From NCBI GenBank assembly GCA_035279405.1, contig DATEHU010000033.1, positions 140,231 through 204,230 on the forward strand: a stretch of 64,000 bases of DNA. Direction: 5' to 3'. Numbering within the stretch: position 1 is the first letter of the stretch; each line of letters begins with the position of its first letter. Position numbers and translations under genes: made by a program. Shown one piece after another: positions 1-64,000 of the stretch. A model generated the notes under the pieces. The model had not been told where the DNA came from. It ran no database searches and was given only the letters and a program-made list of their open reading frames with translations. Source of the stretch: Gammaproteobacteria bacterium (lineage in GTDB: Bacteria; Pseudomonadota; Gammaproteobacteria; Natronospirales; REEB76).

Positions 1-126
1 GTGGCCACCGAGGTGCGCAGCGGTGATCACGTGCTCATCATGTCGAACGGCGGCTTCGGCGGCATCCATGAAAAACTGATCGAGCGTTTGCAGCAAAAGG
101 CCGCGGCGGCCACCTGGCCCCTGTAG
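1..126 (+). CDS. mpl: Mpl murein peptide ligase, C-terminal end (partial)
   Basis: The last 41 codons of a gene that begins before the window, ending in TAG. The translation contains SGDHVLIMSNGGFGGIHEKL, which is the characteristic C-terminus of UDP-N-acetylmuramate:L-alanyl-gamma-D-glutamyl-meso-diaminopimelate ligase. That enzyme reattaches recovered murein tripeptide to UDP-MurNAc in cytoplasmic peptidoglycan recycling. A GTG occurs at base 1, but it lies inside the conserved region and is not the start. The next gene on the same strand begins 5 bp downstream, so the two are probably cotranscribed. The assignment rests on the C-terminal motif only. Confidence 0.8.
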   Translation: MATEVRSGDHVLIMSNGGFGGIHEKLIERLQQKAAAATWPL

Positions 127-131
127 CCGGC

Positions 132-722
132 ATGCCGGAAACCCTGGCGCTGTTTCCGCTGAATACCGTGCTGTTCCCGGGCGGACCGCTGCCGCTGCGC
201 ATCTTCGAAACCCGCTACCTCGACATGCTGAGTCGCTGCCTCAAAAGCAACGCGGGGTTCGGCGTGTGTCTCATCGAACAGGGCAGCGAAACCGGTCCGG
301 CACGCACCTACACCGTGGGCACGCTGGCGCGCATCCGCGACTGGAGCAACGATGCGGACGGGCTGCTGCACATACTCGCGACCGGCGAGCGTCGCTTTCG
401 CACGCTGCGCATGCGCGCGCAGCACGATGGCCTGCATCTGGGCGAAGTGGAATGGCTGCCGGATGAATCGCCGCTGCCGTTGCCGGAATCCGCCCAGCCA
501 CTGGCCGAGATGTTGCGCACCCTGCTGGCGCAACTGCCGGAACGCTACGCGCTGATCACGCCCGCCTACGATGACAGCAGCTGGGTCGGTTACCGGCTCG
601 CGGAATTGCTGCCACTGCCGATGAAACAGCGGCAACACCTGCTGGAAATCTCCGACGCGCAACTGCGGCTCGACGTCATCGCGGCGTTGGTACAATCGCT
701 GGCGGAACAGAAAGCCCCGTGA
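132..722 (+). CDS. LON peptidase substrate-binding (PUA-like) domain protein
   Basis: 196 residues. It begins ETLALFPLNTVLFPGGPLPLRIFE, the typical start of the Lon N-terminal substrate-binding domain (split here by residue 20: LPLRIFE follows). The ATPase and protease domains of Lon are absent, so this is the stand-alone small protein of the family. Its substrate is unknown; the Lon domain itself binds unfolded or tagged protein. It starts 5 bp after the mpl stop, a common arrangement in gammaproteobacteria, and converges on hemL with a 2 bp gap. Domain identification is secure; the biochemical role is not. Confidence 0.85.
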   Translation: MPETLALFPLNTVLFPGGPLPLRIFETRYLDMLSRCLKSNAGFGVCLIEQGSETGPARTYTVGTLARIRDWSNDADGLLHILATGERRFRTLRMRAQHDGLHLGEVEWLPDESPLPLPESAQPLAEMLRTLLAQLPERYALITPAYDDSSWVGYRLAELLPLPMKQRQHLLEISDAQLRLDVIAALVQSLAEQKAP

Positions 723-724
723 CG

Positions 725-2008
725 TCAGCCGCGTCGGGCGGCGGCAAACGCCTTGCGCGCCGCGGCCACAGTAGCTTCGATGTCCGCCTCGCTGTGAGCG
801 GTGGACACAAAACCGGCTTCGAACGCCGACGGTGCGAGATACACGCCTTGCGCGAGCATGGCGTGGAAGAAGCGCTTGAATCCGGACGCATCACAAGCCA
901 TGACCTGCGCGTAATTCGTGATCCGCGGCGCATTGCTGAAAAACAATCCGAACATCCCGCAAACGTGATTGACGCTGAGCGCGATGCCGGCGCTATGGGC
1001 CGCGTCGCGCAAGCCCTCGGAAAGTTGCCGGGTACGCAGCTCCAGCTGCGCATGGAACTCCGGCGCGTCCAATAGTTCCAGGGTGGCGAGGCCCGCGGCC
1101 ATCGCGAGCGGATTGCCGGACAGCGTGCCGGCCTGGTACACCAGACCCAGCGGCGCGATTTTTTCCATGATGTCGCGCCGACCACCGAATGCGCCCACGG
1201 GCATGCCGCCGCCGATGATCTTGCCGAGCGTAGTCAGGTCAGGCCGCACACCGTAGAGCAACTGCGCGCCTCCGCGCGCCACGCGAAATCCCGTCATGAC
1301 TTCATCGAAGATCAGCACACTGCCGTGGTCGCTGCAAAGCTCGCGCAGTGTCTCGAGGAATCCAGGCACCGGCGGCACGCAGCTCATGTTGCCGGCCACC
1401 GGTTCGACGATCACGCAGGCGATTTCGCGGCCGCATTGCTTGAATGCAGCACGTACCGCTTCGCTGTCGTTGTACGGCAGGGTGAGCGTGAGCGCGGCGA
1501 GCGCCGCGGGCACACCGGCGGAACTCGGCACGCCGAGCGTGAGCGCACCGGAACCCGTCTTGACCAGCAAGGAATCGGAATGGCCGTGATACCCGCCCTC
1601 GAATTTCACGATTTTGTCACGGCCGGTAAATCCGCGTGCCAGGCGAATGGCGCTCATCGTGGCCTCGGTGCCGGAGTTCACCAGGCGCACGAGTTCAATG
1701 GACGGCATGAGCTCGCAGATACGTTTGGCGAGCCGAGTTTCGAGTTCCGTGGGCGCCCCGAAGCTCAAGCCGTCGGCGGCGACGGTCTGCACAGCGCGCA
1801 CTACTTTCGGGTGCGCGTGGCCGGCGATCATCGGCCCCCAGGAGCCGACGTAGTCAATATAGCGGTGGCCATCCGTGTCATATATATAGGCGCCTTCGGC
1901 ACGCGCGATGAACAGCGGTTCGCCGCCCACGCCCTTGAAGGCGCGCACCGGCGAATTAACCCCGCCGGGAATGTAGCGCTGTGCTTGGGCGAATAAATCG
2001 TTGGTCAC
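725..2008 (-). CDS. hemL: glutamate-1-semialdehyde 2,1-aminomutase
   Basis: 427 residues, the usual family length. The enzyme converts glutamate-1-semialdehyde to 5-aminolevulinate, the last step of the C5 route to tetrapyrroles, in the cytoplasm. It opens with [15 protein letters not shown]. It carries [24 protein letters not shown] and the PLP-lysine segment [17 protein letters not shown]. The start is GTG at 2008, where the conserved N-terminus begins; no strong ribosome site precedes it. The neighbours thiE and thiD on the same strand lie beyond a repeat-filled gap of about 220 bp. The gene appears complete. Confidence 0.96.
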
Positions 2009-2034
2009 TGCGAAACCAGGCGTTTGATGTGGTC

Positions 2035-2200
2035 ATGCGTGGGAGCGAGGGTCTCCGTCGCGAATCCAGAAATATCGCGGCTAAAGCCGCTCCCACAATA
2101 TATTAAGTGGGGCTCATCGAAACAACCTTGCATACCGCTGAGCGGCGGCCTCCGCCGCGATTCCAGTTTTATCGCGGTCGGGACGACCGCTCCCACAAAT
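2035..2200. repeat. two REP-type palindromes between hemL and thiE
   Basis: The 220 bp gap between hemL and thiE holds two copies of a palindromic unit. The first (about 2038-2099) ends ATCGCGGCTAAAGCCGCTCC and the second (about 2140-2198) ends ATCGCGGTCGGGACGACCGC. Both then read TCCCAC. Further copies lie at about 16783-16842, 28617-28651, 32300-32378, 38332-38398 and 38603-38633. The short ORFs across this stretch are repeat translations and not genes. Confidence 0.85.
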
Positions 2201-2229
2201 CAAGCCCCTCCACAATAGACAGCCCATGC

Positions 2230-2862
2230 TCATTGAAACAGTCGGGCGTATTTCCGTGCGGTGGCTTCAATATCGGCTTGCGCGAACAGGCCGCGGATGA
2301 CAGCCAGCATGTCGGCGCCGGCCGCGACCAGCGCAGCGCCGTTTTCCGGCGTGATACCGCCGATGGCGCAGCACGGCACATTTAGGCGTTGGCGCGCTAT
2401 GCTCAAAAGTTCAAGTGGTGCGCGTACCGCCTGGGGTTTACTGGGCGAAGCAAAGAAACTCCCGAAGGCCACATAGTCCGCACCGGCCTGCTCGGCGGCA
2501 AGCGCACGCTCGAGCGAATCGTAGCAGGACACACCGAGAATCGCGCGCGGGCCCGTGCGCACGCGTGCCTCGTCGAGCGGCGCATCCTCGCGCCCCAAAT
2601 GCACACCGTCCGCCCCGATTTCGACCGCGAGATCCACGTCGTCGTTGATGAGGAGCGGCACCTCGTGCTCGCGGCACACCGCCAGCAGCGCCTGCGCTTC
2701 ACGCAGACGGCGCGCGGCGTCGCCGCACTTGTCGCGGTACTGCACGAGGTGCGCACCGCCTCGGATCGCCGCCGCTACGGCTTCGGCAAGCGGCGTTGCG
2801 GGTGCGGCACCGGAATCCGTGACGGCATACAGACCGTGCAGCATGCGGCTACGAATGTTCAT
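2230..2862 (-). CDS. thiE: thiamine-phosphate synthase
   Basis: 210 residues from ATG 2862. It couples HMP-pyrophosphate and thiazole phosphate to thiamine monophosphate. Visible motifs are GLYAVTDSG at the N-terminus, VQYRDK, LLINDDVDLAVEIGADGVHLG, GVSCYD, DYVAFGSFFASPSKP and AIGGITPENGAALVAAGAD. This is the complete TIM-barrel set. A longer reading to 2931 only adds residues encoded within the 3' end of thiD. The ATG overlaps the thiD stop by 4 bp (ATGA), so translation is probably coupled. Confidence 0.95.
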   Translation of the reverse strand: MNIRSRMLHGLYAVTDSGAAPATPLAEAVAAAIRGGAHLVQYRDKCGDAARRLREAQALLAVCREHEVPLLINDDVDLAVEIGADGVHLGREDAPLDEARVRTGPRAILGVSCYDSLERALAAEQAGADYVAFGSFFASPSKPQAVRAPLELLSIARQRLNVPCCAIGGITPENGAALVAAGADMLAVIRGLFAQADIEATARKYARLFQ

Positions 2863-3644
2863 GGCGCGACCCGGCGGTTGGGAATTGTCTGGCCGCGGCC
2901 CAAACGCCAGCCTTGTTGCAGCGCATTCCACGTGTACGCCTGCGCTTCGGCAACGGCTTGCGGAACAGCGTGACCTTGCGCGAGCAGCGCGGCGATTGCT
3001 GAAGCGAGCGTGCAGCCCGAGCCGTGATAGTTTCCGGGCAGCCGCGGCCAGGTAAATTCGCGGTGGCTTCCGCCCTGGCTGAAGAGCGTGTTCCTGACAT
3101 CCGGTGTGGCTTCATCCGCACCCTTCACCAGCACGTGTTGCGCGCCGCGCGCCAGCAGCTCCGCCACGCGCGCGGGCGCATTCGCGGCCCGCGGCGCAAG
3201 CCGCCGGCTTTCCGCGGCATTGGGCGTGGCGACGGTCGCGAGCCGCAACAGCTCCTCGAGATACACCGTGACGAGCGCATCCTCGGCCAGCGCGGCGCCA
3301 CCGGCCGCGACCAGCACCGGATCGAGCACTACGGGAATTCCGGGATGTGCGCGCAGCAGCTGCCCCACGGCTTTGCCGGTCTCGGCGGTCGCCAGCAAAC
3401 CGAGTTTGATGGCCGTGACGGGCATGTCCTGCAACACGGTTTCCGCTTGCACCACAACGAGTTGCGCCGCTACTGCCTCGACGTGATAGGCATTCACTGT
3501 GTCCTGCACGGTGAGTGCCGCGACCACCGGCGCGGGATGCGCACCCAACGCGGTGATGGCCTGCGTGTCCGCGGCCAGGCCGGCGCCGCCGCTGGGGTCG
3601 TTGCCGGCGATGACTAATACCACGGGAGGTGACGCGCTGGACAT
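2859..3644 (-). CDS. thiD: hydroxymethylpyrimidine/phosphomethylpyrimidine kinase
   Basis: 261 residues. It phosphorylates HMP and then HMP-P to give the pyrimidine half of thiamine. It shows the ribokinase-like fold signatures VLVIAGNDPSGGAGLAADTQ at the N-terminus, VVLDPVLVAAGG in the middle and NYHGSGCTLASAIAALLAQG near the C-terminus, where the glycine-rich anion hole sits. It is the first gene of a thiD-thiE pair with a 4 bp overlap. The short gap to the divergent rubredoxin gene (about 90 bp) probably holds promoters for both. No TPP riboswitch was recognised. Confidence 0.95.
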   Translation of the reverse strand: MSSASPPVVLVIAGNDPSGGAGLAADTQAITALGAHPAPVVAALTVQDTVNAYHVEAVAAQLVVVQAETVLQDMPVTAIKLGLLATAETGKAVGQLLRAHPGIPVVLDPVLVAAGGAALAEDALVTVYLEELLRLATVATPNAAESRRLAPRAANAPARVAELLARGAQHVLVKGADEATPDVRNTLFSQGGSHREFTWPRLPGNYHGSGCTLASAIAALLAQGHAVPQAVAEAQAYTWNALQQGWRLGRGQTIPNRRVAP

Positions 3645-3735
3645 GCGTGAATTTTAACCGCTGTGCGTGCAGATGCCGATGTGTCCGTGCGAAAATGACT
3701 GCACAGCTGCCGCATTGAGCTGATACTCTGAACGC

Positions 3736-3936
3736 ATGACTCCCGTTGCATCCATCCAGGCCCGCGTCACACTGAAGTCCTACATGTGTGTGAATTGCGG
3801 CTTTGTATACGAGGAAGCCAAGGGCCATCCGGAAAGCGGCGTCGCACCGGGCACGCGCTGGGAAGACGTGCCGCTCAACTGGCATTGCCCGGATTGCGGG
3901 GCCGGCAAAGAAGATTTCGAAATGATTGAAATTTGA
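3736..3936 (+). CDS. rubredoxin
   Basis: 66 residues. It is a small iron protein that carries single electrons in the cytoplasm. Four cysteines in two CxxCG loops (C18 and C21, C51 and C54) form the Fe(SCys)4 site, with the conserved [17 protein letters not shown] between and around them. The N-terminus is about 12 residues longer than typical rubredoxins, so a later start is possible. It lies divergent to thiD; a rubredoxin gene at this place is common in gammaproteobacteria. The electron partners cannot be read from the window. Confidence 0.93.
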
Positions 3937-4061
3937 CCTTGACGCTACACCGCCTTTGCCAAACCCACTCCTTTCGGGTTTCCTGAACGGATCAATAATC
4001 CCCCTGGCCCCGCCTGACGTGCGAAACCGTGCAAAGGCCGTCTCGCCTGGCAGCCGGGCAC

Positions 4062-4089
4062 TTGCAGCACGTTGCCGTAAAAGTACAAT
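4062..4089 (+). promoter_or_regulatory. candidate sigma70 promoter for multicopper oxidase
   Basis: TTGCAG (4062-4067) and TACAAT (4084-4089) are separated by 16 bp and lie about 30 bp before the ATG at 4119. Both boxes resemble the sigma70 consensus. This is a pattern reading only. Confidence 0.4.
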
Positions 4090-4118
4090 GCCTGACCTTG
4101 CGCCTTAAGGGGGGGCCA

Positions 4119-6068
4119 ATGACATTCATGCTTCGCTTCATGACGGCAGGCTGCCACAGCGCGTGCGCGCTGTTGGCACTTTTAGTGCTCTGCGCGGCCA
4201 ACCTTGTGTCCCAGACCGGTTTTGCGGCGACAGCGCCAACCGCCGCCGGTGCGTGCGGCCCGGTGGCCAGTATGCACGGTATGGTCATTGGTCCACCCGA
4301 CGTGGACATGTGGGATGCGCCGCTGGACGCGTCCGGGCAGCATGAGCTGATTCTTGCCGTGCACCGCGACGGTCACCGCTTCTGCTACCGCTACCATTGG
4401 CGCGGTGCCGTATACACGATCGCGCCGGCAATTCACGTGCGCCGCGGCGAGCGGTTCGCAATCCGCATCGTCAACGACATCGCCAGTCAGAGTTCCGGTG
4501 AGAGTGTTCCTTCGACTGAGATTATTCCTTGCAAACCGATGTCAATGCCACCGGCGCCGGTGCAGCACTGGGTCGGCTATCTGAATCACACTATAGATGA
4601 CCGCTACTTTTCACCGCCTGCGATAGACACAAATATTCACCTGCACGGTTTCGAGGGACCGGCCTCAGAGGAGAACATTTTCCTCTCCACGCTGAGCACG
4701 CGGCTGCACGCCTGCGAGTACGACATCACCATCCCGCGCACCCAGCCGCCCGGAACTTATCTCTATCACCCGCACGCGCACGGCTCGTCGGATCCCGAAG
4801 TCGCCGGTGGTCTCGATGGCGCTTGGATCGTGGAGCCGGATGTGCAACAAATTCCGCGTGCTGCCGAACACGTGCTGGTGCTGCGTTATCGCCTGCCGGT
4901 CAAGTTCGATCCAAGTTCCTTGCCCACTGGTGTTTCACTCGACAAGGTTGATGCAGCGCAGGGAGCGGCGGCCGCGAAGTATGAGGCGGCTCTGCGGGCG
5001 GCGCCCCCGGTGGCCTACAATCCGTTCAGTCCTCCGCCTTGGCCGGACACGTTTCCGATGAGCGCCGGCGGCGTGACGCTCGATGCCACCGGCTGCAATG
5101 GCTACGGCCGGGAGGTTGCGCTTACTGTCAACGGCGCGGACATGCCGGCATCGCTGGCCGTGCCGGCTGGCCAGACGCAGTTGCTGCGGCTCGTTAACGG
5201 CACCGCGGATTCTCCCAAGCTGCTGGTATTGCGGGATGCCGCGGGCAAAGTACAGGAGATGCGCGTCGTGGGACTCGATGGCGTGCCGGTGTCCGGCGAC
5301 ATGCAGCACCCGCTCCGTGGCTACCTCGCTATGCGGGAGATCATGCTTTCACCCATGTCGCGCGCGGACGTCCTGCTGACAGCACCGGCGGGGGCAAGCT
5401 ATATGCTCTCCAGCGAGCACTACTGTGAGGGCAAAGACGCAGATTTCATGCGACATCACGAGCTGCTGCGGATCAGCGCAGTTGCTGCTACCGGCAAGGG
5501 TGACAAGATCAACTCCGTGCGCATCAATCCATCTGAGACGCCGGCGGCGCGGCTCGTCGCGTGGGCGCGCGCGCATCCCACACTCATCCACCGCCGTGCG
5601 ATCACGTTCACAGAATATTACCTTCCCAAGCGCGGCAAGGTTCCGGCGCATAACGCTTACTACATTACCGACACCACCAAGGCGGACTTCCACGAGCACT
5701 CATTCTGGCCGATCTATCGCGGTGGGACGAGCGTGCCATCGAATCCCGATATCGTGGTGAAACAGGGCACGGTCGAGGAATGGTATTTGGTTAACGCGAC
5801 CATGGAGGCGCACGCATTCCACATTCACCAAATGGCGTACGTCCAGGAACATAGCTACATGGGCATACCGGTCACCGTGGACACGAGCTTTGTACCGGTA
5901 GGGCGGCTATTGCCGAATCCCCGTGATCCGAATTATCCGCTCATCCAGCCGAGCATCACCAAGATAATCCTCGACTTCCGTAACGTTCCGCGCGGCACCT
6001 TCGTTTTCCACTGCCACATGCTGTTTCATGAGGATCACGGCATGATGGGCGTTATCCGCGTGGAGTAA
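4119..6068 (+). CDS. multicopper oxidase, exported
   Basis: 649 residues. Oxidases of this family take electrons from a substrate at a type 1 copper and reduce O2 at a trinuclear cluster. All four copper motifs are present: HLHG (174-177), YHPHAHG (216-222), HAFHIHQ (565-571) and HCHMLFHEDHGMM (631-643). A hydrophobic stretch (residues 15-36) looks like a signal peptide. The start ATG 4119 follows a strong purine tract AAGGGGGGG at 4107-4115; a longer frame to 4029 lacks support. The substrate is unknown: laccase-like, metal-oxidising and bilirubin-oxidase-like roles all fit. The next gene starts 19 bp downstream and probably belongs to the same unit. Confidence 0.9.
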   Translation: MTFMLRFMTAGCHSACALLALLVLCAANLVSQTGFAATAPTAAGACGPVASMHGMVIGPPDVDMWDAPLDASGQHELILAVHRDGHRFCYRYHWRGAVYTIAPAIHVRRGERFAIRIVNDIASQSSGESVPSTEIIPCKPMSMPPAPVQHWVGYLNHTIDDRYFSPPAIDTNIHLHGFEGPASEENIFLSTLSTRLHACEYDITIPRTQPPGTYLYHPHAHGSSDPEVAGGLDGAWIVEPDVQQIPRAAEHVLVLRYRLPVKFDPSSLPTGVSLDKVDAAQGAAAAKYEAALRAAPPVAYNPFSPPPWPDTFPMSAGGVTLDATGCNGYGREVALTVNGADMPASLAVPAGQTQLLRLVNGTADSPKLLVLRDAAGKVQEMRVVGLDGVPVSGDMQHPLRGYLAMREIMLSPMSRADVLLTAPAGASYMLSSEHYCEGKDADFMRHHELLRISAVAATGKGDKINSVRINPSETPAARLVAWARAHPTLIHRRAITFTEYYLPKRGKVPAHNAYYITDTTKADFHEHSFWPIYRGGTSVPSNPDIVVKQGTVEEWYLVNATMEAHAFHIHQMAYVQEHSYMGIPVTVDTSFVPVGRLLPNPRDPNYPLIQPSITKIILDFRNVPRGTFVFHCHMLFHEDHGMMGVIRVE

Positions 6069-6087
6069 CACGCGGCAGGATTTGAAC

Positions 6088-7317
6088 ATGCAGAAGGCAA
6101 TATTCCGCGGCTTGCTGCTTCTGGCTCTGGCCTTCCCGCTGATCGCGGCAGCAGCGCCGGTTTCAAGTCACTATCTTTTCGTGTGGGCGATGGAAGCGAA
6201 GCATCCCCTTGCCTCGGTGCCGGAGATGACACCCGCCGACATTCCTGCGCGGCGCAGTGGATTGGGACTGGGCAAGGACTTCCTCGCCGTGTTCGACATC
6301 GATCGAGGGCCGTCGTTCGGGAAACTCGTGGCGATGCTGCCCGTCGGCGAGGCGGTGATGGCGCATCACACAAACTATGCGGAACCTCCGGACGATGTGC
6401 TGTATGCCAACGACTGGCTCGGGAACCGCACGTACGTCTTAGATTTGCACGATCCCCTGCAACCGCGGCTCTTGCGGAAATTCGGCAGCGTCGGCGCTTT
6501 CAGCTATCCACACTCTTTTGTTTATCTTTCCAACGGCGATACGTTGGCAAGCTTCCAGTATTCCGGAGGGTTCAACCACGCTGCGGGTGGACTGGTGGAG
6601 TTCAACCCACAGGGCCGGGTGGTGAGATCCACGTCGGCGGCCGTGCCGGGCCACCCTAATATTCGCCCGTATAGCCTGGCGATCATTCCGAAGCTCGACC
6701 GCGTTGTCACCGGCAGCGCGGACATGATGGGCGCGCAAGTCAGCCATGTGGCCCAAGTCTGGCGGCTTTCCGACCTGAAGCTGATCAAGACCATGCCGCT
6801 GCCACCGCAACCGGATTGGTTTTACGACACGGCTGCGGATTCGTCCGAGCCGCGCCTGCTGGCCGACGGCAAAACGGTCGTGGTGCCGACGTTCAACTGC
6901 GATCTCTTCCTGGTCCGGAATCTGGCGAGCGACAATCCGACGCTGCAACACATCTACGACTTCGGCTACCGCGGGTGCGAGGTGCCGGTGGTCGCAGGCC
7001 ATTTTCTGGTGGAAACCATGCAAAGCGGGCATGCGATAGTGAGTCTCGATGTACACGATCCGGAACATCCGCGCGAAGTCAGCCGCATCCTGCTGCCGCC
7101 GGATGAATACCCACACTGGTTGGCGCTCGAGCCGGGCGGAGACCGCCTGGTCATCACGGGTTACGGCGCGCTCAACACCCGGGTCCGCCTTGCCACGATC
7201 GATCGCCGTACCGGGAAACTGACACTCGAACCGGCGACGATCAATTTCACGCGCGCGTGGCCCGATGGCTGGCACGGGAGCGCCATTCCGCACGGCGCCG
7301 TTTTCAGCAACCCCTGA
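6088..7317 (+). CDS. SBP56/methanethiol oxidase-like beta-propeller, exported
   Basis: 409 residues with a hydrophobic signal-like N-terminus (1-24). The sequence is made of repeated beta-propeller strands (YVLDLHDPLQP, AQVWRLSDL, VSLDVHDPEHP), and DVHDPEHPREVSRI resembles selenium-binding protein 56. Histidines sit in short conserved-looking motifs: MAHHTN (H93-H94), YPHSF (H142), YPHWLALE (H343) and IPHGAVF (H402). Methanethiol oxidases of this superfamily are copper enzymes with histidine ligands. ATG 6088 follows AGGA at suitable spacing; a TTG two codons earlier is less likely. It is 19 bp behind the multicopper oxidase, which suggests a shared copper-dependent process. The exact family call is tentative. 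Confidence 0.55.
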   Translation: MQKAIFRGLLLLALAFPLIAAAAPVSSHYLFVWAMEAKHPLASVPEMTPADIPARRSGLGLGKDFLAVFDIDRGPSFGKLVAMLPVGEAVMAHHTNYAEPPDDVLYANDWLGNRTYVLDLHDPLQPRLLRKFGSVGAFSYPHSFVYLSNGDTLASFQYSGGFNHAAGGLVEFNPQGRVVRSTSAAVPGHPNIRPYSLAIIPKLDRVVTGSADMMGAQVSHVAQVWRLSDLKLIKTMPLPPQPDWFYDTAADSSEPRLLADGKTVVVPTFNCDLFLVRNLASDNPTLQHIYDFGYRGCEVPVVAGHFLVETMQSGHAIVSLDVHDPEHPREVSRILLPPDEYPHWLALEPGGDRLVITGYGALNTRVRLATIDRRTGKLTLEPATINFTRAWPDGWHGSAIPHGAVFSNP

Positions 7318-7428
7318 GCCGGGCCGGCCGGAAGCTATTTCCGCACTACGTCGTAGCGGGGCAAACCCCGCGCATCGTAAAGATTGGCTCTGATCAACAA
7401 GAGCTTGGCGAGCGGTCTCACGCTCGCT

Positions 7429-8358
7429 TTACAACTGTTCCACCCGGTAACCGGCCCTCCGGAATCGTGCCAGCAGCCCGTCCGGTCCGATGAGGTGCAT
7501 GGCACCCACCACCACGAAATACACACGGCCGCTGCGTGCCAGGCGTTCGAGCCGCGGGAACCACGCGCGGTTGCGATCCACGATCAGCCGCCTGTAGGCC
7601 AGCGGATATTTTTCAAAGTCATGTTGCATGATGCGCTGCATGCCGGCGGCATCACCGTTTTGCCATGCGCGGATCAATGCGTGCACCTCGAGCTGGAAAT
7701 GCTGGGCCTGCTGCATGGATTGCAGCAACATGGCCTGCTGCACCCTGGCGGGCAGACGCGCAAGCATGTCCAACTGCTGGTGGACAGTCTCCAGGCCGAT
7801 CACGCGTTTGTCGGACATCTGGGCTTCATTTGCGAAATGATGATCGAGGCCGTAGCTGGGATTGAAAGCCGCCTGCTGCAACTGCATTTCCAGCACCGTG
7901 ATGCTGCCCAGCCACGGGCGCAAACGATCCAGCTGCTGCATGTCCAGCCCGAGATTCTGCGCAAGAGTTGCGACCTGTTGATAGGTGGCGGGCGGCAGTT
8001 CGGTGCGCAGGGATTCCCCGGGAGGATAGGTACCCAATTGCAGCGCTTGCTGCTGCACGCTGACCGGATCCTCCACGGTGAGATTGATTTCCTCCACGAG
8101 CGCATGGGAATTCCGGAACGCGGACTCCATGACATCGGGCAGCGGATAACTGTCCGGGTTGAGCGTGTGGATGGAGCCGGCCAAATACATGGACGTCCGC
8201 CCCCGGCTGACACGCCAGATGAAACTTCGCGCCGGGGCATCCGCGGCGGCGCCCAGCGCAGTGTCAGCCTGGGCGCTGTTGGCCTTCGACCCGGCACTCA
8301 ACAGCAGAGTGCACAAGGCGGCACACAGCCACAGGCCGCGCCGCAAGTTCCAGTTCAT
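7429..8358 (-). CDS. TraB/GumN family protein
   Basis: 309 residues with a signal-like hydrophobic start (residues 8-24). The first family motif, YLAGSIHTLNPDSYPLPD, begins near residue 58, and a C-terminal VVVGAMHLIGPDGLLARFRR closes the domain. The repeated G-x-x-H motifs suggest the metal-dependent hydrolase fold related to Tiki proteases. GumN proteins occur near exopolysaccharide loci, but there is no such locus here, so the function is open. Start 8358 follows GGGAG at about 9 bp; the longer frame to 8376 has no better site. It is transcribed in the same direction as cpdA with a 57 bp gap. Confidence 0.85.
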   Translation of the reverse strand: MNWNLRRGLWLCAALCTLLLSAGSKANSAQADTALGAAADAPARSFIWRVSRGRTSMYLAGSIHTLNPDSYPLPDVMESAFRNSHALVEEINLTVEDPVSVQQQALQLGTYPPGESLRTELPPATYQQVATLAQNLGLDMQQLDRLRPWLGSITVLEMQLQQAAFNPSYGLDHHFANEAQMSDKRVIGLETVHQQLDMLARLPARVQQAMLLQSMQQAQHFQLEVHALIRAWQNGDAAGMQRIMQHDFEKYPLAYRRLIVDRNRAWFPRLERLARSGRVYFVVVGAMHLIGPDGLLARFRRAGYRVEQL

Positions 8359-8415
8359 GTTCCGACACTCCCGCAAGCTGTGCGTTTCCCGGACAGGAAA
8401 CGCAGGTTAACGCCT

Positions 8416-9168
8416 TCAGAGCCAGTGTACTTCGGTTTCGATGCGGCCGTCTTTGTGCAGGCTCAGCCAACGCATGCCGGGTGGCTTGTCGTCAACGGCG
8501 TAGTCCCGCGAGTTGGGCAAAAACTGCACGCAGGTGGAAGGCGCCGCCAGCAGGCGCACGCCGCGGCGCACGGCGTCGAATTCCTGGTGCACGTGGCCCC
8601 AGATTATGCCGCGCACGCTTTCGCTGCGGTCCAGGATATTGAAAAATTCATCGGGGTTGTCCAGAGCAATGCGGTCGAGCCAGGCGCTGTGCAGCGGCAC
8701 CGGGTGATGGTGCAACGCGATGAGCACGTGAGCGTCGCCCGCCGTGCGCAGCTCGTCCTGCAGAAATGCCAGCTCCGCCTGGTTCAGGTGCCCGCCGACC
8801 TTTCCGGATACCTGCGTGTTCAGCAGCAGGATGCGCCAGCTGCCCAGGCGCTGCATGCCGCCCACGTGCAGGCCGGAAGTCTGCATGGCGCGCAGTTCCC
8901 CGGCGTCATCGTGATTGCCCGCGATGGCCGCCACCGGCGCGCGCAACTGCCGCAGCATTTGCGCGAGCGCCGGGTAAGCTACGGGCTGGTCATGCACCAG
9001 ATCGCCGGTAGCTACCACCAGATCCGGTGGCGGCCGACGCACCGCGGCCTCCAGCACGCGCTGCAGAGTCTCGCGGGTATTGATGCCGTGCAGCATGCCG
9101 CCAGGGTCCGCGAACAGATGCGTGTCGGTGACCTGCAGCACGCGCAGCGGAGTAGAATCAGGACTCAC
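8416..9168 (-). CDS. cpdA: 3',5'-cyclic-AMP phosphodiesterase, CpdA/Icc type
   Basis: 250 residues of the class III metallophosphoesterase family, which hydrolyses cAMP with two metal ions. All blocks are visible: QVTDTHLF (D15, H17), ATGDLVHD, AGNHDD, ALHHHPVPL and WGHVHQEFD. The start is a GTG at 9168 (MSPDSTPLRV). The gene is divergent from the O-methyltransferase with only about 20 bp between starts, so their promoters must overlap. Family assignment is firm. The substrate preference for cAMP over other phosphodiesters is inferred from resemblance to CpdA. Confidence 0.85.
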   Translation of the reverse strand: MSPDSTPLRVLQVTDTHLFADPGGMLHGINTRETLQRVLEAAVRRPPPDLVVATGDLVHDQPVAYPALAQMLRQLRAPVAAIAGNHDDAGELRAMQTSGLHVGGMQRLGSWRILLLNTQVSGKVGGHLNQAELAFLQDELRTAGDAHVLIALHHHPVPLHSAWLDRIALDNPDEFFNILDRSESVRGIIWGHVHQEFDAVRRGVRLLAAPSTCVQFLPNSRDYAVDDKPPGMRWLSLHKDGRIETEVHWL

Positions 9169-9191
9169 TGGAAATTCCGGCGGTGCGGGCG

Positions 9192-9857
9192 ATGTCCAAT
9201 CGTACCATCTCCATGACGGACAGCCTGTATGAGTATCTGTTGCAGGTATCGCTGCGTGAACCGCCGATATTGCAGCGCCTGCGCGCGGAAACCGCCAAGC
9301 TTCCCCAACACGGCATGCAGATTTCGCCCGAGCAGGGTCAGTTCATGCGCCTGCTGGTGCGCATGCTGGGCGCCAGCCGTTGCATCGAGGTCGGCGTGTT
9401 CACCGGCTACAGCAGCCTGTCGGTGGCGCTGGCGCTGCCGGACGACGGCCACATCCTCGCCTGCGATGTGAGCGCAGAGTTCACCGCGGTGGCACGTCGT
9501 TACTGGCAGGAAGCCGGCGTGGAAAAACGCATCACCCTGCATCTCGCGCCCGCGCTGGAGACCCTGGACGGGCTGCTCAAGCGCGGCGAACAGGGGCGCT
9601 ACGATTTCGCCTTCATTGATGCCGACAAGGGCAATTACCTGAACTATTACGAGCGCATCATCCGCCTGCTGCGGCCGGGTGGCGTGATCGCGGTGGACAA
9701 TGTGCTGTGGGACGGGGCGGTGATCAACAAAAAGGACAAGAGCAAGGACACGGTGGCGATCCGCGAGTTCAACGCTACGCTGCTCAAGGACCAGCGTATT
9801 GAGCTGTCCATGGTGCCGATTGGCGACGGCCTGACCCTGGCGCGCAAGCGTTCCTGA
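9192..9857 (+). CDS. class I SAM-dependent O-methyltransferase
   Basis: 221 residues. It resembles the cation-dependent catechol / caffeoyl-CoA O-methyltransferase family. The SAM-binding motif is IEVGVFTGYSSL, and the metal- and substrate-binding acidic motifs FIDADKGNYLNYYE and DNVLWDGAV follow. The conserved order and length match the family. ATG 9192 is preferred to an upstream in-frame GTG at 9183; a third option is ATG 9213. The native methyl acceptor is unknown. It is followed after 20 bp by a sugar-epimerase-like gene on the same strand. Confidence 0.9.
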   Translation: MSNRTISMTDSLYEYLLQVSLREPPILQRLRAETAKLPQHGMQISPEQGQFMRLLVRMLGASRCIEVGVFTGYSSLSVALALPDDGHILACDVSAEFTAVARRYWQEAGVEKRITLHLAPALETLDGLLKRGEQGRYDFAFIDADKGNYLNYYERIIRLLRPGGVIAVDNVLWDGAVINKKDKSKDTVAIREFNATLLKDQRIELSMVPIGDGLTLARKRS

Positions 9858-9877
9858 TTCCGAACGCTGGGTACAAC

Positions 9878-10774
9878 ATGAAGATATTGGTAATTGGTGC
9901 CTCCGGCTTTATCGGCTACGCAGTGGCCTCGGCGCTGGCACGTGCCGCGCACGAAGTTTATGGTGTGGTGCGCCGGCCGGGGGCCGTGCCCTTGCTGCGT
10001 AAGGCGGAAATCCGGCCCATCATGGGGAAATTGCAGGAGCCAGCCTCGTTTATGGAAGCTGTCGCAGTTTGCTCGGTACTCATCTATGCGGCGGCGGATT
10101 ACCAGGCCGACACACTCACCGTGGACCGGGCGGCGGTGGAGGCGTTGCTGCAGGCAGCGCCGCGCGGCCCGCAGCCCAAGACCCTGATCTACACCAGCGG
10201 CGCATGGGTGCATGGTGACACCGGCGGTGAAATGGTGGACGAAACCACACCACTCACGCCGGCACGCATGGTGCAGAGCCGCCCCGCAATCGAACAGCGG
10301 GTTCTGGAACATCCCCGGGTGCGCGGCTTGATAATCCGGCCGGGCGACGTGTATGGCGGTCGTGGTGGGCTTACCGGTATGTGGTTCGAGGCGGCCGAGA
10401 AGGGCGAATTGCGTGTCATCGGCGACGGCAACAATCGCTGGCCCATGGTGCACGTCGAAGATCTTGCCGACGCCTATGTGCGACTTGCGGAAAGCGGTTT
10501 GCGCGGCGAAGTCTTCGAAGTCACCGACCGTTCACGCGCCACGGTAAATGAAATGACGGAAGCTGTGGTGCGCGCCACGGGTGGCACAGCGAAGATCACG
10601 CATGTGCCGCCCGCCGAGGCAGAAAAACAGATGGGTGCATTCGCCGAATGTCTGGCGCTCAACCAGCATGTGGATGCGCGCAAAGCGGTGCGCGTACTTG
10701 GCTGGCAACCGAAGCACGGCGGTTTCGTGGATGGTGCGGAAACCTACTACCAGGCCTGGAAAGCCTGGCAGTGA
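9878..10774 (+). CDS. NAD-dependent epimerase/dehydratase (extended SDR)
   Basis: 298 residues. The N-terminus MKILVIGASGFIGYAV carries the GxxGxxG dinucleotide-binding loop of extended SDR enzymes. YTSGAWVHGD and GDVYGGRGG correspond to the active-site and substrate-loop regions, and WPMVHVEDLADAYV is typical of the family. A classical YxxxK pair is not obvious, so catalytic competence or the exact subfamily is uncertain. It follows the O-methyltransferase by 20 bp and may share its transcript. It converges on the small membrane protein gene with 5 bp between. Confidence 0.8.
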   Translation: MKILVIGASGFIGYAVASALARAAHEVYGVVRRPGAVPLLRKAEIRPIMGKLQEPASFMEAVAVCSVLIYAAADYQADTLTVDRAAVEALLQAAPRGPQPKTLIYTSGAWVHGDTGGEMVDETTPLTPARMVQSRPAIEQRVLEHPRVRGLIIRPGDVYGGRGGLTGMWFEAAEKGELRVIGDGNNRWPMVHVEDLADAYVRLAESGLRGEVFEVTDRSRATVNEMTEAVVRATGGTAKITHVPPAEAEKQMGAFAECLALNQHVDARKAVRVLGWQPKHGGFVDGAETYYQAWKAWQ

Positions 10775-10779
10775 GCACA

Positions 10780-11157
10780 TCACGCGCGGCGAATGTATTT
10801 TCCCCGCAGCGGTTCCAGGCCACAGCAGGCGATCACGCTGACTGCGAGCGCGACGCCCACGATCCAGCCCCAGCCGTTCGCGCCGATGGGCAGAACGTGC
10901 AGGCCGTACAGCAGCGATGCGAGCGCGGCCGGCAGATACACCGGACCGGTGTAGAAACAGTGGCGACGGCCACAACGGCGCGCGTTGGCGAGACACGCGG
11001 CGCCCGCCACGCTGAAACCCGCGGTCCACAATACCGTGTGCGCGACGTCACCGGTGAAAGCGCCGATGATGATCAGCAACCACGGTCCCCACCATAGCAG
11101 CGGCGTCCAGCGCGAATTCAGCAGATCGGTTTTCTGATCGGCGGCGCACTCGGTCAT
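10780..11157 (-). CDS. small conserved-looking membrane protein, four predicted TM segments
   Basis: 125 residues, not assigned to a named family. Four hydrophobic stretches are visible: about residues 19-36, 41-58, 72-87 and 96-111. Between the second and third lies a cysteine-rich basic loop, CLANARRCGRRHCFYTGP, whose Cys, Arg and His spacing looks constrained. It might bind metal, but this is inference. It starts 5 bp downstream of the ilvE stop on the same strand, so it is likely the second gene of an ilvE transcript. Function unknown. Confidence 0.6.
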   Translation of the reverse strand: MTECAADQKTDLLNSRWTPLLWWGPWLLIIIGAFTGDVAHTVLWTAGFSVAGAACLANARRCGRRHCFYTGPVYLPAALASLLYGLHVLPIGANGWGWIVGVALAVSVIACCGLEPLRGKYIRRA

Positions 11158-11161
11158 GAGG

Positions 11162-12136
11162 TCATCCGGTCCGGGCGGAGCTTTTCAGTGCCGGAGTTGG
11201 CAGCGCAGCGTTCTGATTCACGTAATCCAGCCAGCCGTATTTATCGGCGGTCTTGCCCTCAAACAGGCCAAAGAACAACTGCTGCATGCGCCGCGTAACA
11301 GGACCGGGCTCGCCCTTGCCCACCGGCTTGCCGTCCACCGAGCGGATCGGCGTGATCTCGGCGGCGGTGCCGCACATGAACACTTCATCGGCAAGATACA
11401 GGTATTCGCGCGGCAGTTCGCGTTCCACGACCCGGATGCCGGCATCCCCGGCCAGCTTCATGAGCGTATTGCGCGTGATGCCGTCCAGGATGGCGGCACT
11501 CACCGGAGTGGTGTGCAGCGCGCCCTCGAACACCAGGAACAGGTTTTCGCCTGCGCCCTCGCTTATCAGGCCGCTGCTGGAGAGCGCGATGCCCTCGCCG
11601 AAGCCGAGGCGTCGCGCTTCGCGCGCCATCAACTGGCCGGAGAGGTAGTTGCCGCCGGCTTTGGCGCCGGCGGGGATGGTATTCGGCGCGAAGCGTTGCC
11701 AGGTCGAAACACAGGCATCAATGCCCTTGTCCACCACGCCGTTGCCAAGATAACTGCCGAGTTCCCACGCACCTACCGCCAAATCGGTGGGCGATTCCGC
11801 GCTCAGGCTCAGGCTTTGGCCGAGGCCGCGGAAAGCAATGGGACGGATGTAGGCGCGCTTCAGGCCGTTGATGCGCACCACTTCGCGGCAGGCATCCGCA
11901 ATGGTGGCGGCATCGTAGGGCATGGGAATGTCATAAATCTTTGCGGAGTTGAAAAACCGCTTCATGTGGTCCGCGAGCCGGAAGATCGCCACGCCTTTGG
12001 GGGTGGGATAGCTGCGGATGCCCTCGAATATGGAGGACCCGTAATGCAGCGCGTGCGCCATCACGTGCGTGGTGGCCTCGGCCCAGGGTTTGATTTTGCC
12101 GTTATGCCAGATGTGCGCAGGGAATTGAATTGCCAC
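11162..12136 (-). CDS. ilvE: branched-chain amino acid aminotransferase
   Basis: 324 residues of the fold-type IV PLP aminotransferases. It transfers the amino group between glutamate and the keto acids of leucine, isoleucine and valine. Seen are IWHNGKIKPWAEAT, HALHYGSSIFEGIRSYPTPKG, KAGGNYLSGQLMAREARRLG (the residues after the PLP-lysine region) and ADEVFMCGTAAEITPI. A GTG at 12136 has AAGG 8 bp upstream, so I prefer it to an ATG at 12199 that would add 21 Ala/Pro-rich residues. The downstream small membrane gene is only 5 bp away. Confidence 0.93.
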   Translation of the reverse strand: MAIQFPAHIWHNGKIKPWAEATTHVMAHALHYGSSIFEGIRSYPTPKGVAIFRLADHMKRFFNSAKIYDIPMPYDAATIADACREVVRINGLKRAYIRPIAFRGLGQSLSLSAESPTDLAVGAWELGSYLGNGVVDKGIDACVSTWQRFAPNTIPAGAKAGGNYLSGQLMAREARRLGFGEGIALSSSGLISEGAGENLFLVFEGALHTTPVSAAILDGITRNTLMKLAGDAGIRVVERELPREYLYLADEVFMCGTAAEITPIRSVDGKPVGKGEPGPVTRRMQQLFFGLFEGKTADKYGWLDYVNQNAALPTPALKSSARTG

Positions 12137-12353
12137 GGTTATGACCTTGGTGTGTGCGGGATGGGCCGGTGATGCCGGGCCGGGAACACCGGCATGCATA
12201 TTTTAGCCGTTTGCATGGCTATACTTCAGGTCTTGGGGGCACATAGTTGCGGTCATCGTTGCGGTTCGCTACTTTGTGGCCCACCGGTGACCGGAATTCC
12301 GGATCGCACCCGGGGAAGGCCGCATGGAACCGCCTATTTTGCAGAGGGAATCG

Positions 12354-12701
12354 ATGAACAGACCGGAAGACCGCCGGAAATATCCGCGTCTGCGCCGCGA
12401 GGAGCGTGCGGTGATTCGCCGCATGGAGACCCAGTCGGACGACCCGGCCGGCGACGTTTTGTATTGCAAGACCGTGGACATCTCGCCCGCGGGCATGCAA
12501 GCGCGCGCCAAACAGCAATTGCAGCCCGGTGAACTGGTGGATGTGGTGATCAGCATCGAGGGTTACCGCGATTCCTTCCACATGCACGGCCAGACGCGCT
12601 GGTGCCGCCCCGCGGAAGACGCGGAGGAATTTTTGCTCGGCGTCGAATTGCTGGCATCCGAAGACGGCGATTTGGCCTTGTGGCGGCGCATTTTCAATTA
12701 G
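12354..12701 (+). CDS. PilZ domain protein
   Basis: 115 residues, essentially a single PilZ domain. The two c-di-GMP binding motifs are present: RRKYPRLRR near residue 7 (RxxxR) and DISPAGMQ in the middle (D/NxSxxG). The expected role is c-di-GMP-responsive control of surface behaviour by protein contact; the partner is unknown. ATG 12354 follows AGAGGGA at good spacing, and an earlier ATG at 12324 has none. The TAG stop (12699-12701) coincides with the first bases of the MITE that follows, so the element abuts the gene end. Confidence 0.85.
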   Translation: MNRPEDRRKYPRLRREERAVIRRMETQSDDPAGDVLYCKTVDISPAGMQARAKQQLQPGELVDVVISIEGYRDSFHMHGQTRWCRPAEDAEEFLLGVELLASEDGDLALWRRIFN

Positions 12702-12877
12702 AGCCCATCTCAAAATCTTCTAACCGTTCGTGTTGAGCGTAGCGGAGCGAAGCTCCGCGAAGTCGAAACACGGAAAATCAGAGGGTAACAAACGTTCGAC
12801 TTCGTTCAGAACAGGCCCTTCGACTTCGCACCTACGGCGCTACGCTCAGGGCGAACGGTATTTTGAGACAGGTTCTA
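12699..12877. mobile_element. MITE copy A
   Basis: A 179 bp gene-free element with terminal inverted repeats: TAGAGCCCATCTCAAAAT at 12699-12716 and ATTTTGAGACAGGTTCTA at 12860-12877. Just inside each end is ACCGTTCG or CGAACGGT. The interior is a large imperfect palindrome with GTTGAGCGTAGCG and CGCTACGCTCAGG arms. Copies B (45098-45262) and C (46218-46374) share this architecture. It lies between the PilZ and SYLF genes. Confidence 0.75.
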
Positions 12878-12908
12878 GGGTAATTTTGGATAACTGGAGT
12901 TTGTGGTC

Positions 12909-13478
12909 ATGAGAATCCCGAGTCGTTTGGGTCTGATGCTGCCGTGCCTGGGCGCACTGATTTTCGCGGGCTGTGTGGGCTGGCAGCCGGGAAGCGGGGT
13001 TGCCAGCCAGCAGCAGGCGGACACCATGACCGCGCAGGTGAATGCCGCGATTGCGCGCTTCAAGCAGCGCGATCCCAGCATCCAGCGGTTCTTCGATCAG
13101 GCGTACGCCTACGCCCTCTACCCGTCGGTAGGCAAAGGCGGATTCTGGATCGGCGGCGCACATGGCAACGGCGCGGTCTATGAGAAAGGGCGCCTGGTGG
13201 GCGTGACCAGCGTCACGCAGATCACCATCGGTCCGCAAATCGGCGGACAGGCCTACAGCGAAGTCATTTTCTTCCGCGATGGCAATGCGCTGGCGACCTT
13301 CGAAGCCGGCAATTTCACCTTCAGCGCGCAGGTGTCCGCGGTGGCGGCGACCGCCGGCGCCGCCAAGAACGCGGCCTGGAACAACGGCGTGGCGGTATTC
13401 ACCGCCGCCGAGGGCGGGCTGATGGCCGAAGCCACCATCGGCGGCCAGAAATTCAGCTTTACACCCATTGCACATTGA
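12909..13478 (+). CDS. SYLF (Ysc84) lipid-binding domain lipoprotein
   Basis: 189 residues. A lipoprotein signal with lipobox IFAGC ends near residue 19-20, so it is probably anchored in a membrane and faces the periplasm. The SYLF domain shows AYAYALYPSVGKGGFWIGGA, TIGPQIGGQAYSEVIFF, AGNFTFSAQ and a C-terminal VFTAAEGGLMAEATIGGQKF. SYLF domains bind phosphoinositides in eukaryotes; the bacterial ligand is unknown. ATG 12909 is preferred because GGAG at 12895 is too close to the alternative GTG 12903. It ends at a bidirectional terminator shared with ahcY. Confidence 0.88.
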   Translation: MRIPSRLGLMLPCLGALIFAGCVGWQPGSGVASQQQADTMTAQVNAAIARFKQRDPSIQRFFDQAYAYALYPSVGKGGFWIGGAHGNGAVYEKGRLVGVTSVTQITIGPQIGGQAYSEVIFFRDGNALATFEAGNFTFSAQVSAVAATAGAAKNAAWNNGVAVFTAAEGGLMAEATIGGQKFSFTPIAH

Positions 13479-13497
13479 CGGGCGCGAGAACGCATGA

Positions 13498-13530
13498 AAA
13501 GAAAAGCCCCTTACGGGGCTTTTCTTTTTC
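13498..13530. terminator. bidirectional rho-independent terminator
   Basis: A GAAAAGCCCC / GGGGCTTTTC stem (13502-13525) with loop TTACG or TTA and flanking A- and T-tracts. It serves the SYLF gene on + and ahcY on -. Confidence 0.85.
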
Positions 13531-13550
13531 GCAACAGACCAGCGCCGGCT

Positions 13551-14990
<1,440 letters not shown>

Positions 14991-15002
14991 GCTTGCTACC
15001 CT

Positions 15003-15386
15003 TCAGTGTGAAACTGTGTGTTGCCGGCGATACACTGCCGCGCGCAGGGCACCAATAATCCGGGCGGTGCTGCTGGCGAGTTCTTGTGTGCGGTTGAATT
15101 CATTGTCGTCAATATAGCTGTTATCCAGCGCCGTGTAGAGTTGAGAACGCACCTCCGCACACGAACCTTTTGCGATTACCAGAAACTGATGAAATTCACG
15201 TGCACCGTTGCGTTCAAACCCTTCGGCGATATTGGACATCACAGATACCGAGGCACGGCGGATTTAATCCCGAAGTGCGAAATCCCGCGCGAACCTGGAC
15301 TTTGACGTGATGTTGTAAATCATGCGCGTCAATTCGCGTGCTTTTTGCCAAGCAATTAGATCCTCAAAGCGCTTGATCCCGCTCAT
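15003..15386 (-). pseudogene. four-helix-bundle (S23 / TIGR02436-type) protein with in-frame stop
   Basis: Read from ATG 15386, the frame gives MSGIKRFEDLIAWQKAREL, then ARDFALRD, then a TAA codon (15264-15266), then [20 protein letters not shown] and on to a stop at 15003. Family members normally read LRDQIRRA here, so a CAA glutamine codon appears to have become TAA by one transition. Both sides stay in the same frame, and the total of 127 codons matches the family. A shortened product could restart at 15242 (79 residues), but it would lack the first helix. The family is named for ORFs found in 23S rRNA intervening sequences; its function is unclear. Confidence 0.8.
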
Positions 15387-15463
15387 GGCAACTCCGTTTG
15401 CCGCTCGCCTACGTTCTCGTACGCCTATTCACGGTGCCCAGCACGCAGCACCCAGCACTTCCT

Positions 15464-16633
15464 TTAGCCCACGGCTTTCAACTTCGCTGCATCTTTTAAC
15501 ACACCAACCTTATCAATCTTCTCCCAAGTGAATTCAGGCTCCTCGCGGCCGAAGTGACCATAGGCGGCAGTCTTGCGGTAAATCGGCCGGATCAGGTCGA
15601 GCATCTTTATCAAACCGTAGGGACGCAGGTCGAAATGCTCGCGCACCAGCTTGGTCAACTGCTCGTCGCTCAGGCGTCCGGTGCCGAAGGTGTCCACGCT
15701 GATGGAGGTCGGCTCGGCCACGCCGATGGCGTAGCTCACCTGGATCTCACAGCGCTCGGCCAGGCCCGCGGCCACCAGATTTTTAGCAACGTAGCGCGCG
15801 GCATAGGCCGCGGAGCGATCCACTTTGGACGGGTCTTTGCCGGAGAACGCGCCGCCGCCGTGGCGCGCCATGCCGCCGTAAGTGTCCACGATGATCTTGC
15901 GGCCGGTGAGGCCGCAATCGCCCACCGGTCCACCGATGACGAAACGGCCGGTCGGATTGATATGAATCTTGGTATCGCGGCCGATCCATTCCTTCGGCAG
16001 TACCGGCCGGATGATTTCCTCCATCACCGCTTCCTGCAAAGTCTTGTAGGCCACGTCGGGTGAGTGTTGAGTAGAAAGCACCACGGCCGACAGGCCCACG
16101 GTTTTGCCGTTCTCATATTTGAACGTGACCTGGCTCTTGGCATCCGGCCGCAGCCACGGGAACTTGCCGCTGCGGCGCACATCGGCTTGGCGCTTCACCA
16201 ACCGGTGCGCGTAAGTAATGGGTGCAGGCATGAGCACGTCGGTTTCGTTGGTGGCGTAGCCGAACATCATGCCCTGGTCGCCGGCGCCCTGTTCCTCGGG
16301 ACTCTTGCGGTCCACGCCCTGGGCGATGTCGCCCGATTGCTTGCCGATGGCGTTCAGTACCGCGCAAGTTTCCCAATCGAAACCCATCTCGGCGGTGTAG
16401 CCGATATCCTTTACCACCTTGCGCACCAGTTGTTCCAGGTCCACCCAGGCGTCGGTGGTGACTTCACCGGCCACGATCACCATGCCGGTCTTGACCAGCG
16501 TTTCGCAGGCTACGCGCGAATGCTTGTCCTGGGCGAGCATGGCATCCAGCACCGCGTCGGAAATCTGGTCCGCCACCTTGTCCGGGTGGCCTTCCGAGAC
16601 CGATTCCGAAGTAAACAGGTAATTGCGGGACAT
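15464..16633 (-). CDS. metK: S-adenosylmethionine synthetase
   Basis: 389 residues, the normal length. It makes SAM from methionine and ATP in the cytoplasm. Motifs are [20 protein letters not shown] at the start, [36 protein letters not shown] (the ATP-binding GGGAFSGKD loop follows) and [15 protein letters not shown] 16633 begins the conserved region. A longer open frame to 16996 runs back through the upstream REP and is not coding. With ahcY and the PfkB kinase at 27076 it could supply most of a methyl cycle. Confidence 0.97.
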
Positions 16634-16782
16634 GAGCAGGTCCTCTGCGTTTGAACTGAAAAAGAGGGTAATAGTGTACTGTTTTAGGCAGGTCTTTTCG
16701 ACCGTAGCCACAGACTTGTCGCCACTGCCCCGCTTACCGTCTCTGAACCCGCACGGCCGTACTATGCTTAACCAATGTATTC

Positions 16783-16842
16783 TTGTGGGAGCGGTCGTCC
16801 CGACTGCGATATCTTCGCGGCAAATATCGCCGCTCCTGCACA
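16783..16842. repeat. REP palindrome upstream of thioredoxin-like gene
   Basis: GTGGGAGCGGTCGTCCCGAC and, 20 bp on, CGCGGCAAATATCGCCGCTC. This is one unit of the GCGGC-type REP family described at 2035. The 226 bp between metK and the next gene hold little else. Confidence 0.8.
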
Positions 16843-16859
16843 TGCAAGATATCGCCCCA

Positions 16860-17411
16860 ATGACTGCAAAAGAAACGCCTCTCTGTGAATTTGGAAAACC
16901 GGCACCGGATTTCCGGCTGCGCGGCGTGGACAGCCGCGAGTGGACGCTGGCCGACTGCCGCGGGGAGAAGGCCACGCTCGTCATGTTCATCTGCAACCAC
17001 TGTCCCTACGTGAAGGCTGGCATTGACCGCATCGTAACGGTGTGCAATGAACTCGTGCCGCTCGGCATGCAGGCCGTGGCCATCATGCCGAACGATGTCG
17101 GAACCTATCCCGAGGATTCCTTCGAGAACATGCAGCGCTTCGCGCAGGCGCACAAATTCCCGTTTCCCTATCTCTTCGACGGAACCCAGCAGGTCGCGCG
17201 TGCCTATGGCGCCGTATGCACACCGGATTTCTTCGGCTACAACGCCAAGCTTGAACTGCAGTACCGCGGCCGCCTGGACGAAGGCCGCACCTCGCGGCCG
17301 CGGCCCGGCGCCAAGCGGGAATTGTTCGATGCCATGCGGCAGATCATTGAGACGGGTCTGGGGCCCAAAGCGCAGATTCCGAGCATCGGCTGTTCCGTAA
17401 AATGGCGCTGA
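16860..17411 (+). CDS. thioredoxin-like / peroxiredoxin-like protein
   Basis: 183 residues. It has the AhpC/TSA-like opening [21 protein letters not shown], then [19 protein letters not shown], whose CNHC places two cysteines as in a thioredoxin CxxC site. [20 protein letters not shown] is the typical C-terminal half with the cis-proline region. The likely role is thiol redox or peroxide handling in the cytoplasm; the substrate is unknown. ATG 16860 is chosen, with an in-frame ATG at 16842 as alternative. It is the last ordinary gene before the cassette array. Confidence 0.82.
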
Positions 17412-17455
17412 GGCGCTCTTGTGGAAATGCCGGCGAATTGAGCCGGAGGAGTGCT

Positions 17456-18394
17456 ATGATTTTATTCAAGTCAAGTTTTATTACCGCCCAAGTGCAACGT
17501 TTGCGTGCCGCATTTAGGCAATCGAATTTAAGTTATGTTGCAATGGCAAGTTCTCGGCATCACTTTGTCCCACAAGCTTACCTCCGCGGCTTCTCTTGCC
17601 CCGTCCATGGAAAGCAATTCGTATGGGTGTATGACAAACGTGAAGGTCGAGCTCCGACATGCAAATCGGTCAAGTCAATTGCCTGGGCTCATAACTACTA
17701 TGCGCAAGAGCGCGATGATGGGTCCACAGATTCTGACAGGCTTGAAGTTGGCCTTGCGCAGACGATCGACAATCGCGCTGCAGAACTGGTATCCAGCCTT
17801 GACGCAAGCGACAAGAATGAATTCCATCTCACAGATGACAATCAAGCGATCATGGCGATTTTTGTCGGCCTATCATTGACAAGGGTGCCGAGCTTCCGAG
17901 ATGGGATAAATGATTTCTACACGCAGATTGCACAATACATGACAGAGGCAATCGCCCCCAAATTATGGAAAGGCGAAGGTCCACCTCCGGAAGTTAGAGC
18001 AAAGGCGAAGGAATGGGTATCGCTAGAGCACATGATTCAAGGCGCGCAGCAAATTGCCAACTCGCTAATGGAAAAGCAGTGGCAATTCTTCCGGTGTCCC
18101 GTCGATCAACCATTCATCACATCGGACAATCCTGTCGTCTTTCACAGGCTCGCGCCGGCGACTGCATCAAGCGAGATCTTTATGCACCTTAAGAAGGACC
18201 TCGCCATCGTTTGCACTCCAAAACTTCCACATGGCCGCTTTCCCATACTAGATGCGTCGCGAGCCCAAGTTAGAAGCATGAATGCAACTCTAGCCCAGGC
18301 GGCGAGGCACCGCATATTTGCAAGTTACGCGAGCGACGGCCTTAATCGACTTGCCAAAAAATATGCAGATATGGAGCAAAGAATTGCAACATAA
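17456..18394 (+). CDS. DUF4238 protein, first gene cassette
   Basis: 312 residues from ATG 17456, which follows a strong GGAGGA at 17445-17450. The domain core starts at an internal ATG (17543, MASSRHHFVPQAYLRGF), an alternative start. DUF4238 signs are HHFVPQAYLRGFS, VWVYDKREG and FFRCPVDQPFITSDNPVVF. The function of the family is unknown. The gene is visibly AT-richer than its neighbours. Its stop lies directly at an attC site, so it forms the first cassette of the array. No attI or integrase is present upstream. Confidence 0.85.
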   Translation: MILFKSSFITAQVQRLRAAFRQSNLSYVAMASSRHHFVPQAYLRGFSCPVHGKQFVWVYDKREGRAPTCKSVKSIAWAHNYYAQERDDGSTDSDRLEVGLAQTIDNRAAELVSSLDASDKNEFHLTDDNQAIMAIFVGLSLTRVPSFRDGINDFYTQIAQYMTEAIAPKLWKGEGPPPEVRAKAKEWVSLEHMIQGAQQIANSLMEKQWQFFRCPVDQPFITSDNPVVFHRLAPATASSEIFMHLKKDLAIVCTPKLPHGRFPILDASRAQVRSMNATLAQAARHRIFASYASDGLNRLAKKYADMEQRIAT

Positions 18395-18448
18395 CAATTC
18401 GTTCAAGCTGAGCCCGCTTCGCGGCTCGGCTTAACTCAGGCGTTAGAC
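18391..18448 (+). repeat. attC1 recombination site
   Basis: Starts ATAACAATTCGTTCAAGC, has a GAGCCCG-CTTCG-CGGCTC central stem, and ends GGCTTAACTCAGGCGTTAGAC (R' core GTTAGAC, bases split here for reading). This closely matches the common chromosomal-integron 59-base element. The TAA stop of the DUF4238 gene is inside its left end. Confidence 0.88.
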
Positions 18449-18476
18449 GGCTTTGTAAAACTCACGGGAGCTACAC

Positions 18477-19079
18477 TTGTCGTTGAGTGATCGAGCGTTG
18501 TCGCGGCTGCAGGCATGGTCGACCATATGCGCGGCCGTAGTCGTCCCGTTGGTTATTGCATTTGTCGGTTGGCAGATTCAGTCGAACCTATCTCGCGACT
18601 CGTTGAAGAAAGACTACGTTGGTATAGCTATACGCATACTGGCAACTCCAGAAAACAAAGAGAATAAGCCTCTGCGGATGTGGGCAACCAAAATTCTCGA
18701 GCAAAACTCGCCAATTCCATTCACGCCGGAGGTTCGTAATAGTTTTCTTGAGGGTAAATTTGTTATCGTGTCTCCAATCCCTAAGAATTTGCTCACGTCC
18801 GACATGATGCAGCCGCCAAAGCAATGGAAGCCGCTACCTCGCAAAGGCGCGCTTACAAACGGAGATCTCCTGATGAACTATGTGGAGAATCAGGGGCTGT
18901 TCGAGCAGAACGCGATTACGCTCAAGTACCTCCAGCAAGTAGTGCGGGCAATTGCGACACCCGTAAAGCCCACTCATGCCGGCGACTTGCCAAAGCGGGA
19001 GTTATCGCACAAGGACACTGGTCACGAGCACAACGCAAGCGCCACCCCCGTGTCCAGCACGAGCACGCCGGCGCACTAA
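18477..19079 (+). CDS. unknown membrane-anchored protein, second cassette
   Basis: 200 residues, no family recognised. A single hydrophobic segment near residues 14-31 (WSTICAAVVVPLVIAFVGW) suggests an N-terminal membrane anchor. The rest is soluble: PLRMWATKILEQNSPIPF, then a Thr/Ser/His-rich tail from about residue 165. Start TTG 18477 is supported by GGAG 7 bp upstream. The gene is AT-rich and lies exactly between attC1 and attC2, so it is a mobile cassette. No operon partner is present. Confidence 0.7.
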   Translation: MSLSDRALSRLQAWSTICAAVVVPLVIAFVGWQIQSNLSRDSLKKDYVGIAIRILATPENKENKPLRMWATKILEQNSPIPFTPEVRNSFLEGKFVIVSPIPKNLLTSDMMQPPKQWKPLPRKGALTNGDLLMNYVENQGLFEQNAITLKYLQQVVRAIATPVKPTHAGDLPKRELSHKDTGHEHNASATPVSSTSTPAH

Positions 19080-19088
19080 TGGCAGCGC

Positions 19089-19159
19089 CGTCTAACATCT
19101 CGGTCAAGCGGACGCAAACCCGCTACGCGGGTTGCGCCGGTTACCTCAAGCGTTAGACG
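19089..19159 (+). repeat. attC2 recombination site
   Basis: R'' GTCTAAC (19090-19096), central stem GCAAACCC-GCTACG-CGGGTTGC, and R' GTTAGAC (19152-19158). Both outer boxes fit the RYYYAAC / GTTRRRY rule. Confidence 0.92.
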
Positions 19160-19166
19160 TTACGAC

Positions 19167-19556
19167 ATGACGACGCAGCGCGTAATGTGTGCAAAGTGTG
19201 GAGTGCCCTTAGATGAGTCTCCGCAGTCGACATTTGCTGAGCGCTCTCCATGTCCTCAATGTGGCTCGAAAGGCCGAAACTTCGCTGTTGGTAGCTCCGT
19301 TAAGGTAGCCTTGAAAAGCACGTTCGGTGCAAAAGCATACGAACCAGGAAGCAAAAATCCATTCCTGGAGCACAAAGCCGGGGATAGCTTCTTTCGGAGG
19401 GCGGCCAAGTGGGTCATTCGGGAAATGCGGATCGATCGCCGCGGGGACCGGTACACAGAGCACGTCTACGACCCCAAAACCGGCGAGACGATTCATCACT
19501 GTGACGAGCCTCTAAGTGAGCACAAAGGACACGGCAGCGCGAGGAAACGGCTGTGA
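19167..19556 (+). CDS. unknown zinc-ribbon protein, third cassette
   Basis: 129 residues. Two CxxC knuckles (MCAKCG at residues 7-12 and CPQCGSKG near residue 29) form an N-terminal zinc ribbon. The C-terminal half contains RIDRRGDRYTEHVYDPKTGE followed by a His/Cys cluster TIHHCDEPLSEHKGHGSA. The family was not identified. The ATG is 7 bp after attC2, so translation starts almost at the recombination site with little room for its own promoter. The TGA stop abuts attC3. Confidence 0.75.
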   Translation: MTTQRVMCAKCGVPLDESPQSTFAERSPCPQCGSKGRNFAVGSSVKVALKSTFGAKAYEPGSKNPFLEHKAGDSFFRRAAKWVIREMRIDRRGDRYTEHVYDPKTGETIHHCDEPLSEHKGHGSARKRL

Positions 19557-19639
19557 CGTCTAACCCCCGCATCGAGACGGACCGCCGCCAGCGTCGCTTC
19601 GCGACCCTGGCTCCGTCCGCTCATACGGAACGTTAGCCA
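19557..19639 (+). repeat. attC3 recombination site
   Basis: R'' GTCTAAC (19558-19564), long imperfect palindrome GACGGACC...GTCGCTTCGCGAC...TCCGTC, then CGTTAGCC (19631-19638). It follows the stop of the zinc-ribbon gene directly. Confidence 0.88.
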
Positions 19640-19652
19640 GCGCTACACATCG

Positions 19653-20108
19653 ATGCCGTCCATTACCCGCGCTGCTCTCCTGGCATTCCTGCGTAGTCAT
19701 CGTTACGCAGTACAGAGCTCCACGCATCCGACCGGGACCCCACAAAGCGCCGTGGTCGGGATCGCAGTCTCGGACGACTTCGAGATCGTGTTCGATACCG
19801 TCGACAGTTCGCGCAAGGCTCGCAACCTGCGCCAGCGGGCCGCGATTGCATTTGTCCTCGGCGGCCTAGCTCCCAACGACGAGCGCACGGTCCAATACGA
19901 AGGCGTAGCAGACGAACCGAATGGCGCCGAGCGCGCCCGGCTCACCGACCTCTATCTCGCGGTATTTCCAGACGGTCGGCAGCGCCAGGAGTGGCCTGGC
20001 CTTATCTACGTCAGGGCCAAGCCGACCTGGCTGAGATACTCCGACTACAACCAAGTTCCGCCTCAGATAATTGAATTTGATCGAACCGCATTGAAAGAAT
20101 TGAAGTGA
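19653..20108 (+). CDS. PPOX-type (FMN split-barrel) protein, fourth cassette
   Basis: 151 residues of the pyridoxamine 5'-phosphate oxidase-like family, small FMN or F420/heme-binding split barrels. Seen are ALLAFLRSHRYAVQSSTHPTG near the N-terminus (AVQSS...GTPQSAVVG), DFEIVFDTVDSSRKARNLRQ and the C-terminal YVRAKPTWLRYSDYN. This layout is typical of cassette-borne family members. The substrate and cofactor are not determined by sequence. It lies between attC3 and the left arm of a fourth attC. Confidence 0.85.
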   Translation: MPSITRAALLAFLRSHRYAVQSSTHPTGTPQSAVVGIAVSDDFEIVFDTVDSSRKARNLRQRAAIAFVLGGLAPNDERTVQYEGVADEPNGAERARLTDLYLAVFPDGRQRQEWPGLIYVRAKPTWLRYSDYNQVPPQIIEFDRTALKELK

Positions 20109-20127
20109 AGCACCTAGCTGGAAAGGC

Positions 20128-20150
20128 GCTGGCTAACCAGCGCATGAAGC
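20128..20150 (+). repeat. attC4, left arm only
   Basis: GCTGGCTAACCAGCGCATGA has the R''-like GGCTAAC of an attC, but no matching right arm follows. The inverted repeat of a transposase unit starts at 20157. It is a candidate interrupted site. Confidence 0.5.
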
Positions 20151-20156
20151 TGTCGT

Positions 20157-20953
20157 AAGAGAAAAGGGGTCAGTACCCTTTATGGATGCTGCAGGGTAGA
20201 CTGCGGACGGGTTCAAGTGCAGGAACAAGGAGGTTCCGATGCCGAGGAAGCCGCGGTTCTATTTGCCGGGCATTCCGGTGCATGTGGTGCAGCGTGGCAA
20301 TGACCGGCAACCGGTATTTTTCGATGATCGGGATTACGCACGATATCTTGCCTGGTTGCGCAAGGGAGCCGAGCAATGTGAATGTGCGGTGCACGCTTAT
20401 GTGCTGATGACCAACCACGTTCACTTGCTGGCCACTCCGCGGCACAGGGTCGCCCTGAGCAGGATGATTCAATACGTTGGTCGTTTTTATGTGAGCTATG
20501 TCAACCGGGAGTACGGACGCAGCGGGACCTTGTGGGAGGGGCGACATAAAGGCAGTTTGGTGTCGGCGATGGATTACTTTCTGGCGTGTAGCCGTTACAT
20601 AGAACTCAATCCGGTGAGGGCGGGGATGGTGAAGGCGCCGGAGGAGTATCGCTGGTCGAGCTACCGGAGCAATGGGCTGGGACAGGCAGACGGTTTACTG
20701 ACGCCGCACGAACTGTATCTGTCGTTGGGCAGAACTGCGGAGGAGCGCCAATACCGATACCGAGAATTATTTCGCGGAGCGCTGGACACGGAACAACTGG
20801 ATCAGATTCGTGCCGCCGTACAAACGGGTACCCCCTTGGGGAATGATCGGTTTAAGGAACGCATTGAGCAGACACTGAAGCGGCGTGTAGGTCATGCGAA
20901 GCGTGGCAGACCAAGAAAACAAAATGATTAAGGGTACTGACCCCTTTTCTCTT
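20157..20953 (+). mobile_element. RAYT transposase unit with perfect 24-bp inverted ends
   Basis: The 24 bases at 20157-20180 and 20930-20953 are exact reverse complements (core AAAAGGGGTCAGTACCCTT on the left). They bracket one transposase gene whose stop codon lies in the right repeat. Bases next to both repeats do not pair. The 797 bp unit sits between an attC left arm and a truncated second transposase. Confidence 0.85.
20239..20931 (+). CDS. REP-associated tyrosine transposase (Y1_Tnp), intact
   Basis: 230 residues of the IS200/IS605-like single-strand transposases. It starts MPRKPRFYLPGIPVHVVQRG, has the metal-binding HUH motif in TNHVHLLATP, and has the catalytic tyrosine in CSRYIELNPVRAGM. 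A basic tail (KRGRPRKQ) may touch DNA. GGAGG precedes the ATG. All catalytic residues are present, so it may be active. RAYTs move or multiply REP-type hairpins; this one is enclosed by long inverted repeats. Confidence 0.93.
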   Translation: MPRKPRFYLPGIPVHVVQRGNDRQPVFFDDRDYARYLAWLRKGAEQCECAVHAYVLMTNHVHLLATPRHRVALSRMIQYVGRFYVSYVNREYGRSGTLWEGRHKGSLVSAMDYFLACSRYIELNPVRAGMVKAPEEYRWSSYRSNGLGQADGLLTPHELYLSLGRTAEERQYRYRELFRGALDTEQLDQIRAAVQTGTPLGNDRFKERIEQTLKRRVGHAKRGRPRKQND

Positions 20954-20963
20954 TTCCTTCTGT

Positions 20964-21653
20964 TTAGCCGGCATCCCGCAGCATGTCATTCAACGTGGTA
21001 ACAATCGTCAGCCGTGCTTCGCCGGCGCAAGCGATTACCGATTTTATCTCGAATGTATGCGTGCAGCATCAAGGCGATATGGCTGTGCGGTGCATGCCTA
21101 CGTTTTGATGACTAATCACGTCCACCTTCTGGTGACACCCTCGCAGAAACACGTACTCCCGCGTTTCATGCAGCATATCGACCGGCGGTATGTACAGTAC
21201 TTCAATTTCTGTTATCAGCGCACCGGGGCTTTCTGGGAAGGCCGCTACAAAGCGAGCCTGGTGGATACTGAAGCGTATGTATTGACTTGCTATCGATACA
21301 TTGAAATGAATCCGGTGCGGGCCGCAATGGCGGCCAATCCATCTGATTACCGTTGGTCGAGCTATCGCCACAATGCATTCGATGTGAAGGATGAGGTTGT
21401 CGTTCCCCATGAGCTTTACACCGCATTGGGCGCCGACCCATCGTCTCGCTGTACGGCCCATCGGGAGCTGTTTCGAACAAATCTCGGTGAGGCGACCCTG
21501 AAAATTATACGTGAGAGTCTGAATCACGAAATCGTGTTGGGTAATGATCGTTTCAGGGAATACATTGAGAAATCCCTGGCGCGGCGCGCCAGGCCCGGTC
21601 GCCGCGGACGTCCATCAAAGCAGAGCCAGAAACCAAGCACGGACTTTGAATGA
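20964..21653 (+). pseudogene. second RAYT transposase, 5'-truncated
   Basis: The frame is open from about 20964 and reads LAGIPQHVIQRGNNRQPCF, which matches residue 9 onward of the intact RAYT (LPGIPVHVVQRG). The first residues and the start codon are missing where the inverted repeat of the first unit ends (20953). The HUH motif TNHVHLLVTP and catalytic tyrosine CYRYIEMNPVRA are intact. A shortened protein could start at ATG 21057, but it would lack the first strand of the fold. Downstream, GCTCTGACCCCATTTGTCCC near 21680 may be its right end. Confidence 0.8.
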
Positions 21654-21709
21654 TAGACTTAATTTCATGGCGAAATTCGCTCTGACCCCATTTGTCCCAA
21701 CTCCTTGAG

Positions 21710-21777
21710 AACTAACCAATCAATCCACCGGGCCCACGCAAAAAAGCTGCGCCGACCGGTGACTTCAGGCGTTAGCG
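21710..21777 (+). repeat. attC5 recombination site
   Basis: Left AACTAACC (21710-21717) with L'' CCACCGG, right L' CCGGTGA, and R' GCGTTAGC (21769-21776). The arms pair as in other attC sites. It follows the truncated RAYT and precedes the toxin-antitoxin cassette. Confidence 0.8.
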
Positions 21778-21827
21778 GTCATGAAAGCCCTGGGGTAAAC
21801 TACGAATCGATCTTTATCGGAGAGTCA

Positions 21828-22070
21828 ATGATGGCGCGATCAATACGGGAAATAGAGCAGGAAGTGCGAGCGCTGCAAACCGCAGAGAGAAATCAATTGC
21901 TCCGTGAACTTATAGCCGATGTAGACGGTGAACCAGAGCACGGTATTAAAGAAGCCTGGCTACAAGAGGCGCAGCGGCGATATAAAGAACTCCAGAGCGG
22001 CCTGGTAGAACCAGTGCCGGCCACGGACGTTATTCGAAAAGCCAGATCACGCCTGAAGAATGAAAATTGA
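21828..22070 (+). CDS. addiction module antitoxin (PF09720-like)
   Basis: 80 residues. REIEQEVRALQTAERNQLLR and GIKEAWLQEAQRRYKELQSG are typical of the putative addiction-module component family that partners RelE/ParE toxins. The C-terminal half (LVEPVPATDVIRKARSRLKN) would wrap the toxin. Two adjacent ATGs (21828 and 21831) follow GGAGAG. The 3' end overlaps the toxin start by 11 bp. The antitoxin-first order is usual for the family. It is carried as a cassette after attC5. Confidence 0.85.
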   Translation: MMARSIREIEQEVRALQTAERNQLLRELIADVDGEPEHGIKEAWLQEAQRRYKELQSGLVEPVPATDVIRKARSRLKNEN

Positions 22071-22356
22071 ATTTCATCCTCGGGCTCAGGAGGAATTCAC
22101 TGAAGAAGCTTCATATTACGAGCGGCAAATCCCGGCATTGGGTATATCGTTCATTTCGGAACTTGAATCAGCGGTAGCGCTTCTGGAGGAGCACCCGAAA
22201 CTCGGTGCTGAGTTTGAAAGTCCGTTTCGTCATCTGCCGATGTGCAGATTTCCTCACTCGTTGATTTACGCTATCAAGCCAAGCCGCATCTGGATTGTAG
22301 CCGTGGCTCATCAAAAACGCCGGCCCGGTTACTGGCGTGAGAGAATTGGCCGCTGA
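22060..22356 (+). CDS. RelE/ParE family toxin
   Basis: 98 residues. It begins MKIEFHPRAQEEFTEEASYY and ends with CRFPHSLIYAIKPSRIWIVA followed by VAHQKRRPGYW, the C-terminal pattern of the family. The target (ribosome-bound mRNA or gyrase) cannot be decided from sequence. The 11 bp overlap with the antitoxin suggests coupled translation. TA modules are frequent in large integron arrays, where they can stabilise cassettes. Confidence 0.88.
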   Translation: MKIEFHPRAQEEFTEEASYYERQIPALGISFISELESAVALLEEHPKLGAEFESPFRHLPMCRFPHSLIYAIKPSRIWIVAVAHQKRRPGYWRERIGR

Positions 22357-22436
22357 CACTGTGCGCAACCTGGACGTCTTACGCTTCGCACCGAGACGGC
22401 GGCTTGGCTTGGCTGTTATATCGCCGTTAGGAGGTA
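22357..22436 (+). repeat. possible degenerate attC6 after the toxin
   Basis: The stretch right after the toxin stop ends CGCCGTTAGGAGG, an R'-like core, and has an inner GTCT...AGAC pair. The left box (GCGCAACC) does not fit RYYYAAC. It would close the TA cassette and end the array. Weak support. Confidence 0.4.
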
Positions 22437-22531
22437 AGGCCAGATACCACTTGCCGCAGGGTGGCTGAAGGCCTGACAAGGTTGTGTGCTATAAGTTACA
22501 AGCGGTCAGGTCAAAGAACGGGGGCTACGCT

Positions 22532-24181
22532 ATGACGAAAGGGTATTTCCTAGCAAAGTGCGTGCTGCTGCTTGCGGCAATATTCGCGGCGAGTTGCGGC
22601 GGCGGCGGTTCGACTTCCTCGACGACGGCCCCTCCGCCGCCGCTGGCCACGTTGTCGCCGCCCGGCGCGCCGCTGGTGCGTGTCTCCGGGCCCTCGCCCT
22701 ACCCTGCGACCTGCGGCGGCGGCGCGGCCGGCAGTGTCAACTATGAGGACGCCGAGGTCGAACCCTACGTCGCGGTGAATCCCGCCAATCCATCGAACGT
22801 CATCGGCATCTGGCAGCAGGATCGCTGGTCGGACGGTGGTGCGCATGGTCTGGTCATCGGCCGCAGTCTGGACGGCGGCAAGACCTGGAGCGAACAGCCC
22901 ATCAACCTGTCCGTGTGCGGCGGAGGCAACAGCAGCAACGGCGGCAACTATGCGCGCGCATCGGATCCGTGGGTGACGTTCTCGCCCAACGGCGTAGCCT
23001 ACGTGATTTCCATTTCCTTCACCGCCGCCAGCATGACAGGCGGTGCGCTCAGCAGCGTGCTGGTGAGCCGTTCTGCGGACGGCGGCGCCACCTGGAGCAA
23101 TCCCGTGACGCTGATTCTGGACGGCGCGAGTGCTTTCAACGACAAGGAAACCATCACCGCCGATCCCAACAATTCCAATTACGTGTATGCGGTCTGGGAC
23201 CGGCTGGACACCACGCCCCGCGGTCCCGCGTATTTCGCGCGCAGCACTGACGGCGGAAATACCTGGCAGACGGCGGTGCCGATCTACGATCCGGGCGTCA
23301 ACAATCAGACCATCGGCAACGAGATCGTGGGGCTGCCGGACGGCTCTATCGTGGATGTGTTCGAGGAGATTGACAGTACATCTGCCAACACCAGCACCGG
23401 TAATATACGGGTGATGCGCTCCACCGACCAGGGCGCCACCTGGTCGGCCCCGGTCACGGTGGCGCAGGACCTGTCGGTGGGCACGCGCGATCCCAACACC
23501 GGCAGTCCCGTGCGCGACGGCGGTTTCCTGCCGCAGATCGCCGCCGGCGCCGGCAAGCTGGCGGTGGTTTGGCAGGACGCGCGTTTCTCCGGCGGCCTGC
23601 GCGACGGCATCGCGTTGTCGCAATCCAGCGACAACGGCCAGACCTGGAGCGCGCCGGTGGAGATCAACTCGGTACCCGCGGTCGAGGCGTTCACACCAAG
23701 CGTCGCGATCATGGCCGACGGCACCATCGGCGTGAGCTATTTCGACTTTCGCAACGACACCAGCAATCCCGGCCAGTTGATCACCGATTACTGGTTCACG
23801 TCCTCGACCGACGGCGTAAATTGGAGCGAGCAGCACATCTCCGGACCCTTCGATCTGGATCTGGCACCGGATGCCGGAGGTTTGTTCCTCGGCGATTACC
23901 AGGCGCTCGCGGTCATCGGTCAGGCGTTCGTGCCGTTCTTCGTGCAGACCAACAATCAGGGAACCGGCAATCGCACCGACAGCTTCGTGCTGCCGCCGCA
24001 ACCGGTGCCATTGACGCTCACACGGCGCATCACCAATGCGGCGCGGCCGGCACCCGCCACCCTGCAGCTTGATGTGGCGGCCCGGCAGCGCATGCACGCA
24101 CAGGTGCAGCGCTTCCTGCGCGGCGAAATTCCGGGTTGGGAAAGGTTTGAGGCGCAGCGGCTGAAAACCAGCCCGCCGTAA
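22532..24181 (+). CDS. Asp-box (sialidase-like) lipoprotein
   Basis: 549 residues. A lipoprotein signal ends at FAASC (about residue 19), followed by a Gly/Ser/Pro-rich linker. Six Asp-box motifs follow: RSLDGGKTW, RSADGGATW, RSTDGGNTW, RSTDQGATW, QSSDNGQTW and SSTDGVNW. This indicates a six-bladed propeller as in exo-sialidases. The catalytic arginine triad and FRIP motif are not evident, so it may bind or process another glycan or be non-enzymatic. ATG 22532 follows GGGGG. It converges on the HtrA-like gene with a 13 bp gap. Confidence 0.75.
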   Translation: MTKGYFLAKCVLLLAAIFAASCGGGGSTSSTTAPPPPLATLSPPGAPLVRVSGPSPYPATCGGGAAGSVNYEDAEVEPYVAVNPANPSNVIGIWQQDRWSDGGAHGLVIGRSLDGGKTWSEQPINLSVCGGGNSSNGGNYARASDPWVTFSPNGVAYVISISFTAASMTGGALSSVLVSRSADGGATWSNPVTLILDGASAFNDKETITADPNNSNYVYAVWDRLDTTPRGPAYFARSTDGGNTWQTAVPIYDPGVNNQTIGNEIVGLPDGSIVDVFEEIDSTSANTSTGNIRVMRSTDQGATWSAPVTVAQDLSVGTRDPNTGSPVRDGGFLPQIAAGAGKLAVVWQDARFSGGLRDGIALSQSSDNGQTWSAPVEINSVPAVEAFTPSVAIMADGTIGVSYFDFRNDTSNPGQLITDYWFTSSTDGVNWSEQHISGPFDLDLAPDAGGLFLGDYQALAVIGQAFVPFFVQTNNQGTGNRTDSFVLPPQPVPLTLTRRITNAARPAPATLQLDVAARQRMHAQVQRFLRGEIPGWERFEAQRLKTSPP

Positions 24182-24194
24182 TCAGCGGCCGTAC

Positions 24195-26999
24195 TCAGTG
24201 AATGGCGCGGCGCACCCAGCCGTTCGCGCTCCAGGCCACTTCATAAGTCGGCCAGTAGCGCAAATCCAGTTTCAGCGTGATGACTCCGGGCGCGCGGTCC
24301 CAGCCGTTCATCGTAAGTCGCGCCACGTCGCCGTCGTGCAGATTCCTGACGGCGGCAATGAAACTGTCCATATCCTGCGTAGGCTGGCCATTGACCGCGA
24401 CGATGCGCTGGCCGGGTGTCAGACCGTAGCGGCTCGCGGGTGAGCCGTAATTGTAGAAGTCCACCAGCAGGCCGGTGGGCGGAACCGCGAATTGCGCCGA
24501 GGCCGCGAGCTGTGGTTTCTGCAGAATCGCGCCGGCCCAGAGCAGAATGCGGCGCGTACCCTGACCGCTGAGCGCGACGCTGGGCACCTCGAGGCTCGTG
24601 ACTTTGCCGTTGCGCAGCACCATCAGATTCACCGCCGGCTGCTGGCTCGCCTGCTCGACCACGCGGAAACCGGTTACCGGCCGGCCGTTCACGGTCAACA
24701 GCAAGTCGCCGGTTTGCAGGAGTTTGGCGGCCGGCGTATCCGCAGTCAGACGCGTCACGATCAAGGCCTGGCGGCGCGCAGATTCCGCGGCTGACAGTCT
24801 GGTGATCCAGCGCTCCGGCAAACCCAGTTGCCGTGCCTGCGCCAATGAAATCGGTCCCAGCTCCGCACCCAGCGAGCGCAGCTGGCTGCCACGCTCCACG
24901 ATGCGCAGCATGTCCTGAACAATGTCCGCGGGAATGCCGCGCTGCATTTCGGCAATGTGCCCGCCTTCGGTGTAGGCAAAGCTGGCCCACAGCGCCGTCA
25001 CGCGTCCGCCGGCATCGGTGAGCACGCCGGTCACGCCCGCGGGTGCGCTGGCCACGTCCAGCACGTTCAGGTTGGTATCGCGGAAACGGAAGCTGCGCGA
25101 CAGCGGAAAACTCACCGGCTCCTCGCGGGTCACGCGGGTTTCCTGGCCGGTCAGCGTGCCGTCGGGCTGGTAGCCGATGAGCCAGGCACGGTCGCCGGAG
25201 CGCGCCGCACGCGGGCTGAACCGGGCACTTTCCACCGCCGTCGAGCCGATGAGTCTCGGATCGTACTGCAGCACCGCGAGATCGTGCAGCGGATCCAAAT
25301 ACAACACTTGGGCGGGAATCTGCAGCGCGCCGGCAAATGTGACGCGCGCGTCGCCCATGGCCACCGGCACGGTATCGCGGTCCACAAGCACCAGACCGCG
25401 TTTGGCGTCCACAATCAGACCCGCGCCCACGTAATGGGTTTCGCTCACGCCGTCCACCGGGTACGGCATGTCGAAATTCACGTACACCAGCGAGCGCGCC
25501 AGCCGGTTGAGCCGCGCGTCGTCATAATGCACCGCACTCACGCTCGCGGGCGCAAGCCGCGCAGATGCGGGCGCGGGCGGCAACGGCTGACATGGCCACA
25601 CGCCGAGCGCGTCATCGCGCGTGCAGCGGTCGGCGGGGAACCAGCGCCGGTCCACGGTAATGATTCCCAGCGAAGTCTGTGCGGTGTCCGCGAGGTGAAA
25701 GTAACGCAGGCGCACGTGCATGCCTTCGGGAAGTTTCTCCAGCACGCGCTGGAATGCATTCAGATCCGGAGTGGTCACGCCGTCGAGTTCGGTGATAACC
25801 GCACCGCGGGCGATGCCCGCGGTGCTAAACACGTAGCCGGGATTGGCGAGATACACGCCGCTCACCGGCACGCTGAAGCTGCGCGCCTGCTGATACGACA
25901 GATTGTTGAGCACGGCGCCGCCGAATTCCAGATAGGAGTCCGGCGTGATGTGGTACAGGTCAGCGACCTTGAGCTTGACACTCAGCGGCACGCCGCCGCG
26001 GTTGATGCCGAGGGTAACGGTCTGACCCACGGCGTCATCCAGAATCTGTTCGAGCGGCACGAACGCCGACAGCGCCGCACCGTTCACCGACATCAGGATA
26101 TCGCCGGGCTGCAGCTCGCCGTCCCCAGGCCCGCCGGGCAGCACGCGGTCCACTGCCAGCAGCCCGGTCCAGTCGGGATGCGCCTGCCGCAGGCGCGCTT
26201 GCGCGTCGGCCGGCAAGCCGAGGCGCTCGAGTTCGTCGTAGTACGCGTGCTGGAATCCGGTTTCCAGCGTGCCGCGGGTCACCGGCTCGCCGGCCTGGAT
26301 GCGCGTGAGCGCGCGCCGCACGCGCTGCAGCGGCAGGAAATAGCTCGAGGAGGCATCGGTGCGCGCGCCGGCATTCAGCGCGATCACGTCGCCATTGATG
26401 TCGATCACCGGCGAGCCCGAGGAACCGCCGCTGGTGCCGGAAACCGCCTGGTAATAGAAAGTGTTGAAATCGTTGTACCCGCCGGCGCCGTATTGCGGCG
26501 CGGCGCGATCCAGGCGCGCGAGCGTGCCGGACAGGATCGAAAGCTGCTCGCCCGCGTCGTTGCCGATGATGCGGATGTCCTCGCCGACGCGCGCGGCTTC
26601 CGGTGCCAGTCTGAGCGACGTCGGGTGGATGTACTTCAACTTGCTGGAATCATATTGATAGAACCCGAAATCGTGCACCGGATCCCGGTAAATGGCCTTC
26701 AGCGGCACCACCTCATGATCCTGGAACACCGCTTCGGCCACTACCGGCCCCGGGGTTACCACGTGGCGATTGGTCAGAATGATGCCGCGCTTGGCGTCCA
26801 CGACGAAGCCCGTGGCCTGGCCGGTGAGATTCCAGTCGGTGTCGAAGGCACGCGTGGCGTTCACGCGGATGGACACGATCGAGGGCGACACCCGGGCGAT
26901 GGTTGCCGCCCATTGCTGTTCGCCGCCCGAACCCGCGGCCGCGAGCGCCACACCGGGAAGCAGCAGCCACAGGACCAGAAGCGCGCGCGGGTGTGACAT
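24195..26999 (-). CDS. tandem HtrA-like serine protease with degenerate second protease half
   Basis: 934 residues with a signal peptide (1-22). The first trypsin-like domain has an intact triad: H79 in TNRHVV, D110 in VHDFGF and S194 in GSSGSP. Two PDZ-like domains follow (about 265-360 and 375-455). A second protease-like domain (about 530-700) keeps DPLHDLAVLQYD, but the histidine position reads VDRDTV and the serine position reads GVTGVL, so it cannot be catalytic. Two more PDZ-like regions close the protein. This layout resembles fungal Nma111/Ynm3 more than DegP. ATG 26999 follows AAAGGGG at 7 bp; ATG 27005 is too close. Confidence 0.85.
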   Translation of the reverse strand: MSHPRALLVLWLLLPGVALAAAGSGGEQQWAATIARVSPSIVSIRVNATRAFDTDWNLTGQATGFVVDAKRGIILTNRHVVTPGPVVAEAVFQDHEVVPLKAIYRDPVHDFGFYQYDSSKLKYIHPTSLRLAPEAARVGEDIRIIGNDAGEQLSILSGTLARLDRAAPQYGAGGYNDFNTFYYQAVSGTSGGSSGSPVIDINGDVIALNAGARTDASSSYFLPLQRVRRALTRIQAGEPVTRGTLETGFQHAYYDELERLGLPADAQARLRQAHPDWTGLLAVDRVLPGGPGDGELQPGDILMSVNGAALSAFVPLEQILDDAVGQTVTLGINRGGVPLSVKLKVADLYHITPDSYLEFGGAVLNNLSYQQARSFSVPVSGVYLANPGYVFSTAGIARGAVITELDGVTTPDLNAFQRVLEKLPEGMHVRLRYFHLADTAQTSLGIITVDRRWFPADRCTRDDALGVWPCQPLPPAPASARLAPASVSAVHYDDARLNRLARSLVYVNFDMPYPVDGVSETHYVGAGLIVDAKRGLVLVDRDTVPVAMGDARVTFAGALQIPAQVLYLDPLHDLAVLQYDPRLIGSTAVESARFSPRAARSGDRAWLIGYQPDGTLTGQETRVTREEPVSFPLSRSFRFRDTNLNVLDVASAPAGVTGVLTDAGGRVTALWASFAYTEGGHIAEMQRGIPADIVQDMLRIVERGSQLRSLGAELGPISLAQARQLGLPERWITRLSAAESARRQALIVTRLTADTPAAKLLQTGDLLLTVNGRPVTGFRVVEQASQQPAVNLMVLRNGKVTSLEVPSVALSGQGTRRILLWAGAILQKPQLAASAQFAVPPTGLLVDFYNYGSPASRYGLTPGQRIVAVNGQPTQDMDSFIAAVRNLHDGDVARLTMNGWDRAPGVITLKLDLRYWPTYEVAWSANGWVRRAIH

Positions 27000-27075
27000 G
27001 TTCATGCCCCTTTCACGGAAAGACGGGAATTTGACCACGGCTTGGCGGCGGGATTGCGTACGCTGCGGACTTTTT

Positions 27076-28008
27076 TTACAGCTTGTGGCCGAAGGCTTTT
27101 TCGAACTGCGCCGCGAATTCCGCCTGCGTGAAGCGATGATTCTGCGTGCCGCGGTGCGCGATCTTGATGGCGCCCATGAGCGCCGCAATCCGACCCGTGG
27201 TTTCCCAGCCGCTATCGTGCAACAAACCGTACAACAGGCCGGCCCGGTAGGCGTCGCCGCAGCCGGTCGGGTCCAGTACCTGCGCGGCTTCGACCGCGGG
27301 CACCTGGATGCGGCGCTGTTTCACGAAGATTTCCGAGCCGCTGGCGCCGCGCGTGATGACCAAGGCCGCCAACTGTTCGGCAATCCCCGACGCGTTGAGC
27401 CCGGTCTTGTGTTCCAGCATCTGCGACTCGTAGTCGTTCACTGCCACCCAGGTGGCCATGCGGATGAATTCGCGCAATTCCGCGCTTGAAAACAACGGCA
27501 GGCCCTGGCCCGGGTCGAAGAGGAACGGAATGCCGGCGTCGTAGAACTGGCGCGCGTGCTGCAGCATGCCCTCGCGCCCGTCGGGCGCCACCACGCCCAA
27601 CGTGACCGCAGGATCCACCGGCACCGCGTGCTCATGGGCATGGCCCATGGCGCCGGGGTGAAACGCGGTGATCTGGTTATTGTCGGTATCGGTGGTGATG
27701 AATGCCTGCGCGGTGTAAGTGCCTGGAACTTCCCTGATGTATTTGCGGCTGATGCCTTGTTTGTCCAGCCAGGTCGCATAAGGCTGGAAGTCCGCACCCA
27801 CGGTACCCATGGGCAAGCCTTCGGCACCCAGCAGTTTCAGGTTGTACGCGATGTTGCCGGCGGTGCCGCCGAATTCGCGGCGCAACTGCGGCACCTCGAA
27901 GCACACGTTGAGCATGTGTATCTTGTCCGGCAGAATCTGGCTCTTGAACGCCTGTGGATACGCCATGATGGTGTCGTAGGCCAGGGAACCGCAGATCAGG
28001 ATGGACAT
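27076..28008 (-). CDS. PfkB-family kinase, probable adenosine kinase
   Basis: 310 residues. It begins ILICGSLAYDTIMAYPQAFK; GGTAGNIAYNLKLLG is the first PfkB region, and LDPTGCGDAYRAGLLYGLL is the second signature with the catalytic aspartate and anion hole. The specific N-terminus resembles bacterial adenosine kinases or inosine-guanosine kinases of the family. Phosphorylation of adenosine released by AhcY would fit the methyl cycle genes in this window, but that is inference. The upstream 80 bp contain a tandem GCACGCAGCAC-type repeat that reaches close to the ATG. Confidence 0.82.
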   Translation of the reverse strand: MSILICGSLAYDTIMAYPQAFKSQILPDKIHMLNVCFEVPQLRREFGGTAGNIAYNLKLLGAEGLPMGTVGADFQPYATWLDKQGISRKYIREVPGTYTAQAFITTDTDNNQITAFHPGAMGHAHEHAVPVDPAVTLGVVAPDGREGMLQHARQFYDAGIPFLFDPGQGLPLFSSAELREFIRMATWVAVNDYESQMLEHKTGLNASGIAEQLAALVITRGASGSEIFVKQRRIQVPAVEAAQVLDPTGCGDAYRAGLLYGLLHDSGWETTGRIAALMGAIKIAHRGTQNHRFTQAEFAAQFEKAFGHKL

Positions 28009-28096
28009 GCAAACCTCGGTGCTGCGTGCTATGTACTGCGTGCCGCGTAAAAAGTGCCGCGTGTCTTTACGCAGCACTCAGCACGCAGCACTGCTT

Positions 28097-28597
28097 TTAC
28101 CCCAGTGCCTTGAGCGCCTTCTCGTAATCCGGCTCCTGGCCGATCTCGGGCACCATTTCCGTGTACACGACCTTGTCATTGGCGTCCAGCACCACCACGG
28201 CGCGCGCGGTGACGCCCGCGAGCGGGCCGTCCTTGATCATCACACCGTAATCATCGGCGAATTTCCGGTTGTGCATGAGCGACAGCGGGATCACGTTGTC
28301 GAGATGCTCATTGCCGCAAAAGCGCCCCTGAGCAAACGGCAAATCGGCGGACACGATCAGGATCACCGTATCGCTATGCTGCTTGGCGTGCTCATTGAAT
28401 TTTTTGGTGGACAGCGCACACACCGGCGTGTCCAGGCTCGGCACGATATTCAAGAGCTTCTTTTTGCCCTTGTAGTCGGCTAGCGAAACGTCCTTCAAAT
28501 CCTTGGTGGTGAGTTTGAAATCCGGCGCCTTGGCGCCGACTTTGGGCAACTCGCCGCTGGTGTGGATGGGATTACCACGTAATGAAATCTTGGCCAT
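28097..28597 (-). CDS. tpx: thiol peroxidase
   Basis: 166 residues. It reduces hydroperoxides with thioredoxin. Peroxidatic C60 lies in PSLDTPVC and resolving C94 in GRFC, the exact spacing of atypical 2-Cys Tpx enzymes. The sequence ends [15 protein letters not shown] 28597 follows AGGAGG at good distance; the longer frame to 28648 runs through a REP. It is a monocistronic-looking gene between the PfkB kinase and gcvP. Confidence 0.96.
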
Positions 28598-28616
28598 GAT
28601 GTTAACCTCCTGCTGA

Positions 28617-28795
28617 TACGGGATCGCGGCCGGGACGACCGCTCCCACAATTCTTACCCCTCACTCCAGTCTTTCGCAATGCGCTTCCTGCTCCTCGCGA
28701 AAGTCCAGGGCGTACATCCTGTACGTCCGCTCGACGGACCGAAGCCGTGCTTCGGCTAGACCGTCTCGCCCCCTCTAAGGGGAGAGGGGATGATG
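28617..28795. repeat. REP unit and composite palindromic repeat between tpx and gcvP
   Basis: A GCGGC-type REP (28617-28651). It is followed by GTCCAGGGCGTACATCCTGT / ACGTCCGCTCG and a CGAAGCCGTGCTTCGG hairpin, then CCCCCTCTAAGGGGAGAGGG. A related string, GTCCAAGGCTGCCATCCATG, occurs at about 38532. No gene is seen in the 220 bp. Confidence 0.7.
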
Positions 28796-28817
28796 TGTAC
28801 GGCCCAGGGCCGCAGAA

Positions 28818-31739
28818 TCATTCATAGTCACTCAACGGTGGACAACTGCACATCAGATTGCGGTCGCCGTAGGCGTTGTCGGCGCGCGCCACCGGGGGCC
28901 AGTATTTATTGTGACGCAGCGACGCCACCGGATACGCCGCCTGCTCGCGGCTGTACTTGTGGCTCCACTGATCGCTCGTGGCCATTTCGGCGGTGTGCGG
29001 CGCGTTGCGAAGCGGATTGTCCTCGCGATCGAGCTTGCCGTCTTCCACTGCGCGGATTTCCCCGCGGATGGCGATCATCGCCTCGATGAAGCGGTCCAGC
29101 TCGCGTTTGGATTCAGATTCCGTGGGCTCCACCTGCAGCGTTCCGGCCACCGGGAAGCTCATGGTGGGGGCATGGAAGCCGTAGTCCATGAGGCGCTTGG
29201 CCACGTCGTCCACGGTGATGCCGCTGGATTCCTTGATGGCACGCAAATCCAGGATGCACTCGTGCGCCACCAGGCCGCCGGCACCCGTGAACAGCACCGG
29301 GTAATACGGCGCGAGTTTTTTCGCCACGTAGTTGGCGCTCAGGATTGCAGTTTCGGTGGCGGCCGTCAGCCCCGGCGCGCCCATCATGGCGATATACATC
29401 CAGGAAATCGGCAGGATCGAGGCCGAACCGTAGGGCGCGGCCGCCACACTGCCGATACCCTCGGCGCTGCGCACATAGCCGACGCTGCGCTGATTGGGCA
29501 GGAATTTCGCCAGGTGTGCGCCTACGGCCACCGGTCCGACGCCCGGCCCGCCGCCGCCGTGCGGGATGCAGAACGTCTTGTGCAGGTTGAGATGCGACAC
29601 GTCGCCGCCGAACTCGCCGGGCGCGGCCAGGCCGACCATGGCATTCAGGTTGGCGCCGTCCACATACACCTGGCCGCCGTGGCGGTGCACGATATCGCAG
29701 AGTTCGCGCACGTTGTCCTCGAACACGCCGTGCGTCGAGGGATAAGTGATCATCATCGCGGCGAGATCGCGCTTGTGTTCCTCGGCCTTGGCGCGCAGAT
29801 CGCCGAGGTCCACGTTGCCGCGCTCGTCGCACTCCACTACCACCACGCGCATGCCGGCCATGTGCGCCGAGGCGGGATTGGTGCCGTGCGCCGAGGACGG
29901 AATGAGCACCACGTCGCGCTCGCCCTCGCCGCGCGCCGCGTGCCAGGCCTTGATGATCAGCAGGCCGGCGTATTCGCCCTGCGAGCCGGCATTGGGCTGC
30001 AGCGATACCGCCGCATAACCGGTAATCGCGACCAGCATCTGTTCGAGCTGCGCAATCATCTCGCGGTAGCCGGCGGTCTGCTCGGACGGTGCGAACGGGT
30101 GCAGGTGCGCGAATTCCGGCCAGGACACCGGCAGCATCTCACTCACCGCGTTCAACTTCATGGTGCAGCACCCGAGCGGGATCATGCTGCGGTCGAGCGC
30201 CAGGTCCTTGTCGGCCAGGCTGCGCAGATAACGCAACATTTCATGTTCGGAATGGTAGCGGTTGAACACCGCATGCGTGAGGTAACTGCTGGTGCGCCGC
30301 AACGCGGGCGGCAGGCCGTAGCGTGTGTCCTTTTCCGGCAGCGCAGCGCCGTGCGTTCCCTGCTTGCGGGCAGCGGCCACCGCGAACACGCTCAGCAGAT
30401 TGATTACATCGTCGCGCGTGGTGGTCTCGTCCAGCGACACCCCGACGTGCGCGTCGTTCACCGCGCGCAGGTTCATGTTTTGCGCGCGCGCCGCGGCGTG
30501 CACCGCCGCGGTGTGCTTGCCGGTGTGCACGGTGAGCGTATCGAAAAAATTCGCGTTGTCCGGCGCGCAGCCGAGCTGCTGCAGGCCGGCCGCCAGCATG
30601 CCGGTCAGTTGATGCACGCGTTCGGCAATGCGCCGCAGGCCCTGCGGACCGTGATACACCGCGTACATGCTCGCCATCACCGCGAGCAGCGCCTGCGCGG
30701 TGCAGATGTTGGAGGTAGCCTTTTCGCGGCGGATATGCTGCTCGCGGGTCTGCAGAGCCAGGCGATAGGCGGTCTTGCCCTGCGCATCCTGGGTGACGCC
30801 CACGAGCCGACCCGGCATCTGGCGTTTGAAGGCGTCACGCGTCGCAAGGTAAGCGGCGTGCGGACCGCCGAAGCCCATCGGCACTCCGAAGCGCTGGCTG
30901 TTGCCGACCGCGACATCCGCGCCCCACTCGCCCGGCGGCACAAGCAGCGTCAAGGCCAGAAGATCGGCCGCTGCGACGACACTTGCGCCCTGAGCATGCA
31001 GCTTTTCGCTGAGCGCACGGTAGTCGCGCACCTCGCCGTTCACGCCTGGATATTGCAGCAACGCACCGAAACACCCGGATTTGACGGCATCTTCCGGCCT
31101 ACCGACTTTGACGGTAATGCCCAACGGTTTGGCGCGGGTCTGTACCACCTCGATGGTCTGCGGCAGCACGTCGTCCGCAACGAAGAACACATCCGATTTG
31201 GATTGCCCGGCACGCTTCACCAGTGTCATGGCCTCGGTGGCGGCGGTGGCCTCATCGAGCAGCGACGCATTGGCAATGTCGAGGCCGGTCAGATCCGTAA
31301 TCATCTGCTGGAAATTGAGCAGCGCTTCCAGCCGGCCTTGGGAAATCTCGGGCTGATAAGGTGTGTACGAGGTGTACCAGGCGGGATTCTCGAACACGTT
31401 GCGCAGGATCACGCCTGGCGTGTGCGTGTGGTAATAGCCCTGACCGATGAAGGACTTGAACACCCGGTTTTTGGCGGCCAGCGTATGCAGCGCGGCGAGC
31501 GCCTCCTGCTCGGATTTCGGTTGCGTGAACGCGCCGAGCGGCAGGCCGTCCTTGCGGCGTATGTTGGCCGGCACGGCGGCATTCGCAAGCGCGGCGCGCG
31601 TCGCGAAACCGAGTTCCCGGAGCATCGCCTGCTGCCCGGCTTCGTCCGGACCGATGTGCCGGCCGATGAACTCGCCGTGCTGTTCCAGTTCCTCCAGCGT
31701 TGCACTGTCATTCATGGGCAATCCGGTCACCGCGTTCAT
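28818..31739 (-). CDS. gcvP: glycine dehydrogenase (decarboxylating), P-protein
   Basis: 973 residues, the single-chain form. It decarboxylates glycine with PLP and loads the aminomethyl group onto lipoyl-GcvH. N-terminal [18 protein letters not shown] and [19 protein letters not shown] are present, and the C-terminal half has the PLP-lysine in [19 protein letters not shown]. The last block [18 protein letters not shown] is also typical. The start at 31739 or ATG 31715 cannot be decided. A CGTCATTCC palindrome separates it from gcvH upstream. A 982-codon open frame on the other strand is a shadow of this gene. Confidence 0.97.
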
Positions 31740-31771
31740 GGTTCAATAAATCTCGGGATGATTTTACTCTT

Positions 31772-31862
31772 CGTCATTCCGGCGAAAGCCGGAATCCAGG
31801 CCTTGATAATTCTGGATTCCCGTTCCCCGCCTTCGCGGGGACAAGCTTCGCGGGAATGACGA
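31772..31862. repeat. CGTCATTCC palindromic repeat
   Basis: An inverted repeat runs from CGTCATTCCGGCGAAAGCCG to CTTCGCGGGAATGACG, with an inner GGAATCCAG / CTGGATTCC pair. It is a well-known dispersed proteobacterial type. It lies between gcvH and gcvP. Confidence 0.85.
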
Positions 31863-31881
31863 CAATGACTCAGTGCAAACC

Positions 31882-32274
31882 TCAGGCCGCTTCGTCCGCC
31901 AGCACTTTTTCATATGCCTTCGCATCCAGCAACTGGTTCAGGTCGGCGGGATTGGCCGGCTTGAGCCGCATAATCCAGTTGGCAAAAGCATCCTGATTGA
32001 TGGACTCGGGCTTGTCGGCCAGCTTGGCGTTGCCTTCCAGCACCTCGCCCGCCACCGGGCTGTAGATATCGGAAGCGGCCTTGACCGATTCCACCACCGC
32101 GCAGGCTTCGCCCGCCTTGAGTTTGCGGCCTTTCTGCGGCACCTCCACGAATACGATGTCACCCAGCGCCTCCTGGGCATGATCGGTGATGCCGATGGTC
32201 AGGCTGCCGTCACTGCCGGTTTTGATCCATTCATGACTCTTGGTGTATTTGAGGTCGGCCGGGATCTTGCTCAT
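31882..32274 (-). CDS. gcvH: glycine cleavage system H protein
   Basis: 130 residues. It is the lipoylated carrier that shuttles the aminomethyl arm between P, T and L proteins. The lipoyl lysine is K65 in VVESVKAASDIYSPVAGEV. The start SKIPADLKYTKSHEWIK is typical. CAGGAG stands 8 bp before the ATG. It lies between gcvT and gcvP on the same strand, with repeats in both gaps. Confidence 0.97.
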   Translation of the reverse strand: MSKIPADLKYTKSHEWIKTGSDGSLTIGITDHAQEALGDIVFVEVPQKGRKLKAGEACAVVESVKAASDIYSPVAGEVLEGNAKLADKPESINQDAFANWIMRLKPANPADLNQLLDAKAYEKVLADEAA

Positions 32275-32299
32275 TTCATTGACTCCTGAGTACGTCGGA

Positions 32300-32432
32300 C
32301 TGTGGGAGCGGTCGTCCCGTGGGAGCGGCGGTCCCCGCCGCGATTCCTAAATCATCGCGGCTAAAGCCGCTCCTACATAAAACATTCACCCCTCACCCTA
32401 ACTTCCCCCCTTCAGGGGAGAAGGGACAAGGA
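32300..32432. repeat. REP units and CTTCCCCC-type hairpin between gcvT and gcvH
   Basis: Two to three overlapping GCGGC-type REP units (32300-32378) are followed by a CTTCCCCCCTTCAGGGGAGAAG hairpin (split for reading at the loop, about 32401-32425). No gene is seen. Confidence 0.75.
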
Positions 32433-32438
32433 GTCGGA

Positions 32439-33524
32439 TCATTTGACCAGTATCTTCCCGTTGCGCACGAACGGGGGCTTCACCACGCGCACGGCGCAAA
32501 GCTTGCCGCGGATATCCACCTGCAGGCGCTCGCCGGCGGCGACCGGCACGCGTGCCAGCGCGATGGAGCGCTCCAGCGTCGGCGAGAACGTGCCGCTGGT
32601 GATTTCGCCTTCGCCCGCGCCGTCGCAAATCACCTTCTGATGTGCGCGCAGGATGCCCTTGTCTTCGAGCAGCAGGCCGATCAGTTTACGCTTCGGTCCC
32701 GCATCGCGCTGCGCTTCGAGCGCCGCCCGGCCGATAAAGTCCCGGTCCGCGGGAGTCCACGCCACGGTCCAGCCGAGGCCGGATTCGAGCGGCGTTACCT
32801 GATCGTCCATGTCCTGACCGTAAAGATTCATCGCGGCTTCGAGCCGCAGCGTGTCGCGCGCGCCCAGTCCGCAAGGCTTGACGCCCTCCGCGACCAGCGC
32901 CTGCCAGAACTGCGCCGCCGTTTGCGCAGGCACCATGATTTCAAATCCGTCCTCGCCAGTGTAGCCGGTGCGCGCCACGAAAAATCCTTCGCCCGTCATC
33001 GCACTGAATGGCTTGAGCGCGAGCGCATGCTCGCGCAAGGTGGCCGGCAACACGCGCGCGGCCTTGTCACGCGCGTTCGGCCCCTGTACCGCAAGCATGG
33101 CGTAGTCGCGTTCCGCGAGCTTCACGCCGAAGGGCCGTGCCTGCTGTGTAATCCAGGCCAGGTCCTTGTCGTGGGTGGCGGCATTCACCACCATGCGGAA
33201 CCAGTCCTCACGCAGAAAATAAGTAATCAGATCGTCAATCACGCCGCCCTGCGCGTTCAGCATGCAGCTGTAGAGCGCCTTGCCGGGCTCGCGCAGCTTG
33301 TCAATGTCGTTGGCCAGAAGCTTGCGCAGGAAATCGCGGGTGCGCGAGCCTTCGAGGTCCAGCACCGTCATGTGTGACACGTCGAACATGCCCGCGTCGC
33401 GGCGCACTGCATGGTGCTCCTCGATCTGCGAGCCGTAATTCACCGGCATGTCCCAGCCGCCGAAATCCACGAGCCGCGCGCCGGCGGCTACGTGCAGGTC
33501 ATATAGAGATGTGTGCTTGCCCAT
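32439..33524 (-). CDS. gcvT: aminomethyltransferase, glycine cleavage T protein
   Basis: 361 residues. It transfers the methylene group from lipoyl-GcvH to tetrahydrofolate and releases ammonia. [35 protein letters not shown], the glycyl/arginyl substrate region [13 protein letters not shown] and [17 protein letters not shown] are the usual blocks. The frame is open to 33683, but ATG 33524 begins the conserved sequence. A short GGCGG / CCCGCC hairpin with a T-run lies about 40 bp upstream in the leader. The order is gcvT, gcvH, gcvP. Confidence 0.96.
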
Positions 33525-33565
33525 GAGACCGGGTGTTCGGTATGAAAACAAAAGGCGGGGATGGA

Positions 33566-33590
33566 CCGCCGCCTCCTGAAAATGCCGCAC
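33566..33590 (-). terminator. possible attenuator-like hairpin in the gcvT leader
   Basis: On the minus strand the leader reads GGCGGTCCATCCCCGCC and then TTTTGTTTTC, a weak stem with a T-tract about 40 nt before the gcvT ATG. It could end upstream transcription or act in attenuation. No glycine-riboswitch core was recognised around it. Confidence 0.3.
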
Positions 33591-33718
33591 GGGCCCAAAA
33601 GTCCACCGCGCGGGGACAAAATGATACCGGAAAGCCGCCGCCCACACCACGCGCACGGGAGTGGACTGCGGTGCGGCTAACAAGATGTCGAAGAATTCTC
33701 CTCGGTTGACCCGTGAAA

Positions 33719-33774
33719 TCCCCCCTCGCCCCCCTTTGCAAAAGGGGGGAGCGCTCTACGCGCGGGGGGATTTG
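33719..33774. repeat. CCCCCTTTGCAAAAGGGGGG-type repeat
   Basis: A hairpin of C- and G-runs around TTTGCAAAA, followed by CTCTACGCGCGGGGGGATTT. Similar strings occur at about 38441-38475, 38577-38600 and 48617-48675. It fills the gap between gcvT and the DUF885 gene. Confidence 0.75.
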
Positions 33775-33802
33775 ATGCAAATACGTACTTTTTCAAGCGC
33801 AC

Positions 33803-35611
33803 TCAGGGATGCGGTTCGGACTTGCCGGCCTGTGCATCCTGAATCCACTGGTCCACGACCTGTTGCAACACGGTGAGCGGCACGTTGCCGTGCTCCAGCA
33901 CCGCGGCGTGGAAGGCCTTGATGTCGAACTTCGAACCCAGCGTTTGTTCTGCTTGTGCGCGCAGCTTCTGGATTTCAATTTCGCCGATCATGTACGACAG
34001 CGCCTGCCCCGGCCAGGCGATGTAGCGGTCCACTTCGGTGTTGATGTTCTGCAGGCTCAAGGCGGTGTTGTCCTCGAAATACTTGACCGCCTGCGCGCGC
34101 GTCCAACCCTCGGAATGGATGCCGGTGTCCACCACCAGGCGCACCGCGCGCCACATCTGGTAATCGAGATAGCCGAATTTCTTGTAGGGCGTGTCGTACA
34201 GGCCCATCTCGTTGCACAGCGTTTCGGTGTACAGCGCCCAGCCCTCGCCGTAGGAACTGTAGTAATCGAAGCGGCGGAAATCCGGCAGGTTCTTGAGTTC
34301 CATACCGATGGGGATCTGCAATTGGTGGCCGGGCCGGCCTTCGTGGCAGGTGAGTACCTGGATGTCGTATTTCGGCCGCGTCTCCGGCTTGTACAGATTC
34401 ACCGCCATGTAGCCTGCAACGCTGCCGTCGCCCGCGGGCGGCACGGAATAGGCCGGATAGGTGTCGGGCGCGAGCGCCGCGGGAATCGGCCGCACGCCGT
34501 AGGTCACGCGCGGCAGTATCCACACGGGGAAAAACTGCATGAGGTGCGGGTCCACGTTCTTGGCGGCGGCACGATAGGCTTCGAGCAGGTCCTGCGGATC
34601 CTTGTAATAGAAGCGCGGATTGGTGCGCAGATAATGCAGGAAATCCTGGTAACTGCCCTTGAAACCGACTTGCTTGAAAATCTGTTCCATCTGCGCGTGA
34701 ATCTGCGCGACCTTCTGCAGGCCCAGTTGGTGGATTTGCTCCGGCGTCATGTCGGTGGTGGTGTATTGGCGCACTTCGAAGGCGTAATACGCCTTGCCGT
34801 TCGGCAGCGCCTCAGCGGCAATGGTCTTGCGGCAATGAGGCAGGTAATCGTTGTCGTAATAGTTCTGCAACTTGCGATACGCCGGCACCACCACGTTGGC
34901 AATCGCAGCCTTGGCTTGGGCGCGCAACTGCGTCTGCTCGGCCGCGGGAATGGTGTTCGGCATGTTCTTGAAAGGCGCGTAGAACTGGCTGTCTTCCGGC
35001 TGGGACACGACGTTGGCGGCGATCTGGTGCGGAATGCGCTGCATCACCACCTGTGGTTTCGTCATGCCTGCTTGTACGCCGGCCTTGAGCAGATCAATAG
35101 TCTGGTCCATGAAAACGTCGAGCGTTTGCAGACGTTTCACGTAGTTCTGATAATCCTCGAGGTTCTCGAAGCGCAATGTATGCGTGAGTGTGCTCAAGGT
35201 CTGGATGCCGCCCAACTGGTTCATGGGCATCAAATATCCCTTGAACTGATAACCGTCCACCGACATGTCGTAGCGGTACTTGAACAGGTCATAGCTCACC
35301 TGGTCCTCGCCGGACAACTGGCTGCGGTCAATCGCCGCCAGATCTTTCAGCGTCTGGATGTCTTCTTCATGTTCGCGTGCGATGGCCGCAAGGCTCACGT
35401 CCGGCCAGTTGCCGTCGTATTCGTGAAACCCGTCCGCCGAAGCTTCCAGCGGATGCTCGCGCATCTCACGTTGCCAGGAAGTTGTAATGAGCTGGTGCAG
35501 TGCGACGGTTGCCTGATTTTCCGGCGACTGATCCGCCGCCGCCAAACCCGGCGCGCACATCAGCAGCGAGACACACAAAACCATCATTATTTTCATCATA
35601 CGGTTCATCAC
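33803..35611 (-). CDS. DUF885 family metallopeptidase-like protein, exported
   Basis: 602 residues with a signal peptide (about 1-25, ending APGLAAA). The family core has H423-E424-G-R-P-G-H429 in LTCHEGRPGHQLQ and SSYGEGWALYTETLCNEMG downstream, which together resemble a zinc site with HExxxxH-type spacing. The family is annotated DUF885; members are related to gluzincin-like carboxypeptidases and oligopeptidases, but no substrate is established. Several ATGs are clustered at the start; the first is used. It probably acts in the periplasm. It stands alone between repeat-rich gaps. Confidence 0.85.
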   Translation of the reverse strand: MMNRMMKIMMVLCVSLLMCAPGLAAADQSPENQATVALHQLITTSWQREMREHPLEASADGFHEYDGNWPDVSLAAIAREHEEDIQTLKDLAAIDRSQLSGEDQVSYDLFKYRYDMSVDGYQFKGYLMPMNQLGGIQTLSTLTHTLRFENLEDYQNYVKRLQTLDVFMDQTIDLLKAGVQAGMTKPQVVMQRIPHQIAANVVSQPEDSQFYAPFKNMPNTIPAAEQTQLRAQAKAAIANVVVPAYRKLQNYYDNDYLPHCRKTIAAEALPNGKAYYAFEVRQYTTTDMTPEQIHQLGLQKVAQIHAQMEQIFKQVGFKGSYQDFLHYLRTNPRFYYKDPQDLLEAYRAAAKNVDPHLMQFFPVWILPRVTYGVRPIPAALAPDTYPAYSVPPAGDGSVAGYMAVNLYKPETRPKYDIQVLTCHEGRPGHQLQIPIGMELKNLPDFRRFDYYSSYGEGWALYTETLCNEMGLYDTPYKKFGYLDYQMWRAVRLVVDTGIHSEGWTRAQAVKYFEDNTALSLQNINTEVDRYIAWPGQALSYMIGEIEIQKLRAQAEQTLGSKFDIKAFHAAVLEHGNVPLTVLQQVVDQWIQDAQAGKSEPHP

Positions 35612-35645
35612 ATCACCTCACGTTCGTTATTAAGACGCACCATGT

Positions 35646-35692
35646 GTAGGTTGGGCTGAGGCCATGGGCCTAAGCCCAACAAATTATAAATC
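35646..35692. repeat. left flanking repeat of the nuclease-like island
   Basis: GTAGGTTGGGCTGAGG, 15 other bases, then AGCCCAACAAATTATAAATC. A matching unit occurs at 37097-37139 with the same orientation and spacing. A partial MITE-like string (GCTACGCCTGTCCTGAGC) follows at about 35709. Confidence 0.7.
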
Positions 35693-35758
35693 TGGGTATG
35701 TTGGTGGTCGCTACGCCTGTCCTGAGCATAGTCGAAGGGCTCAGCTCAACCGGCGCGC

Positions 35759-36061
35759 TCAATTCGTAAACGGTACAAAATCTTCACCATACAATCTGCG
35801 TCGTATTTCCAAGCACTCGCCGCACAACCTCAGAGTGGATATAGCATCCGGAGCAACTTGATCACCCGCCAATTTATAATCTGTCGCTGGATCATCTCCA
35901 CATATTGAACAGATATCATCGCGACCAGCGAGAGATATGATCTGTTGCGTGTGCTCTGCTTGCGTAGGATTAACGCGTCTTAGAGCCGCGAACCACTCTG
36001 GCGAATGGGGTTTCAAATAACTCAACACACACTTCTCTAAAAATACTGCACCATTGCTCAC
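35759..36061 (-). CDS. small four-cysteine protein, downstream gene of nuclease-like island
   Basis: 100 residues, family not recognised. Two knuckles, CSIC (C51, C54) and CGEC (C80, C83), would bind one zinc. Between them is GDDPATDYKLAGDQVAPDAI, and the tail reads CLEIRRRLYGEDFVPF. The N-terminal half is helical-looking. The start is GTG 36061, 7 bp after the stop of the upstream nuclease-like gene, so the two form a unit. The base composition is AT-richer than the surroundings. Function unknown. Confidence 0.65.
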   Translation of the reverse strand: MSNGAVFLEKCVLSYLKPHSPEWFAALRRVNPTQAEHTQQIISLAGRDDICSICGDDPATDYKLAGDQVAPDAISTLRLCGECLEIRRRLYGEDFVPFTN

Positions 36062-36068
36062 GATCAGA

Positions 36069-37067
36069 TTAGCCCGGCTTCGGAAGGGCTAATGGCTCAA
36101 ATTTCGGTTTCTCAAGACTGAGCGGATCATGGCCGCTAAGTACACGAGCAATATTATTCCGAACATGTGATATGTCGTAGTGAATAGTCTGATATATCTC
36201 GTGACGCTCCTCCCACACTTTTTTGTGCTGTTCCATTTCCTTTAATAAATTCTTGTGAGCATGCTCAGTGTGTAAAATAGCTTCTTCCAAAGGAGTTTTA
36301 CATACGGGACTAGTCACATAACCCATAAGCCGCTTTGCTGCTGCTTCTTTTGCCGCCGCATCAAGTCGCTGTTTCGCCATCTCGACAAGGCTATCTCGAC
36401 AGATACTAGCAAGCGTGAGAACACCGGACTGAGATACGATAAATATTCCAGAATCCTGATCAAGACCGGCGAATTTTTTCCTCGTCCCCGTCGTCACAAG
36501 TATTCCATAATCTGCGTTTCGTGTCTTCTTAGCCAAAGCCGTTTGCGTGATATGGTCGGTAGTAATTCTATCGGTATGCTTGCATTCGTAAATGACGCGA
36601 CCAGCCGCTTCGTTACCGAAAATTACTTGGTGAAGAACATCGCCGCCCCTCCCTCCTTCTGTACGCTCGACTTTATCGCCTGGAAATTCTTCCCGAAGCC
36701 GCCTAACGAGAACCTGTTCGTCAGCAAGGCCGATCTCTTGAGGAGATGTGCCGCTTTTAAGCATTTTCCTTTCTTCTTCTAATTTTTTGATTCGCGCTGC
36801 CATCCGCTTATCTCGGATTGCGGTTTTTTTGCGTTCCTTGGCGGCCGCCTCTTTTGTCGCGGCATATATTTTTTGTTTTGATTCGGCTCGGATCTCACGT
36901 TCCTTTCGCTTCGCAGCAGCCGCCGCCGCTTGAGCCGCTGCGGCTTGTTTCTTCAGTTTCCCGAGTTCTCCCTCCTGTATCTTCTCCTTTTTCTCCTGAA
37001 TCTTTATGACTTTATGAAAATGACTTTCCGTGAGAGGGCTCCCGCAAAGTGGGCACTTGTATTTCAT
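36069..37067 (-). CDS. PD-(D/E)xK nuclease-like protein (DUF2130-related), zinc knuckle plus coiled coil
   Basis: 332 residues. The N-terminus MKYKCPLCGSPL with nearby H16 and H18 suggests a zinc ribbon. Residues 20-110 are a Lys/Ala/Glu-rich coiled coil. The core reads LRREFPGDKVERTEGGRGGD (D142) and then GRVIYECKHTDRITTDHITQ, giving D142, E160 and K162 of a restriction-endonuclease-like site. NADYGILVTTGTRKK follows, as in DUF2130 proteins. The C-terminal third is helical. It may act on DNA in defence or repair, which is inference. It is AT-rich, paired with a small zinc protein, and flanked by matching repeats. Confidence 0.7.
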   Translation of the reverse strand: MKYKCPLCGSPLTESHFHKVIKIQEKKEKIQEGELGKLKKQAAAAQAAAAAAKRKEREIRAESKQKIYAATKEAAAKERKKTAIRDKRMAARIKKLEEERKMLKSGTSPQEIGLADEQVLVRRLREEFPGDKVERTEGGRGGDVLHQVIFGNEAAGRVIYECKHTDRITTDHITQTALAKKTRNADYGILVTTGTRKKFAGLDQDSGIFIVSQSGVLTLASICRDSLVEMAKQRLDAAAKEAAAKRLMGYVTSPVCKTPLEEAILHTEHAHKNLLKEMEQHKKVWEERHEIYQTIHYDISHVRNNIARVLSGHDPLSLEKPKFEPLALPKPG

Positions 37068-37096
37068 AAGATTCCCTCTCTTACTGCCCGAGAATA

Positions 37097-37177
37097 TAGG
37101 TTGGGTTGAGATTAAAAATCGAAACCCAGCAATTTACAAATCAATCATATTGGTTCTCTGACCTCAGCCCAACCTAC
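37097..37177. repeat. right flanking repeat of the nuclease-like island
   Basis: TAGGTTGGGTTGAG at 37097-37110, then AACCCAGCAATTTACAAATC. An inverted CTCAGCCCAACCTAC lies at 37163-37177, so this end carries both a direct copy of the left repeat and its inverse. Confidence 0.7.
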
Positions 37178-38277
37178 GCAACCTTCACGCTCAGCATCCG
37201 CTCCAGCGCAGTGCGCGCCTGGGAAACATCCGGCTCCGGCACCTTGATCCGATTTACCACATTGCCTTCGGCGAGATTCTCCAACGTCCAGGCGAAATGC
37301 TGCGGATCAATGCGGAACATGGTGGAACACATACACACCATGGGCGACATGAAGTGCACGTTGATACCCTTGTGCTTGACTTCTTCGTGCAGGCGATTGA
37401 CGAGATTCAGCTCGGTGCCTACCAGCCAGCGCGTGCCGGGTTGGGCGGCGCGGATCGTGGTCTGGATGAATTCGGTGGAGCCGACGTAATCCGCCTTCAG
37501 GCACACCTCGAAGGCGCACTCGGGATGACAGATGACCTTCGCGTCCGGGTATTTCTGCTTGAACTTGTCTATGTGCTCCGGGCGGAACATCTGATGCACG
37601 GAGCAATGACCGTTCCACAGCAGAATTTTTGCCTTCTTGATCTGCTCTTGTGTGAGCCCGCCCATCGGTTTTTCAAAATCCCATACCGCCATATCTTCGA
37701 GCGGCACGCCCAGCTTGTGGCCGCTCCAGCGGCCGAGGTGCTGGTCGGGGAAGAACAGCACTTTTTCGCGTTGTTTGAACGCCCATTCGAGAATGCCCTT
37801 GGCATTGGTGCTGGTGCAGACGCTGCCGCCATGGCGGCCGCAAAAAGCTTTGAGATCAGCCGCGGAATTGACGTAGGTGATGGGTGTGACAGCCGCGTCC
37901 GGATCGCAAACTTCGGCGAGTTCGCGCCACGCGGTTTCCACTTTGGCGAGATTGGCCATGTCGGCCATTGAGCAGCCGGCCGCGAGGTCCGGCAGGATCA
38001 CGGACTGATCCGGGCGCGAGAGAATGTCCGCGACTTCCGCCATGAAGTGCACGCCGCAGAACACGATGTACGGTGCATCCACCTGTGAGGCGAGACGCGC
38101 GAGCTTGAGCGAGTCGCCGGTGAGATCCGCGTGGCGATAGACCTCTTCGCGCTGGTAGTGGTGGCCGAGGACAACGGCACGGCCCTTGAGGCGTGCCTTG
38201 GCGGCACGAATGCGCGCGTCGCAGGCTTCATCCTCCAGCGAAGTGTAGAGATCAATTGCCAAGGCCGGTGTGGCCAT
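37174..38277 (-). CDS. nadA: quinolinate synthase
   Basis: 367 residues. It condenses iminoaspartate and dihydroxyacetone phosphate to quinolinate in NAD synthesis, with a [4Fe-4S] cluster. Typical blocks are LGHHYQREEVYRHADLTGDS, IVFCGVHFMAEVADIL, LPDLAAGCSMADM, VCTSTNAKGILEWA, VICHPECAFEV and SPMVCMCSTMFRID. ATG 38277 follows AAGGTGA. The frame is open much further upstream (to 38646), but that stretch is REP and hairpin repeats. The gene is not next to other nad genes here. Confidence 0.96.
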   Translation of the reverse strand: MATPALAIDLYTSLEDEACDARIRAAKARLKGRAVVLGHHYQREEVYRHADLTGDSLKLARLASQVDAPYIVFCGVHFMAEVADILSRPDQSVILPDLAAGCSMADMANLAKVETAWRELAEVCDPDAAVTPITYVNSAADLKAFCGRHGGSVCTSTNAKGILEWAFKQREKVLFFPDQHLGRWSGHKLGVPLEDMAVWDFEKPMGGLTQEQIKKAKILLWNGHCSVHQMFRPEHIDKFKQKYPDAKVICHPECAFEVCLKADYVGSTEFIQTTIRAAQPGTRWLVGTELNLVNRLHEEVKHKGINVHFMSPMVCMCSTMFRIDPQHFAWTLENLAEGNVVNRIKVPEPDVSQARTALERMLSVKVA

Positions 38278-38656
38278 TGCTTCACCTTCGGCGGAATGCG
38301 GTCCGCGGGTGGCGGGATATTTTACTCCTACCCGTGGGAGCGACCGTCCCGGTCGCGATGTGGTTACAGGAATATCGCGGCTGAAGCCGCTCCCACAGAA
38401 AATGCTGGTGCGAGTGCACCCTACAGTCTCTCGCTGCAAATGTCCCCCTTTGTAAAGGGGGATTGAGGGGGATTTTCGAAGTCGAAAAATCCTCCCCCTT
38501 TCAGGCTGCGCATTCCTGCGTCGCCTGAAAGTCCAAGGCTGCCATCCATGGCAGCCTGCTCGCCACTTTGCGGCTCGCCCTCCTTTTACAAAGGAGGGGC
38601 AGAATCGCGGTCGGGACGACCGCTCCCACAATTCTTCATTCTTCACCCCTCACTCC
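38278..38656. repeat. 379 bp repeat-only gap between nadA and nudB
   Basis: Contains two GCGGC-type REPs (38332-38398 and 38603-38633) and a CCCCCTTTGTAAAGGGGG hairpin (about 38443-38460). It also holds a composite palindrome with GTCCAAGGCTGCCATCCATG (about 38531), a CTCCTTTTACAAAGGAGG hairpin and the first CTCACTCCTCACCCC tract. I see no gene. Confidence 0.75.
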
Positions 38657-39184
38657 TCACCCCTCACCCCTCACTTCTTTAGGCACTAGTTTCAGTATGG
38701 CGTCGCGATCGGTGCTGGAACTCGCGAGTTCGAGCGCCTCGTCGCGCGGCAGCCAGCGATATTCCAGGTGCTCATGGGGATCAAGGCGCACGGCGTCGAT
38801 CGCCGGCAATGACCAGGAAAACACGTGCTCCACGTTTTCCTTGGTGCCGGCGGCGAATTTCGCCAGCCAAGCCCTGTGGATGGGGTAGCGGTTGACCACG
38901 CCGCTGTCGGTCAGGCCGTGGTCGGCCAGAAAGCCGGTTTCTTCGCGCACTTCGCGCAGCGCGGCCTGCAGCGGAGTTTCGTTATCCAGCAGGCTGCCGG
39001 TGACCGATTGCCAGTAATCCGGCGGAATGCGCCGCCGCAGGCGCAGCACTTCTCCGTGGCGGGTGTAGATCACCACCAGCACGGATTCAGGACGTTTGTA
39101 AGAGAGTGAGGGGTGAGGCGTGAGGGGAGAGGTGTTCAAAAAAGAAAGCCCTGAATGCTTTGGGAATTCGGAATAATTATCCAT
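38657..39184 (-). CDS. nudB: dihydroneopterin triphosphate diphosphatase (Nudix)
   Basis: 175 residues as read; the family is usually about 145-150. From residue 30 it reads YKRPESVLVVIYTRHGEVLR and WQSVTGSLLDNETPLQAALR, then EVREETG, the Nudix box. NudB removes pyrophosphate from dihydroneopterin triphosphate in folate synthesis. The extra N-terminal residues include TSPLTPHPSLS, encoded by a CTCACCCCTCAC tandem tract, and the last residues plus stop are also tract-derived. No better start lies between the tract and YKRPES. It follows aspS on the same strand, a common pairing. Confidence 0.85.
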   Translation of the reverse strand: MDNYSEFPKHSGLSFLNTSPLTPHPSLSYKRPESVLVVIYTRHGEVLRLRRRIPPDYWQSVTGSLLDNETPLQAALREVREETGFLADHGLTDSGVVNRYPIHRAWLAKFAAGTKENVEHVFSWSLPAIDAVRLDPHEHLEYRWLPRDEALELASSSTDRDAILKLVPKEVRGEG

Positions 39185-39325
39185 TTCTCAGAATGCGAAA
39201 GTAGATGTAGGGTGGCATTTCTATATCGTCGTCTTAAATAATTTCACCCTCACCCCCACCCTCTCCCATCGGAGGGAGAGGGAGTGAACATGCTGGCAAG
39301 CATCTGTCTCCTCACTCCTCACTCC

Positions 39326-41122
39326 TCACTCCTCACCGCCGCCATCTTTGGCGGTCGTCGGCAAGCGCAGGCGGATGTGCAATTCCTTGAGCTGCGCTTC
39401 GCCGACACTGCCGGGCGCATCGGTAAGCGGATCGTAGGCGGTCTGGGTCTTCGGGAAAGCAATGACCTCGCGGATGTTGGGTGCACCCGACATGAGCATG
39501 GCGATGCGATCCAGGCCGAAGGCGATGCCGCCGTGGGGCGGCGCACCGTATTTCAGCGCTTCAAGCAGGAAGCCGAATTTTTCCTGCGCTTCTTCCGGCC
39601 CGATGTTGAGCAGGCCGAACACCGCCGACTGCATCTCGTTGCGGTGAATGCGCACCGAGCCGCCGCCGATCTCCGAACCGTTCAGTACCATGTCGTAGGC
39701 GCGCGCCACGGCGTGCGCCGGATCGCTCTTGAGTTTTTCGATGCTGTCCACGCGCGGCGCGGTGAAGGGGTGGTGCATCGCCACCCAGCGCTTGGCTTCT
39801 GCGTTGTACTCGAACATCGGGAAATCCGTCACCCACAACGGCCGCCAGGCATTTTCCGCGAGACCGCGTTCCTGACCGAGCTTCAACCGCAGCGCACCGA
39901 GCGCGTCGTTGACCACCTTGGCCTTGTCGGCACCGAAGAAAATCACGTCGTTGTTTCCGGCGCCGGTGCGCTTCAGGATGCCCGCCAACGCATCATCGGA
40001 AAGGAATTTGACAATGGGCGACTGCAAGCCCTCACGGCCCTTGGCGACATCGTTTACCTTTATATAGGCAAGCCCCTTGGCGCCGTAGCGCGCCACGAAC
40101 GCGGTGCACTCATCAATCTCGCTGCGCGCGAGCGCGCCGCCGTCCGGCAGGCGCAGGGCAGCCACACGGCCGTCCGGGTTTTTCGCCGGGCCGGCGAACA
40201 CCTTGAACTCGCAGTCCTTGACCAGATCGGCCACGTCCACCAGCTCCAGCGGAATGCGCAGGTCCGGCTTGTCGGAACCGTAGCGGCGCATGGCTTCCGC
40301 ATAAGTGAGGCGCGGGAAAGGATCCGGCAGCTCCACGTTCAGCACGCGCTTGAACAGGTCGCGGATCAGTCCTTCCATGATATGAGTGATGCCCTGCTCG
40401 TCGAGGAACGAGGTCTCGATGTCGAGCTGGGTGAACTCCGGCTGGCGGTCGGCACGCAGATCCTCGTCTCGGAAGCAGCGCACGATCTGGTAATAACGGT
40501 CCATGCCCGACATCATCAGCAGTTGCTTGAAAAGCTGCGGCGACTGCGGCAGGGCGAAGAATTTTCCGGGATGGGTGCGGCTCGGCACCAGATAATCTCG
40601 CGCGCCTTCGGGTGTGGCGCGCGTCAGCATCGGCGTTTCGAATTCGATGAAGCCGTGCGCGTCAAGGTAAACGCGCAAGGTGCGCGCGATTGCAGCGCGC
40701 ATCTTGAGGCGCTGCTGCATGACCGGACGGCGCAGATCCACGTAACGGTATTTGAGCCGCCGTTCTTCATTGACGTCTTCCTCATCCAGCATGAACGGCG
40801 GGGTTTCCGCGCGGTTGAGGATTTCCATGCCGAGTGCCAGCACTTCCACCTTGCCGCTGGGCAGGTTGGAGTTCTCCGTGCCCTTGGGGCGATGGCGGAC
40901 CTTGCCCTTCACGCTCACCACGAACTCGCTGCGCAGGTGCTCGGCGTCGGCAAACATCGCGGCGCGATCCGGATCGAACACCACCTGCACCAGTCCCTCG
41001 CGGTCGCGCAGGTCCACGAAGATGACGCCACCGTGGTCGCGGCGGCGGTGCACCCAGCCGGCCACTTGGATTTCCCGGTCAAGCAGCGATTCGTTGACCT
41101 GGCCGCAATAATGGGTACGCAT
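39326..41122 (-). CDS. aspS: aspartyl-tRNA synthetase
   Basis: 598 residues, class II synthetase of the bacterial type. The N-terminal OB domain shows [20 protein letters not shown], motif 2 is in [20 protein letters not shown], and motif 3 is [24 protein letters not shown] insertion occupies the middle. It charges tRNA-Asp; whether it also charges tRNA-Asn cannot be read. The TGA stop and last glutamates are encoded by the start of a CTCACTCC tandem tract. Part of an FmdB-DUF502-aspS-nudB order on the minus strand. Confidence 0.97.
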
Positions 41123-41171
41123 GAATGTTCCTGAAAAAGAGTCGAAGGATGCCGATCAAAGGGCCGGCAGT

Positions 41172-41873
41172 TTAGGCAGAGGATTTATCCCTGGCAATAG
41201 CCGCGTCGGCTTTCGCCGCCGCGATGCGCGGATACGGCGGCACGATCACGCCCAGCGAGACGATCATCTTGAAAGCCTCGTCCACGGTCATCTCCAGTTC
41301 GATCACGTCCTCGGGCGGCACCAGGATCAGGAAGCCGGAGGTGGGATTGGGCGTGGTGGGAATAAATACGCTGATCAACGGACTGGGCGCCTTGATCCCG
41401 ACTTCGCCAAGACTGTCGCTGGTCAGAAACGCCAGGCTCCAGCTGTCCTTGTGCGGATAACGGATCAGCACCACCTTGCGGAACGCCTTGCCCTTTTTGG
41501 AAAACATGGTGTCAGAGATCTGCTTGACGGTGCTGTAGATGGAGCGCACCAGCGGGATGTGCTCCAGCAGGTCAACGCCCAAGCCAAGCAGGAAGCGGCC
41601 GAAGAAGTTGCTGGCCAACAGGCCCGTGATGAACAGCACGATCACGATGACGATGATGCCGATGATGGCGCTCAAACCGGGGATATGAAATCCGATCAGG
41701 TGATCGGGCTGCCAGGCGACCGGCAACAGGCCCACCAGTCCCGAAAGATAACCGGCAAAGAACTTGATGATGAAAATGGTGACGCCCAAAGGCACCCACG
41801 CCAGCAAGCCCGCAATCAGGTAGCGGCGGATGATGCTTTTGTGCGGACGCTTGGTGACTGGATCGTCGGCCAT
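41172..41873 (-). CDS. DUF502 membrane protein
   Basis: 233 residues. Two membrane segments are visible near residues 16-38 and 58-82 (LSAIIGIIVIVIVLFITGLLA). The family block PLVRSIYSTVKQISDTMFSK follows, then VFIPTTPNPTSGFLILVPPE and ELEMTVDEAFKMIVSLGVI. The bacterial family has no firm biochemical role. It sits between fmdB and aspS, a conserved neighbourhood in gammaproteobacteria. It starts 9 bp after the fmdB stop, so the genes are likely cotranscribed. Confidence 0.9.
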   Translation of the reverse strand: MADDPVTKRPHKSIIRRYLIAGLLAWVPLGVTIFIIKFFAGYLSGLVGLLPVAWQPDHLIGFHIPGLSAIIGIIVIVIVLFITGLLASNFFGRFLLGLGVDLLEHIPLVRSIYSTVKQISDTMFSKKGKAFRKVVLIRYPHKDSWSLAFLTSDSLGEVGIKAPSPLISVFIPTTPNPTSGFLILVPPEDVIELEMTVDEAFKMIVSLGVIVPPYPRIAAAKADAAIARDKSSA

Positions 41874-41882
41874 GACTATGCT

Positions 41883-42230
41883 TCAGGATGACGCGGACGA
41901 GGCCGTTTTCCTGGTCGCCGGCTTCTTGTCGCTCTTCGGCTTGTCTGCCTTGGTTTTGTCGGTTTTGGCTGCCGCGATTTCCGCGGGCTTTTTCTCGGCC
42001 TTGTCGGCGGCCGGTTTATCACCGCCGTCCAGCACGTTGTGCCGGTGAGCGGACTTGAAATCAGTCTCGTACCAGCCCTTGCCCTTGAGACGGAACCCGG
42101 CCGCCGACACAAGTTTGCGCAAGGCCGGCTTGTCGCAGTTCGGACACTGCGTGAGCGCCGGCTCGCTGATCTTCTGCAGCGCTTCCAGATGGTGGCCGCA
42201 GGCGCGGCACTGGTACTCATATATAGGCAT
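41883..42230 (-). CDS. FmdB-family zinc-ribbon protein
   Basis: 115 residues. It starts MPIYEYQCRACGHHLEALQK and then CPNCDKPALRKLVS, giving two CxxC knuckles of a zinc ribbon. The C-terminal half (from about residue 70) is a low-complexity Lys/Ala/Thr/Asp tail, as in many FmdB-like proteins. ATG 42230 is chosen because MPIYEY is the family start; an upstream frame to 42293 is not supported. It is the first gene of the DUF502-aspS-nudB group and may be regulatory, but this is not shown. Confidence 0.9.
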   Translation of the reverse strand: MPIYEYQCRACGHHLEALQKISEPALTQCPNCDKPALRKLVSAAGFRLKGKGWYETDFKSAHRHNVLDGGDKPAADKAEKKPAEIAAAKTDKTKADKPKSDKKPATRKTASSASS

Positions 42231-42359
42231 GGCAAACCCGTTGAAATCCCCAGGGGGCTGCCCCATGTATGGGGCTTGCGCACACGGACTCAAGCCCTAA
42301 TCCGCGGGCCGCAAGCGCGTGTCATTATAACTGCACCTCTCACGGTTCCCGGCACTCGC

Positions 42360-44168
42360 ATGACCTCGGCCCCGAAGCACCATCACACCCTGCGCGCACT
42401 GCTGCCGTTCATCTGGGAATTCCGCGGCCGCGCCATGCTGGCGCTGGCCTTCCTGGTGATTGCCAAAATCGTCACGGTGCTGATTCCCGTGGTCCTGAAG
42501 CACCTGGTGGACGACCTGAATCCGGTGCACCACACGGCGCTGGTGCTACCGCTTGCCCTGCTCATCGGCTACGGCGCGCTGCGCTTCGCCAGCACCCTGT
42601 TCGGCGAACTGCGCGACCTGGTATTCGAGTTTGCCTCGCTGCGCGCGGTGCGGCGCATCGCGTTGCGCGTGTTCCGCCACCTGCACGATCTGGACCTGGC
42701 GTTCCACCTGGAACGCCAGACCGGCGGGCTGTCGCGCGACATTGAGCGCGGCACGCGCGGCATCAACTTCGTGCTCTCCTTCATGCTGTTCAACATCCTG
42801 CCGACGCTGCTGGAAATCGCGTTGGTGCTGGGAATCTTCCTGTGGAACTTCACCGCCTGGTTCGCGCTCATCATCGTGGCGTCGGTGGCGGTGTATATCG
42901 CGTTTTCCATCGCGGTGACGGAATGGCGCATGCAGCACGTGCGGCGCATGAACGAGCAGGACTCCAGGGCCAACACGCGCGCGGTGGACAGCCTGCTGAA
43001 TTACGAGACCGTCAAATACTTCACCAACGAGGAATATGAAGCCGGACGTTACGACAACGAAATGGCGACGTGGGAAAAGGAAGCGCTCAAGACCCAGTAC
43101 TCGCTCTCCTCGCTCAACAGCGGCCAGGCGCTGATCATCGCCCTGGGCGTTACCGCCATGATGCTGCTCGCGGGTTACGAGGTGGTGCACGGCAAGATGA
43201 CGCTCGGCGATTTCGTCATGGTCAACGCCTACATGGTGCAGTTGTTCATGCCGCTGAATTTCCTGGGCTTCGTGTACCGCGAGATGAAACGCTCGCTGGT
43301 GGACATGGAACGCATGTTCACGCTGCTCGACCGCCATACCCAGATTGCGGACGCACCCGGAGCTGCGGCGCTCCAGGTGCGCTGCGGCGAAATACACTTC
43401 GAAGACCTGCGCTTCGGTTACGGGCCGGACCGCGAAATCCTGCACGGCGTGAGCTTCAGCGTCCCCGCCGGCAAAAAAGTCGCAGTGGTCGGGCCGAGCG
43501 GCGCCGGCAAATCCACGCTCGCGCGCCTGATGTTCCGTTTTTATGACGCGAACCGCGGCCGCATCCTGATTGACGGCCAGGACATCCGCGGGGTGACGCG
43601 CGACAGTCTGCGCCGCCAGCTCGGCATCGTGCCGCAGGACACGGTGTTGTTCAACGACACAATTTACTACAACATCGCCTACGGCCGGCCCGGAGCCGCG
43701 CGCGCCGACATCGAACGCGCCGCGGGCATGGCGAATCTCAAGGAATTCATCGAATCTTTGCCCAAGGGCTACGACACGTTGGTCGGCGAGCGCGGACTGA
43801 AACTCTCGGGGGGCGAGAAGCAGCGCGTGGCCATCGCCCGCGCGATTCTGAAGAATCCACCCATCCTGGTGTTCGACGAGGCCACTTCGAGCCTGGACTC
43901 CAACGCCGAGCAGGCGATCTTGAGTTCGCTCAGGGAACTCGCTGAGCATCGCACCAGTCTGGTGATCGCGCACCGGCTGTCCACCATCGTGGATGCCGAT
44001 GACATCGTGGTGCTGGATCAGGGCCGCATCGCCGAGCGCGGTACACACCGGGAGCTGTTGCGCATCGGTGGCCTGTACGCGCAGTTATGGACGCTACAGC
44101 AGCGCGAAGCCGAGGAACGCGAAAAACACGCCGTCGCACCCGCATCACCGGCATTTGCGCTCAGTTGA
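42360..44168 (+). CDS. ABC exporter, Atm1/HMT1 type (permease-ATPase fusion)
   Basis: 602 residues. The N-terminal half has six membrane helices (about 25-310) and includes NYETVKYFTNEEYEAGRYDN, a typical Atm1-family loop. The C-terminal ATPase has Walker A GPSGAGKST, Q-loop IVPQDTVLF, signature LSGGEKQRVAIARA and Walker B ILVFDEATSSLDS. Atm1-like exporters move glutathione conjugates or metal-thiol complexes; the substrate here is not determined. ATG 42360 starts a conserved-looking N-terminus. It is divergent from fmdB, and a GST gene lies 217 bp downstream, compatible with thiol chemistry. Confidence 0.9.
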   Translation: MTSAPKHHHTLRALLPFIWEFRGRAMLALAFLVIAKIVTVLIPVVLKHLVDDLNPVHHTALVLPLALLIGYGALRFASTLFGELRDLVFEFASLRAVRRIALRVFRHLHDLDLAFHLERQTGGLSRDIERGTRGINFVLSFMLFNILPTLLEIALVLGIFLWNFTAWFALIIVASVAVYIAFSIAVTEWRMQHVRRMNEQDSRANTRAVDSLLNYETVKYFTNEEYEAGRYDNEMATWEKEALKTQYSLSSLNSGQALIIALGVTAMMLLAGYEVVHGKMTLGDFVMVNAYMVQLFMPLNFLGFVYREMKRSLVDMERMFTLLDRHTQIADAPGAAALQVRCGEIHFEDLRFGYGPDREILHGVSFSVPAGKKVAVVGPSGAGKSTLARLMFRFYDANRGRILIDGQDIRGVTRDSLRRQLGIVPQDTVLFNDTIYYNIAYGRPGAARADIERAAGMANLKEFIESLPKGYDTLVGERGLKLSGGEKQRVAIARAILKNPPILVFDEATSSLDSNAEQAILSSLRELAEHRTSLVIAHRLSTIVDADDIVVLDQGRIAERGTHRELLRIGGLYAQLWTLQQREAEEREKHAVAPASPAFALS

Positions 44169-44385
44169 TTCGTAACGCGGGTTAAGCACTCCCAAACCGT
44201 CTGCAAGCGCCCACACACTGGGCGCCCGCAGCGCTTGATCCACATCAAGGCCGCAGCATCCGGAACCAGCGTAACGTACGGCTGTCCAATGTAAGCCGCC
44301 GCGTTTCCTGACTGCCTCCGGTCCCTCCATGCACGGATCGTCCGATCAGCATCGGACGCGGCCTTTTTCCGAAGGAGGTCTCATC

Positions 44386-45024
44386 ATGAAACTGTACTAC
44401 TCTCCCGGCGCCTGCTCGCTGGCTACGCATATCGCGCTCGAATGGATCGGCAAGCCCTACGAAATACATCAGGTCAAGATTCATCCCGACAAATCACCGG
44501 AACTGCTCAAGGCCAATCCCATGGGCGCGGTGCCGGTCATCGAAGAAAACGGCTGGGTGCTCACCCAGAATTCAGCCATCCTGAATTACCTCGCGGATTG
44601 CAACCCCGAGGCCAAGCTCGGCGGTGACGGCACTTCCAAGGGCCGCGCCGAAGTGAATCATTGGCTGGGGTTCGTCAATTCCGACGTGCACCCGGCCTAC
44701 AAGCCGCTGTTCGGCGCGACGGGTTACCTGCACGACAAGAACATGATAGAAAAGTCCAAGGACGATGCCCGCGCCCGGCTGCGCCGGCATTTCGAGATCG
44801 TTGACAAGCAGCTTGAGGGGCGTGACTGGATTGCGGGCACCCGCTCGATTGCCGACCCTTACCTGTTCGTGATGATCCGCTGGGCCAAGGGCCAGAAGAT
44901 CGATCTCTCCGGCTTGAACAACGTGGAGCGCTTCTTCAAGCACATGGAAGCCGACCCCGGCGTCCGCAAAGTTCTCGAGCAGGAGGCCACACCGGAGCCG
45001 CGCTTGGAGCGCCACGGAAGCTGA
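44386..45024 (+). CDS. glutathione S-transferase, beta-class-like
   Basis: 212 residues. The start MKLYYSPGACSLATHIALEW has the cysteine (C10) of bacterial beta-class GSTs, and NPMGAVPVIEENG and LTQNSAILNYLAD form the glutathione site. The C-terminal helical domain contains DWIAGTRSIADPYLFVMIRW. GGAGGT precedes the ATG by 7 bp. It may detoxify electrophiles or reduce disulfides with glutathione. It ends with a strong terminator before MITE copy B. Confidence 0.93.
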   Translation: MKLYYSPGACSLATHIALEWIGKPYEIHQVKIHPDKSPELLKANPMGAVPVIEENGWVLTQNSAILNYLADCNPEAKLGGDGTSKGRAEVNHWLGFVNSDVHPAYKPLFGATGYLHDKNMIEKSKDDARARLRRHFEIVDKQLEGRDWIAGTRSIADPYLFVMIRWAKGQKIDLSGLNNVERFFKHMEADPGVRKVLEQEATPEPRLERHGS

Positions 45025-45036
45025 TTGCACGTGCAA

Positions 45037-45085
45037 CCCGGCCCGGTCCTGATCGGAGATTGCAGGGCCGGACCGGGAAGTTTTG
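45037..45085 (+). terminator. rho-independent terminator after GST
   Basis: A long GC-rich imperfect stem (CCCGGCCCGGTCCT with AGGGCCGGACCGGG) followed by TTTTGTCTTC, 12 bp after the GST stop. Confidence 0.75.
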
Positions 45086-45097
45086 TCTTCTGCACGA

Positions 45098-45262
45098 TAC
45101 TCCGTCTCAAAATGCCGTTCGCCCTGAGCCCTTCGTCAAGCTCAGGACAGGCGTAGCGCCGCAGGCGCGGAGTCGAAGGGTGTCAAATGCCTGATTTTGC
45201 ATGTTTCGACTTCGCGGAGCTACGCTCAACACGAACGGTTCGGAATTTTGAGATAGGCTCTA
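45098..45262. mobile_element. MITE copy B (inverted relative to A and C)
   Basis: 165 bp. Ends are TACTCCGTCTCAAAAT (45098-45113) and ATTTTGAGATAGGCTCTA (45245-45262). Inside are CCGTTCGCCCTGAGC and CTCAACACGAACGG. It lies in the 365 bp gap between GST and the SDR gene. The rest of the gap holds a terminator and about 125 bp of leader. Confidence 0.75.
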
Positions 45263-45389
45263 ATGACCTGGCCGGGTATGGGGCGGCGCAGTTTTTACAG
45301 CCTTCTCACTATCACGCTTAGTGCATCCAATTTGCCCAAGGTTGCCCCGTACTTTCCACCATCGCTGCAAGGCACCCTACAATGGCTGG

Positions 45390-46220
45390 ATGCAAAACCA
45401 GGGTGCGGTTCTCATCACCGGCTGTTCCAGTGGCATCGGCCTCGCGACTGCGCACGTTTTGAAAAACCGCGGCTGGCAGGTCATCGCCAGCGCCAGGCAG
45501 GACAAGGACGTGGTGCGATTGAAGGAATCGGGTTTTCAGGCCGTGCGTCTCAATGTGGCCGATCCGGAATCCATCGCCTCGGCGCTGGATGAAACGCTCA
45601 CGCTCGCGGGCGGGAAACTTGACGCATTGGTGAACAACGCCGGCCTCGCCATTCCCGGTGCAGTCGAAGATCTCTCCCGCGAAATCCTTCAACGGCAGTT
45701 CGACAACAATTTCTTCGGCACCCTCGAACTCACAAATGCCGTTCTGCGCCTCATGCGCCGGCAAGGTTACGGGCGCGTCGTCATGATAAGTTCGATACTC
45801 GGCCGGGTGGCTGTTCCCTGGCGCGGCGCCTACAACGCCAGCAAGTTTGCGCTCGAAGGCATCACCGATACCCTGCGCCTGGAACTGCGCGGCACGAACA
45901 TCAAAGTCAGCCTGATCTGCCCCGGACCGGTGAAAAGCCGCTTCCGCGACAACGCCCTCGCCAACTTCGACGAATACGTGGACACGATTTCAAGTCCGCA
46001 CCGGGAAAGCTACGTGCGCCTCAAGGCTGAGACCGGCCCAAAGAAAGATAAAACGCCGTTCACAGTACCAGCCGAGACAGTAGCCAAGCGCATTGCCCAT
46101 GCGCTGGAAAGCGCCCATCCCAAAGCGCGTTATTACGTCACCATTCCCGCTTACGTTCTCGCCTTCCTGCGCTGCGTCCTGCCAACGCGGTGGATGGATG
46201 CCATCCTCGCCCGGATATAG
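45390..46220 (+). CDS. short-chain dehydrogenase/reductase
   Basis: 276 residues of the classical SDR type. LITGCSSGIGLATA is the cofactor loop and NNAGLAI the structural motif. The catalytic S and YxxxK are in MISSILG and GAYNASKFALEG. The substrate is unknown; the C-terminus (VLAFLRCVLPTRWMDAIL) looks membrane-associated, as in SDRs acting on lipids or steroids. ATG 45390 begins the domain; it is preceded by TACAAT at about 45378-45383, so the transcript may have a very short leader. The TAG stop coincides with the start of MITE copy C. Confidence 0.9.
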   Translation: MQNQGAVLITGCSSGIGLATAHVLKNRGWQVIASARQDKDVVRLKESGFQAVRLNVADPESIASALDETLTLAGGKLDALVNNAGLAIPGAVEDLSREILQRQFDNNFFGTLELTNAVLRLMRRQGYGRVVMISSILGRVAVPWRGAYNASKFALEGITDTLRLELRGTNIKVSLICPGPVKSRFRDNALANFDEYVDTISSPHRESYVRLKAETGPKKDKTPFTVPAETVAKRIAHALESAHPKARYYVTIPAYVLAFLRCVLPTRWMDAILARI

Positions 46221-46374
46221 ATACTCAAATAACCGTTCGTGTTGAGCGTAGCGAAGCGGAGTCGAAACACAACTTTCTCTGAAATCGAGACCCTTCGACT
46301 TCGCGCCTGCGGCGCTACGCCTGTCCTGAGCTTGACGAAGAGCTCAGGGCGAACGGTATTTTTGAAACCACTCT
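46218..46374. mobile_element. MITE copy C
   Basis: 157 bp. TAGATACTCAAAT at the left is a decayed form of the terminal repeat, and ATTTTTGAAACC marks the right. AACCGTTCGTGTTGAGCGTA and GCTCAGGGCGAACGGT match copy A in order. It fills the gap before the orphan antitoxin. Confidence 0.7.
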
Positions 46375-46396
46375 CCCACGGGCATAAACTGTCGCC

Positions 46397-46666
46397 ATGA
46401 ACAAAAACCGCGATATTGGGCAGGAAATTCTCGATGGCATCCGCGCCATCAAAGCCGGTAAAGCTAAGCGCTATACCGTCAAGTTACCGGACGATGTGCG
46501 CGCCATTCGTGAACGCATGAATCTATCGCAATCCGGTTTCGCCGCTCTGCTAGGCGTTAGCTTGCGTACCCTGCAGGATTGGGAACAGGGCCGGCGCAAA
46601 CCAACCGGTCCAGCTTATGCCTTGCTACGCGTTGCCACCCATCATCCGGAAGCTTTACTACGCTGA
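46397..46666 (+). CDS. XRE-family antitoxin-like regulator (NadS/HigA type)
   Basis: 89 residues. The helix-turn-helix is MNLSQSGFAALLGVSLRTLQ, followed by DWEQGRRKPTGPAYALLRVA, the strongly conserved tail of HigA/NadS-like antitoxins. The N-terminal DIGQEILDGIRAIKAGKAKR is typical too. Such genes normally follow a RelE/HigB toxin gene, but upstream there is only MITE copy C and the SDR gene. It is therefore an orphan, perhaps a relic of a module whose toxin was lost, or a free transcription factor. Confidence 0.85.
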   Translation: MNKNRDIGQEILDGIRAIKAGKAKRYTVKLPDDVRAIRERMNLSQSGFAALLGVSLRTLQDWEQGRRKPTGPAYALLRVATHHPEALLR

Positions 46667-46747
46667 CTTACTACCATATCACTACCCCTTTCTTCATCAT
46701 TTGATGGACCAGTTTTGGCTTGCCTTCTGTAAACATCTTTATCGATG

Positions 46748-46966
46748 CTACTTATTTTTGCCGGTATCAACTTTCTGTGATGGAGGTGATGCTGGTTGCG
46801 ACGTTGGTTTCTGAGTTTGAATAGGCGCTGGCTTTAAATTTGCAGCACCATTAAAACTCTTCTTTATTTCAGATTGAGCCACATTCAAATTTGAAGCTCC
46901 CTTAAAGCTCCTGTCTCCGTTCTGCACAATGATCTTGTCTTGTTTGTGCGACACAAGTACCTCCAT
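46748..46966 (-). CDS. small unknown protein with duplicated SFxGAxNL motif
   Basis: 72 residues, no family recognised. It holds two copies of a motif, SFKGASNLNVAQS and SFNGAANLKPAP, separated by five residues. The tail after these is Pro/Gln/Thr/Ser-rich and probably disordered. The start ATG 46966 shares one base with the TGA of the upstream membrane protein gene (TGATG), so it is translationally coupled. A TTG at 46969 is an alternative. AT-rich compared with neighbours. Function unknown. Confidence 0.55.
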   Translation of the reverse strand: MEVLVSHKQDKIIVQNGDRSFKGASNLNVAQSEIKKSFNGAANLKPAPIQTQKPTSQPASPPSQKVDTGKNK

Positions 46967-47373
46967 CAATTGAAGCGTTGCAACACTGTAACAATACCAA
47001 TGACTGAAGAGAGCGCAGCCGCGACCGAGAAACTTCCGATCGCGATCATATCAAGTACACCGAGGCACTTATCTTCTGCTTTTTTATCCGGGTTATTAAC
47101 GATTGCCTCCAAATAAGTGGCATTTGCCTTAAATATCGATAGCACCGTACCCAAGCAGACAAGAAAAAATACAAGAGCGAGAATGTACAGCACGACTATC
47201 GCAGTCGAATGGATCGCAACCGTAGAAAGCAATGTTACCAACAGACCAATGCCACCGGCTGATAGGATTAATAGGCTTCTGTCGTGCTCCTGTCGAGTGC
47301 CAAACCACGCATGAACTGCCGCCGAATAAAATTCTATCTCTTTCTCTTTATCTGCCATATCTGAATTGTCCAT
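46966..47373 (-). CDS. unknown three-TM membrane protein
   Basis: 135 residues. A charged N-terminal helix (EKEIEFYSAAVHAWFGTRQE) precedes three hydrophobic segments near residues 34-55, 58-81 and 110-131. No family is recognised. The layout, cytosolic helix plus short TM bundle, is also seen in small membrane effectors, but nothing here shows an effector role. It is the first gene of a coupled pair with the 72-residue protein, AT-rich, between an orphan antitoxin and argC. Confidence 0.6.
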   Translation of the reverse strand: MDNSDMADKEKEIEFYSAAVHAWFGTRQEHDRSLLILSAGGIGLLVTLLSTVAIHSTAIVVLYILALVFFLVCLGTVLSIFKANATYLEAIVNNPDKKAEDKCLGVLDMIAIGSFSVAAALSSVIGIVTVLQRFN

Positions 47374-47441
47374 TTTTTAATAAGTTGCAAATTTCCAAGC
47401 CTTAAGACTACTCGACAAAACACGATCTATTCTAGTCCAAG

Positions 47442-48509
47442 TCAAACAGGATACGGCCCTGCGAAATATAGGCCCGCTGGTTCATCATCGTCAAATATCA
47501 GATTCATATTCTGAATCGCCTGCCCGGCCATGCCTTTGACCAGATTATCCAGCGCCGCCATGATCACCACGTTGCCGTTCTTTTCATGCACTGCAATATC
47601 GCAGAAGTTGCTGCCGACCACAGAGGCGACGCGCGGCGTGTCCTCCACCAGCCGCACGAATGGCGCGTCACGATAAAATTTCTCGTAACGATCGCTAAGT
47701 GATTTCGCGTTCAGCCCGAGCGTAGCAGGCGGACGCAGTTGCACGCTGGCGAAGATGCCGCGCACTAGTGGCGCGGAATGCGGCACAAAGGCCAGGCTGT
47801 AGCCGGTTGAGCCTTCGGCATCCAGCAGGCGCGTGATCTCCGCTTCGTGCTGGTGATTCAGCACCTTGTAGGCGCGGAAATCATTGGCGCGCGTGGGGTG
47901 GTGGGTGGTTTCACCGGGCGTAGCGCCAAATCCGGAAGAACCGGTCATCGCACTCACCGCGATAAAGCCCAGGTTTTTCAGTCCAGCCAGTGGCAGCAGC
48001 GCCAGTTGAATCGTGGTGGCAAAACAGCCGGGACTGGCGATACGTTTGGCGCCCTTGATCTTTTCTTTCTGCCACTCCGGCAGGCCGTACACGAAAGTTC
48101 CCAACGCTTGCGGACAAGGATGCGGCTTGCCGTAGGCGCGCTCGAAAGCCGCCGCGTTGTCGAGCCGGAAATCGCCGGAAAGATCAATGAGCGTCAAGCG
48201 GTCGGCGAGGCCATGCTTTGACCATGCCTTCTCCAGCGCCGGCAATTGCTGCGCCAGCTCGAAATGCGGCATGGCGGAAAACACCACCGGCGATTCTGCT
48301 TTTGCGAACGCCGCCCAATCCGGTTCAGCCTCGAACGTGCCGTCCACTACGCGGTAAAGATTCGGGTGCGTTTTCCAGAACGGTTCGCCCGCGTGCCTGC
48401 GCGAAACGGCATGGATGCTTTGCACGTGTGGGTGCTGCGACAGCAGGCGCAGTAATTCGCCACCGCCGTAGCCGGAACCGCCGAGAATATAGACGCTGAT
48501 TTTCCCCAT
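47442..48509 (-). CDS. argC: N-acyl-gamma-glutamyl-phosphate reductase
   Basis: 355 residues. It reduces the acylglutamyl phosphate to the semialdehyde with NADPH. ILGGSGYGGGELLRLL is the dinucleotide loop, the catalytic cysteine is C162 in ASPGCFATTIQLALLPL, and GSSGFGATPGETTHHPTRAN follows. It is the last gene of the arginine cluster; a 209 bp repeat-filled gap separates it from the P-loop gene. If the transcarbamylase in this cluster is succinyl-specific, the substrate here would be the N-succinyl form. The sequence of ArgC alone does not decide this. Confidence 0.94.
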   Translation of the reverse strand: MGKISVYILGGSGYGGGELLRLLSQHPHVQSIHAVSRRHAGEPFWKTHPNLYRVVDGTFEAEPDWAAFAKAESPVVFSAMPHFELAQQLPALEKAWSKHGLADRLTLIDLSGDFRLDNAAAFERAYGKPHPCPQALGTFVYGLPEWQKEKIKGAKRIASPGCFATTIQLALLPLAGLKNLGFIAVSAMTGSSGFGATPGETTHHPTRANDFRAYKVLNHQHEAEITRLLDAEGSTGYSLAFVPHSAPLVRGIFASVQLRPPATLGLNAKSLSDRYEKFYRDAPFVRLVEDTPRVASVVGSNFCDIAVHEKNGNVVIMAALDNLVKGMAGQAIQNMNLIFDDDEPAGLYFAGPYPV

Positions 48510-48718
48510 TGCGACTATTGAAAAGTCCAGCGCTTGATTTCCATCGTACCCTCATCCCCTCCCCTTCTCCCGGGGGGAGAAGGGCTTAGGGCACCTAACA
48601 AAATGACAATTCCTGACAAATCCCCCCGCGCGCAAAGCGCGCCCCCTTTGCAAAGGGGGGATAAGGGGGGATTTAACCTGTGCCTGGTGATGACCACCGT
48701 ACATTTTGTTAGACGCTC
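48510..48718. repeat. 209 bp of hairpin repeats between argC and P-loop gene
   Basis: Contains a CCCTTCTCCCGGGGGGAGAAGG hairpin (split at CCCGGG, about 48560-48583) and a CGCGCGCAAAGCGCGC / CCCCCTTTGCAAAGGGGGG region (about 48625-48662). A CACCTAACAAAATG...CATTTTGTTAGACG outer pair (48592 and 48702) encloses the second block like a larger inverted repeat. No gene. Confidence 0.7.
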
Positions 48719-49864
48719 TTAGTACCTTTCGGATTGGATTGCGACATTACCGTAACTCCCCTCTCCCACCGGGAGAGGGGACAGGGGTGAGGGCTGACTT
48801 GCCGTAAACGCGGGATTTCCGACGCCGCGCTGCGCCAACACTTTCAGCACATGATCGCCCAATGCCTTGGCATGCGTGCGCGCGTTGATGGCAGGCCGGC
48901 CGGTAGCGCGCTCCACGAAGCGCACGCCCACGTTGTTGTCGGTGCAGGGCCCGGTAACCACGTCCACGCCGATGCCGTAATCGATCTGCAGATAATCCAC
49001 GCCGCCGGCAACGCCTACCGGATCGTTGGCGCAGAACACGAAGGCCGCGCCAAGTGCGCGCAGATCGGCGTCGTCGAGGATCGCCTGCACGCCGTAATCG
49101 CCCATCACGCCGTCGCCGGTTTCCGCCACGATGACATCGAAGCGTTGCGCGGAGAGTTCCGCGAAAATGGTCTTCGCCACCTGCGCCGCAGTGTCGGGGC
49201 CGGTACACACGATGCCTGCATCGGTGAAATCCAGCGTCACTTCCGCGCCGTAGTCACGCATGCTCAAGGTGTCGCGCATGAGCGCGACGCCGGTGAGCTT
49301 GGCGCCGCCCACGCGATAGCCCGCCTGCACCAGCCGCCGCACGATGGCACAGGCCGCCGCCGTCTTGCCGGCGTTCATGCAGGTGCCGGCCACGTACACC
49401 ACCTTGCAATCCGGTGGTACGCCATTCGGCTGGATCGCGCCCAGACGAATGTTGGCGGGCCGGCCCGCGCGCGACTGGAATTCCGGATACACCAACACCT
49501 GGCCCAATACCTCGAACTGAAACGGCGGTCCCACTTCCGGGTTGTGCGACACGCATTCGCCGATCACGCCGCCGAGATTGAGCACGTGCAGCACTTGCCC
49601 GGCTTCCACTTTTTTCGGCAGCACGCCCTCATAGCCGTGCAGCGCGTTGCGGTGGCCGAGCGCGCCCACGATGAGGTCGTCGCTGTGCACCACCGTCATG
49701 CGGCCGTGCACATCTTCAAGCGTGTTGTACGCGGATTTGTCGTTGACGATGCGCCCGGCCACCACCGCGCCGTGCTCCGCGCGCACTTCCGGCGTCAGCG
49801 TGAGCGTACGGTCCAGTTTCAGATTGCGGGTGACTGAAGCAATCTTGTCGGCGTTGATTCTCAT
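48719..49864 (-). CDS. unassigned P-loop protein inside the arginine cluster
   Basis: 381 residues. A nucleotide-binding loop GTCMNAGKT is at 160-168, preceded by VVYVAG and followed by RLVQAGYRVGGAKLTG and DFTDAGIVCTGPDT. VIVAETGDGVMGDYGVQAIL may be Walker B-like. The fold resembles BioD/MobB/DUF1611-type P-loop enzymes, but I cannot assign it. The first 150 residues form a separate domain (AGRIVNDKSAYNTLEDVHGR). ATG 49864 follows GGAGG. The last 25 residues are encoded by a CTCTCCC-type repeat. Its place between argC and argG suggests an arginine-related role. Confidence 0.7.
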   Translation of the reverse strand: MRINADKIASVTRNLKLDRTLTLTPEVRAEHGAVVAGRIVNDKSAYNTLEDVHGRMTVVHSDDLIVGALGHRNALHGYEGVLPKKVEAGQVLHVLNLGGVIGECVSHNPEVGPPFQFEVLGQVLVYPEFQSRAGRPANIRLGAIQPNGVPPDCKVVYVAGTCMNAGKTAAACAIVRRLVQAGYRVGGAKLTGVALMRDTLSMRDYGAEVTLDFTDAGIVCTGPDTAAQVAKTIFAELSAQRFDVIVAETGDGVMGDYGVQAILDDADLRALGAAFVFCANDPVGVAGGVDYLQIDYGIGVDVVTGPCTDNNVGVRFVERATGRPAINARTHAKALGDHVLKVLAQRGVGNPAFTASQPSPLSPLPVGEGSYGNVAIQSERY

Positions 49865-49899
49865 GGGCGCCTCCAAAAATCGTTCTTATGCCCTCTGGC

Positions 49900-49990
49900 G
49901 TTGTTAAAAATCGGCTCGGCATCCTCATGTACTGACGTGTACACTCCGGTGCCTCGCCGATTTTTGCCTAGCCATAGGCCAAAATCCCTG
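49900..49990. repeat. large imperfect inverted repeat between argG and P-loop gene
   Basis: AAAAATCGGCTCGGCATCCT and CTCGCCGATTTTT are arms around CATGTACTGACGTGTACAC. The 147 bp between the genes hold this and no ORF of interest. Confidence 0.65.
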
Positions 49991-50011
49991 ATTTTTTGAG
50001 GCACCCACTTC

Positions 50012-51211
50012 TTACTCATGTGCTGTACCCGCATGTAAGGCCAAGATTTGCTGCACGCCGTAAAGTTTGGCGAAGCCGGCGGCTTCGGCGCCGCTCCACA
50101 GCTTGTTGGCCTCGCCGTAGCTCGCAACCTTCGCGTCCATGAGCGAGTGCGGCGAGCGCACGCCTTCCACCGACCAGGTGCGCGGGTACAGCGTAAGCTT
50201 CACCTCACCGCTGACGCGCTGCTGGCTGGACTCCAGAAATGCTTCAAGATTGCGCGCCAGCGGATCAAAAAAATTCCCCTCGTGCAGCAACTGGCCATAC
50301 AGGTTGCCGAGCGTGTCTTTCCAGAACTGCTGCTTGCTGCTGAGCACCAGTTTTTCCAGCTCGCGGTGCGCGCCGATCAACAGATGCGCCGCCGGCGCCT
50401 CAAAGCCCACGCGGCCCTTGATGCCGAGAATGGTGTCACCCAGATGCACGCCACGCCCGATGCCGTACTCGCGTCCGGCGGCGTTCAGTTCGGCGATCAG
50501 CGCCACCGGGTCCAGGGAGTTGCCGTCAACGCTGTCCGGCACGCCCTGTCTGAAACTCAGTGTCAGCGACTTCGGCGCCAGCTTGGCCGCGTCAATTTCG
50601 CCGCCGGGAAACGCGCTTTGTGGCAGCGCGCTCCAGGAATTCAGCGTCTCGCGACCGCCCACGGACGTGCCCCACATGCCCTCGTTCACCGAATAGTGCT
50701 CGGTCTTTTCCGGAAACTCGAGGCCATGCTGGCTGAGAAACGCACGTTCCTCGGCGCGGCTCAGCCCCAGCGTGCGAATGGGCGTCAGCAACTCGAGCTC
50801 GGGCGCCAAGGCGCGGAAGGCCACGTCGAAACGCACTTGGTCGTTGCCCGCACCGGTGGAACCGTGCGCGAGCGCCGTGGCGCCGATTCGCTTGGCGACC
50901 GCCACCGCCTTCGCGGCCTGGGCCACGCGCTCCGCCGACACGCTCAGGGGATAGAGATTCCCGCGCAACACGTTGCCGTAAATCAGATAGCGCAGATAGC
51001 GGTCGAAGAGCTCTGCACGCGCGTCCACCGTGTAGTGCCGCTGTGCGCCCAGTTTCGGCGACTGGCTTTCGATGCGCGCGAGCTCTTGTGCCCTGAAACC
51101 GCCGGTGTTCACCGTCACGGTGCTTACTTCGTAGCCCTGCTCGCGCAGGTGTACGACGCAGAACGAAGTGTCCAGCCCGCCGGAAAACGCCAGTGCCACG
51201 TGTTTTTTCAT
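50012..51211 (-). CDS. argG: argininosuccinate synthase
   Basis: 399 residues. It joins citrulline and aspartate with ATP. The N-terminal PP-loop AFSGGLDTSFCVVHLREQG, ALAHGSTGAGNDQVRFDVAF and TEHYSVNEGMWGTSVGGRET are the family blocks. The sequence differs from typical E. coli-like ArgG and looks like the version associated with Bacteroidetes-type clusters; this is a judgement from memory of the motifs. ATG 51211 overlaps the argH stop by 4 bp. An upstream in-frame ATG (51229) lies inside argH. Confidence 0.95.
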   Translation of the reverse strand: MKKHVALAFSGGLDTSFCVVHLREQGYEVSTVTVNTGGFRAQELARIESQSPKLGAQRHYTVDARAELFDRYLRYLIYGNVLRGNLYPLSVSAERVAQAAKAVAVAKRIGATALAHGSTGAGNDQVRFDVAFRALAPELELLTPIRTLGLSRAEERAFLSQHGLEFPEKTEHYSVNEGMWGTSVGGRETLNSWSALPQSAFPGGEIDAAKLAPKSLTLSFRQGVPDSVDGNSLDPVALIAELNAAGREYGIGRGVHLGDTILGIKGRVGFEAPAAHLLIGAHRELEKLVLSSKQQFWKDTLGNLYGQLLHEGNFFDPLARNLEAFLESSQQRVSGEVKLTLYPRTWSVEGVRSPHSLMDAKVASYGEANKLWSGAEAAGFAKLYGVQQILALHAGTAHE

Positions 51212-52575
51212 GCTTGCCCCTTTGACCATATGGCTTCTTCACATTGTCCAAGGTGCTTGCGCGTGCGCTCAATCCACTGTTGCGCGTCCTGCACCTGCAC
51301 TTCGATCATCTTCAACCCGGGATTGCCGGCACCGCCCAGGTGTGTGGCCGTGAGCGCAGCGCGATCCGGATCGAAACTGCCGTCCGCCAGTTGCCGCGCA
51401 ACCCGCTGGTAAGCATCGCGGAAGGGAACGCCGTGCTGCACGTGCTGATAGGCCGCGTGCGTGGCATACAACTCATCGCCGCATGCGGCGGCCGCACGCT
51501 CCGCATTAACCTGCAAGGCGGGCACCAGACGAATCAGCACATCAAGCCAGTCACGCGCGATGTCGAGCGCCGCAAACAGCGGCTTTTTCAGCAACTGCAC
51601 GTCACGGTGATAGTTGGAGGGCAGCCCCGTCGCCAATTCCTGAATCATGGCCGCGTGGCCGCGCAGCTCGCGACAGCGTGCGCGCGCAAGTTCCACCACG
51701 TCCGGATTGCGCTTCTGCGGCATGATGGACGAGCCGGTGGTGAAAGCGTCCGGCAAATCCACAAAGCCGAATTCCGGCATGGAATACAGCACCACATCCC
51801 ACAGGAATTTTTCCATCACCAGCCCGACGGAGGCCAGCTCGTTTACCAGTGCCAGTTCGTGGCGGCCGCGGGAATTCATCACATCCACGGGACTGACCTG
51901 CACGCTGGAAAATCCCAGCAGCTTTGCGGTGTATTCGCGATCGAGCGGCAAGGGCACGCCGAATCCGGCGGCTGCACCCAATGGACACCGGTCCAGCCGC
52001 ACGTACACGGCCTGCATGGCCTGCAGCTCCTCAGCCAGACCCGCCGCGAACGCCGCCGCCCACAGACCAAACGTGGACGGCATGGCGCGGCGCAGATGCG
52101 TATATCCCGGCATGACCTCGCCGGCATGCGTACGCGCGAAATTCACGAACGCGGTTGCCAGCTCGATCACCTGCGCCGCGATATTCACCAGGGCATCACG
52201 CATGTACAGGCGCAGCGCCAACGCCACCTGATCGTTGCGCGACCGGCCCAGATGCAGTCGCTTGCCGGCATCGCCCAGCGCCTGCGTGAGCAGCGTCTCG
52301 ATGGCCGTGTGGCAATCCTCCTGTTCCGGCCGGATGCGAACTTCCCCGCGGCGCGCCTGCGCGGCAATCGCGGCGAGCTGCGTTACCAGGGCCGCGGCAT
52401 CGTCCTGCATCAGCAGTGCGGTGTGGGCCAGCATGCGTGCATGCGCGGCGCTGCCGAGCGCATCGAAAGGCAGGAGCCGCTGATCCAGTGTCGGATCGTC
52501 GCCCACGGTGAAGCGATGAACCGTCTCGTCGAGCGGCAGCCCCTTGGCCCAGAGTTGCGACGCGCCGTGGTTCAC
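51208..52575 (-). CDS. argH: argininosuccinate lyase
   Basis: 455 residues of the fumarase/aspartase superfamily. It splits argininosuccinate to arginine and fumarate. The signature is GSSIMPQKRNPD near residue 285, with LHLGRSRNDQVALALRLYMR and MPGYTHLRRAMPSTFGLW earlier. Four-base ATGA overlaps with argB upstream and argG downstream show tight coupling in a single transcript. The catalytic loop and length are normal. Confidence 0.95.
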   Translation of the reverse strand: MNHGASQLWAKGLPLDETVHRFTVGDDPTLDQRLLPFDALGSAAHARMLAHTALLMQDDAAALVTQLAAIAAQARRGEVRIRPEQEDCHTAIETLLTQALGDAGKRLHLGRSRNDQVALALRLYMRDALVNIAAQVIELATAFVNFARTHAGEVMPGYTHLRRAMPSTFGLWAAAFAAGLAEELQAMQAVYVRLDRCPLGAAAGFGVPLPLDREYTAKLLGFSSVQVSPVDVMNSRGRHELALVNELASVGLVMEKFLWDVVLYSMPEFGFVDLPDAFTTGSSIMPQKRNPDVVELARARCRELRGHAAMIQELATGLPSNYHRDVQLLKKPLFAALDIARDWLDVLIRLVPALQVNAERAAAACGDELYATHAAYQHVQHGVPFRDAYQRVARQLADGSFDPDRAALTATHLGGAGNPGLKMIEVQVQDAQQWIERTRKHLGQCEEAIWSKGQA

Positions 52576-53492
52576 GCCGCCTGCACTTTCGCGGCCGTAT
52601 CCTGGGCCACGATCATGGTGCCACTGCCCTGGTTGGTGAACACCTCGGTGAGCACCGCGTCCGCCACGACACCGCTGACCAGATGCGCACTGGTGACCCC
52701 GCCGGTAAGCGCGCGCCGCACCGCCGCGAGCTTCGGCCGCATGCCGCCGGAGATCTTGCCGTTCTTTTCCAGCAGCTCCGCACCCGCGAGCGTGGTGTAG
52801 GGAACCAGACTCGACGGTCGCGCCAGATCCTCCAGCAGGCCCGGAACCTTGAGCAGGAAAAACAGCTTCTCGGCTCTGAGCGCGAGCGCGATTTCCGCGG
52901 CCACGGTGTCGGCATTGGTGTTGAACACTTCGCCCTTGTCGTTCGCGGAAAGCGGCGTCACCACCGGTACATAGCCACCGTCCAGCAAATGCGTGAGCAG
53001 CGCCGGATTCACCTGCTCGATGTCGCCCACCAGACCGAAGTCCACGAACTCGGCCTGTCCGGCATCGTTCTTGATCTGCATGGGTGCGCGTTTGCGGGCC
53101 TTGAGCAGGCCGCCGTCCACACCGCTCACTCCGGTGACCGGCAGTCCCGCGGCGCGCAGGTCCGCCAGCAAATCAGTGTGCACCGATCCCGCGAGCACCA
53201 TCTTGGCCGCGTCCAGCACCTGGCGCGTGGTCACGCGCCGGCCGGCCACCTTCTCCACCGGCAGCGCCAGCGCCTCGCACAGCGCATCGAGGCTGGCACC
53301 GCCGCCGTGCACAATCACCAGTTTGATGGAAAAGCTCCACAGTACATTCAACTGCTCGCACACCGCGCGGCGCACAGCGGCATCTTCCAGCACCTCGCCG
53401 CCGAGCTTGAACACAAAAGTCTTGCCGCGGAACGCGCGCACGTATTGCGCGGCCGAGCGCAGCGACGCGTAACTGTCAGGCGACATGGACAT
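52572..53492 (-). CDS. argB: N-acylglutamate kinase (ArgB)
   Basis: 306 residues of the amino acid kinase family. KTFVFKLGGEVLEDAA opens the fold, IVHGGGASLDALCEALAL is the substrate glycine loop, and NTNADTVAAEIALALRAEKL and KISGGMRPKLAAVRRALTGG follow. The usual substrate is N-acetylglutamate; N-succinylglutamate is possible if the pathway uses succinyl intermediates. ATG 53492 has AGGAGG 6 bp upstream inside the 3' end of argF', giving a 17 bp overlap; ATG 53486 is an alternative. Confidence 0.93.
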   Translation of the reverse strand: MSMSPDSYASLRSAAQYVRAFRGKTFVFKLGGEVLEDAAVRRAVCEQLNVLWSFSIKLVIVHGGGASLDALCEALALPVEKVAGRRVTTRQVLDAAKMVLAGSVHTDLLADLRAAGLPVTGVSGVDGGLLKARKRAPMQIKNDAGQAEFVDFGLVGDIEQVNPALLTHLLDGGYVPVVTPLSANDKGEVFNTNADTVAAEIALALRAEKLFFLLKVPGLLEDLARPSSLVPYTTLAGAELLEKNGKISGGMRPKLAAVRRALTGGVTSAHLVSGVVADAVLTEVFTNQGSGTMIVAQDTAAKVQAA

Positions 53493-54507
53493 GGCGGGCC
53501 TCCTTCTTCTGGTTGAGCAGCTCATGCAGCAACACGCGCTGCACGTGAAAACGGTTTTCGGCCTGGTCCAGGACGCGGCTGTGCGCACCATCCAGCACTG
53601 CGTCGGCGACTTCGACATTGCGGCGCACCGGCAGACAGTGCAGAAAAATTGCATCCTGCGCGGCCGCGGCCAGTGTCTTGTCCGTCACCAGCCAATCCTT
53701 GTGGGCCGCGACGCGTGCCACCGCCGCGTTCGCCGGCACCTCACGCGTGGCCGGCCCCCAGCTTTTCGCATAGACCACGCGGCTGCCCGCAAGCGCAGTG
53801 TTCCGATCGTGTGTCACCGTCACCGCACCGCCGCTCGCGGCTGCATGCCGGCCCGCCTCCGCCAGTACCGCGGGATGCAGATCGAATCCGGGCGGATGTG
53901 CAACGCGTACCTCGCAGCCCACGGCCGCGGCGGTGAGCAAGAACGAATGCGGTACGGCCTTGGGCAGCGGCTTGATATGCGGCGCCCAAGTGAGCGTTAC
54001 CGGCAATCCACGCGTGTTGCCAAATTGTTCGCGTATCGTCAGCAGGTCCGCCAAACCCTGGCAGGGATGCTCGCGCGCGGATTCCATACTCACCACCGGT
54101 ACGCCCGCGAGTTCGCGGAAGGCGTTGATCACCGGGTCGGCGGCGTCGGCGTCATCGTCTGCGAGTGCAGCGAAGGTGCGCACCGCCAGCGCGTCTACGT
54201 AGCGGCCGAGCACGGGAATCGCTTCGCGGATGTGTTCGGGCTTGTCACTGTCCATGATTGCGCCCGCGCGATCCTCCAACTTCCACACGCCGCTGCCCAC
54301 TTCCAGCACGATCGAGTGACCGCCGCCGCGCAGCATGGCGGCTTCGAACGAGGCGCGCGTGCGCAGCGAGGGATTGAAAAACACCATGCCGAGCAGCTTG
54401 TCGCGTAGGTGAAGGCCCGGCGGCTGTTTCTTCCAGGCGAGCGCTGCGCCGAGCACTGCGTCCACGCCGCTCACGCCGAGATCCGAGAGCCGGGTGAAAT
54501 GCCGCAT
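53476..54507 (-). CDS. argF': N-acylornithine transcarbamylase, probably succinylornithine-specific
   Basis: 343 residues. The carbamoyl-phosphate loop is NPSLRTRASFE, with HPCQGLADLLT and HCLPVRRN downstream. WAPHIKPLPKAVPHS and VVYAKSWG mark the acylornithine subfamily and not OTC. At residue 90 it has proline (MDSDKPEHIREAIPVLGRY), as in the Bacteroides succinylornithine enzyme, where Xanthomonas acetylornithine transcarbamylase has glutamate. The lysine carboxylated in the Xanthomonas enzyme (RRNVKATDAV) is glutamate here (RRNVEVADAV). The ATG shares one base with the argD stop. The substrate is inferred from these positions. Confidence 0.85.
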   Translation of the reverse strand: MRHFTRLSDLGVSGVDAVLGAALAWKKQPPGLHLRDKLLGMVFFNPSLRTRASFEAAMLRGGGHSIVLEVGSGVWKLEDRAGAIMDSDKPEHIREAIPVLGRYVDALAVRTFAALADDDADAADPVINAFRELAGVPVVSMESAREHPCQGLADLLTIREQFGNTRGLPVTLTWAPHIKPLPKAVPHSFLLTAAAVGCEVRVAHPPGFDLHPAVLAEAGRHAAASGGAVTVTHDRNTALAGSRVVYAKSWGPATREVPANAAVARVAAHKDWLVTDKTLAAAAQDAIFLHCLPVRRNVEVADAVLDGAHSRVLDQAENRFHVQRVLLHELLNQKKEARHVHVA

Positions 54508-55658
54508 CACGCCGCTTCCCGTGCGCCGAATTCGCCAACGACATCTAGCAACATTTTCACCGCGCGCGTGCTCACGTTGAACGGTGGCATGAGTCTCAGC
54601 ACCGCCGGATCGTCTGAGCCTCCTACCAAAATGCGCCTGTCGAAAAGGTGCGCCTTCAGGGCCTTGGCTTGAGCGCCGGCTTCGAGTCCCAGCAGCAGTC
54701 CTGCGCCACGCACTTCACGCACGACGCCGTGCATATTGGCGCGGATGTGCTGCGCCAGCGCACGCGCATGTGTCATGAGATTTTCTTCCCGGATTACTTT
54801 AAGCGTGGCAATCAGCGCCGCGCAGGCGAGCGGACCACCGCCGAACGTGCTCCCAAGGTCGCCGGGCCCGAGTGCCGCGGCGATGTTGGAGCGCATCAGC
54901 ACGCCGCCCATGGGTACACCCGAAGCCATGCCCTTGGCGCAAGTGATGATGTCGGGTTCAACGCCGTAAAGATTCGCGGCGAAGGGTGAGCCCAGCCGGC
55001 CGATGCCGGTCTGCACTTCATCGAGGATCAACAGCGCACCAGACTGCGTGCACTTGTCGCGCAGCGCGGCAAACCATGTGGCATCCGCGGTTTTCACCCC
55101 GGCCATGGACTGGATGGGCTCGACGATCACCGCGGCCTTGTCGGAAAAATCCGCGGTGGCAAGCGCCACGACATCGCCGAACGGCAGAAAGTCCACCGGC
55201 GCGAGCAACGATTCAAAATCCTTGCGCAACTTGGGTGCATCGGTAACCGACAGGGCGAGCAAAGAGCGGCCGTGGAAGGCGCCCTGAAATGCCGCAAATT
55301 TTTTGCGACCGGTAAGTTTGAGCGCAATCTTCAGCGCATTTTCGTTGGCTTCGGCACCGGAGTTGCAGAAGAACACCGAGGCCATGCCATTGCCGGCGAA
55401 TTCAATCAGCGCCGCCGCGGCCGCATCGCGCACCGGCAGGTGGGCCGCCGCGGAATAAAAAATCAGCTTGTGCGCTTGCTCAGCAATTGCAGCCGCCACC
55501 GCCGGATGGCAATGGCCGGTGCTGGCCACGCAGTGGCCGCCGTAGAAATCCAGCCAACGGTTGCCGGCCGCGTCCAGGATGTATTCGCCTTCTCCCCCCA
55601 CCACCGGAAAGGGATAAGGCGCATACGTCGGCAGCAGCGCAGATGAATATGCAGTCAT
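54507..55658 (-). CDS. argD: N-acylornithine aminotransferase
   Basis: 383 residues, fold-type I PLP enzyme. It converts the acylglutamate semialdehyde to acylornithine. LDFYGGHCVASTGHCHPAV, FCNSGAEANENALKIALK, LILDEVQTGIGRLGSPFAAN and the PLP-lysine region ITCAKGMASGVPMGGVLMRS are present. It is the first gene of the cluster, divergent from argR across an AT-rich 100 bp gap. It is one base overlapped with argF'. Confidence 0.95.
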   Translation of the reverse strand: MTAYSSALLPTYAPYPFPVVGGEGEYILDAAGNRWLDFYGGHCVASTGHCHPAVAAAIAEQAHKLIFYSAAAHLPVRDAAAAALIEFAGNGMASVFFCNSGAEANENALKIALKLTGRKKFAAFQGAFHGRSLLALSVTDAPKLRKDFESLLAPVDFLPFGDVVALATADFSDKAAVIVEPIQSMAGVKTADATWFAALRDKCTQSGALLILDEVQTGIGRLGSPFAANLYGVEPDIITCAKGMASGVPMGGVLMRSNIAAALGPGDLGSTFGGGPLACAALIATLKVIREENLMTHARALAQHIRANMHGVVREVRGAGLLLGLEAGAQAKALKAHLFDRRILVGGSDDPAVLRLMPPFNVSTRAVKMLLDVVGEFGAREAA

Positions 55659-55758
55659 CTATGAATAAACAAGAGTAAGATTGAATATAATGCGGATATA
55701 TACAAGTAAATGCCAATAAATGCAAGAGATATGCGAGAATTTTTGCCGTGAGGAATCC
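55659..55758. promoter_or_regulatory. argD-argR divergent promoter with candidate ARG boxes
   Basis: Strongly AT-rich. CTATGAATAAACAAGAG and GCCAATAAATGCAAGAG each resemble ARG boxes (ATGAATAAAAATTCA-like), and TTGAATATAATGCGGAT is a third candidate with a TATAAT-like core. ArgR probably represses both directions here. Confidence 0.5.
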
Positions 55759-56175
55759 ATGACGCTCGACGAAGCCATTCTGAAATTGACCAATGAACGG
55801 CAAATCACCGATCAGTCGGACTTGCTCGCGTTACTCGGTCAGGCCGGCCACGAGGTGACACAGCCGACGCTGTCGCGGCATCTGCGCAAACTCAGCATCC
55901 AGAAACTGGCCGGTCGTTATCAGCGTGTGGAGCGGCCGGCAGCGGAAATGCCGGTCTTCGAAATGAAGCTGGTTCCTCCAAACATGCTGGTGATCCGCAC
56001 GCGCCCGGGCTTTGCCCAGCCGCTGGCTGTCAAGCTGGATCAGCGGCGGATTGAAGGCGTAGCCGGGACCTTGGCGGGCGACGACACGGTATTCATCGCC
56101 GTGGCTTCCTCGACAGCCCTCAAAAATGTGTCCGCCGCAGTGGAACAACTGCTCGCCGGTGGTAATAGCGAATAG
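55759..56175 (+). CDS. argR: arginine repressor
   Basis: 138 residues. The N-terminal winged helix reads TDQSDLLALLGQAGHEVTQP and TLSRHLRKLSIQKL. The C-terminal oligomerisation and arginine-binding domain has VIRTRPGFAQPLAVKLDQRR, then GVAGTLAGDDTVFIAVAS with the GDDT arginine-contact motif. ATG 55759 follows GAGGA; the frame opens further upstream without a start signal. Its divergent position to argD makes it the obvious regulator of the cluster. Confidence 0.93.
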   Translation: MTLDEAILKLTNERQITDQSDLLALLGQAGHEVTQPTLSRHLRKLSIQKLAGRYQRVERPAAEMPVFEMKLVPPNMLVIRTRPGFAQPLAVKLDQRRIEGVAGTLAGDDTVFIAVASSTALKNVSAAVEQLLAGGNSE

Positions 56176-56255
56176 GCTCTTATGGAACCCCAAGGCTGTG
56201 GGCAGCGTGTCATCAAAAAAGCACGGGCCTCCTTCCAACACTCGGGAGAAACGTC

Positions 56256-56786
56256 ATGCACAAACCGACGATCACAATCACCCTGCTGACTGGCATCGGC
56301 CTCGCATTGGGCGCGTGCGTCACCAGTCCTTACGGAGACGGGTATCCCGCGGGCGGATATTCCTATGCGCCGGCGGCGCAGTATCAGGCACCGAGCCCCG
56401 CGCAGGCGGTCGCACAAGCCGCGTTTACCGCCGCCGAAATTGCAATCATGCAGCAATATTTCCAGAATCATCCCGGTCATCAGACACAGGGGGACAACGA
56501 TCAAGGCGACGAGGAAGAACACGGTAACGGACATGGTCACGGCCATGGCTGGAAGAGCCGTGAAGGTGGGCTGCCGCCGGGCATCGCCAAAAACCTGGCG
56601 CGCGGCAAGCCACTGCCGCCGGGCATCGCGGCCCAGTTGCAGCCGCTGCCACCGGAACTGGTGCAGCAGTTGCCTCGCCCGCCGGCGGGTTATCAGATAT
56701 TCATGCTGGACGGCAGAATCCTGCTGGTAAACATGGCCACCCAAGTGATCAGCGATGTGATCGCCAACGCCATCCTTGGCCATTGA
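56256..56786 (+). CDS. CigR-family-like lipoprotein
   Basis: 176 residues. A lipoprotein signal ends LALGAC (C21). A Gln/Ala/Tyr-rich linker is followed by an acidic and His-rich patch, DQGDEEEHGNGHGHGHGW, and then GLPPGIAKNLARGKPLPPGI, LPPELVQQLPRPPAGYQIFM and LVNMATQVISDVIANAIL, the conserved C-terminal pattern of CigR/RcnB-like proteins. In Salmonella CigR affects virulence; the general function is unclear. The His patch may bind metal. GGGAGA precedes the ATG. Confidence 0.75.
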   Translation: MHKPTITITLLTGIGLALGACVTSPYGDGYPAGGYSYAPAAQYQAPSPAQAVAQAAFTAAEIAIMQQYFQNHPGHQTQGDNDQGDEEEHGNGHGHGHGWKSREGGLPPGIAKNLARGKPLPPGIAAQLQPLPPELVQQLPRPPAGYQIFMLDGRILLVNMATQVISDVIANAILGH

Positions 56787-56930
56787 CTGGCCGCTGAGCA
56801 CAAAAAAGCCATGGAACAGCAAAGCCTGCGGGCTTCGCGCGTGAACTCGGCCTGAGTTCCGCGGTCGAACCGGGTGGATTGCCCCGCCGCATGCGGCAGG
56901 GCATGTCGTCGTTCCATAACGGGGGTCTTT

Positions 56931-58838
56931 ATGAAACTTCTCTGCCTGCCTCTATTGGGCCTGGGTCTCACCGCACTATGCCTCAGTGCACTGGCGGCCG
57001 AGCCGAATGCCAATGCCGTGTCCTATGCCACCCGGGACAACCCTGAAACCCTGGTGCTGGATGCGCGCGACGCCGGTCGCGGCCTGATGATCTCGACCAT
57101 GACCATTCCGGTCAGGCCCGGACCGTTCACTTTCGTATATCCCAAGTGGGTGCCGGGCGAACACGGCCCGACCGGTCCGCTCAACGACATCTCGCAGCTC
57201 AAGGTATCGGCGAACGGGCAGCCGCTCACCTGGCGTCGCGACCAGGTGGACATGTACGCCTTTCATGTGGACGTGCCGGCAGGCGTATCGAAGCTCATTG
57301 TGCAATTCACGGTGCTGATGAACGCGCCGGGCGACGTGATGGCCACACCCAACCTGTTCATCCTCAACTGGAACCGTGCGCTCTTTTATCAGAACGACAC
57401 CAACGCAAAGGATGTCTTTTTCAAACCGAGCATCATCCTGCCCAAGGGCTGGAGCTACGGCACCGCCCTGCCCGCTCCGCATCAGGTTGGCGAGCGTGTG
57501 GATTTCGGCGAGGTGCCGCTCAACATGCTGGTGGACTCGCCGCTCGACGCCGGCATCTATTACAAGCACATCGAACTCTGGCGCAGCGGCAACGCCTATC
57601 AGATGCTCGATATCTTCGCCGACAAACCTCAGGACTTGGACATTCCAGACTCGCTGATTGCGAAATACAAGCGCATGGCACCGGAAGCGCTGGCGCTTTA
57701 CGGCGCGCGCCACTGGAACGTGTACCACTCGCTGCTTGCGCTCTCCAACGCCGTCGGTTTCCAGGGCATCGAGCATCACCAATCCAGCGACGACCGCGCG
57801 CCGGACGATTTCATGACTAACCCCGACGAACAACTGCTGTCGGGCGACCTGCTCACCCACGAGTTCTCGCATTCGTGGAACGGCAAGTACCGCCGGCCGT
57901 TTGACCTTTGGCAGCCGAACTTCCAGATGCCCGAACACACCGAGCTGCTGTGGGTGTACGAAGGCATGAATCAGTACCTTGGCGACCTGCTTTCCTTCCG
58001 CATGGGTATCCGCAAGCCTTCCGACTATCCGGAATACCTCGCGTGGATTTACAGCCAGATGGCCAACGAACCGGGCCGCAAGACCGAGCCGCTGATTGAC
58101 ACCACCACGGCCGCGCCGTACCTCTACCAGGCGCGCGGCGCCTACCGCGAGATCCGCCGCACCGCCGACGATTTCTACACCGAAGGCGAGCTGCTGTGGC
58201 TGGACGTGGACACCATCATCCGCGAAAAAACCCGCGATGAAAAATCATTGGATACCTTCCTGCACCTGTACGCCGGTCCGCCGGACACCGGGCCGATCAC
58301 CAAGACGTATACGCGCGCGGACATCGAGAACCTGCTCAACGAAGTCGTACCCTACGACTGGCACGCCTTCTTCCAGAAACACGTATACGAAATCGCGGAC
58401 CTGCCGCCCACCGCCGAGCTGGCGCGCGCCGGCTGGAAGCTGGTGTACAACGACAAGCCCAACACCTTCATGCAAGCCGCCAGCAAGCAATTCCACAACG
58501 ATGACCAGTGGCTTACTTACGGCTTGACGATCGGCAAGGACGGTACCATCTACGGTGTGCGCGAGGGTTCACCTGCCTGGCAGGCCGGCATGGCGCCGGG
58601 CATGAAGCTCCAGGCGGTGGACGGTCAAAGCTACACCCCCGAAACACTCGCCTATGAGTTAAAACAAGCCGAGCATGAAACTGCGCCCACGACTTTCATT
58701 GTGGAACAGAACGGCTGGTACAAAACCTATAGCGTGGATTATCACGGCGGTCCGCGTTATCCGCACTTGATGCGCATCCCCGGCATCCCCGACATGCTCG
58801 CCAAGATCATGGCGCCGCATGCCGGGGCAGGCATGTAA
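56931..58838 (+). CDS. M61 family peptidase with PDZ domain, exported
   Basis: 635 residues with a signal peptide (1-22). The N-terminal beta domain (TRDNPETLVLDARDAGRGLM) is followed by the zinc site H310-E311-F-S-H314 in THEFSHSWNGKYRRP and E344 in WVYEGMNQYLGDLLSFR. A PDZ-like region occupies about residues 540-605 (YGVREGSPAWQAGMAPGMKL). Family members are glycyl aminopeptidases. The probable location is the periplasm. The ATG follows GGGGG. A good terminator follows the stop. Confidence 0.9.
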   Translation: MKLLCLPLLGLGLTALCLSALAAEPNANAVSYATRDNPETLVLDARDAGRGLMISTMTIPVRPGPFTFVYPKWVPGEHGPTGPLNDISQLKVSANGQPLTWRRDQVDMYAFHVDVPAGVSKLIVQFTVLMNAPGDVMATPNLFILNWNRALFYQNDTNAKDVFFKPSIILPKGWSYGTALPAPHQVGERVDFGEVPLNMLVDSPLDAGIYYKHIELWRSGNAYQMLDIFADKPQDLDIPDSLIAKYKRMAPEALALYGARHWNVYHSLLALSNAVGFQGIEHHQSSDDRAPDDFMTNPDEQLLSGDLLTHEFSHSWNGKYRRPFDLWQPNFQMPEHTELLWVYEGMNQYLGDLLSFRMGIRKPSDYPEYLAWIYSQMANEPGRKTEPLIDTTTAAPYLYQARGAYREIRRTADDFYTEGELLWLDVDTIIREKTRDEKSLDTFLHLYAGPPDTGPITKTYTRADIENLLNEVVPYDWHAFFQKHVYEIADLPPTAELARAGWKLVYNDKPNTFMQAASKQFHNDDQWLTYGLTIGKDGTIYGVREGSPAWQAGMAPGMKLQAVDGQSYTPETLAYELKQAEHETAPTTFIVEQNGWYKTYSVDYHGGPRYPHLMRIPGIPDMLAKIMAPHAGAGM

Positions 58839-58848
58839 ATACATTGGC

Positions 58849-58870
58849 GCCCCGCTCTCCGCAGCGGGGC
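58849..58870. terminator. terminator hairpin between M61 peptidase and GST
   Basis: An 8 bp perfect stem GCCCCGCT / AGCGGGGC with a six-base loop, in the 33 bp between convergent genes. Confidence 0.7.
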
Positions 58871-58871
58871 A

Positions 58872-59600
58872 TCATTTGTCCAGCTCCGGATAGTGGCGGA
58901 ACAGACCGCCCTCGTTAAATGGCAGGCGCCGGTCCGAAGCCAGATAGGCGGCGATGCGCGACCGCTGTGACACACGCTCGTGTAATACCATCACTGCCGG
59001 ATACTGAGATTCATGCTTGCGCATGGCATGTGGAAAGGCGTAGCGCAGACCCGCGATCATCTGAAACAGCGACAAGTCCGCATAGGTGAGCGCCCCGCCC
59101 ACCAGGAATTCGTTGCCCGCCGGATTGCGCTGCAACACTTTCTCGAAGTAACCAAGGAATTTCGGCAGGCGGTGTTGCAGAAACAGCTTGCCACGCCTGC
59201 CTGCTTCGGGTTTCTGATCCTCGTAATATTCCGTGGGTCCGAGCGGATGATGGGTGTCATGCACTTCCACCACCCAGTCGGTGATGGTGAGCTGTAACTG
59301 GTGGGTCCACAGCCGACCCGCTTCGTCATTCGGTGCGAGGCCGTGACGCGCACCCAAGTACAGCAGAATGTTGGTGGTTTGCGCAATCACCAGCTCGCCG
59401 GCTTTGAGCACCGGCGGCGCGAAGGGCGGTTGGGCAAGTTCCCGATCGGCCAGAATATTGAGCAGCTTTTTTGTAGCAGCTTCTTCGCCACCGCTGTCTT
59501 TCGCCACATCCACGTACGGCACGCCGGCCTCCTCCAGCGCCAGGCGCACGAACTCGCCGCGTCCCTGGATGCCCGGCCAGTAATACAGTTCATAAGTCAT
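58872..59600 (-). CDS. glutathione S-transferase
   Basis: 242 residues. The N-terminus YELYYWPGIQGRGEFVRLAL resembles sigma/omega-like GSTs, with a tyrosine at the position used for glutathione activation. FAPPVLKAGELVIAQTTNIL is the glutathione-binding strand and NEFLVGGALTYADLSLFQMI the C-terminal N-cap region. The substrate is unknown. GAGGAG precedes the ATG. It is downstream of the ABC-2 exporter genes on the same strand with a 36 bp gap and may be cotranscribed. Confidence 0.87.
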   Translation of the reverse strand: MTYELYYWPGIQGRGEFVRLALEEAGVPYVDVAKDSGGEEAATKKLLNILADRELAQPPFAPPVLKAGELVIAQTTNILLYLGARHGLAPNDEAGRLWTHQLQLTITDWVVEVHDTHHPLGPTEYYEDQKPEAGRRGKLFLQHRLPKFLGYFEKVLQRNPAGNEFLVGGALTYADLSLFQMIAGLRYAFPHAMRKHESQYPAVMVLHERVSQRSRIAAYLASDRRLPFNEGGLFRHYPELDK

Positions 59601-59636
59601 GACCGACTCCTCGGCACATCACTGCGTAAATGATTT

Positions 59637-60443
59637 TCAGTTGACTGTCTCCGCGCTGTAACGCGCAATCAGGCCGGTACGCACTGCGCGCTGATACACG
59701 CGCGAGAATATCCAACCGGCCAGCAGCACGTAGATCACAGCAAGCCCGCCGCCGAGCGCCAGCAATCCCGGCGAAAACTCCTTGTGCGCCACCAGCGCGC
59801 GCATGCCTTCGAACACGTAAGACGGCGGCAGCAGCCAGGAAATCGCGTGCATCCACGCGGGCAGCACCGAGAGCGGATAGAACACGCCGGCGAACGGCGA
59901 AATCAGAGCCGGTATCGGCCATACGAACCATTCCGCCGCCGGGCCGAGTCTCAGCACCAGCGCGCAACCGAGAATCCCCAGTGCGATGCCGGACAGGAAC
60001 AAAATCAGCAGGAACGGCACGAACATCAGGCCATAGACAAAAAAAGACAGACCGAAGGCCAGCGTGGCCATCAACACCATGACCACCAGTCCCACGGCGC
60101 TGGTGGCAACGCTGCTGGTCACGAGGCCGGTGAGATATTCGCCCAGTGACAGCGGCGTGGCAAAGATGTTGAGGAAATTGCGCGACCATACGTCCTCGAA
60201 GAATGCCATGGTGACGCCTTGCATGACGCGCGTCAGAAAATCCCAGAGCAGCACCGCGCCCAGCAGCGCCGGCACGAAATTGAACCCGGCATGGGAAACT
60301 TCGTTGAGGTAACGGGTGATGAACCCCCAGAGCACGATGTCCACCGTCACCCAGGCGAACAGCGGTACCACGCGCGCAGCACTGCCGCGCATCAGGTAAT
60401 ACTGGCGCAACACTATGGCGGCGACAGGCTTGAAACTAGGCAT
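59637..60443 (-). CDS. ABC-2 type transporter permease
   Basis: 268 residues with six hydrophobic segments (about 27-48, 58-80, 110-135, 140-165, 170-195 and 235-255). It begins MPSFKPVAAIVLRQYYLMRG. The central LISPFAGVFYPLSVLPAWMH and ISWLLPPSYVFEGMRALV are typical of ABC-2 exporters of the drug and lipid type. The ATG overlaps the upstream ATPase gene by 8 bp, so the two make one exporter. The substrate cannot be read. Confidence 0.88.
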   Translation of the reverse strand: MPSFKPVAAIVLRQYYLMRGSAARVVPLFAWVTVDIVLWGFITRYLNEVSHAGFNFVPALLGAVLLWDFLTRVMQGVTMAFFEDVWSRNFLNIFATPLSLGEYLTGLVTSSVATSAVGLVVMVLMATLAFGLSFFVYGLMFVPFLLILFLSGIALGILGCALVLRLGPAAEWFVWPIPALISPFAGVFYPLSVLPAWMHAISWLLPPSYVFEGMRALVAHKEFSPGLLALGGGLAVIYVLLAGWIFSRVYQRAVRTGLIARYSAETVN

Positions 60444-61194
60444 GCTCGGGTACCTTGGGCGCCAGCGGTTCGCGCGCCAGGGCAATGAACAATTCCTCGA
60501 GACTGCGCCGGCCGTGCTGCCGCGGCAGGCTGCGCGGATCGCCCTCGAGCAAAATCCGGCCATGCGACAGGAACAGTACCCGGTCGCAGACCTCTTCCAC
60601 CTCGTACATGTTGTGCGAAGTCCAGAGCACGCCGCTGGCTTCGCGGCGGACGAAGTCGCGAATGAATCCGCGGGTTTCCTGCGCCGTGGATGGATCCAGT
60701 GATGCGGTGGGTTCGTCGAGCAGCAGCAGGTTGGGACGGTTGAGCATTGCCTTGGCGAGCTGCACGCGCGTTTGTTCACCGGAGGACAGCACGCCGCATT
60801 TCACGTTGCGCAGCTCGCGCAAGCGGAACTGATCGAGCAGTGCTTCGATGCGTTGGCGCAAATCGGCGACCGCATAAATCAGACCGAAAATACGCAGATT
60901 CTGATAAACCGTGAGATTACCAGGTAGCGGTGCATACACCGCCGCGAAGTTGGTGCGCGCCAGCGCCTCGCGCCGCCGCCGCGCTACGTCCACGCCATCT
61001 ATGAGGATACGACCGGCGCTCGGAGCGAGCACCCCGAGAATCATGTTGATGGTGGTGGTTTTGCCCGCGCCATTCGGACCGAGCAGCCCGACGATTTCAT
61101 TGCGCTCGACGGTAAAGCTCACACCGCTCACGGCTGGCGACTCGCCGTAGCGCTTGCTTAGATCGCTGACCGAGAGTACCGCATCGGACATCAT
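60436..61194 (-). CDS. ABC transporter ATP-binding protein
   Basis: 252 residues. Walker A is GPNGAGKTT, and the signature reads LSSGEQTRVQLAKA, slightly different from LSGGQ. Walker B is LLLLDEPTASLDP and the switch histidine is in WTSHNM. It pairs with the permease gene by an 8 bp overlap, forming an ABC-2 exporter. An adjacent second ATG (61191) could also be the start. HicA lies about 95 bp upstream and is not obviously part of the unit. Confidence 0.93.
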   Translation of the reverse strand: MMSDAVLSVSDLSKRYGESPAVSGVSFTVERNEIVGLLGPNGAGKTTTINMILGVLAPSAGRILIDGVDVARRRREALARTNFAAVYAPLPGNLTVYQNLRIFGLIYAVADLRQRIEALLDQFRLRELRNVKCGVLSSGEQTRVQLAKAMLNRPNLLLLDEPTASLDPSTAQETRGFIRDFVRREASGVLWTSHNMYEVEEVCDRVLFLSHGRILLEGDPRSLPRQHGRRSLEELFIALAREPLAPKVPEHA

Positions 61195-61288
61195 GGAAAC
61201 TCGGGTAGGAAAGGCCGTTGATACAGCCGCCGCGCCATATCCGCCAAGTTAGCACTGCACCCCAGGGATGCGCGGCTACCGCCGTAAG

Positions 61289-61474
61289 TTACGGTTCCGG
61301 AACGCCCGGGTCACTGCAGATTTTACGGGCAAGATACTCGTTAATCTCGGAATGACGCGGCACGGCACTGCGCCGGCCGAGGCTGGAATTCTGCCACCAG
61401 GAATGTTTCGCGCCCTCTCTCAGCAGCGCGCATCCGTGCGCGGAAAGGTGCCGAAGAAGATCGCGACGTTTCAT
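61289..61474 (-). CDS. hicA: HicA-type mRNA interferase toxin
   Basis: 61 residues. It reads MKRRDLLRHLSAHGCALLRE and then GAKHSWWQNS, with the catalytic histidine in GxKHSWW, and SAVPRHSEINEYLARKI. This is the small dsRBD-like fold of HicA toxins that cleave mRNA. ATG 61474 overlaps the hicB stop by 4 bp. The order is hicB then hicA, the less common arrangement. Confidence 0.87.
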   Translation of the reverse strand: MKRRDLLRHLSAHGCALLREGAKHSWWQNSSLGRRSAVPRHSEINEYLARKICSDPGVPEP

Positions 61475-61683
61475 ATCGGGATGGAAAGTTCCTCATAACC
61501 TTTGCCGGCGGCGCGGCGTGCTTCTTCGCGGTTCATTTCGGTGGCTTCAGCGAGTGTAGTGCGCAGCGACTCCAGCAATTCCTCTCGACTAGCTTCCTGG
61601 CAGTTCACGCCGGGCACTTCCTCGACCCAGCCGATCCACCACGGACAATTTTGCTTGATGACGGCGGTATAGCTTGTTTGCAT
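61471..61683 (-). CDS. hicB: HicB-type antitoxin
   Basis: 70 residues from ATG 61683. The partial RNase H-like fold shows QTSYTAVIKQNCPWWIGWVE and EVPGVNCQEASREELLESLR, then TLAEATEMNREEAR. No DNA-binding domain follows, so it would bind only the toxin. A GTG at 61707 is an alternative. It is the first gene of a hicBA pair, 65 bp downstream of clpB on the same strand. Confidence 0.85.
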   Translation of the reverse strand: MQTSYTAVIKQNCPWWIGWVEEVPGVNCQEASREELLESLRTTLAEATEMNREEARRAAGKGYEELSIPI

Positions 61684-61748
61684 TGCGTGTGTACTCGCTG
61701 TTGGCACTCTTACACTTTACTCCATGACCGTTAAATGCGGTAGCTTCT

Positions 61749-64000
61749 TCAAGCGTTTGCGGCTTTGGCTTTATTCGATTTGGCTTTGCTGAGCTCGAGA
61801 CCGATATCTCGTGCGTCCACCTTGACGACATCACCGGCACCGAATTCCCCGGACAGAATCTTCTGCGCCAGCGGATTCTCCAGATACACCTGGATGGCGC
61901 GCTTCAGCGGCCGGGCGCCGTATACCGGATCGTAACCAGCGTTGCCGAGCCGATCGAGCGCCTTGTCGCTCACGTCCAGGCCGATGTCGCGCTCCGCGAG
62001 GCGCTGCTGCAACTGCGCGATCTGGATGTGCGCGATGGCGCGAATCTGGTCCTTGCCGAGCGAATGGAATACCACGCTCTCGTCAATGCGGTTCAGGAAC
62101 TCGGGCCGGAAATGCTGCACCACGATTTCCATGACCGCATCTTTCATCTTCTGATAATTCTCCTCACCACTCATTTCCTGAATCACCTGCGACCCGAGAT
62201 TTGAAGTCATCACGATCACGGTGTTCTTGAAATTCACGGTTCGGCCCTGGCCGTCGGTCAACCGCCCGTCGTCCAGCACCTGCAGGAGCACGTTGAACAC
62301 GTCGGGGTGCGCCTTTTCCACCTCGTCCAGCAGGATCACCGAATAGGGCCGGCGGCGCACCGCTTCGGTGAGGTAGCCGCCCTCCTCGTAGCCCACGTAG
62401 CCCGGCGGTGCGCCGATCAGCCGCGCCACCGAGTGCTTCTCCATGAACTCGCTCATGTCCACGCGCACCATGGCCTCTTCGCTGTCGAACAGGAACCAGG
62501 CGAGCGCTTTGGTAAGTTCGGTCTTGCCGACGCCGGTCGGCCCGAGGAACAGGAACGAACCGGACGGCCGGTTGGGATCGGACAGCCCGGCGCGCGAACG
62601 GCGGATGGCGTTCGACACCGCGCGCACCGCCTCATCCTGCCCGACCACGCGCGTCTTGAGCGCGTCTTCCATGCGCAGCAGCTTTTCCTTCTCGCCTTCC
62701 AGCATCTTGGACACCGGAATGCCGGTCCAGCGCGACACCACCTCGGCGATTTCCTCGGCGGTGACCTTGTTGCGCAGCAGCCGCGTCGGCTGGTTTTCCT
62801 TCGTGCCCGCCTGCGCGAGCTTCTTTTCGAGCTCCGGGATGCGACCGTACTGCAGCTCCGACATACGTCCGAGATCGCCGGCGCGGCGCGCGCTCTCGAG
62901 ATCGGTGCGTGCTTTCTCCAGCGATTCCTTGATCTGCGCGGCGCCCTGCACCGCAGCTTTCTCAGCCTTCCAGATTTCTTCGAGGTCCGAATACTCACGC
63001 TCCAGCTTCTGGATTTCCTCTTCCAGCGTGGCGCGGCGTTTCTTCGAAGCCTCATCCTTTTCCTTCTTGAGCGCCTCGCGTTCGATCTTAAGCTGAATCA
63101 GCCGCCGGTCGAGTTTGTCCATCGCCTCCGGCTTGGAATCAATTTCCATGCGAATGCGCGAGGCCGCCTCGTCAATCAGGTCAATGGCCTTGTCCGGCAA
63201 TTGCCGGTCGGTAATGTAGCGGTAGGACAGCGTCGCGGCCGCGACAATCGCGGGATCGGTGATCTCGACGCCGTGGTGCACTTCGTAGCGCTCCTTCAGG
63301 CCGCGCAGAATCGCAATCGTGTCCTCGACGCTCGGTTGATCCACCAGCACCTTCTGGAAACGCCGTTCCAGAGCTGCGTCCTTCTCGATGTACTGGCGGT
63401 ATTCATCGAGCGTGGTGGCGCCCACGCAGTGCAAGTCGCCGCGCGCGAGAGCGGGCTTCAGCATGTTGCCCGCGTCCATGGAGCCCTCGGCCTTGCCGGC
63501 GCCCACGACAGTGTGAATCTCATCAATGAACAGGATGATCTGACCCTCGGCCTTGGCGATGTCCTTGAGTACCGCCTTGAGGCGCTCTTCGAACTCGCCG
63601 CGGAACTTGGCGCCCGCGATCAGCGCACCCATGTCGAGAGTCAACACGCGCTTGTTCTTGAGGCCTTCGGGTACTTCGCCGTTGACGATGCGCTGCGCCA
63701 GACCTTCCACGATCGCGGTCTTGCCGACGCCCGGCTCACCGATGAGCACGGGATTGTTCTTGGTGCGCCGCTGCAGCACCTGGATGGTGCGGCGGATTTC
63801 GTCGTCGCGGCCGATGACCGGGTCGAGCTTGCCCTGCTCGGCGCGCGCGGTGAGATCTATGGTGTATTTTTCGAGTGCCTGGCGCTGGTCTTCGGCGCCG
63901 GCGTCATTGACCTGCTGACCGCCGCGCAGTTCCTCGATGGCCTTCTCGACCGCCGCCCTGATGGCGCCCGCGTCACGCAATGCTTCGCCGAGCGCACCCT
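61749..64000 (-). CDS. clpB: ClpB disaggregase, 3' part (5' end outside window)
   Basis: About 750 residues are in the window; the N-terminal domain lies beyond base 64000 and the frame is still open there. The first AAA domain has Walker A GEPGVGKT and Walker B LFIDEIH. A long coiled-coil M domain follows ([20 protein letters not shown]). The second AAA domain has [20 protein letters not shown] and [20 protein letters not shown]. ClpB threads aggregated protein with DnaK help. The C-terminus ends in an unusual Lys/Ala tail ([13 protein letters not shown]). Confidence 0.96.

Follow-up and report, generated by a model that had tools for sequence, protein, structure and literature searches.

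The arginine cluster and its P-loop gene

We have found that the window analysed here, a stretch of 64,000 nucleotides from a gammaproteobacterium of the Natronospirales, carries a set of arginine biosynthesis genes in which a gene for a P-loop protein lies between argC and argG (Table 1). A preliminary description of this DNA had placed a 381-residue protein with the motif GTCMNAGKT (residues 160-168) between these two genes, and this is borne out, with the addition of the strand, minus, which had gone unstated. The plus-strand reading of 48719-49864 is interrupted by stops, and on the minus strand the frame starts at an ATG at 49864 with a GGAGG ribosome-binding site upstream. Judged by its conservation the frame is a real gene and not a chance ORF, because 99 relatives, with identities down to about 33%, share 46 invariant residues. 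Most relatives stop near residue 350, and the tail of the window's protein overlaps a GC-rich palindrome at 48757-48781. We note that GC-rich palindromes separate argC from the P-loop gene (48562-48781), and that the ORF takes in the one at 48757-48781 at its 3' end, which makes the protein longer.

Table 1. Features of the arginine locus in the window and the evidence for each
Feature	Position	Strand	Evidence
argC, N-acyl-gamma-glutamyl-phosphate reductase	47442..48509	minus	TIGR01850 333.8 bits, cut-off 233.6
Candidate N-acyl-(succinyl-)L-glutamate synthase gene	48719..49864	minus	381 aa, two domains; ORF, relatives, conservation in arginine clusters
C-terminal tail without conservation, residues 356-381 and stop codon	48719..48799	minus	pLDDT < 50; missing in most relatives; overlap with inverted repeat
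C-terminal P-loop domain, residues 150-345	48830..49417	minus	DUF1611/BioD/CTP-synthase-like fold
P-loop GTCMNAGKT, residues 160-168	49361..49387	minus	No change at G160, M163, G166, K167 or T168 among the 99 relatives
N-terminal all-beta domain, residues 1-149	49418..49864	minus	AlphaFold2 pLDDT 92
argG, argininosuccinate synthase	50012..51229	minus	TIGR00032 310 bits, cut-off 268.2
argH, argininosuccinate lyase	51208..52575	minus	TIGR00838 318.6 bits, cut-off 279.5
argB, N-acylglutamate kinase	52572..53546	minus	TIGR00761 206 bits, cut-off 151.3; 324 aa as scanned, start codon uncertain
argF', knotted-type carbamoyltransferase	53476..54510	minus	NF003384 over cut-off; succinyl-type signature P91/P183/E300
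argD, N-acylornithine aminotransferase	54507..55658	minus	Acetylornithine transaminase models best but below cut-offs; Pfam Aminotran_3
argR, arginine repressor, divergent	55720..56175	plus	Pfam PF02863 and PF01316 over cut-off

The window's argB encodes a kinase domain only, with no fused GNAT or other acetyltransferase domain, and no gene for an M20 deacylase separates argB from argH in this cluster. The P-loop protein is 62-67% identical to proteins from Holophagaceae, and the window copy groups with those of other Gammaproteobacteria, nested in a mainly Holophagaceae clade. Because of this nesting, and because the pairwise distances of the P-loop protein track those of argF', argB and argC (r 0.89-0.93), sequence comparison suggests that the whole arginine cluster (47442-55658) moved as a unit between Acidobacteriota and these Gammaproteobacteria.

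Distribution of the family and the first step of the pathway

When 84,980 species genomes were scanned, 80 relatives of the P-loop protein came out, distributed over Pseudomonadota (Natronospirales-type Gammaproteobacteria), Acidobacteriota (mostly Holophagaceae), Myxococcota, Gemmatimonadota, Elusimicrobiota and Planctomycetota. All 80 genes, across the six phyla, are held by an arginine cluster, mostly directly between argG and argC. Among 55 seven-gene loci the order is argD-argF'-argB-argH-argG-X-argC (X being the P-loop gene) in 36 and argG-X-argC-argD-argF'-argB-argH in 19, with the reservation that loci from related genomes are not independent samples. The P-loop gene still adjoins argC in distant acidobacterial clusters, where argH, argG or argR stands on its other side; four such clusters have it between argH and argC. 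The arginine-linked role that the preliminary description considered likely is strongly supported by this conservation, and the co-occurrence with argF' that it put forward as a check is found wherever the contig is long enough, the contig end having come first in each locus without argF' in view. It had also named homologues lying mostly away from arginine genes as an argument against that role, and this does not apply to the present family; only a sister group at 26-30% identity is found elsewhere.

This sister group has the same motifs and is carried outside arginine clusters on alphaproteobacterial and Priestia plasmids, and because its members sit there the superfamily as a whole is functionally mixed. 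On the Priestia megaterium plasmid NZ_CP085446.1 (our locus L172, 2793-11481) a relative of 27% identity lies in an apparent phosphonate natural-product cluster, together with genes for PEP mutase-like and phosphonopyruvate/sulfopyruvate-decarboxylase-like proteins, two ATP-grasp ligases and an M20 amidohydrolase; the cluster also includes an extra ornithine carbamoyltransferase, which could be a resistant target. The alphaproteobacterial sister family (L085 1276-2388, L173, L174 and L176) is annotated as DUF1611 or 'dethiobiotin synthase', and on three Rhodobacterales plasmids its gene comes directly before an ABC transporter gene.

The only recurrent gap of more than 350 bp in the seven-gene loci lies between argB and argH (48/55 loci, median 1.1 kb), and the ORFs sampled from these gaps are M20 deacylases; in the 7 of 55 loci without the gap, the deacylase would have to lie elsewhere. 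Every gene of the 55 loci except the P-loop gene has a step in the pathway, and glutamate acylation has no other gene. Because all other cluster genes are assigned to steps and step 1 is otherwise left without a gene, the P-loop gene is the candidate for it. It would take up the one step left vacant in intact arginine clusters, the exceptions being two acidobacterial genomes, G386 and G377.

Two known enzymes of the first step, full-length ArgA (TIGR01890) and ArgJ, were sought with their own models in 49 carrier genomes besides the window's own, some of them drafts. ArgJ is absent from all 49, which span the six phyla, and no ArgA exceeds the TIGR01890 cut-off in any of them, the strong matches being to the ArgB kinase half only; both models score over cut-off in control genomes. 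ArgJ is likewise absent from the genome to which the window belongs, which is 97.6% complete and whose strong ArgA-model match is ArgB; the weak ArgA-model matches are one RimI (over cut-off) and one unassigned GNAT (L082) that is below all NCBIfam cut-offs.

Within Holophagaceae the P-loop gene is present in 65 of 77 genomes, three of which, only 0.9-1.2 Mb in size, keep it inside the cluster. We rejected the reading of the other 12 as true losses: eight have no ArgB kinase match, and in four the contigs end before the expected site. Most Holophagaceae have been reported to be without N-acetylglutamate synthase (PMC11561045), so the gap in this family is documented independently. As for G386 and G377, which have a succinyl-type argF' and an argR adjoining argC, another step-1 enzyme must exist in both, because their clusters are of the succinyl type and they have neither the P-loop gene nor ArgA. 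A GNAT-type ArgA was considered as the explanation and set aside, with weak GNAT matches in G386 and none in G377.

Fold, sequence family and acyl group

An AlphaFold2 model of the P-loop protein (pLDDT 90) has two domains. The fold of the N-terminal domain has no confident match (Foldseek best E 0.65; VIA best Z 3.1, to the LexA C-domain). For the P-loop domain, VIA gives Z 17.0 with the DUF1611 protein 2g0t (rmsd 3.1, 180 residues aligned), 16.8 with CTP synthase, which is tied with 2g0t, 16.0 with 2obn, 15-16 with dethiobiotin synthetases (BioD) and 15.2 with DgcN (7xrj), and the fold also matches HypB, UreG and SRP GTPases. As modelled, the domain falls in the DUF1611 fold class, which does not amount to specific kinship, because the Z scores for DUF1611 are tied with those for CTP synthase and BioD. 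The 46 residues invariant in the 99 relatives include, besides those of the P-loop, K189, D198, E248 and D251, and Cys162 is near-invariant.

No Pfam or NCBIfam model scores over cut-off with the P-loop protein. The preliminary description had proposed a search with models including DUF1611 and BioD/MobB, from which DUF1611 does emerge as the closest, although none passes its cut-off. The DUF1611 P-loop model (PF07755) is the best Pfam match, scoring 15.8 bits where the cut-off is 25, and is weakly matched by 34 of 39 relatives (best E 2e-4), which makes DUF1611 the closest named family by sequence. The similarity is confined to the P-loop; an N-terminal DUF1611 model is not among the Pfam matches. 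NF041892 (DgcN) has no match in the protein, while true DgcN proteins score 514-571 bits. The protein and DgcN are distant homologues, and a profile-profile comparison of their families' alignments with hhalign falls short of significance (probability 0.9%, E 0.06). Assignment to DUF1611/DgcN was rejected on these scores and on the differing N-terminal domain and neighbourhood. The BioD model TIGR00347 scores 14.7 bits against a cut-off of 83.3, with dethiobiotin synthetases as weak sequence matches in the PDB, and MobB, BioD and CobQ were all rejected as below cut-off. Neither a GNAT domain or TIGR01890 nor PF01960 (ArgJ) has a match in the protein.

The N-acetyl-D-glutamate racemase DgcA is not found beside the P-loop gene, the arginine clusters having no room for it; one of the DgcN loci used for comparison has DgcA over cut-off, and the others have a similar ORF. 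We note that at two loci with DUF1611 genes (L103 910-3209 and L104 389-2286), the former encoding a DUF1611 protein below the DgcN cut-off, the next gene is not DgcA and encodes a protein starting with MTAPR(L/I)EFDL(N/H)KIHHNAR. This protein looks like a relative of alanine racemase and perhaps belongs to a second route of amino-acid racemisation.

The carbamoyltransferase bears on the identity of the acyl group. Residues 92/185/302 separate N-acetylornithine (E/N/K) from N-succinylornithine (A, S, P, V or Q / P / V, I or E) carbamoyltransferases (PMC4581275). Aligned to these positions of the Xanthomonas campestris enzyme, the window's argF' has P91/P183/E300, the N-succinylornithine signature; among PDB entries it matches best a variant of the X. 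campestris enzyme in which residue 92 is P. Of the 67 argF' tested in these loci, all carry P at 185 and none has E at 92, N at 185 or K at 302; one has T at position 92. Because of this signature, the database name 'N-acetylornithine carbamoyltransferase' is probably wrong for the window's argF', and the acyl group of the pathway is more likely succinyl than acetyl. The NCBIfam equivalog NF003384 seems to mix acetyl- and succinyl-ornithine specificities. Among 149 Acidobacteriota genomes, outside Holophagaceae, the P-loop gene is present in 18 of the 20 succinyl-type clusters in which its site is assembled. The sole E/N/K (acetyl-type) cluster, a single and thus thin contrast, has no P-loop gene anywhere in its genome; its kinase, of 438 aa with an acetyltransferase-like extension, matches the PRK04531 family end to end and is a fused ArgB-acetyltransferase, in agreement with the fused NAGS-kinase known from Xanthomonas (PMC1865377).

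Proposed function and comparison with known systems

We propose that the P-loop protein catalyses the first committed step, N-acylating L-glutamate whatever the donor, and we put the probability of this at roughly 0.6. What suggests such a reaction is the combination of a fold class and motif series like those of DgcN with a site at which acylation is missing. DgcN is the DUF1611 protein named N-acetyltransferase in NF041892; according to work from 2023 it reportedly N-acetylates D-glutamate from acetyl-CoA. The P-loop protein would produce the substrate of ArgB, most likely from succinyl-CoA. The P-loop, by analogy with DgcN, would hold the phosphate groups of succinyl-CoA or acetyl-CoA as the acyl donor; the N-terminal beta domain may help to bind glutamate or the acyl group, and the glutamate amine would attack the activated acyl carbonyl. 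The chemistry may nevertheless differ from that of DgcN, because the P-loop protein keeps the threonine of GKT, absent in DgcN; given a step-1 role, a CoA thioester is favoured over an ATP-activated free acid by about 60:40. Of the roles suggested in the preliminary description, which did not name step 1 itself, an ATP-dependent step fits in being enzymatic and perhaps in depending on ATP. Ligand sensing finds no support, the cluster having its own ArgR, and neither does a racemase-type function, there being no racemase step in the pathway; no neighbouring gene supports either role.

A sub-case of the proposed function is that the same step is catalysed by an ATP-dependent N-succinyl-L-glutamate ligase, in which ATP would phosphorylate succinate and the glutamate amine would attack the acyl phosphate. 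Dethiobiotin synthetase, CTP synthase and formate-THF ligase phosphorylate their substrates with ATP. A complete ATPase-type signature (G160, G166, K167, T168, K189, D198, E248 and D251) is invariant in the 99 relatives and corresponds to the P-loop and the post-P-loop Lys and Glu of BioD, although this mapping is by motif and not from a ligand-bound model; the P-loop threonine, the weak PDB matches and the Z scores for CTP synthase and BioD point the same way. On the other hand, the characterised member of the closest named family, DgcN, is an acetyltransferase, and known acylglutamate synthases use acetyl-CoA or acetylornithine. We regard the ligase as possible but unlikely. A shade more doubtful is the fuller claim that such an ATP-dependent P-loop ligase, with a chemistry shared by no known acylglutamate synthase, starts a succinylated route to arginine that has gone unrecognised in at least six phyla.

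It is rather improbable that an unlinked GNAT, either a short NAGS or an ArgA2-like protein, performs step 1 while the P-loop protein performs an unrecognised extra reaction. Many carriers do have weak GNAT matches to the ArgA model, as the window's own genome does in L082, and G386 and G377 manage without the P-loop protein; but the matches are inconsistent among carriers, those of the window's genome are a RimI and a protein below every NCBIfam cut-off, and reports of ArgA2 are confined to Bacteroidetes and Caldithrix (PMC5317091, PMC9026213). More improbable still is an accessory role as a regulator or as an assembly or metal-insertion P-loop protein for an arginine enzyme. The fold matches to HypB, UreG and SRP GTPases would suit such a role, and Cys162 could bind metal, but step 1 would then be left without a recognised enzyme in 49 of 49 carriers, gammaproteobacterial clusters without the M20 metallo-enzyme still keep the P-loop gene, and so do the streamlined Holophagaceae genomes. 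Hardly any weight can be given to a deacylase (N-acylcitrulline or N-acylornithine hydrolase) standing in for ArgE. Such a role would suit the window's cluster, with no M20 gene between argB and argH. Against it stand the other carriers whose clusters encode an M20 deacylase as well as the P-loop protein, and the P-loop fold itself, which no known amide hydrolase of the pathway has.

We found no report, among CC-licensed papers, of a P-loop family as the enzyme of arginine step 1, by which glutamate is committed to the pathway. Should the assignment hold, the P-loop protein would be one more non-orthologous replacement and would bring a new fold to this step; the step-1 gap would be closed in Acidobacteriota, Gemmatimonadota, Elusimicrobiota, Myxococcota, some Planctomycetota and some Gammaproteobacteria. 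False predictions of auxotrophy would be put right, the succinyl pathway would reach beyond Bacteroidetes, and an unnamed branch near DUF1611 would gain a function.

Among known systems, DUF1611/DgcN (PF07755, NF041892; 7xrj, 2obn and 2g0t) resembles the P-loop protein in the C-terminal P-loop fold (VIA Z 15-17), in the motif series GTxxxxGK, TG, DF and E-x-G, and in glutamate N-acylation, as proposed here. It differs in its P-loop, GTDCSVGK(M/K) against GTCMNAGKT, and in its ties to the DgcA racemase rather than to arg genes, and the P-loop protein falls below all of its cut-offs and has an all-beta N-terminal domain. BioD and CTP synthase share the P-loop fold, a complete GxxxxGKT and the invariant post-P-loop Lys and Glu/Asp; the P-loop protein differs from them in its extra beta domain and arginine context and in scoring below the BioD cut-off. 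Veillonella and Dialister have been proposed to use ArgA3. Classical ArgA, the fused NAGS-kinase of Xanthomonas (PMC1865377) and ArgJ perform the step proposed for the P-loop protein but share no detectable sequence or domain with it. A parallel in proposed role is ArgA2/BT3761, a predicted N-succinylglutamate synthase that fills step 1 in Bacteroidetes (PMC7311316, PMC9026213) and, like the P-loop gene, co-occurs with a succinyl-type ArgF inside arg operons; ArgA2, however, is a GNAT protein, whereas the candidate described here is a P-loop protein.
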